Origin: a virus
IMG/VR virus record: IMGVR_UViG_3300048833_000639
Location: 1 to 20,605 of that record
Strand: one strand, 5' to 3'
Length of the DNA: 20,605 bases
Part shown: positions 1-20,605 of the stretch, piece by piece
Numbering within the stretch: the stretch's first letter is position 1
Layout of the letters: each line of letters opens with the position of its first letter
Notes under the pieces: generated by a model
Databases searched by the model: none
Told to the model about the DNA's origin: nothing
Seen by the model: only the letters and a program-made list of their open reading frames with translations
Program-made: the position numbers and the translations under genes

Positions 1-140
1 TCCGCATCACCGGCCCGAAGTGCAGCGAGATGGTGATCGCATCGGCTTCGCCATCGGATCACCGAGACACCAAGAACTTCAAGCGCGACCTGAACAAGTC
101 GGCGCGCAATGTGGGGCTCCTGCCGCCCCTTGAGGGGTGA
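1..140 (+). CDS. C-terminal end of an unidentified protein (partial)
   Basis: An open frame runs in from the left edge (codons begin at base 3) and stops at TGA 138-140. About 45 residues are visible, ending in a basic stretch followed by LLPPLEG. No family is recognisable from this tail. The stop overlaps the start of the next gene in a TGATG arrangement, which supports a genuine cotranslated gene. The start and most of the protein lie outside the window. Confidence 0.6.
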   Translation, partial: RITGPKCSEMVIASASPSDHRDTKNFKRDLNKSARNVGLLPPLEG

Positions 141-670
141 TGGCTGTGACCACCTGCGAGACCCTCGAACAGATCAGCCAGGAGGGCTACACGGTCCTCC
201 TGGTCGCGATCACACCAGCTGGCGAGGACACCCGCTACGAGGTCCAGTGCACCTATGGCCGGGACCACGAGACCGAGGAGTTCGACGACTTCGCCAAGGC
301 CCACGCCGGCTACCGGACGGTCGTGCGTCAGGCGTTCGGCATCAACGTGCCCTACAAGGCGCCGGTGGCCGTCATGCCGCCTTCAGCGCCCGAGGATCCC
401 TATTCGATCGGCGCCGTCGACCTGATGTTCATGTATCACGGGCGCATCAAGCAGGCGGGCCCAGGCTCGGCTGCCATGAGCCAGACTCTAGAGGAGATGG
501 GGCGAGACCCGCTGGTCCATAAGTTCGCCGGCGAGATCCTCGAGAACATGACCGCCCAGGCGGGCTGGGTCGTGGGCTCCATGCGTCAGATCCTGCGCGA
601 CCTCATCAAGGCGCAGCGCGAAGCCGAGACCGCAGAGATCCAGGCGCTGCCGAATTTCGGCCGGTTCTGA
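140..670 (+). CDS. Hypothetical protein, 176 aa
   Basis: The ATG at 140 overlaps the preceding stop (TGATG) and has GAGGGG a few bases upstream, so I prefer it to the GTG at 137. The product is soluble, acidic in its first half, and ends in a helical, charged segment (IKAQREAETAEIQ). I see no signal peptide, membrane segment or known motif. The C-terminal half alternates helix-forming stretches, so a small all-alpha or alpha/beta fold is likely. It is probably cotranscribed with the upstream partial gene. It lies in a run of short phage-type genes, so a non-structural accessory role is plausible but only inferred. Confidence 0.7.
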   Translation: MAVTTCETLEQISQEGYTVLLVAITPAGEDTRYEVQCTYGRDHETEEFDDFAKAHAGYRTVVRQAFGINVPYKAPVAVMPPSAPEDPYSIGAVDLMFMYHGRIKQAGPGSAAMSQTLEEMGRDPLVHKFAGEILENMTAQAGWVVGSMRQILRDLIKAQREAETAEIQALPNFGRF

Positions 671-720
671 TGGGTCTTCACAGGGTCGACGAGACACCTG
701 CTGTATCCCAAAAAGCACAT

Positions 721-729
721 TGCTATAGT
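721..729 (+). promoter_or_regulatory. Extended -10 promoter candidate for the 771 gene
   Basis: TTGCTATAGT contains TGN directly before TATAGT (724-729), an extended -10 of the sigma-70 type. No good -35 is present at 17 bp, as expected for extended -10 promoters. It lies about 42 bp before the 771 start. A small inverted element (AAGCG...CGCTT) follows in the leader. Confidence 0.4.
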
Positions 730-770
730 CTAAGGACTGAAGCGATGAGCGCTTTCGGAACAACAGGAGA

Positions 771-1178
771 ATGGTTTTGGCTACCCAGCGCAATGTAGAC
801 GCCCTGATCAGGGTTCTACGCGACGAACATCTGTCCGTGGGAGGAGAGGTCGTAGGCTTCAATATGGGCACCTTTGTCGGGCGCACCAGCAGCCATCCGT
901 CCCTTTCGGATCACTACGGCTTCAACTGCCGCACCGTCGCTTGCATCGCTGGGCACGCCTACCTGATGGCGACCAAGGCCACGACCACGTCAGCGATCAA
1001 CGCCTCATCCGAGGAGATCGAGACCGTCGCCGCGGAGTTCCTGGGCCTCGATGCCGATCAGGCAGCGCTCCTGTTCTTCGACCTTCCCGACCATCTGACC
1101 CTGTCGGATGTCACCGTAGCGCAGGCGATCGCGACGCTGGAGCGGCTGCGCGACACCGGCAAGATCACCTGGCAGTAG
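771..1178 (+). CDS. Hypothetical phage protein with CRTVACIAGHA motif, 135 aa
   Basis: The ATG is preceded by AGGAGA at good spacing. Residues near 53-63 read CRTVACIAGHAYL. This resembles the CGTxACxAGxA signature of a widespread uncharacterised family of small phage and plasmid proteins; the resemblance is from memory. The second half is helical, with a leucine-rich terminal segment (TVAQAIATLERLRDTG). No membrane segment or enzymatic motif is recognised. It has its own promoter candidate and is followed after 10 bp by the next small gene, so it probably heads a four-gene operon that ends at the 1946 terminator. Confidence 0.75.
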   Translation: MVLATQRNVDALIRVLRDEHLSVGGEVVGFNMGTFVGRTSSHPSLSDHYGFNCRTVACIAGHAYLMATKATTTSAINASSEEIETVAAEFLGLDADQAALLFFDLPDHLTLSDVTVAQAIATLERLRDTGKITWQ

Positions 1179-1188
1179 GAGCAACCTG

Positions 1189-1320
1189 ATGGATGATGAG
1201 TTCGACACGACCTACGCCGACCGGGTGCACGACACTGCCGCGGGCTACATCGCCGACGGTATGGATGAGGAGGCCGCCTACGAGCTGGCCATGCAGGAGG
1301 AACCGGCGCATGCCGAATGA
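1189..1320 (+). CDS. Very small acidic protein, 43 aa
   Basis: The ATG at 1189 has AGGAG seven bases upstream. The 43-residue product begins MDDEFD, is strongly acidic (many Asp and Glu, few basic residues) and ends at TGA 1318-1320. The next gene starts inside its last codons at 1310. A clear ribosome site, tight spacing on both sides and overlap with the next start support a real gene despite its size. Function is unknown; small acidic phage proteins sometimes act as inhibitors, but nothing here shows that. Confidence 0.6.
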   Translation: MDDEFDTTYADRVHDTAAGYIADGMDEEAAYELAMQEEPAHAE

Positions 1321-1543
1321 GGATCTCGATCACTTCCAGGTCACTGTGACCTACAACGTCCTGGCGAAGGATCGCCTCGACGCGGCGAAGAAGGCCTACG
1401 CCCTCGGCGCGGAGATGTTGCCCTACGAGTTCACGGTGAAGGATGCCGCGGGCGTCGGAGAGCAGGTCTACCTCAATCAAGACCAGCGCGACGAGGCGAT
1501 GGGCCACAACACCCGCGGCGAGATGTTCGAGAGCGGTCTGTGA
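1310..1543 (+). CDS. Hypothetical protein, 77 aa
   Basis: I chose the ATG at 1310 because AGGAGG precedes it by about nine bases and the longer upstream reading only shadows the previous gene. The product opens MPNEDLDHFQVTVTYNVLA and continues with AAKKAYALG. This beta-strand-then-helix pattern is common in small phage proteins. It overlaps the previous gene by 11 nt and the next start by 4 nt (GTGA). No function is recognised. Confidence 0.65.
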   Translation: MPNEDLDHFQVTVTYNVLAKDRLDAAKKAYALGAEMLPYEFTVKDAAGVGEQVYLNQDQRDEAMGHNTRGEMFESGL

Positions 1544-1938
1544 TCCGTCTGGCCTTCATCCTGTCCGCGGCGCTGCTTCTCGCCTCGCCCGCGATCTCTC
1601 AGACGACGCCGCCCAACAAGAGCGCGTCGATCCCGAACGCCGGCAGGGTCAACTTCGACCTCGCCCTGATGATGCTGGGCAATTACATCGCAGGATGGGA
1701 ATGCCTGCGGAAGGGGAAGACCCTCGACGAATCGTTCCTTGTCATGTCGATGCAGGATCTCGGCGAGCAGCATTTCGGCATGACCAGAGCCGAAACCGGC
1801 GCCTTCATAAAGGCAGCGGTGGACCAGCAACTCGCCAGCCAGGCCAAGAGCGGGAAATGCACCGACCCGCTCCTCATGGTTCTCTGGCCGCAGTTGCTGG
1901 CCGATGCCTTCGTGGAGCTCGGCAAGATCCAGCGCTGA
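1540..1938 (+). CDS. Putative exported protein, 132 aa
   Basis: The GTG start at 1540 overlaps the previous stop (GTGA), implying translational coupling. Residues 1-21 form a classical signal peptide: MIR, a hydrophobic core of Leu, Ala and Ile, then a likely SPase I site after ASPAIS. The mature part is small and soluble, with two cysteines that could form a disulfide (in WECL and GKCTD) and helical stretches. Periplasmic location is likely. Such proteins in phage genomes may modify the host envelope or block superinfection, but this is inference. It is the last gene before the terminator at 1946. Confidence 0.7.
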   Translation: MIRLAFILSAALLLASPAISQTTPPNKSASIPNAGRVNFDLALMMLGNYIAGWECLRKGKTLDESFLVMSMQDLGEQHFGMTRAETGAFIKAAVDQQLASQAKSGKCTDPLLMVLWPQLLADAFVELGKIQR

Positions 1939-1945
1939 AACGACC

Positions 1946-1970
1946 AAGGGGCGCCAGTGGCGCCCCTTTT
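1946..1970. terminator. Bidirectional intrinsic terminator
   Basis: AAGGGGCGCC, an AGT loop, GGCGCCCC and TTTT form a near-perfect GC hairpin. It is followed by a T run on the plus strand and preceded by an A run that serves the minus strand. It sits between a plus gene ending at 1938 and a minus gene ending at 1996. Confidence 0.85.
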
Positions 1971-1995
1971 GCGTTAGCCCGCCGATCCCATGGGT

Positions 1996-2301
1996 TCAGC
2001 CCCAGCGCACGCGCGGATCCTCGGGAAACGTCATGAATGAGCGCAGCGCCTCGGGAATAGTGTCGGCCGATCCGCGCCAGAGACCGTTGACGTGATAGCC
2101 CGGCAGAGCGACGGCCGGCGCCTCGGGATCATCCTGCGGCTCATAGAGCGCGCCGATGGCGAGGATGTTGTAATAGACGCCATTGTGCCAGCCATCGGGC
2201 GGCAGTTCCGTCACGTCCAGATTGCCCGACAGAGCGCGAGCGATCTGCAAAGCCGTCTCGGCGTCGGGAAAGCGCAGGTAGAGCGGGGTGTGTTCGGTCA
2301 T
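1996..2301 (-). CDS. Small phage protein coupled to tail-fibre gene, 101 aa
   Basis: The start at 2301 overlaps the stop of the upstream fibre-like gene by 4 nt. The product begins MTEHTPLYLRFPDAETAL and contains a hydrophobic, aromatic middle (YYNILAIGALYE) and PGYHVNGLW. It looks like a compact globular protein with no membrane segment. Small genes directly downstream of tail-fibre genes often encode fibre chaperones or minor tail components, so this is a reasonable guess from position alone. It ends about 25 bp before the shared terminator at 1946-1970. Confidence 0.75.
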   Translation of the reverse strand: MTEHTPLYLRFPDAETALQIARALSGNLDVTELPPDGWHNGVYYNILAIGALYEPQDDPEAPAVALPGYHVNGLWRGSADTIPEALRSFMTFPEDPRVRWG

Positions 2302-3656
2302 GCTGCCACTGCCAGTTCTGTGAGCCGGGCGTCGGACAAGCGCGAGGGGGCGATGCCAACGAAATCATACCAGCCGTCGCCAAAGGGCGCCGATTCCGCA
2401 CTGCGCCCCAAATAGGCCGCTATTCGTGTTGGCGGCGTGCCTGCGTCACTTGCGTTTCCGCCCGCACTCTGACGTAGGCGCCGCGCTGACGCATCGAAGG
2501 CGCCGACCACGCCGAAGCGGTTCGACGCCCACGTCAGCGAAGGATTGCCCGTCACGAGAGTCGACGAGCCGTCCATCGCCAACTGCGTCCCACCCAAAGT
2601 TGATCGAAGCAGAGCCGAGCTTCCGTTGACGCCGATGAACGTGCCCTGCCCGCGAAGCATCTTCTCGCCCCTCACGACCATCGTCGCGGCGCTGCGCTGC
2701 AAGATCGCTTCGAGAACCGGGGAAAGCTCAGCCGTCTCGATTGCGCGAGTGGTGCCGGCCGGGCCGATGATCGGAGCGGATGCGAAAACGGCGTCCGGCT
2801 CGCGCTGCGGAACGGCGATGTCGAGCGTGAAGTCCTGCGCCGTCGTCGTGTTGGGGAAGCCAAAGCGAATGCAGAGCTGGGCGTCGGTGCTGGTGTGGGT
2901 AAGGAGGCGCACGGCGCGGGACAGCGTAGCGTTCAGGGTCAGATTGGTGCCGAACTGGGTGCTGGTGTTGCGCAGCTCCGCGGTCACGCCACTCAGCGAT
3001 CCTGCAGAAAGGGCCAGGAAGGCAGAACCTGCCGACACCGCTCCTGAAGCAACGACCGCCTGCGGCTCAAACCGGATATACTGACCACCCGAGGTGTTGG
3101 GCGTGCCAGCGACCCGAATGCGGCAGACCGGAAGGCCATTCACCGTCGGGTAGCTGACCGTGACCGTGAGCGAAGAGTTGAAGCCAACGGTCCAGCCAGC
3201 CGGCAGCACCCCGCCGCTCCCCAGCACTCCAGCCACGCCGCCCACCATAGACGAGTTGCAGGTGTTGACCGACTGGGCGTTCAGCCCCAGTTGCCGGCGC
3301 CCATTGATCCATTCAAACCGCGGCTGATCCACGGCGAGATCGTTGCGCCAGATGCCGTTCGCATCGGAGTAGCTGCGCGCCGAGGTGCTCGACGCCTTGA
3401 AGGCGAACCACTCGGCGAAGCTGCAGGCGCGCTTGACGCACAGCTCGGCAGCAGTCGCCGTGAGGATGTTGCCGGCAGGAACGGCCGGAATGGCATAGCG
3501 GTCGGCATTGAAATCCGCGATGGCCGCAAGATCGGCAAACTCGGGTGCGTTGAACCACCCAGCCGCGCCAGCAGCGAAGTCATCGACCGCCCGACCGAGA
3601 GCGAGCATGGACCCGCTCGCCATCAGCGGCGCCTGGAGCGGCAGGGCGAGCCGCAT
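2298..3656 (-). CDS. Tail-fibre / adhesin-like structural protein, 452 aa
   Basis: The start is the ATG at 3656 (MRLALPLQAPL), in a TGATG overlap with the preceding gene; longer readings upstream only shadow that gene. The sequence is rich in Gly, Ala, Ser and Thr, with beta-type repeats and few charges. The N-terminal third contains FADLAAIADFNADRY. The C-terminal third (about 335-452) resembles a LamG/concanavalin-like jelly-roll, with strands around FIGVNGSSALLRS and a closing FGDGWYDFVGIAPSRL. Such domains occur in phage fibres and decoration proteins that bind host glycans. I infer a virion surface protein, possibly receptor-binding. The family match is by eye. Confidence 0.7.
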   Translation of the reverse strand: MRLALPLQAPLMASGSMLALGRAVDDFAAGAAGWFNAPEFADLAAIADFNADRYAIPAVPAGNILTATAAELCVKRACSFAEWFAFKASSTSARSYSDANGIWRNDLAVDQPRFEWINGRRQLGLNAQSVNTCNSSMVGGVAGVLGSGGVLPAGWTVGFNSSLTVTVSYPTVNGLPVCRIRVAGTPNTSGGQYIRFEPQAVVASGAVSAGSAFLALSAGSLSGVTAELRNTSTQFGTNLTLNATLSRAVRLLTHTSTDAQLCIRFGFPNTTTAQDFTLDIAVPQREPDAVFASAPIIGPAGTTRAIETAELSPVLEAILQRSAATMVVRGEKMLRGQGTFIGVNGSSALLRSTLGGTQLAMDGSSTLVTGNPSLTWASNRFGVVGAFDASARRLRQSAGGNASDAGTPPTRIAAYLGRSAESAPFGDGWYDFVGIAPSRLSDARLTELAVAA

Positions 3657-3937
3657 CACTCGTTGTCCCAGACCTTGATGAACTGACCAGCGGTGTTGCG
3701 GGCGATCGAGAGCCGCAGGAAGGGCATCTTCGGCAGCCGAACAAAGCCCTCGGCCGGGTTGGTGCGGTCGGCGACGAGGTTGGCGACCGTAACCCACGGA
3801 GCGGCCGCGTTGACGCGGGCCTGAACCTGAACCTCGGCATCGGCCTTGGCCGCGGCGAGCTGGAGAATGGTCTCACCGGCCGGGCTCCAGACAGCGGAGT
3901 CGCCAGAGGCGGTCGTGACGTCAAGGCGAAGGGGCAA
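3656..3937 (-). CDS. Small structural-type protein, 93 aa (TTG start)
   Basis: The only start available between the upstream in-frame stop and the conserved-looking body is TTG at 3937, with GAGGA about eight bases before it. The product (MPLRLDVTTASG...) is beta-rich and ends FIKVWDNE. It has an internal alanine-rich stretch (LQLAAAKADAEVQVQARV). Its stop overlaps the next start (TGATG), so it heads a three-gene unit with the fibre-like gene. Position suggests a virion or tail-tip component; no specific family is recognised. Confidence 0.65.
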   Translation of the reverse strand: MPLRLDVTTASGDSAVWSPAGETILQLAAAKADAEVQVQARVNAAAPWVTVANLVADRTNPAEGFVRLPKMPFLRLSIARNTAGQFIKVWDNE

Positions 3938-3970
3938 AAGCGGGATCCTCGGGCAGGTAAAAGGGCCTCT

Positions 3971-3999
3971 AGATTACCGTCTCCATGGAGTTAAGTAAA
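3971..3999 (-). promoter_or_regulatory. Minus-strand promoter for the tail-fibre unit
   Basis: Reading the minus strand, TTTACT (3999-3994) and TAATCT (3976-3971) are separated by exactly 17 bp, a reasonable sigma-70 match. The -35 lies inside the palindromic operator at 3991-4010, so a bound regulator should block it. It sits 34 bp before the TTG start of the 93-aa gene. Confidence 0.5.
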
Positions 4000-4010
4000 C
4001 GCTTATTTAT
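3991..4010. promoter_or_regulatory. Palindromic operator, copy 1
   Basis: TTAAGTAAACGCTTATTTAT matches the palindrome GTAAGTAA-N4-TTACTTAC with a few changes, keeping TAAGTAA ACGC TTA. It overlaps the -35 of the minus-strand promoter and lies upstream of the divergent plus gene at 4083. Three further copies are at 12929, 16800 and 19179. Confidence 0.6.
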
Positions 4011-4044
4011 TGCCGCTCGCAGCCTGCCGCACTCCAATCGAGCG

Positions 4045-4074
4045 CTCGCTACAACGAGACGTAGCAACAGCGAG
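4045..4074 (+). promoter_or_regulatory. Leader hairpin with AGCAAC loop motif
   Basis: CTCGCT (4045-4050) and AGCGAG (4069-4074) form a 6-bp stem whose loop contains GTAGCAAC. The hairpin ends 8 bp before the ATG at 4083. The same plan, a stem with CAGCAAC in the loop close to a start codon, recurs at 4388 and 6601 and more loosely at 9374 and 10556. Confidence 0.4.
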
Positions 4075-4082
4075 AGACGCCG

Positions 4083-4352
4083 ATGACCACCGCGACGATG
4101 AAGATCCTGAACAAGCAGGCGAAGGACGGCTCCGGGAAGGAGTTCTCCGTCTGGAGCCTGTTCCTGCTCGACGGCGAGACCGAAAAGGTCGTGCCGATGG
4201 TGATTGGTGACGAGGCAATCGAAGAGCCGATGTTCGCCAATCGTGACGAGCTGGTCGAGATGCTGGAGGATTCCGGCATGTCCGTCGCCGAAGACGGCAC
4301 CGTCACGATCGCGACCGAGGTCGAGATGGTGAAGCTCGCAACGACGCACTGA
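4083..4352 (+). CDS. Hypothetical protein, 89 aa
   Basis: The ATG at 4083 follows GAGAGACGCCG. The product is small, acidic and soluble (MTTATMKILNKQAKDGSGKE..., then VVPMVIGDEAIEEP). It has a beta-rich first half and a helix around FANRDELVEMLEDSG. No motif is recognised. It is the first of a long plus-strand run of tiny genes. Its stop (4350-4352) lies inside the CTGACCGTCAGC element that precedes the next gene, so the next transcription unit begins at once. Confidence 0.65.
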   Translation: MTTATMKILNKQAKDGSGKEFSVWSLFLLDGETEKVVPMVIGDEAIEEPMFANRDELVEMLEDSGMSVAEDGTVTIATEVEMVKLATTH

Positions 4353-4426
4353 CCGTCAGCGCCCAGCCGTCTTCCAAGCGCGTGCGTGCGACTCTCTGAC
4401 TGTCAGCAACGCGAACAGAGAGTCGC
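4349..4426 (+). promoter_or_regulatory. Promoter/leader module A: CTGACCGTCAGC box plus 11-bp hairpin
   Basis: CTGACCGTCAGCGCCC (4349-4364) is followed after 25 bp by GACTCTCT. The latter is part of a perfect 11-bp inverted repeat, GCGACTCTCTG (4388-4398) and CAGAGAGTCGC (4416-4426), with TGTCAGCAACGCG in the loop. The ATG at 4430 follows immediately. The same module with identical 25-bp spacing precedes the 6631 gene. It is probably a phage-specific promoter with a structured leader. Confidence 0.6.
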
Positions 4427-4429
4427 ACC

Positions 4430-4792
4430 ATGAACCCCGTTCAACTCACATTCGACCGCGATTTCGAGCAGGTCGTGCTCCGCATGCCCGTCGAGCCCGA
4501 GCACTGCGCGCGTCTTCGCAGCGCCCTCGACACCGGCGTCCTGCAGCACAGCCACTATTTCGGCTTCACCGGCGATCCGGTCGACGACCCGACCTTCTTC
4601 ATCGACGCCTTCGTCGAGGTCGAGGGTCGCAAGGTCTACCTCTTCGCGACCGAGGAACAGGACGAGATCCGCATGTCGGTCAGCGCCCGCAACCTGAACG
4701 GGCTCGACTACACCGACTTCCGCCCGGACATGGACGGCGCCTGGGTCGATTTCGTCCAGCCCCTGCGCAAGATCCTGGAGATCCTTCAATGA
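4430..4792 (+). CDS. Hypothetical protein, 120 aa
   Basis: The ATG at 4430 lies directly after the leader hairpin module. There is no strong Shine-Dalgarno apart from AGAGAG in the stem, so translation may depend on opening the hairpin. The acidic product (MNPVQLTFDRDFEQ...) has alternating strands such as RKVYLFATEEQDEIRMSVS, compatible with a beta-sheet fold, and a closing helix RKILEILQ. No catalytic motif is recognised. The stop overlaps the next start by 4 nt (ATGA), so translation is coupled to the 4789 gene. Confidence 0.65.
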   Translation: MNPVQLTFDRDFEQVVLRMPVEPEHCARLRSALDTGVLQHSHYFGFTGDPVDDPTFFIDAFVEVEGRKVYLFATEEQDEIRMSVSARNLNGLDYTDFRPDMDGAWVDFVQPLRKILEILQ

Positions 4793-4998
4793 GCACCGAA
4801 ACCAAGAAGCTCGAAGCCTTTCTCGTCGCGGCGATGACGGTCGCATCCGATGGCGAGACGCCGGAGACCAACAGCCTGTGCCCGGAGGAGTTCGGGCGCG
4901 TCGTCACCCGTGACGAGGACACCCTTGTCTACATGGAAGACGGGGCCGGCAACGTCCTGCGCCGCTATCGCGTTCACTTCCACCTGCAGGCGCTATGA
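4789..4998 (+). CDS. Hypothetical protein, 69 aa
   Basis: ATGA overlap with the upstream stop fixes the start at 4789. The product is a small soluble acidic protein with one helix (KKLEAFLVAAMTVAS) followed by beta-type sequence (DTLVYMEDGAGNVLRRYRVHF). No family is recognised. It also overlaps the following gene by 4 nt, so it is the middle of a tightly coupled string. Confidence 0.65.
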   Translation: MSTETKKLEAFLVAAMTVASDGETPETNSLCPEEFGRVVTRDEDTLVYMEDGAGNVLRRYRVHFHLQAL

Positions 4999-5330
4999 TG
5001 ACCACTCCCCTCCCCTCTTCCGCCGATCCCGCGCAGCCGGTGCCGGTCGAGATCCGCAAGATGCTGGTGCTGTCCACGGGGCACATCAGCAAGGCGACGG
5101 CAGACTATCTCACCAAGACCCCGGCCCAGGATTGGCCCTTCTGCGGTGGCACCTATGGTCCCTACGGCTGGTTCTTCTACGCCCATGACGAGAACGCCGG
5201 CGAGGGCGACCAGGCGATCCCGGACGACCTCTGGGCCTGCATGGTGTTCGCCCGCGCCCAGGGCTGCCCGAACCTGCTTCTGGATGAAGCCGGCGACCAC
5301 ACCGACGAACTCCCCTCCTACGACTGGTGA
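4995..5330 (+). CDS. DUF5983-like protein, 111 aa
   Basis: Starts by ATGA overlap at 4995. The sequence carries features I associate with the DUF5983 family of plasmid and phage proteins: MLVLSTGHIS near residues 24-33, an aromatic glycine segment (TYGPYGWFFYA), a central PDDLWACMVFARAQGC, and a closing LDEAG...ELPSYDW. Members are often found beside antirestriction genes on mobile elements and have no settled biochemical role. An anti-defence function here is only a guess from this company. Length is normal for the family. The match is from memory and was not searched. Confidence 0.65.
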   Translation: MMTTPLPSSADPAQPVPVEIRKMLVLSTGHISKATADYLTKTPAQDWPFCGGTYGPYGWFFYAHDENAGEGDQAIPDDLWACMVFARAQGCPNLLLDEAGDHTDELPSYDW

Positions 5331-5335
5331 AAGCC

Positions 5336-5887
5336 ATGCAGATCCATATCGCCGTCCGTCTCGATGACCACGCCCAGACCGTCTATGTCGGCACGAGCCG
5401 CGAGCAGGTGGTCGCCCAGGTTGCCGCCTACTGCCGGCAGCAGCCGCCCGACGACTGGGACGTCGCCGGTGACGCCGAGGATGTGACGCGGATCCTCGAG
5501 AAGTCCACCGACGAGCAGATCGTCCGGGCCTATTTCCGGGACGCCCACAAGGAGAGCGTCGAGTTCCACACCCAGTTCATGAACGGGCGGTTCGTGCCGA
5601 TGGCGTCTGACTTCCGGTTCGAGCTCGGCAAGACCTACCCGACGCTCGAAGGCAAGCTGGTCAGGATCATCGCCGAGAAGAACGAGCACCGCGGCTATGA
5701 GGTGGTGCAGGGCGATGATCGCGAGGACGAGGACGGCGGGCACCGCTACAACCGCTCGACCGGCGTCCACTGCCAGGGCCGCGTCACGGGCAGCCCTGAC
5801 GATTGCCCGCGCAACCTGATCCCGGTCGCGATCGATGATCCGCGGATCGTCACCCGCATGGATGCCGGCGAGTCGGTGACGGCATGA
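5336..5887 (+). CDS. Hypothetical protein, 183 aa
   Basis: I prefer the ATG at 5336 (MQIHIAVRLDDHAQ), though a GTG at 5327 overlapping the previous stop (GTGA) is possible. The first 45 residues form a beta-helix unit (VYVGTSREQVVAQVAAYCRQ). The rest is polar and acidic (DREDEDGGHRYN) with two cysteines near the end (VHCQGRVTG...DDCPRN). No enzyme motif is recognised. It is the largest gene of this small-gene cluster and overlaps the next start by 4 nt. Confidence 0.65.
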   Translation: MQIHIAVRLDDHAQTVYVGTSREQVVAQVAAYCRQQPPDDWDVAGDAEDVTRILEKSTDEQIVRAYFRDAHKESVEFHTQFMNGRFVPMASDFRFELGKTYPTLEGKLVRIIAEKNEHRGYEVVQGDDREDEDGGHRYNRSTGVHCQGRVTGSPDDCPRNLIPVAIDDPRIVTRMDAGESVTA

Positions 5888-6099
5888 AGAAGCTCCGCGC
5901 CTTCGTGTTCAACGACCGCAACGGGGCGGTGTGCTCGATCCGCAAGTGCCCCATCGGGCCGGACGCCGCCCTTAACCTCAACATCGACCAGGCGTCCAGG
6001 CATCCGGGGCTGCTGCGGATCACCCAGGACCAGGTCAAAGGCATGCTGCCGATGCTCCAGAGGTTCGCCGAGACGGGAGAACTCACCTGTGCCGATTAA
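5884..6099 (+). CDS. Hypothetical protein, 71 aa
   Basis: Starts by ATGA overlap at 5884. The small basic-leaning protein opens MKKLRAFVFNDRNGAVCSIRKCPIG, a beta-hairpin-like stretch with two cysteines. It ends with a helix (LPMLQRFAETGELTCAD). No family is recognised. The next gene begins inside its last codons. Confidence 0.6.
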   Translation: MKKLRAFVFNDRNGAVCSIRKCPIGPDAALNLNIDQASRHPGLLRITQDQVKGMLPMLQRFAETGELTCAD

Positions 6100-6280
6100 C
6101 ATCGCCATCTACCTCGACGGGCAGTGGCTCGGCATCATAGAGAGCAACCGCGAGGTCGCCGAGCCCTACTGGGAGGAGCGCAGCAAGCGCTTCTCCGAGC
6201 GCAGCTACCGACTGGTGGATGTGCCCGTCGGCACGGTGCCGGAACGTCGGCTGAAGGATCAACTCAAGAGAGCAGCATGA
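6089..6280 (+). CDS. Hypothetical protein, 63 aa (GTG start)
   Basis: The frame opens at GTG 6089, overlapping the previous gene by 11 nt, with GGGAGAA upstream as a possible ribosome site. The product reads MPINIAIYLDGQWLGI and then a charged helix (VAEPYWEERSKRFSERSY). It looks like a small beta-alpha protein. Coupling on both sides (4-nt ATGA overlap with the 6277 gene) supports it. Function is unknown. Confidence 0.55.
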   Translation: MPINIAIYLDGQWLGIIESNREVAEPYWEERSKRFSERSYRLVDVPVGTVPERRLKDQLKRAA

Positions 6281-6546
6281 CCGACGAGACCCAGACCTTC
6301 GAGGACCGCGTCGCGGCACTCACCCTGCAGCGCTACCGCGCCAAGACCGGCGTGCCCAATGCGGCGCGTCCCATCGAGGGCAAGTCCGGGCTCGCCTCGG
6401 TGCGTCTCTGGCAGGCCCTGGAGCGCGATGCGATCGAGGAGATCGCCGGCGTGAAGCGGGAGCGATCCGGCATTCATCCCGCCTGGTTCATCCTCGCCCT
6501 CCTGCTGTTCGCTCTGGCGACGATGCACGGAGGGCCGTTCGGATGA
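6277..6546 (+). CDS. Small membrane-anchored protein, 89 aa
   Basis: The ATG at 6277 overlaps the previous stop; the longer upstream reading is a shadow. The first 65 residues are polar and helical. The C-terminus holds one transmembrane segment (HPAWFILALLLFALATMHGG, about residues 66-85), making this a tail-anchored inner-membrane protein with its bulk in the cytoplasm. Small tail-anchored phage proteins can act in lysis, superinfection exclusion or abortive signalling; none can be assigned here. It ends 12 bp before promoter module B. Confidence 0.65.
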   Translation: MTDETQTFEDRVAALTLQRYRAKTGVPNAARPIEGKSGLASVRLWQALERDAIEEIAGVKRERSGIHPAWFILALLLFALATMHGGPFG

Positions 6547-6557
6547 TCCAGCCAGCG

Positions 6558-6626
6558 CTGACCGTCAGCGCCCTCCCGCAATCCGAATGACCTCGTGCGA
6601 TTCTCTCTTTGTCAGCAACGAGAGAA
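6558..6626 (+). promoter_or_regulatory. Promoter/leader module B
   Basis: CTGACCGTCAGCGCCC (6558-6573) is identical to module A. After the same 25 bp it is followed by GATTCTCT. TTCTCTC (6601-6607) pairs with GAGAGAA (6620-6626) around a loop containing TTTGTCAGCAAC. The stem sequence differs from module A while pairing is preserved, which points to a real RNA or DNA hairpin. Confidence 0.6.
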
Positions 6627-6630
6627 CGCC

Positions 6631-6843
6631 ATGAACGTCTACCAGAAGATCTCACAGACCTGGGCCGCAGCGAATGCCGACGCGCGCTCCCCGGATCCTG
6701 CGCTTGTCGCCGAGGCGCTTCGCCTTGAGCAGCAGCTCCGCTTGAACATCGAGCGCTACCTGCAGCCGTTCTCCAGCGGCCTGATCTCCGCGTCCGAGTT
6801 CGTCGCTCTGATCACCTTTGAAGCCGAACGCCCCGCGGAGTGA
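6631..6843 (+). CDS. Hypothetical helical protein, 70 aa
   Basis: The start at 6631 (MNVYQKISQTW) lies just after leader module B; the longer open frame upstream would run through that module. The product is almost wholly alpha-helical, with long runs such as ALVAEALRLEQQL and ASEFVALITFEAE, and no membrane segment. No family is recognised. It is followed after 3 bp by the 6847 gene, so it heads a unit that ends at the 7451 terminator. Confidence 0.65.
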   Translation: MNVYQKISQTWAAANADARSPDPALVAEALRLEQQLRLNIERYLQPFSSGLISASEFVALITFEAERPAE

Positions 6844-6846
6844 ACC

Positions 6847-7158
6847 ATGAGCACGACCGACGCCTACATCGCCCTGCGCGACCATCTCGCCGTCAATCCG
6901 CGGGAAGCGACCTGCATCGACACCGATTACGGCACCATCAGCACCCTGCTGCACACCGCGATGTGCGAGACCGCTAAGTCCGAAGAGCCCCTGCCGCCCT
7001 GCTACCTGCGGCACATGGGCTATTTCAGCTACAGCCTGGTTGCGACCGCTCGCACCCAGACCGAGCGCGCCCTGCTCACGACCTACGCGAAGAACCTCCT
7101 CGAGCACCTGGTCGAGTTCCACCTGGCCGAGAGCCAGATCACCGTCCCCGAGGCCTGA
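6847..7158 (+). CDS. Hypothetical protein, 103 aa
   Basis: The ATG at 6847 follows the previous stop by 3 bp, with GGAG as a near ribosome site. The mostly helical soluble protein has three cysteines (EATCID, AMCETA, PPCYLR) and a central aromatic patch (HMGYFSYSLVATA). The cysteine spacing does not match a metal-binding motif I know. It is probably cotranslated with the 6631 and 7162 genes. Confidence 0.65.
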   Translation: MSTTDAYIALRDHLAVNPREATCIDTDYGTISTLLHTAMCETAKSEEPLPPCYLRHMGYFSYSLVATARTQTERALLTTYAKNLLEHLVEFHLAESQITVPEA

Positions 7159-7161
7159 GCC

Positions 7162-7440
7162 ATGAAGATCACCTTCAACACCGGGCGCCTCTACACCAAG
7201 GCCGGGCAGATCATCACCGCGGAATGGGACGCCGATCGCGAGCAGATCCATTTCAACGACCACAGCCGCATGATCACCGGCACCGTCGAAGCCCCGAGCT
7301 GGGACACCTTCTTCACGACACCGGGCGGGCTCGCCGCCTACCTGATGGCCCGCTACGACCGGCTCGAATACCAGATGACCCCGGAATGCCTCGAGCTGCG
7401 CCGCGACGACGCCGCGACCGTCCACCTCTTCCGGATCTGA
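7162..7440 (+). CDS. Hypothetical protein, 92 aa
   Basis: The ATG at 7162 follows the previous stop by 3 bp. The N-terminal half is beta-rich (MKITFNTGRLYTKAGQIITAEW). The second half carries aromatic residues (SWDTFFTTPGGLAAYLMARYDRLEY). Small, soluble and without recognised motifs. It is the last gene before a strong terminator at 7451-7480. Confidence 0.65.
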   Translation: MKITFNTGRLYTKAGQIITAEWDADREQIHFNDHSRMITGTVEAPSWDTFFTTPGGLAAYLMARYDRLEYQMTPECLELRRDDAATVHLFRI

Positions 7441-7450
7441 ACACCTTTCC

Positions 7451-7480
7451 AGGGCAGCCTCAGCGCTGCCCTTCTTTTTT
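7451..7480 (+). terminator. Intrinsic terminator
   Basis: GGGCAGC and GCTGCCC pair around CTCAGC and are followed by TTCTTTTTT. It lies 10 bp after the stop of the 7162 gene. Confidence 0.85.
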
Positions 7481-7507
7481 ACCCCTCCCCTGCCCTATAC
7501 CTCGCCC

Positions 7508-7783
7508 ATGGCAAGGATCTATTCGGTCACCCACGGCCGCTCCGAGCGCTTCTTCCCCTCGAGGACGAAAGCCATCACCGAAGCCCAAGACCTCGGCTCC
7601 TCGAAGGTCTGGTGCTATGAGCCCCTGACCCTTGCGGCCGGCGAGCTCCAGACCCTGATGCTCAACGGGCAGCGCTGGTGGTTCTCCCGCAAGCAGATCC
7701 ACAAGACGGGCACGATCGCCCCAGAGCCACCCATGGTCCAGGCAGAGGCACAGGGGCAGGGCTCCGGCGCCGGGCACGGTTGA
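7508..7783 (+). CDS. Hypothetical protein with repeat-derived tail, 91 aa
   Basis: The ATG at 7508 follows CCTATACCTCGCCC with no clear Shine-Dalgarno. CTATAC may be a -10 so close that the message is almost leaderless. The body (MARIYSVTHGRSERFF..., then QRWWFSRKQIHK) is basic and aromatic. The last 20 or so residues (QAEAQGQGSGAGHG) are low complexity. They are encoded by a copy of the GGGGCAGGGxTCCG repeat also found in non-coding DNA near 11295, so the C-terminus may have been extended by that element. Function is unknown. Confidence 0.55.
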   Translation: MARIYSVTHGRSERFFPSRTKAITEAQDLGSSKVWCYEPLTLAAGELQTLMLNGQRWWFSRKQIHKTGTIAPEPPMVQAEAQGQGSGAGHG

Positions 7784-7835
7784 CTCTCCCCGGCCGCGGG
7801 CAGATGTTCCGGTTTCGTTCTCACCGGAGCCGACC

Positions 7836-8048
7836 ATGACCAGAGAGATGGGCTGGACCCTCACCGACAGCCAGTGGCAGGTGGAGCTCGTCCGGCGCGA
7901 CCGCACCATCGAGAAGATCGCCTACACCAACTACTTCTTCGCCGCGGACGCCGCCTACAAGGCAGCCTTGACCGAGCTGCCCAACGACAAGATCCTCTTC
8001 CGCAACCGGGCCAGGATCATCCGGCGCAACTGGGAGGGCGATCTATGA
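7836..8048 (+). CDS. Hypothetical protein, 70 aa
   Basis: The ATG at 7836 is preceded by CCGGAGCCGACC, with GGAG as ribosome site and a small CCGGT...ACCGG hairpin. A TTGACT at 7780-7785 may be part of its promoter. The product (MTREMGWTLTDSQWQVELVRRD) is basic overall with a helix of alanine and tyrosine in the middle and an Arg-rich end (NRARIIRRNW). Nucleic-acid binding is possible from charge alone. The stop overlaps the 8045 gene by 4 nt. Confidence 0.6.
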   Translation: MTREMGWTLTDSQWQVELVRRDRTIEKIAYTNYFFAADAAYKAALTELPNDKILFRNRARIIRRNWEGDL

Positions 8049-8230
8049 CCGAGCCGACAGACACACCACCCGTCGACGCCTACCCGAGAGCCCTGGCAAG
8101 GATCCAGGAGCTCACCGGCTGCCTGGAAGGGACACCGGAAGAGGCAGAGCTGATCGCCCTCACAGAGGCTGTCCAGACCTTCGAGAGCGCCCTCACCCAC
8201 CTGGTCGACACCATGGGTAAGACGCCCTGA
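8045..8230 (+). CDS. HigA-N-terminus-like small protein, 61 aa
   Basis: Starts by ATGA overlap at 8045. The pattern YPRALARIQELTGCLEGTPEEAELIALTEAVQ recalls the N-terminal helical region of HigA-type antitoxins (Y-x-A-L-x-R-I-x-x-L ... GTPE-x-x-EL). The DNA-binding helix-turn-helix that should follow is absent. It could be a stand-alone decoy or partner domain, or just a similar two-helix protein. No toxin gene is recognisable next to it. It is the last gene before the large gene-free region. Confidence 0.55.
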   Translation: MTEPTDTPPVDAYPRALARIQELTGCLEGTPEEAELIALTEAVQTFESALTHLVDTMGKTP

Positions 8231-8445
8231 GAGGTTGCGCCGACGTCAACCTTCGTTTCCCGATGCCCCAAATCCGACAACCTTCAGCCGGTCCAGCCCG
8301 CCCGAACACCGATCCAAAGGTTGTCATGGCGCAACCCTGAAACGGTGCCCAGATACCGCAAAACGCCCAAAAGGTTGTCCGTAGGTTGTCGCCAGGTTGA
8401 CGCCGGCAACCCTCGAACCCGTTTTTCCCGAAAGACGACAACCTT
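8231..8445. repeat. Iteron-like array, ten AAGGTTGTC-type sites in both orientations
   Basis: Forward copies begin at 8232, 8317, 8371, 8382 and 8393. Reverse copies (GACAACCTT type) lie at 8246, 8276, 8329, 8405 and 8437. The core GGTTG is constant; the following two bases vary (TC, AC, CG or CC). Spacing is irregular, but three forward copies are 11 bp apart, one helical turn (8371, 8382, 8393). No gene occupies this stretch. Dense short repeats in a non-coding region are typical of replication origins or of a multi-site operator. Confidence 0.65.
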
Positions 8446-8456
8446 CAGAGCAACAG

Positions 8457-8795
8457 AGGATCGACGCTACGGGCACAGAGAAGCTCACCGGCAGCGACCA
8501 TAGAGAGACAGACGACACCGACAGCACCCGAAGAGACCGACGCTCAGAGACGACCCCAGAGAGCAGCGCAGAAAAGCCCAGCCAGGTCAGGACCGGAAAC
8601 ATATCCGAGAGAGGACCAGGAGCAGGAGCACAGAGAGAGCGCTCACCACAGAGAGCAGCACCCATAGAGAGGACCGGAGACGAGCACCCGGTGTGAGGTG
8701 CGAGAGAGGGTAGACGCATAGAGGGGCCGGTGCGTGTGGTGAGAAACGAAGAGGTGTGATGAGGAACGGAGAGGGGATCGTAGAGAGGAGGAAGG
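8457..8795 (+). repeat. Purine-rich tract with repeated ATAGAGAG / CAGAGAG words
   Basis: The plus strand is dominated by A and G, with words such as CATAGAGAG, CCAGAGAGC, CGAGAGAGG, CACAGAGAG and GTAGAGAGG recurring roughly every 15-45 bp. No credible gene is present. The bias ends abruptly at about 8810, after a perfect palindrome CGCGGCGCCGCG (8797-8808), beyond which the strand becomes C-rich. Confidence 0.5.
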
Positions 8796-8934
8796 GCGCG
8801 GCGCCGCGGTTCTCCACGGTCATCCTCGGCAGCCCAGGAACCTCCCACGGCCGCACCACACCCGCAAGCACCCGTCACAGCCCTCACCGCACCAGTTGAC
8901 GCTGCTCGAACCCTGTATCTCTCCAAGCGCGCCT

Positions 8935-9101
8935 GCGCTATGTTCTGAAAGTCGACAGCGCGATGTCTCGGGCGCGCGATCGAGTGGTTCGCCTCTGGGA
9001 GGCAGAACCTGCTTTCTGTGTTGTTGATAGGCGTCGTCCGAGACCGGCGCCAACCTTAAAGGGCACGCACTGGCTCAGGAGCTGGTCGTGCCCTTCTTTT
9101 T
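8935..9101 (+). ncRNA. Possible small structured RNA ending at a terminator
   Basis: A TTGACG box (8896-8901) and weak -10 candidates precede this stretch. It holds a hairpin GGTTC-GCCTC-TGG-GAGGC-A-GAACC (about 8987-9009) and ends in a strong terminator at 9058-9101, with no open frame of note. A short transcript of about 160 nt is therefore plausible. I do not recognise an RNA family. It could instead be an attenuated leader. Confidence 0.3.
9058..9101 (+). terminator. Intrinsic terminator
   Basis: AAAGGGCACG pairs with CGTGCCCTT across a 19-nt apical segment that can itself pair partly (CTGGCTC...GAGCTGG), followed by CTTTTT. There is no annotated gene immediately upstream. Confidence 0.75.
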
Positions 9102-9142
9102 GGACACCTGACTCCCATGGGAACGCGGCCGGATGAGCCCTA

Positions 9143-9218
9143 TTCCCTGCCATCACCCTTCTCTTACTTATACCTCTCTTAGACAGGTGTATTATATTAG
9201 TAGGGCGATGGCAGGGAA
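9143..9218. repeat. Long inverted repeat around an AT-rich core
   Basis: TTCCCTGCCATC (9143-9154) and GATGGCAGGGAA (9207-9218) are perfect 12-bp inverted arms. The 52-bp spacer is far more AT-rich than its surroundings (TTACTTATACC..., GTATTATATTAG) and shows partial inner pairing (TATACCT with AGGTGTAT). It could be a DNA-unwinding element, a control site or a large hairpin. It is gene-free. Confidence 0.6.
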
Positions 9219-9373
9219 CTCACGCTCCGGCGTCGGGCCATGGCACCCCTCTCCTCTCCAAGGCTCTCCATGGTGAAGGAAAGGTCATCCGGCTGCGGTG
9301 ACGGTTTCGGCGGATCCCTTTTAAGCACAACCTGTCCGCACCGTCCCAGCCCTGCCGACAGCGCAGATGATCC

Positions 9374-9434
9374 TGAAGTATTCTCTTGAAGTCAGAGCAG
9401 AAGCACTGACGCAGCAACGCAAGGAGATACTTCA
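9374..9434 (+). promoter_or_regulatory. Structured leader of the 9435 gene
   Basis: TGAAGTAT (9374-9381) is complementary to ATACTTCA (9427-9434), which lies between the ribosome site AAGGAG (9421-9426) and the ATG. Inside, GTCAG (9391) can pair with CTGAC (9406), and GCAGCAACGC (9411-9420) carries the shared leader motif. A closed hairpin would place the Shine-Dalgarno next to double-stranded RNA, allowing translational control. Confidence 0.45.
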
Positions 9435-10256
9435 ATGACCACCACTTCTCTTGACCTGAACACCCTCGACGCTCTGTCTGCTTCGCTCGACCTCGACATC
9501 GAAGTCGCCGCGCTCGAAGAAGCCGAGCGAGCTGCCGAGATTGCCGCTCAGGCGGCTGCCAACCCGGCCCCGGCCCAGGCCCCGGCCACCCCGGATGCCG
9601 AGCCCGAGGAGCTCGTCATGCCCTCGCATGTGCCCGGCGTCCTGAAGGACATGGCGAGCAACATCACCGCGCAGCAGATCACCGTGATGACGGATGCGGT
9701 CAACGCCGAGTTCGCCGGGCGCATCGCCTTCGAGCAGTCGATGCCGACGATCTCCTCGAAGATGGTGCCGAACCTCGAAGCCGCGCAGAAGCGCATGACC
9801 AGCGAGAGCGCGGTGCGCGCCTTCTGCGCGATGGACATCGATCCGGGCTTCCTCAACCGCGAGGTCAACACCGGCACGCGCTTCAACGTCTACGCCCTCG
9901 AGAAGATCAACGACCTGGTCGTCGGGCTCACCGCGGGCTTCGTGAAGAACGCCATCAACCGGGCGATGCTGCTCTCGCTCTTCCGGTTCCAGGAGGCGGG
10001 TGTGCCCTTCACCGGATCGGCCGCTGCCGCTGCCGTGTCGGACAAGATCAAGATCGACCGCAAGACGGGCGCGCTGCTCACCCGGCACACCGCCTCGCCC
10101 TCGACGGCGCCGACCCAGAAGAGCCAGGTCATGAACTCGCTCCAGGTGCTCGGCATCGTCACCAGCAACCGCCTGAAGGGCGACAACGAGGTCTTCACGC
10201 TGACCGACACGCCCCAGACCCGCGCACTGAAGGAGGCTCTGCTGCCGACCACCTGA
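9435..10256 (+). CDS. Hypothetical protein beside the iteron region, 273 aa
   Basis: The ATG at 9435 is preceded by AAGGAG at nine bases. Residues 1-60 form an acidic helix (DIEVAALEEAERAAEIAAQAAA) and then a Pro/Ala linker (NPAPAQAPATPDAEPE). The rest is a folded, mainly helical domain. The C-terminal 70 residues (VSDKIKIDRKTGALLTRH..., then LQVLGIVTSNRLKGDNEVFTLTD) look like a winged-helix DNA-binding fold. It is the first gene after the iteron and AT-rich region, so a replication or regulatory protein acting there is possible, though I recognise no Rep family. It is followed by a strong terminator at 10290 and is probably monocistronic. Confidence 0.75.
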   Translation: MTTTSLDLNTLDALSASLDLDIEVAALEEAERAAEIAAQAAANPAPAQAPATPDAEPEELVMPSHVPGVLKDMASNITAQQITVMTDAVNAEFAGRIAFEQSMPTISSKMVPNLEAAQKRMTSESAVRAFCAMDIDPGFLNREVNTGTRFNVYALEKINDLVVGLTAGFVKNAINRAMLLSLFRFQEAGVPFTGSAAAAAVSDKIKIDRKTGALLTRHTASPSTAPTQKSQVMNSLQVLGIVTSNRLKGDNEVFTLTDTPQTRALKEALLPTT

Positions 10257-10289
10257 CCAACCCCGCCTGCCGCATCGGGCATCAACGAG

Positions 10290-10318
10290 AAGGGCGATCC
10301 TCACGGGTCGCCCTTTTT
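10290..10318 (+). terminator. Intrinsic terminator
   Basis: AAGGGCGA and TCGCCCTT pair around TCCTCACGGG, ending in a TTTTT run, 34 bp after the stop of the 9435 gene. Confidence 0.85.
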
Positions 10319-10550
10319 GGTGTCTGGGCGAGAGGGGTTTTGGGGAACGGCGCAGGACCAGGGCTCCACCGCCCACCGTGCCAGGGGCAGGCTCAGGGAG
10401 CCCATGGGGTGCCGAGGGTGCCCATGGGTGCGGTGCAGGGCCGGCCGGTCCCAGGCAGGCGCCCCAGACCAGGCCCAGGCCATTCCTGCAGCTCCCCTGC
10501 CCTGCTCAGCCCAGTGCAGTCCTGCCGACACCCGATTCAGCAGATGCGAA
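10319..10550. repeat. GG/CC-dense non-coding segment with dispersed repeat
   Basis: This gene-free stretch is crowded with CAGG, CCATGGG and GGGGC words. GGGGAACGGCGC (10342-10353), followed 19 bp from its start by GGGCTCCACCGCC, recurs at 11237 with the same offset. CTGCCGACA at 10522 matches 9353 and may be an upstream promoter box. Open frames crossing it are low complexity and unlikely to be genes. Confidence 0.45.
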
Positions 10551-10555
10551 ACTCA

Positions 10556-10570
10556 TCTTGTCAGCAAAGA
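10556..10570 (+). promoter_or_regulatory. Leader motif TTGTCAGCAA with short stem
   Basis: TCTT (10556-10559) and AAGA (10567-10570) flank GTCAGCA, a small version of the hairpin in modules A and B. It lies about 20 bp before the ATG at 10591. Confidence 0.35.
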
Positions 10571-10590
10571 GACACGAAAGAGCGAACGCG

Positions 10591-10731
10591 ATGCACATCA
10601 TGAACCTCACGAACGAGCCCGAGCTCACTGCCGAGGAGATCTTCCACGGGGCGATCAAGACGATCGCCTGCGCGATCTCCGGTGTCGCTGCCGTTGTCGG
10701 CGCTGTCGCCTGGCTCACCCTCGTCTTCTGA
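10591..10731 (+). CDS. Single-span membrane peptide, 46 aa
   Basis: The ATG at 10591 (MHIMNLTNEPEL) lies just after the leader motif, with GAAAGAGCG as a weak ribosome site. A second ATG at 10600 is possible. After an acidic amphipathic N-terminus, residues about 21-45 form a transmembrane helix (AIKTIACAISGVAAVVGAVA). Tiny membrane peptides in phages can be holin-like or inhibitory; this is not shown. The start is chosen by leader position, since the long upstream frame is low complexity. Confidence 0.5.
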   Translation: MHIMNLTNEPELTAEEIFHGAIKTIACAISGVAAVVGAVAWLTLVF

Positions 10732-10767
10732 CCTCAGATAGCTATCCAGCTAGAAAGCCATAAAGCC

Positions 10768-11103
10768 ATGTCCCTCTCGACCACCTACTTCGTCGACCGC
10801 AACATCACCCGCGCGGCCAAGCACCTCGACCTGCTCTTCGCCGCCCTCGACCACAAGCTGCCCCGTGAGGCCAGCAAGCTGCGCTCCCTCAAGGCCATGG
10901 TCGACGAGAACCGCGCCCGTCTCGCCGATCTCGCGGCCCAGTGCCCGGCCCTGACGCCGGCCGAGTTCAACCGTCTCGTCACCGAGCGGGTCCAGGAGAT
11001 CCGCCAGTTCCAGTTCGCCGAGGTGAAGCGCAAGCGTGATGCCCGTGCCCAGCACGAGGCCGAGCGCCAGGAGCTCTTCGCAACCGGTGCGATCGCCGCC
11101 TGA
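10768..11103 (+). CDS. Hypothetical helical protein, 111 aa
   Basis: The ATG at 10768 follows a GATAGCTATC palindrome (10737-10746) by about 20 bp. The product is helical and basic toward its end: LRSLKAMVDENRARLADLAAQC, then FNRLVTERVQEIRQFQFAEVKRKRDARAQHEAERQ, which suggests a coiled coil with a highly charged tail. It could bind nucleic acid or self-associate. No family is recognised. A terminator follows at 11128. Confidence 0.65.
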   Translation: MSLSTTYFVDRNITRAAKHLDLLFAALDHKLPREASKLRSLKAMVDENRARLADLAAQCPALTPAEFNRLVTERVQEIRQFQFAEVKRKRDARAQHEAERQELFATGAIAA

Positions 11104-11127
11104 CAAGTTCCGCGTCCAGGCAGCCAG

Positions 11128-11160
11128 GGGCGCTCATCGCAAGGTGGGCGCCCTTTCATT
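11128..11160 (+). terminator. Probable intrinsic terminator
   Basis: GGGCGC (11128-11133) pairs with GCGCCC (11148-11153), followed by TTTCATTT. It lies 25 bp after the stop of the 10768 gene. Confidence 0.6.
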
Positions 11161-11325
11161 TGGGCAGGCCGAGAGGGGCAGGTGCAGGTCAAGGCCCATG
11201 GGGAGCCATGGCAGATGTGCGTCAGGCGTGCGGGTCGGGGAACGGCGCCGGTTACGGGCTCCGCGGCCGGACCTGGCCGGCGCAGGCTCAGGTGCAGGGG
11301 CAGGGTTCCGCCGCCCGGCCACGCC
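11161..11325. repeat. GG/CC-dense non-coding segment
   Basis: Gene-free, rich in GGGGC, CAGG and CCATGG. It includes the second GGGGAACGGCGC copy (11237-11248) and a CAGGGGCAGGGTTCCG copy (11295-11310) related to the 3' end of the 7508 gene. Confidence 0.4.
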
Positions 11326-11353
11326 AAAAAGCCCCAGGCTGGGTGCCTAGGGC
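11326..11353 (-). terminator. Intrinsic terminator (minus strand)
   Basis: Read on the minus strand, GCCCTAGGC and GCCTGGGGC pair around ACCCA, then TTTTT follows. It lies 21 bp after the stop of the 66-aa gene. Confidence 0.8.
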
Positions 11354-11373
11354 TGGTTGGGGTCGGCTGGCGT

Positions 11374-11574
11374 TCAGGCTTTCTCCTTCTGGCATCTGGG
11401 GAGCAGGCTGATCTGCATCCCGTTGGGCAAGGCCGTTTGGCTGGGCTTGTAGGCCTCGAACAGCTTCAGGCAGTCCATCCGGCTCAGGCCATGGTCGGCG
11501 ACCAGGGCGACCTCGCTGGGTGGCTGCCCGGCCATGTAAAGGATGGTGACGACGGCGAAGGCGTAGGTGAACAT
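11374..11574 (-). CDS. Small exported or membrane protein, 66 aa
   Basis: The start at 11574 (MFTYAFAVVTILYMAG) has GTGAGGG just upstream, which also contains the stop of the previous small gene. The N-terminus is hydrophobic, a signal anchor or cleavable signal. The remainder includes two cysteines (RMDCLKLFEAY and LLPRCQKEKA) and ends basic. It resembles small alphaproteobacterial proteins with a hydrophobic start and a Cys-containing tail, but I have no named family. It is followed by a good terminator. Confidence 0.6.
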   Translation of the reverse strand: MFTYAFAVVTILYMAGQPPSEVALVADHGLSRMDCLKLFEAYKPSQTALPNGMQISLLPRCQKEKA

Positions 11575-11582
11575 GCCGGCCC

Positions 11583-11705
11583 TCACCACAGGCCGGCCAG
11601 GGCAGCAAACCGTGCCCGGGCCAGGCGTGTGATGGGGTGGTCGGCGCCCAGGCTGAACTCGGCCAGGCGCCAGGCGCGGAAGAGGGTCTTGGATCGGGAG
11701 GTCAT
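11583..11705 (-). CDS. Very small basic protein, 40 aa
   Basis: The ATG at 11705 opens MTSRSKTLFRAWRLAEF and runs 40 codons to TGA 11583-11585, immediately before the next gene's start (the stop is part of that gene's ribosome-site region). It is rich in Arg and Trp and helical. There is no convincing Shine-Dalgarno beyond CAGAGACC. Close coupling is the main support, so it is a moderate-confidence call. Confidence 0.4.
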   Translation of the reverse strand: MTSRSKTLFRAWRLAEFSLGADHPITRLARARFAALAGLW

Positions 11706-11773
11706 GGCAGGTCTCTGAGGCTGGGGTGTGCGGGCGCGGGACGCCCCGGCCGCCTATAGGCCAGGCCCGGGGT

Positions 11774-11815
11774 CTCGCGAGAGAAAGCGCGAGCGCTCAT
11801 TGCTGAGCGCTCGCG
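11774..11815 (-). terminator. Perfect 12-bp hairpin after the GG/CC-free gene
   Basis: CGCGAGCGCTCA (11788-11799) and TGAGCGCTCGCG (11804-11815) form a perfect stem with a TTGC loop. On the minus strand CTTTCTC follows, then a TCTCGCGAGA palindrome (11774-11783). It begins 7 bp after the stop of the 204-aa gene. The T run is imperfect, so termination is likely but not certain. It also contains no GG or CC. Confidence 0.6.
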
Positions 11816-11821
11816 TCGTTG

Positions 11822-12436
11822 TCAGACAGTCTCTTCGATCGTCTCGTCTTCGAGCGCGATCTGCTCGTAAGCGATCGCGAGCTTGTCGCAGAGCGCTTTC
11901 GCGAGCGCATTCATGTTGACGTCATACTCATTGCGCTTGTCGCTGCGCTCTTTGATGATGTTGAGCATGCGCAGCGCGTCGAGCGACGATTGATGCTGCG
12001 CTTTCACAGTGCTGTCGTCGACATGCTTGCTGTTCTGATAGACGATGCTCTTGCGAGCGTCGTCGACTTTGATGCTGCTGCTGCAGCACGCGACGATGTC
12101 GCTGAGATGCAGCGTCGTGCGATTGACGTGCGCGTTGATCGCAGTGCGAAACGCGCAATACATCATGACATTGTTGAGCGCGACTTTGTGATTAACGATC
12201 TGCGCGCTGAACTTCACTGCTTTCTCGATCGCATAGATCGCGCGATCGAAGATCGTCGCATCGATCTTATTCTGCATGAAGACAGCGCACAATTCAGCGC
12301 TTGTCGCGAAAGCGTCGCGCATCGCGCTGAGCTTCAGATAGTTTGACGACGAGACGTTGCGCGACTGCGCGACGACGAGACGTGCATCGATCGCAGCGAC
12401 GAAAGCGATCTGAGCGTTATCGATCTTCTTCGACAT
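11822..12436 (-). CDS. Unknown helical protein with no Gly, Pro or Trp, 204 aa (GG/CC-free gene)
   Basis: The start at 12436 (MSKKIDNAQIAFVAAIDARL) is chosen over an upstream ATG at 12526 because the extension looks non-coding and contains the leader motif. The product is predicted largely alpha-helical, with five Cys and many Ala, Asp, Ile and Lys. It has no Gly, Pro or Trp, the residues whose codons need GG or CC. Codon third positions are mostly G or C (Ile is almost always ATC), so it behaves as a normal expressed gene of this genome. Codons GCC, ACC, TCC, CGG and AGG are absent, and junctions avoid C|C and G|G. The ribosome site is necessarily weak (AGAAAGA). A terminator-like hairpin follows the stop. 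No family or function is recognised. Confidence 0.8.
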   Translation of the reverse strand: MSKKIDNAQIAFVAAIDARLVVAQSRNVSSSNYLKLSAMRDAFATSAELCAVFMQNKIDATIFDRAIYAIEKAVKFSAQIVNHKVALNNVMMYCAFRTAINAHVNRTTLHLSDIVACCSSSIKVDDARKSIVYQNSKHVDDSTVKAQHQSSLDALRMLNIIKERSDKRNEYDVNMNALAKALCDKLAIAYEQIALEDETIEETV

Positions 12437-12466
12437 TGTAGTATCTTTCTGTTGAGCGCATGTTAG

Positions 12467-12477
12467 CGCGTTGCTGA
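12467..12477 (-). promoter_or_regulatory. Leader motif TCAGCAACGCG of the GG/CC-free gene
   Basis: On the minus strand this 11-mer is identical to 4403-4413 in leader module A. It ends 30 bp before the ATG at 12436. I did not find a convincing closing stem around it. Confidence 0.4.
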
Positions 12478-12562
12478 TGTTGTTTTGTTTGTAGTCTCTA
12501 GCGCTTCTAGTGAAGCACTGATACACAATTCACGATGTCAAACAGCGCACAGATAAGCGTTC

Positions 12563-12907
12563 GGGATGCGTCGTGTGACGCTACTCGCTTCGTTCTCTGT
12601 CTCTCGACTGAGTGAGTAGCGCGTCGCTCTCTCTCTGTCTTGATGATTGATATTACGAAGTCTTAGATGATTTGTCGTCGTGTCGATGGGGATGCCTTCT
12701 GTGCCCGGCAGCTTCCCCGGCTCCAAACCTCCCATGTCCAGCCGAGCAGCTCCCGACTCCGGACGCCCTGCACTCCCCTCCCCTCTCCCGGCACCAGGTC
12801 TCCCGGATCCCGGCCTCCCCTCTCCCTGCTCCCGGCATGAGGATCGAGCTATGTGGCTGGGTAGCTATGGAGCTATGTCCTGCCCGCCCCGAGATCGGGG
12901 ATTGGTC
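12563..12907. other. Gene-free stretch: GG/CC-free remainder, then CC-dense tract
   Basis: 12566-12687 again lacks GG and CC. From 12688 the strand flips to a very C-rich pattern of CTCCC, CCCGG and CCTCCC words up to about 12840. The AGCTAT element (12846-12878) follows. The plus-strand open frame here gives a Pro/Ser-rich low-complexity peptide and I do not call it a gene. Confidence 0.6.
12846..12878. repeat. AGCTAT repeat cluster
   Basis: GAGCTATGTGGCTG, then GGTAGCTATGGAGCTATG. This is a divergent member of the GATAGCTATC family that clusters around parA. It lies about 100 bp upstream of the tRNA genes. Confidence 0.45.
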
Positions 12908-12965
12908 CTATCCTCCCAGGTCGAGAAAGTAAGTAAGCATTGACTTACTTTTCATGGGAGGATAG
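12908..12965. repeat. 11-bp inverted repeat enclosing the tRNA operator
   Basis: CTATCCTCCCA (12908-12918) and TGGGAGGATAG (12955-12965) are perfect inverted arms that enclose the palindromic operator and the -35 of the tRNA promoter. Confidence 0.6.
12929..12948. promoter_or_regulatory. Palindromic operator, copy 2
   Basis: GTAAGTAAGCATTGACTTAC: left arm perfect, right arm with one change from TTACTTAC. It overlaps the -35 (TTGACT) of the tRNA promoter. Confidence 0.65.
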
Positions 12966-12968
12966 CTT
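12940..12968 (+). promoter_or_regulatory. Promoter of the tRNA pair
   Basis: TTGACT (12940-12945), 17 bp, TAGCTT (12963-12968). The first tRNA base follows 14 bp later. The operator covers the -35, so tRNA transcription is probably repressible. Confidence 0.55.
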
Positions 12969-12981
12969 TGAGCCATCGTGA

Positions 12982-13059
12982 CGCGGTGTGGCGCAGCCCG
13001 GTTAGCGCGGGAGCCTCATAAGCTTCAGGTCGTCGGTTCAAATCCGACCGCCGCAACCA
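12982..13059 (+). tRNA. tRNA-Met(CAT), initiator-like
   Basis: The cloverleaf folds fully: acceptor CGCGGTG / CGCCGCA, D stem GCGC/GCGC, anticodon loop CTCATAA, T arm GTCGG-TTCAAAT-CCGAC, encoded ACCA end. C1 faces A72, the mismatch that marks bacterial initiator tRNA. The variable and T-arm region (AGGTCGTCGGTTCAAATCCG) matches what I remember of E. coli tRNA-fMet. However, the anticodon stem (GGAGC/GCTTC) lacks the three consecutive G:C pairs of initiators, and position 11-24 is C-G as in elongators. It may serve as an altered initiator or be a degenerate copy. Confidence 0.9.
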
Positions 13060-13062
13060 CGG

Positions 13063-13138
13063 TGAAGAGTAGCTCAGTTGGTAGAGCAGGCGACTGTTAA
13101 TCGTCCTGTCACAGGTTCGAATCCTGTCTCTCCAGCCA
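13063..13138 (+). tRNA. tRNA-Asn(GTT)
   Basis: The cloverleaf has D stem GCTC/GAGC, anticodon loop CTGTTAA, T arm ACAGG-TTCGAAT-CCTGT and encoded GCCA end. U1-A72 and discriminator G73 fit asparagine tRNAs. The acceptor stem has one A3 x C70 mismatch. It lies 3 bp after the tRNA-Met and is surely cotranscribed with it. Confidence 0.92.
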
Positions 13139-13157
13139 ACCTATTGAACGGACGCCT

Positions 13158-13571
13158 ATGCCTACGACCGACCCTTGGATCCGCAAGCTGATCGACCTCC
13201 GCTACCGCTATGGCGCCGCAGCTGGCGACTATTTCGAGGCGAACCCCGTCTGCGAGGTGGCCGAGTGCGCCGAAGATCGCATCGCCGTCCTGAACGTCCA
13301 TCACAAGCACGGCAAGGCCGTCGATGAGTTTCAGACCCTCTGCTTCAACTGCCACATGCTCGAGCACGCAGCCACGCCGGAGTTCACCGCCCGGCACCGT
13401 CAGGCGATCGTCGCTCAGCAGGCAGCGGATCGGGCCGTCATGGACAGTCGAGCTGCCGTCGCTCGCGAGCTTAAGAGCACTGGCCTTTCGCTACGCGAGA
13501 TCGGACGCCGCATCGGCGTCAGCCACATCACCGTTCGCAACTACCTCAACAGCGGCGTCGCCGCTTCCTAA
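13158..13571 (+). CDS. HNH-type nuclease with C-terminal helix-turn-helix, 137 aa
   Basis: The ATG at 13158 lies 19 bp after the tRNA-Asn, so the gene is probably read from the tRNA promoter. Residues 32-70 contain C32-x4-C37, a VHHKH core at 47-51 and CFNCH at 62-66. This is the zinc-ribbon and beta-beta-alpha metal arrangement of small HNH proteins. The C-terminal 35 residues (LKSTGLSLREIGRRIGVSHITVRNYL) form a clear helix-turn-helix for DNA binding. It could be a free-standing homing endonuclease or a phage regulator with a degenerate HNH domain; the histidines are intact. Acts on DNA in the cytoplasm. Confidence 0.75.
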   Translation: MPTTDPWIRKLIDLRYRYGAAAGDYFEANPVCEVAECAEDRIAVLNVHHKHGKAVDEFQTLCFNCHMLEHAATPEFTARHRQAIVAQQAADRAVMDSRAAVARELKSTGLSLREIGRRIGVSHITVRNYLNSGVAAS

Positions 13572-13593
13572 TTCCTCGTGCCCGAGAGCGCCT

Positions 13594-14022
13594 ATGTGTC
13601 GTCCTGAGAAGACCACCGTCCTGATGAAGCCCGTCTCCGACGATCGGGCTGCCCTTCTGGAGAAGGCCTTCGCGCCGAACCGGGCCAAGGAGAAAGAGAC
13701 TCTGGCAGCCCTTCAGGCGGCCGCTGAGCGCTCCGACGCCCACGCCGTGCCCGATGCGCCGGCCAAGACCGCCGACGCCGTCCCTGGCCTTTCCGTGGCC
13801 GGCTACAAGGCCCAGCCGAAGTGGCATGTGGATCTCGTCAACGAGAACAAGGTTCTCGAGGAGCACGTCCTGCGCCAGATCGACCATCACAAGCGCTTCC
13901 CGAACTCGTTCGACCAGCGCCTCGTCGCCCTCGCGAAGACCCACATCGACATCGCCTTCATGCTGCTCAACCGCGCCGTCTTCCAGCCGGGGCGCATCGA
14001 GGGCGAGCTCCCTCCCCTCTGA
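13594..14022 (+). CDS. Acb2/Tad1-hairpin-like protein (possible anti-CBASS sponge), 142 aa
   Basis: The start at 13594 is the best placed after the HNH stop; a second ATG at 13624 is possible. The N-terminal 85 residues are acidic, Ala-rich and probably flexible. The last 55 (KVLEEHVLRQIDHHKRFPN..., then ALAKTHIDIAFMLLNRAVFQP) match the two-helix pattern I associate with Acb2-family proteins: a basic helix, a short turn, then alternating AxTxIxxAFMxLNRAVxxP. Acb2 sequesters cyclic oligonucleotides to block CBASS defence. The assignment is by eye. Related domains of unknown activity exist in many alphaproteobacterial phages. Confidence 0.5.
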   Translation: MCRPEKTTVLMKPVSDDRAALLEKAFAPNRAKEKETLAALQAAAERSDAHAVPDAPAKTADAVPGLSVAGYKAQPKWHVDLVNENKVLEEHVLRQIDHHKRFPNSFDQRLVALAKTHIDIAFMLLNRAVFQPGRIEGELPPL

Positions 14023-14032
14023 CGGGCCTTTA

Positions 14033-14056
14033 GATAGCTATGCAGCTTTCCAGCCA
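14033..14056. repeat. AGCTAT palindrome upstream of the 14069 gene
   Basis: GATAGCTATGCAGC (14033-14046) then TTTCCAGCC; a member of the GATAGCTATC family, 13 bp before the ATG. Confidence 0.45.
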
Positions 14057-14068
14057 TATGAGCATCTG

Positions 14069-14536
14069 ATGTCCGTCATCGTCTACCGGGACGGCGTCAT
14101 GGCCGCCGACAGCCGCGCCTACAGCGGCTGCACCACGCCGATCGGCGCGAAGATGAAGATCCATCGCCTGAACGATGGCTCGTTGCTTGGAATCACCTCG
14201 TCCGTCGTCGGCATCCCCGAGGCGGTCGTGGCCTGGTTCAACAAGGGCGAGGACATCAACTGCCATCCGGTGCCGGCCGAGTTCGACGCCCTGCTCGTGC
14301 GCCCCAGCGGCGAGGTCTTCTTCTACTCGGACGGGTTCTATCCGTCCGGGCCCCTCGTCGGGCCCTATTGGTCCACCGGCAGCGGCGAGCGTTACGCGAT
14401 GGGCGCCATGGCCTTTGGTGCGACGGCAATTCAGGCAGCCGCTGTGGCGTCCGGGTTCGACCCGATGTGCGCCGTCCCGATCACGAGCATGCCGCTCCAC
14501 CCTGCCCCGGCCTCAGATAGCCAGAAAGCTGAATAG
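14069..14536 (+). CDS. HslV / proteasome-beta-like Ntn hydrolase, 155 aa
   Basis: The true start is 14069; the longer reading upstream shadows the Acb2-like gene. MSVIVYRDGVMAADSRAY matches the first strands of proteasome-like Ntn hydrolases: a small nucleophile (Ser2) exposed after Met removal, and VMAADSR as the characteristic second strand. Later blocks fit too: AKMKIHRL.DGSLLGITSS, GEVFFYSD, then STGSGERYAMGAMAFGA. Such phage proteins are common, usually of unknown substrate, and lack an HslU partner here. Ser rather than Thr as nucleophile is plausible but should be tested. It has an AGCTAT palindrome in its upstream region. Confidence 0.7.
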   Translation: MSVIVYRDGVMAADSRAYSGCTTPIGAKMKIHRLNDGSLLGITSSVVGIPEAVVAWFNKGEDINCHPVPAEFDALLVRPSGEVFFYSDGFYPSGPLVGPYWSTGSGERYAMGAMAFGATAIQAAAVASGFDPMCAVPITSMPLHPAPASDSQKAE

Positions 14537-14541
14537 CTATG
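14515..14541. repeat. AGCTAT element at the start of the 14539 gene
   Basis: AGATAGCCAGAAAGCTG then AATAGCTATGC; the ATG of the membrane-protein gene lies within it. Confidence 0.4.
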
Positions 14542-14739
14542 CACAAGTTCGCCAATTCCCTTGGCACGCTGCTTCTGGTCGTGACCTTCTGTGCGATCGC
14601 GCTGTGGGCCTCGGTGCTGATCCCGATCGTGCTGGGGTGCGCCTTCGTCGTGTTCCTGCTGTTCCTGCTCGTCGCGTGGCTGGTTGATGTCTGGCACGCG
14701 GTCTGGCGCCGCATTCGATCGCCACCTGCTCGCCGCTGA
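14539..14739 (+). CDS. Two-span membrane protein, 66 aa
   Basis: The ATG at 14539 is 2 bp after the previous stop, inside the AGCTAT element. Residues about 8-27 (LGTLLLVVTFCAIALWASVL) and 28-50 (IPIVLGCAFVVFLLFLLVAW) are two adjacent transmembrane segments. A basic tail (WRRIRSPPARR) likely stays cytoplasmic. The shape fits a small holin-like or exclusion protein, but no lysis genes are visible nearby. A strong terminator follows at 14758. Confidence 0.65.
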   Translation: MHKFANSLGTLLLVVTFCAIALWASVLIPIVLGCAFVVFLLFLLVAWLVDVWHAVWRRIRSPPARR

Positions 14740-14757
14740 CAGCACCCGATATGAATC

Positions 14758-14784
14758 AAGGCCCGGCTCATCACCGGGCCTTTT
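14758..14784 (+). terminator. Intrinsic terminator
   Basis: AAGGCCCGG and CCGGGCCTT pair around CTCATCA, ending in TTTT. Ends the 13158-14739 gene group. Confidence 0.85.
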
Positions 14785-14802
14785 GCTATCTGGCTATGTG
14801 GC

Positions 14803-14820
14803 TGAATAGCTATCCAGCCC
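14803..14820. repeat. GGCTGAATAGCTATCCAGCC palindrome near the parA operon end
   Basis: A near-perfect palindrome of the GATAGCTATC family with both CAGC-type outer arms. It lies downstream of the RHH gene and may be a partition or operator site. Confidence 0.5.
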
Positions 14821-14854
14821 TAACTTTCGCGCATCTAACATGCGCGAAAGTTAG
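14820..14854. repeat. Perfect 15-bp inverted repeat at the end of the RHH gene
   Basis: CTAACTTTCGCGCAT (14820-14834) and ATGCGCGAAAGTTAG (14840-14854) with a 5-nt loop. The right arm includes the RHH stop codon. There is no T run on the minus strand, so it is not a classical terminator. It could be a protein site or an mRNA-stabilising hairpin. Confidence 0.6.
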
Positions 14855-15114
14855 CGACCCTTGGCCTTCTGCTCGCGCTCCCAGGCCGCGAAGCTCTCGA
14901 TCAGCAGGGTCTTCATGTCGATGCCGAGCGTCGCGGCCGTGACCTTGAAGCGGGTGTGCCACTCTCTGGGCATGTTGAAGGTCATCGGCGCCAGGCGCTC
15001 GGCCTTCATGTTGTTGGCCGCGACCGGAGCGACCGCAGCTGCAGCCGGTGGCTCGGGCAGGAAGCTCTTGCGGGGCGGCGGAACGTTGGCGCGGGTCGCT
15101 TTGACCTCACTCAT
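14851..15114 (-). CDS. Ribbon-helix-helix partition partner of ParA, 87 aa
   Basis: Starts by 4-nt overlap with the parA stop (start 15114). Residues 1-40 are a flexible Pro/Ala-rich basic tail. Residues 44-83 carry an RHH fold: a strand MTFNMP, a helix REWHTRFKVTAATLG, then IDMKTLLIESFAAWE. Small RHH proteins directly after a ParA gene act as the centromere-binding partner (ParG, Omega and similar) and repress the operon. The flexible tail would contact ParA and stimulate its ATPase. The AGCTAT palindromes on both sides of the operon are the likely binding sites. Confidence 0.7.
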   Translation of the reverse strand: MSEVKATRANVPPPRKSFLPEPPAAAAVAPVAANNMKAERLAPMTFNMPREWHTRFKVTAATLGIDMKTLLIESFAAWEREQKAKGR

Positions 15115-15767
15115 GCGGCTTCTCCCAGGGTGGTCACGCGGCCGACGATCTCGGCGGCCAGCAGGTCTGCGCTCTCTTCCAGGCGCGAGGTGTTGAGGCC
15201 CTCGACCTCGCTCAGCGCCCGGCCGTGGTTCTGGGCGCGCTGATAGGAGGTCTTGGCGCTGATGTGCTGCTCGGCGACCAGGAACTTCGTCGCCCGGCGC
15301 AGATAGTCGCGCGCCTCGATCGCGGCGATCTTGGATTCCGTGACCTTGTTCAGGACGAACAGGATCTTGTCCTTCGGCACGCCCTTCTCGACCAGCTCGT
15401 TGGCGAACATCAGCTGGGGCTCGAGGTCGTCCAGCGGCAGCCCGGTCGGCACGACGACCAGATCGGCGATGCGCGCGATCTCCAGCGAGCTCTGGTCCGA
15501 GTCGGGCCGGCCGTCGACCACGACCAGGTCCACGGGCTCTCTGCGCAGGGAGGAGGGGGCTGTCCAGGGCTCGGCCAGGATCTCGGGCTGGAGACCGCTG
15601 GCGCGGCGTGTCTCGGCCCAGCGCACCGATGTGAGCTGGCGGGTGTTGAAGTCGCAGATCTTCACCGTCCAGCCGGCGACGGCGTAGGTTCTGGCGATGA
15701 GGCGGGCGAGGGTGCTTTTACCCACGCCCCCTTTCTGTGACAGGCAGGCGATGATCAGATCGGCCAT
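15111..15767 (-). CDS. parA: ParA-family partition ATPase, 218 aa
   Basis: The start at 15767 has GTGAGG just upstream. MADLIIACLSQKGGVGKST shows the deviant Walker A (residues 12-19, K12 and K17). VDLVVVDGRPD near residue 86 is the second conserved aspartate region. PTGLPLDDLEP and LFVLNKV fit the Walker B-proximal and switch elements of small ParA/MinD proteins. No N-terminal helix-turn-helix is present, so autoregulation falls to the RHH partner. ParA binds nucleoid DNA and moves low-copy replicons, which supports a plasmid-like prophage state. The upstream region is filled with AGCTAT repeats that overlap its probable promoter. Confidence 0.85.
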   Translation of the reverse strand: MADLIIACLSQKGGVGKSTLARLIARTYAVAGWTVKICDFNTRQLTSVRWAETRRASGLQPEILAEPWTAPSSLRREPVDLVVVDGRPDSDQSSLEIARIADLVVVPTGLPLDDLEPQLMFANELVEKGVPKDKILFVLNKVTESKIAAIEARDYLRRATKFLVAEQHISAKTSYQRAQNHGRALSEVEGLNTSRLEESADLLAAEIVGRVTTLGEAA

Positions 15768-15778
15768 TATTGCCTCAC

Positions 15779-15823
15779 ATAGCTATCGAGGGACGTAGCT
15801 ATGCAGCTAACCCGGAAGGGTTA
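15779..15823. repeat. Double AGCTAT repeat in the parA upstream region
   Basis: ATAGCTATCGAGGGACG, then TAGCTATGCAGCTAACC. GGACGTAGCT is shared with the copy at 16851. A small TAACCC-GGAA-GGGTTA hairpin (15808-15823) adjoins. The position fits an operator or centromere for the RHH protein. Confidence 0.55.
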
Positions 15824-15830
15824 ACGGAGT

Positions 15831-16217
15831 CTATACGGGCTCGAAGATGTCCAGATCGAAGAGGCGCTCATACTGGTCCGGATCGACCTTGAAGACGCGC
15901 CAGGTGAAGATCGTGGCGCAGCGCGCGACCTCCTTGTCCATGGTCGCATTCTCGGGGATCTTGTAGGCCTTCAGGATGTCAGGCAGCCGGTTCTGCCCCA
16001 GCATCTCGAGCTCCATGTCGTCGATGCGATGTGAGCGCCGGCCGACCTCAAGCTCCAGCCGGTCGATCGTCTTCTCCGTGACCATGTCGTCATCGTCGGG
16101 ATCGAAGCTGATGTCGGGCACCGTCATGATCGGGATCGCATAGTGCTTCCCGTAGACCGAGCTCGGATCGATGTTCACGGTGCCGACCATGCCGGTCGAG
16201 GTCCAGACCTGCATCAT
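15831..16217 (-). CDS. Hypothetical protein, 128 aa
   Basis: The ATG at 16217 overlaps the upstream kinase stop (ATGA); the slightly longer reading is a shadow. The acidic soluble protein begins MMQVWTSTGMVGTVNID. It has a central Asp run (FDPDDDDMV), a helical stretch (EKTIDRLELEVGRRSHRI) and a closing IFTWRVFKVDPDQYERLFD. No family is recognised. Coupling to the deoxynucleotide kinase-like gene suggests a role in nucleotide or DNA metabolism, but that is inference. Confidence 0.65.
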   Translation of the reverse strand: MMQVWTSTGMVGTVNIDPSSVYGKHYAIPIMTVPDISFDPDDDDMVTEKTIDRLELEVGRRSHRIDDMELEMLGQNRLPDILKAYKIPENATMDKEVARCATIFTWRVFKVDPDQYERLFDLDIFEPV

Positions 16218-16786
16218 GACAGCTGACCCAGGCGCCACTTCTTCAGGGCATGGGCGAGCTTCACACCGAGATCGACGCGCGCCTCGGCCGGCGAGAGACC
16301 GCGCGAGAGGCCGTCATTGTGGATGTGGTAGTGACAGTGGGCGGCGTTGTAGCGGTCGAACTCGTAAGGGGAGGGGCCAACGTCGGGCGCGAAGATCTCC
16401 AGGACGAGCGCGCCGTGTCCGCGCCAGTAGGCGCCCTGCTCGCGACGCACCGAGCCGAAGACGCTCAGCTGCCCGGCCGGCAGCGAGTTGTGGCTCATGA
16501 TCGGGATGATGTCGGCGCCGAACTTCGCCTCGAAGGCGTTGCCGAGCTCGCCCAGGATCTCGCGCACGGTCATCGTGCGGCCGTTCAGCTCGACCTGCTC
16601 CAGCTTGCCGGCCTGGGTGTAGACCTGGTCGTGGGTGAGGCCGAAATAGCTCTTGGCGATCTCGCGCAGCGGCTTGCCGTCGTCGACGAGGGTGTAGCCC
16701 TCGAGCGCGCCGAGCACTTCGGCCGCGGTCGACTTGCCGGAGGTGGGATGCCCGCACAGGGCGATCAGAGAGGGCAGGGGCTTCAT
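16214..16786 (-). CDS. Phage deoxynucleoside monophosphate kinase-like protein, 190 aa
   Basis: The start at 16786 has TTGAGGAT upstream. LIALCGHPTSGKST places a Walker A P-loop at residues 12-20. The following text (AAEVLGALEGYTLVDDGKPLREIAKSYFG) matches the layout of phage dNMP kinases and related P-loop NTPases: P-loop, helix, strand with DDG, then a substrate lid. Such enzymes phosphorylate dNMPs to supply phage replication. A histidine-rich motif (AAHCHYHIHND) near residue 150 is unusual. Regulated by operator copy 3, which directly abuts its -10. Confidence 0.7.
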   Translation of the reverse strand: MKPLPSLIALCGHPTSGKSTAAEVLGALEGYTLVDDGKPLREIAKSYFGLTHDQVYTQAGKLEQVELNGRTMTVREILGELGNAFEAKFGADIIPIMSHNSLPAGQLSVFGSVRREQGAYWRGHGALVLEIFAPDVGPSPYEFDRYNAAHCHYHIHNDGLSRGLSPAEARVDLGVKLAHALKKWRLGQLS

Positions 16787-16799
16787 GGGTCGATCCTCA

Positions 16800-16824
16800 A
16801 TAAGTAAGCGTTTACTTACTTATA
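16800..16824. promoter_or_regulatory. Palindromic operator, copy 3, with -10 box of the kinase unit
   Basis: ATAAGTAAGCGTTTACTTAC (16800-16819) is the operator. On the minus strand TATAAG (16824-16819) serves as -10 immediately before it. A further CTTACTTAT half-site overlaps. The regulator would sit at the transcription start. Confidence 0.6.
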
Positions 16825-16850
16825 GCGGGGCAGGTCGACCCAATGCGAAA

Positions 16851-16889
16851 ATAGCTGGATAGCTATTCAGCTATCCAAGGACGTAGCTT
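16851..16889. repeat. AGCTAT repeat cluster with 11-bp inverted repeat
   Basis: ATAGCTGGATA, GC, TATTCAGCTAT form an inverted repeat with one mismatch, followed by CCAAGGACGTAGCT as in the parA upstream copy. It overlaps the end of the 67-aa gene. Confidence 0.5.
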
Positions 16890-17070
16890 CATCCTCATCG
16901 GCCGGCTTGCCGTCCATGGCCTTGAGACGACGCAGCAGCGCCTGATTCAGCCGGCGCAGCGTGGCGTTCTCCTCCTCGAGCATCGTCACGCGGTCCTCGA
17001 GATGGAGCTCCGTGAGCACGGACATGCCGCGCTCTGAAAAAAAGTGAATGGGGTCGACTTTCCTGATCAT
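16867..17070 (-). CDS. Small coiled-coil protein, 67 aa
   Basis: Starts by ATGA overlap with the HNH stop (17070). After a short head (MIRKVDPIHFFSERG), residues about 20-52 are a clear leucine-zipper-like coiled coil (LHLEDRVTMLEEENATLRRL, then NQALLRRLKAMDG). The tail is acidic. It may dimerise and act as an adaptor. No DNA-binding domain is visible. Its 3' end runs into the AGCTAT repeat. Confidence 0.6.
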   Translation of the reverse strand: MIRKVDPIHFFSERGMSVLTELHLEDRVTMLEEENATLRRLNQALLRRLKAMDGKPADEDEATSLDS

Positions 17071-17576
17071 GCGGTCCTCGCGAACTGGCCGTAGTGGAGC
17101 TTTGCTGCCGCCTCATAAGCAGCGGCCGCGGCTTCGATCTCATCGAAAGAGCCGAGGTAGATCTGCTTTCGATCAACGGTGATCTGAGCGATGAACCGGC
17201 CTTTGCGGACGCGAACACCCTTCACGCCGGACTTCCCGTAGGGCTTCCGATTGGCAAGATTCTGCGCGCGCGTGCCGAGACGCAGATTGCTCCAGCTGTC
17301 GTCGCCCTTGTCCAAATTCTCGTGGTCGACATCGTTTACCGGCCAAGCGCCGGTCATGTAGAGCCAGGCAAGGCGATTGGCGCGATAGAGGGAGCCGTTG
17401 ATCCCGATCTCCCGATAGCCATGCCGCTTGCTGAGAGAGCCAGCGACGTCGCCCGCCTTCGGATTATTGCCATTGTCACCGAGCGCCGAGCGATCAATCC
17501 GCCAGGTGAAAATACCAGTTGCGGGGTCGTAGCTCAGAATCGCCAGCAAATCCGCCTGAGTGAGATCGTTCTTCAT
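17067..17576 (-). CDS. HNH endonuclease with AP2-type C-terminal domain, 169 aa
   Basis: The start at 17576 overlaps the helicase stop by 4 nt. The N-terminus (LLAILSYDPATGIFTWR) and AGDVAGSLSKRHGYREIGINGS belong to the common phage HNH family. RANRLAWLYMTGAWPVNDVDHENLD...NLRLGTRAQNLANRK is its metal core, and SGVKGVRVRKGRFIAQI plus YLGSFDEIEAAAAAYEAAA is the AP2-like DNA-binding end. The usual His before RLAW is Asn here, while VDH and the later Asn residues are kept, so activity may be reduced. It is a typical homing-endonuclease gene lodged in the helicase operon. Confidence 0.85.
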   Translation of the reverse strand: MKNDLTQADLLAILSYDPATGIFTWRIDRSALGDNGNNPKAGDVAGSLSKRHGYREIGINGSLYRANRLAWLYMTGAWPVNDVDHENLDKGDDSWSNLRLGTRAQNLANRKPYGKSGVKGVRVRKGRFIAQITVDRKQIYLGSFDEIEAAAAAYEAAAKLHYGQFARTA

Positions 17577-19147
17577 GCGGCAGCCTTTACGGGGAAGAGG
17601 GACCAGTCGAAGTCCTGCCCGTCCGGGAGGATGCCCTCGACGAAGCCGGGCGTGGAGCGGACGATGTTCTGACGCTGCCGGGCGTGGTCGCGCAGCGTGT
17701 TGTTCAGGTTGCAGCTGTAGTCGGCGATGAACGCGACGTTGGGACCGTGCTTCTTGGAGCGCAGCCCGCGGCCGATCTTCTGGCGCAGGCCGACCTCGGC
17801 CTTCATGCCGCCTGCCAGCTGCACCAGGCCGATCGCCGGCACGTCGACGCCGACATCCAGGATGGTCGTGCCGATGACGCCGTCGAGCTCGCCGGTGACG
17901 AGCTTGCGGAGCTGGGCCTTGCGGTTTTTCTGGTCGTCCTCGCCCTTCAGGAACTCGAAGCGCAGCTTGTGCTTGCGGTAGTGGGCCAGGATGTTCTCGC
18001 CGTGCTGCTTGCGCGCCACGAGGGTCAGCGTCGGCAGCCCGCGCCCGGCCGCCCTCATGCTGTCGCGCAGCATCTGGGCCAGCATGTCCTCGTTCTGGGT
18101 GTAGCCGAGCGTGTAGGCGCGCTCGAAGGGCGAGCTCTTGAAGAGACCCTTGGGCGCCTCGCAGTCGACGAAGCGGAACTTCGGCGTCGCCAGGATGCCG
18201 CGATCGATCAGGAGCTTCTCGGGGATGTCGATCAGCACCGGGCCGAAGGCGGCCATCAGGCGCATGTTGTCGGCAGCCGAGTCGCGCATGAAGGGCGTCG
18301 CGGTCAGGGCGACCCGGATCGTCGCGTTCTTGCAGTGGCGCAGGATCTCGAAATAGCTGGTGCCGCCTGCCTCATGCGCCTCTTCGCCGATCACGACCTC
18401 GATCAGGGAGAGGAATTTCAGGATCGCGTCGCGCTTCTTGGTCTTGGCCTCGAAACGCGCCTGGCCCTGCTTCAGGATCTCCTCGCGGGAGATGTTGGGA
18501 TCCTTGCCCTTGGACAGGTGGTTGCTCTTGACGATCGCGCGGCACTCGCGCCCCAGGTCCGGCACCTCGAGCGCCTGCACCAGGGTCTGGACCATGCCGA
18601 GATTGATGCCGCGCACCGCCCGGATCTCGCCGTCGCCGATCTGGCCGGTCGTCAGTCCGATCTCCTTCAGCTGGTCGTCCATCTGGTAGAGCAGGATGCC
18701 GCGGGTGGTCAGGAACAGGGTCATGCGCTTGAAGCGCGACATGATCAGCTTGGCGATCTTCGACTTCCCGCCGCCCGTGGCCACGCGGATGATGCCGGCG
18801 CCGTGCTTCTCGACCTGGCGCAGGGCCTTCATCTGGTAGTCGTAGCGCGGGTCGTCGTTGCCGAACTCGTCGACGATCGGGTTCTCCGGCCCCAGCGGCG
18901 TCGCGATCGGCTTCACGATCGGCATGACCGTGTGCCCGATCTTCGTCAGCTCCTGCTGCACGAGATAGCCAAAGCCGGCCGGGAAGGTCTGGGTCGAGGT
19001 GTCGAAGAAGGAGGACTTGCCGGTCCAGCCGATGCCGTTCGAGGCTTCCTCATAGGAGAGCAGGCTCGCGACGAACTGCGCGACCTTCGGATCGGGGTCG
19101 ATCAGCTTCGCAATCACGGCGTTGCGGGCGATTTTGGCGATGGCCAC
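17573..19147 (-). CDS. Superfamily 2 DNA helicase, UvsW-like, 524 aa
   Basis: Translation begins at GTG 19147 with AGAGG before it. Residues 101-110 (RYDYQMKALR) are a Q-motif-like region. RVATGGGKSK at 121-130 is motif I, GEEAH at 254-258 is the DExH box (EEAH), LTATP at 281-285 is motif III, and the C-terminal RecA-like half ends with motif VI QKIGRGLRS. Helicases of this type remodel replication forks and recombination intermediates in phages (T4 UvsW, T5-type). An unassigned N-terminal region of about 95 residues precedes the core. Its start lies 32 bp from operator copy 4, which probably also controls the divergent ParB-like genes. Confidence 0.85.
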   Translation of the reverse strand: MAIAKIARNAVIAKLIDPDPKVAQFVASLLSYEEASNGIGWTGKSSFFDTSTQTFPAGFGYLVQQELTKIGHTVMPIVKPIATPLGPENPIVDEFGNDDPRYDYQMKALRQVEKHGAGIIRVATGGGKSKIAKLIMSRFKRMTLFLTTRGILLYQMDDQLKEIGLTTGQIGDGEIRAVRGINLGMVQTLVQALEVPDLGRECRAIVKSNHLSKGKDPNISREEILKQGQARFEAKTKKRDAILKFLSLIEVVIGEEAHEAGGTSYFEILRHCKNATIRVALTATPFMRDSAADNMRLMAAFGPVLIDIPEKLLIDRGILATPKFRFVDCEAPKGLFKSSPFERAYTLGYTQNEDMLAQMLRDSMRAAGRGLPTLTLVARKQHGENILAHYRKHKLRFEFLKGEDDQKNRKAQLRKLVTGELDGVIGTTILDVGVDVPAIGLVQLAGGMKAEVGLRQKIGRGLRSKKHGPNVAFIADYSCNLNNTLRDHARQRQNIVRSTPGFVEGILPDGQDFDWSLFPVKAAA

Positions 19148-19150
19148 AGG

Positions 19151-19180
19151 TTGCCTCTTGTGTTTGGCTCGGTCTATAGT
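19151..19180 (+). promoter_or_regulatory. Promoter of the ParB-like genes
   Basis: TTGCCT (19151-19156), 18 bp, TATAGT (19175-19180). The operator begins at 19179, so it covers the end of the -10 and the transcription start, as in the kinase promoter. Confidence 0.5.
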
Positions 19181-19198
19181 AAGTAAACGCTTACTTAC
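19179..19198. promoter_or_regulatory. Palindromic operator, copy 4 (best match)
   Basis: GTAAGTAAACGCTTACTTAC: two perfect 8-bp arms around ACGC. It lies between the helicase gene and the ParB-like gene, so it can serve both directions. Confidence 0.7.
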
Positions 19199-19215
19199 CC
19201 AGGATCTAGCCCTTA

Positions 19216-19968
19216 ATGCGCGACATCAAGTATCTGACCGTCCCGGTCGGCGAGCTGCGGAAGAACCCCTGGAACACCAACAAGGTGTCTGCGGCCGACG
19301 AGCTGAAGATCCGGAAGAGCTTGCAGCGCAACGGCATGTTCAAGCCGATCATCGTGCGCGAGGTCGCCGGCGTTCCCGGCTACGAAATCCTGGGCGGCGA
19401 GCATCGCTGGGAACAGGCCATCGAGCTGGGCGTGCAGGAAGTGCCGGTCGCCAATCTCGGGCTGATCACTGACAAGCAGGCCAAAGAGATCGGCGTGATC
19501 GACAACGCCCGCTACGGCACCGACGACACGCTGTCTTTTTCTGAGCTTCTGAAGGAAATCGGCGACGTCACGGAGCTGCAAGAGTTTCTTCCCTACGGGT
19601 CTGAAGACCTCGATGCGATCTTCTCTGCATCAGTTATAGCGCTCGATGAGTTGGATCTCGAAAATAGTCTGGGCGTGGAAGAAGAAAGCGCGGAAGAGCC
19701 CGAGGTGGCGCCCGCGAAACCTGCCAAGACCCATGCGCTGATGCGCTTCCGCATCGCCAATGCTGACGCCGAGCGGCTGACGGCTCTCGTCTCGAAGACC
19801 CAGAAGGACCAGGGCTTCACGACCGAGGACCAGCTCACCAACGCCGGCGACGCCCTCGTCTTCCTGCTGACGGACCTTCTGCGGTCGGTCGCCCCGCCTG
19901 CCTATAAGGCCGGCCATGACATCGACGCGATCCTCGATGACGCGCTCGCCAACCCGGAGTCCGAGTGA
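19216..19968 (+). CDS. ParB/Srx-domain protein, 250 aa
   Basis: The ATG at 19216 is preceded by AGGATCTAGCCCTTA. Residues 1-85 form a ParB N-terminal/sulfiredoxin fold: YLTVPVGELRKNPWNTN, KIRKSLQRNGMFKPIIVR, then the nucleotide-site motif GGEHRWEQAIELG at 60-72. The middle is acidic (EEESAEEPEVAP linker) and the last 75 residues form a second small domain. Phage proteins of this class lie near packaging or DNA-methylation genes. ParB folds can be CTPases, nucleases or adaptors. With ParA far away and transcribed separately, this is unlikely to be its centromere partner. Confidence 0.75.
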   Translation: MRDIKYLTVPVGELRKNPWNTNKVSAADELKIRKSLQRNGMFKPIIVREVAGVPGYEILGGEHRWEQAIELGVQEVPVANLGLITDKQAKEIGVIDNARYGTDDTLSFSELLKEIGDVTELQEFLPYGSEDLDAIFSASVIALDELDLENSLGVEEESAEEPEVAPAKPAKTHALMRFRIANADAERLTALVSKTQKDQGFTTEDQLTNAGDALVFLLTDLLRSVAPPAYKAGHDIDAILDDALANPESE

Positions 19969-20605
19969 TGCAGCACTATCCCATCGAGCTGACCGAGATC
20001 GGCAAGCTCGTTCCCTATGAGGCCAACGCCAAGAAGCACTCCGACCAGCAGGTCGCCGACCTCTCGCGCCTGATCCAGAAGGCCGGCTGGACCCAGCCGA
20101 TCGTGGTCGACAAGGACGGCGTCATCATCGCCGGTCACGGCCGGCGCCTGGCTGCCATCAAGCTCGGGCTGAAGAAGGTGCCGGTGATCTGGCGCCGCGA
20201 TCTCACCAAGGCCGAAGCCGACGCGCTGCGTCTGGCCGACAACCGCATCGCCTCGACCGATTACGACCAGGCTGCGATCCAGATTGAGCTGCAGCGCCTC
20301 TCGGAGGAGCTGACCGGCGATCTGAGCGTCAACGACCTGGGCTTCGACGCCAAGGAGCTCGACTTCACCTTCTCCGACCTCGGCGAGATCAACCCCGACT
20401 TCTTCGCCGACGACATCTCGGCGGCCGTCGAGGAGCAGAAGCAGTCCAATGAGGCCGCGATCGAGAAGACCGACGACACGGCCGCGCCGGTCGGCGACGC
20501 ACTGGGCTTCAAGCGCGTGACGATCGCCCAGTCCCGCGAGCTGCGCGAGCTGATGGCCCGCATCGAGCAGCGCTCCGGCAAGAAGGGCGTCGAGACCCTG
20601 AAGGT
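19968..20605 (+). CDS. Second ParB/Srx-domain protein (partial, 212+ aa)
   Basis: The ATG at 19968 overlaps the previous stop (TGATG) and the frame runs off the right edge. Residues 1-95 show the ParB-type nuclease domain: LVPYEANAKKHSDQQVADLS, AGWTQPIVVDKDGVIIAGHGR (motif GHGR at 56-59) and LADNRIASTDYDQ. This pattern is the one usually fused or adjacent to DNA methyltransferases in phages and prophages. The visible remainder is acidic and helical. Paired with the preceding ParB-like gene, it forms a tandem whose downstream partner is outside the window. Confidence 0.8.
   Translation, partial: MQHYPIELTEIGKLVPYEANAKKHSDQQVADLSRLIQKAGWTQPIVVDKDGVIIAGHGRRLAAIKLGLKKVPVIWRRDLTKAEADALRLADNRIASTDYDQAAIQIELQRLSEELTGDLSVNDLGFDAKELDFTFSDLGEINPDFFADDISAAVEEQKQSNEAAIEKTDDTAAPVGDALGFKRVTIAQSRELRELMARIEQRSGKKGVETLK

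What the first reader, a model, noticed from the sequence alone, without database searches (positions are those of the whole stretch)
11773..12562. 790 nt without a single GG or CC dinucleotide in a GC-rich genome
Direct reading shows no GG or CC on either strand between 11773 and 12562, and only one GGG up to 12687. About a hundred would be expected from base composition (rough estimate). CG and GC steps are abundant, so this is not simple AT-richness. I know of no described system that makes such an island. Possible causes: escape from a nuclease, CRISPR PAM (for example a GG/CC type) or modification enzyme that reads GG/CC; a CC-directed deaminase history; an RNA that must avoid strong stacking, G-quadruplex or Shine-Dalgarno-like sequence; or self-protection from a phage nuclease.
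Basis: seen in the sequence. Interest (0 to 1): 0.95.

Follow-up and report, generated by a model that had tools for sequence, protein, structure and literature searches.

The report
GG/CC-free gene at phage end
A family of bacterial viruses keeps one gene next to the physical end of its genome free of every GG and CC base pair-step (at the price of a protein with no glycine, proline or tryptophan), which suggests that something in the infected cell reads this tiny DNA word and that this one gene must escape it.

Summary
It is not a curiosity of one contig. The same island lies at the same place in about 27 phages and phage-plasmids of Rhizobium, Sinorhizobium, Shinella, Ancylobacter, Methylocystis, Methylobacterium and, slightly changed, Acinetobacter (up to ~1.5 kb). 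Each phage checked carries a paralogue of the island gene 2-4 kb away with normal GG/CC, so the property belongs to the place, not the protein. Some lineages forbid a smaller set: GGV only (IMG/VR 2821013286) or GGR only (Paracoccus), always with the complement. In two relaxed lineages sense GG stays forbidden while CC returns. From published repeat lengths of two relatives I place the island at the end of the 3.6-3.9 kb direct terminal repeat, beside an invariant TCTAAGACTTCG box. In three lineages the gene is inverted, yet the island stays by the box. The island protein is a predicted helical plus winged-helix protein. Best reading: a terminal, probably first-entering unit exempt from a GG-reading DNA-acting factor, most likely the phage's own winged-helix protein. 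Mechanism unproven (0.3); phenomenon near certain. I found no description of it.

The parts
11773..12562 (.). GG/CC-free run (the island core)
   Evidence: 0 GG, 0 CC, 113 expected
12566..12687 (.). continuation of the island up to the box side; interrupted only by GGG at 12563-12565
12563..12565 (+). GGG exception (CATCCCG on the gene's strand); a GGGATCG/CGATCCC-like exception recurs in many relatives 60-100 nt from the box, in either orientation: possible operator
11822..12436 (-). island gene, 204 aa, no Gly, Pro or Trp; predicted helical N part and winged-helix-like C part
12656..12667 (-). box TCTAAGACTTCG; one copy per B1VFA genome, one per locus where found; marks the edge of the island and lies inside the interval deduced for the genome terminus in B1VFA
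12688..12696 (-). conserved GGCATCCCC element upstream of the box (28 nt start to start in 16 of 17 phages, 29 here)
11788..11815 (-). perfect 12-bp hairpin after the stop codon; GG/CC resumes about 15 nt beyond it
   Evidence: sequence
9435..10256 (+). paralogue of the island gene (273 aa, 11 Gly, 15 Pro) with normal GG/CC: internal control
11301..11772 (.). GG/CC-dense flank (20-30 per 100 nt)
12688..12900 (.). GG/CC-dense flank on the box side (29-30 per 100 nt)

Best explanation
The island is a transcription unit beside the physical end of a phage-plasmid genome (in the direct terminal repeat) that has been purged, by selection on DNA, of a very short word (NCC, BCC or YCC depending on the lineage, with the complement). 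Purging exempts this unit from a DNA-acting factor that reads the word and that acts on the rest of the GC-rich phage and host DNA. I think the most likely reader is the phage's own winged-helix protein family (island protein and/or its paralogue): an early DNA-binding takeover or silencing protein whose own gene, probably the first DNA to enter the cell, must stay uncovered and expressible. Shown: the strict and conserved absence, its local extent, the paralogue control, the lineage-specific nested motif sets, the conserved box.
For: Strict islands at the same place in about 27 phages/plasmids. Same-family paralogue with 41-74 GG and 41-101 CC in the phages where it is complete (hhalign probability 95.8%): the property is local, not inherited with the protein. 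Strand-symmetric motif sets that vary by lineage: GGN; GGV in L075 (938 nt free, GGT/ACC 13 against 15 per 600 nt elsewhere); GGR in L114 Paracoccus (1104 nt free, GGY/RCC not depleted). A diverging phage protein is a natural source of such drift, and no other gene clearly co-varies. The island length follows its gene content (one gene about 0.75 kb, two or three genes 1.2-1.5 kb) and GG/CC often resumes about 15 nt after the gene's hairpin. The gene is inverted in L115, L172 and L173, yet the island stays by the box. Winged-helix fold: paralogue best Z 9.1 (MepR), island protein best Z 7.1. Of 95,971 possible 3,605-nt windows of B1VFA only one block maps to about 3,939 nt in V1VFA-S, the two published repeat lengths, and its end interval contains the box. 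The GG/CC-densest windows of phage X66 lie mainly in the same few kb.
Against: No binding or expression data; sequence specificity of the protein is unknown and a fold shows no function. L014 has a nearly identical protein to strict relatives but 10 CC. Faunimonas L115 has the opposite strand bias relative to the box and GG/CC in the first 55 nt. Relatives with a box and a related gene but normal GG/CC exist (Aeromonas L171, Magnetospirillum L116), so the requirement is not universal. The terminal position rests on lengths reported in one paper and one pair of phages.
Confidence: 0.3

Rival explanations
1. Leading-end immunity: the island is the first DNA injected and must lack the site of a host nuclease, restriction-like system or CRISPR PAM until its product has disarmed that system, as T7 and T5 are described to do with restriction sites.
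For: Terminal position; dsDNA-symmetric short motifs that differ between lineages; island ends soon after the gene(s); early-type small genes and a ligase adjoin the same end.
Against: A host system reading a 2-3 nt word would have to exist in hosts as far apart as Rhizobium, Methylobacterium and Acinetobacter. A cutter does not explain the stricter rule for sense GG in L014 and L019. No such system is known to me. CRISPR prevalence in these hosts was not tested.
Confidence: 0.22
2. Primase-free end: the phage (or host) primase needs a (N/B/Y)CC template, and the island prevents lagging-strand priming at the terminus so that a long 3' single-stranded tail remains for annealing or strand invasion between terminal repeats.
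For: Short lineage-specific words resemble primase start sites; position at the terminal repeat end; the strand with its 3' end at the terminus is the one kept CC-free in L014 and L019; the phages encode a RecA-like protein, UvsW-type helicase, 5'-3' exonuclease and primase.
Against: Only one strand would need purging, but both are purged in nearly all phages. The island length follows gene content. Faunimonas L115 has many GG/CC in the first 55 nt. Relatives that also need a primase (L116, L171) lack any depleted trinucleotide there.
Confidence: 0.13
3. Transcription from modified DNA: cytosines in CC of virion DNA carry a bulky modification (or nick) that blocks the unmodified host RNA polymerase, so the first-expressed unit must lack CC in its template strand and largely in the other.
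For: Sense GG (template CC) is the strictest; start of the island at the box and end near the hairpin; CC-specific viral modification enzymes are known to me (CviPII).
Against: No modification gene recognised in about 20 X66 proteins tested (incomplete). Virion DNA was sequenced normally. Other early genes would also need purging.
Confidence: 0.13
4. RNA-level exemption: an RNase or translation factor reads GG (and CC) in RNA and this transcript is exempt, like ACA-less mRNAs that resist MazF.
For: Untranslated regions and codon junctions are purged as well; the island equals a transcription unit; sense GG is strictest.
Against: Each lineage's rule is exactly self-complementary (GGT with ACC allowed in L075; GGY with RCC allowed in L114), which an RNA rule does not predict.
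Confidence: 0.1
5. A local mutational process (for example a CC-directed deaminase) erases GG/CC without selection.
For: GC is lower in the island than in the genome.
Against: Codon replacements in several phages are not those of C-to-T change (A-ending codons before non-G codons about doubled in X66, L016, L024) and each phage uses different codons; CC sites vanish although Gly and Pro codons need protein change.
Confidence: 0.05

Closest known systems
T5 first-step-transfer / T7 leading-end avoidance of restriction sites (from memory; T5 record note)
   Same: A terminal region said to enter first, encoding early proteins (T5 A2 is annotated as a DNA-binding protein), that lacks sites read by a host enzyme.
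   Different: There the missing site is a 6-bp or longer site; here a 2-3 nt word is absent for 0.7-1.5 kb and even shapes the protein. The T5 and phiCbK terminal repeats have no such island.
SSU5-like phage-plasmids and rhizobial plasmid-like prophages (pLM21S1, RHEph10, B1VFA)
   Same: Related helicase, paired ParB genes, terminase, capsid and RepC-type plasmid lifestyle. The island was found only in this relationship.
   Different: The island has not been described in the papers found; Salmonella SSU5 itself shows only weak depletion at the corresponding place.
PAM or restriction-site avoidance in phages
   Same: Purging of a short recognised word on both strands.
   Different: Usually genome-wide and partial; here local and practically complete.
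MazF-resistant ACA-less mRNAs (from memory)
   Same: A transcript exempt from a reader of a short word.
   Different: Engineered single-strand RNA rule; here a strand-symmetric rule.
Winged-helix DNA-binding proteins (MarR/MepR, AF1382, TubR type)
   Same: Predicted C-terminal fold of the paralogue (Z 9.1) and of the island protein (Z 7.1).
   Different: No significant sequence family match in Pfam or PHROGs; function unknown.

Membership tests
SSU5-like phage-plasmids (broad sense) | Homologous helicase next to two ParB-like genes, terminase and capsid genes in this order | tested here: met
   tblastn of the window helicase to SSU5, Klebsiella, Acinetobacter and other phage-plasmids at 39-44% identity; same order in annotated records. 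The window holds the helicase and one ParB-like gene only; the rest by relatives
SSU5-like phage-plasmids (broad sense) | Plasmid replication and partition genes | tested here: met
   ParA and ParB in the window; RepC annotated in relatives; RepC not seen in the window itself, which is a fragment
T5-like first-step-transfer region | Gene lies in a long direct terminal repeat | tested here: met
   Inferred for B1VFA/V1VFA-S from repeat lengths 3,605/3,939; the window itself by synteny only
T5-like first-step-transfer region | This end enters the cell first and transfer pauses | not testable with these tools
   needs infection experiments
Restriction-site or PAM avoidance | A host enzyme that reads the missing word | not tested
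   no such enzyme identified; CRISPR content of hosts not surveyed
Winged-helix DNA-binding proteins | wHTH fold | tested here: inconclusive
   AlphaFold2 models pLDDT 81 and 77.5; VIA Z 7.1 and 9.1; Z under 8 may be a common arrangement for the island protein
Winged-helix DNA-binding proteins | DNA binding | not testable with these tools
   needs EMSA
MazF-exempt mRNAs | Single-strand RNA motif rule | tested here: not met
   rule is strand-symmetric incl. L075 and L114

The most novel reading that the evidence does not exclude
A phage-encoded protein family reads a 2-3 nt DNA word (GGN, GGV or GGR by lineage) across GC-rich host and phage DNA to take over the cell, and the phage's terminal, first-entering operon is kept totally free of that word, down to excluding glycine, proline and tryptophan from its own protein: a previously unknown self-versus-other code written in dinucleotides.
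Probability: 0.25. Interest if true: 0.97.

Novelty: categorically new. Interest (0 to 1): 0.93.

Why it matters
It points to a strong, unidentified DNA-reading activity at the start of infection. It can be tested directly: which word is forbidden can be predicted per phage, paralogues and relaxed relatives are natural controls, and isolates exist (B1VFA, V1VFA-S, RHph phages).

Tried and rejected
Assembly artefact (rejected: independent isolates). Protein-family trait (rejected: paralogue has normal GG/CC). Codon or tRNA shortage for Gly/Pro/Trp (rejected: untranslated parts and codon junctions are purged too). CC deaminase scar (disfavoured; the window alone does not decide). Gene whose loss explains relaxed lineages: comparison of L019 and L075 with strict phages gave only one 96-aa protein (X66 119049-119336), weak evidence. 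Box as promoter of the gene: unlikely in general because the gene is inverted in L115, L172 and L173, although it may be one where the gene follows it. Island protein families: no significant Pfam or PHROG match. DNA-modification genes in X66: none recognised among about 20 proteins. T5 and phiCbK terminal repeats: no island. Literature searches for GG/CC avoidance: nothing. A scan with a mis-set gap found nothing. GTDB scan with the island protein found nothing; the helicase scan found five relatives. Foldseek 'viral' library and Rfam were not searched.

Full report
WHAT IS THERE. The window is a 20.6-kb IMG/VR virus fragment, 63.7% GC. From 11773 to 12562 it has no GG and no CC on either strand; shuffles of the same bases give 113 ± 8 with a minimum of 87. 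After a single GGG at 12563-12565 the avoidance goes on to 12687. Inside lies a 204-aa gene on the minus strand (11822-12436) with no glycine, proline or tryptophan, the three amino acids whose every codon needs GG or CC. Codon choice alone would leave 18 GG and 34 CC in this gene. Both flanks are dense in GG/CC, 20-30 per 100 nt.

IT IS CONSERVED AND LOCAL. tblastn found distant homologues (37-39% identity) in Rhizobium phages X66, V1VFA-S and B1VFA. All have the island at the same place: 1278 nt in V1VFA-S, 850 in B1VFA, 335+431 in X66 with one CC. The RHEph10 group (about 20% identity) has it too, 1.1-1.4 kb with two or three small genes. More came from IMG/VR, from plasmids pRlX6, pLM21S1 (1333 nt) and Pararhizobium p5, from Ancylobacter and a Methylocystis MAG (692 and 1256 nt), and from Shinella and Methylobacterium AMS5 (about 1.5 kb in the latter). 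In the complete X66 genome the island is the only region with fewer than 14 GG/CC per 300 nt (mean 42) and the next longest free run is 81 nt. Several of these phages are near relatives, so the number of independent cases is smaller than the number of records.

THE CONTROL INSIDE EACH PHAGE. An HMM of the island proteins finds a paralogue 2-4 kb away in the phages where that stretch was held (window 9435-10256), encoded convergently and with ordinary GG (41-74), CC (41-101), Gly and Pro where complete (profile comparison 95.8%, E 7e-9). So the family tolerates GG/CC; the place does not.

In L075 (107.9 kb) 938 nt are free of GGA, GGC and GGG and their complements, while GGT/ACC stands at its normal level. 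In the Paracoccus element L114, 1104 nt are free of GGA, GGG, TCC and CCC only, while GGC, GGT and complements are not depleted. In the A. baumannii plasmid pAF-673 (41% GC) the first 1.1 kb beyond the box hold no GGV/BCC apart from the box itself, with five GGT/ACC in all. Thus GGR, GGV and GGN are nested sets and always strand-symmetric. In two relaxed rhizobial lineages CC has returned (10 in L014, 30 in L019) while sense GG is still 0 and 2 (p = 0.007 and 5e-5 against equal relaxation). Relatives L072, L116, L170 and L171 show no comparable island, and SSU5 only a weak depletion.

WHERE IT SITS. The island starts at TCTAAGACTTCG or a variant; GGCATC lies exactly 28 nt upstream (start to start) in 16 of 17 phages and 29 nt in the window. 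The paper on B1VFA and V1VFA-S reports direct terminal repeats of 3,605 and about 3,939 bp (PMC12509600). I aligned the two genomes and asked which 3,605-nt windows of B1VFA correspond to 3,936-3,942 nt of V1VFA-S: of 95,971 testable starts, only the block 39,631-39,809 does. It ends at 43,235-43,413; the box is at 43,245-43,256. The island is therefore, by inference, the outermost part of the terminal repeat. Small early-type genes and a ligase adjoin this end of the genome and structural genes the other, so this end probably enters the cell first; that step is inference. In Faunimonas, Methylobacterium AMS5 and Acinetobacter the gene inside the island is inverted while the island still adjoins the box, so the box is not simply the gene's promoter.

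WHAT THE GENE MAY DO. No Pfam or PHROG family matches significantly. AlphaFold2 gives a helical N part and a winged-helix-like C part (pLDDT 81; best VIA Z 7.1, rmsd 3.2 A over 81 residues); the paralogue is a clearer winged helix (Z 9.1 to MepR, rmsd 2.5 A over 80). Fold does not prove function.

MECHANISM. The data require selection against a short DNA word in one unit. The strand-symmetric rule argues for reading of DNA rather than RNA; the sense bias argues that transcription of the unit is what must be protected; the extent follows the gene content. I commit to self-exemption: a phage DNA-binding protein of the winged-helix family reads the word, and its own operon, the first DNA in, is kept free of it (0.3). 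Rivals are leading-end immunity to a host enzyme (0.22), a primase-free end (0.13), transcription off modified DNA (0.13), RNA-level exemption (0.1) and a mutational scar (0.05). Each makes a different prediction listed under next steps.

COMPARISON WITH THE KNOWN. The elements belong, broadly, to SSU5-like phage-plasmids; pLM21S1 and RHEph10 were described as a new group of plasmid-like prophages (PMC4447125), without mention of this island in the passages read. T5 and T7 leading ends lacking restriction sites (from memory; the T5 record notes that its terminal repeat enters first) are the nearest functional precedent. The T5 and phiCbK repeats have no such island. Literature searches found no description of a GG/CC-free region.

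Noticed in passing
X66 94968-95750 (L006:44968-45747): A 260-aa core protein matching phrog_5235 looks by eye like a third member of the winged-helix paralogue family; the resemblance was not tested.
   Followed up: no
X66 119049-119336 (L007:19049-19336): A 96-aa protein is present in six complete strict phages and absent from altered phages L019 and L075; a weak candidate for a co-factor of the rule.
   Followed up: partly
L062 about 4525 (plasmid pRlX6): The island gene of pRlX6 appears frameshifted by one missing A in a poly-A run (annotated ORF starts late), yet the region stays GG/CC-free.
   Followed up: no
L008 15304-15984 (RHEph10 gp148): The published gene gp148 is annotated on the opposite strand; the conserved island gene is on the minus strand.
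   Followed up: yes
window 12907-12960: Inverted repeat around AAGTAAGTAAGCATTGACTTACTT with GGGAGGATAG on both sides; similar AAGTAAG..CTTACTT elements stand near tRNA genes and island genes in relatives.
   Followed up: no
L168 (IMGVR_UViG_3300016665_000758), near the box at about 1200: A G/P/W-free 196-aa member beside a TGTAAGACTTCG box with partial GG/CC avoidance: a possible intermediate.
   Followed up: no
L172 17258-18450 (A. baumannii pAF-673): Motif-free island in clinical Acinetobacter phage-plasmids; hundreds of related Klebsiella, E. coli and Acinetobacter plasmids exist and were not surveyed.
   Followed up: partly
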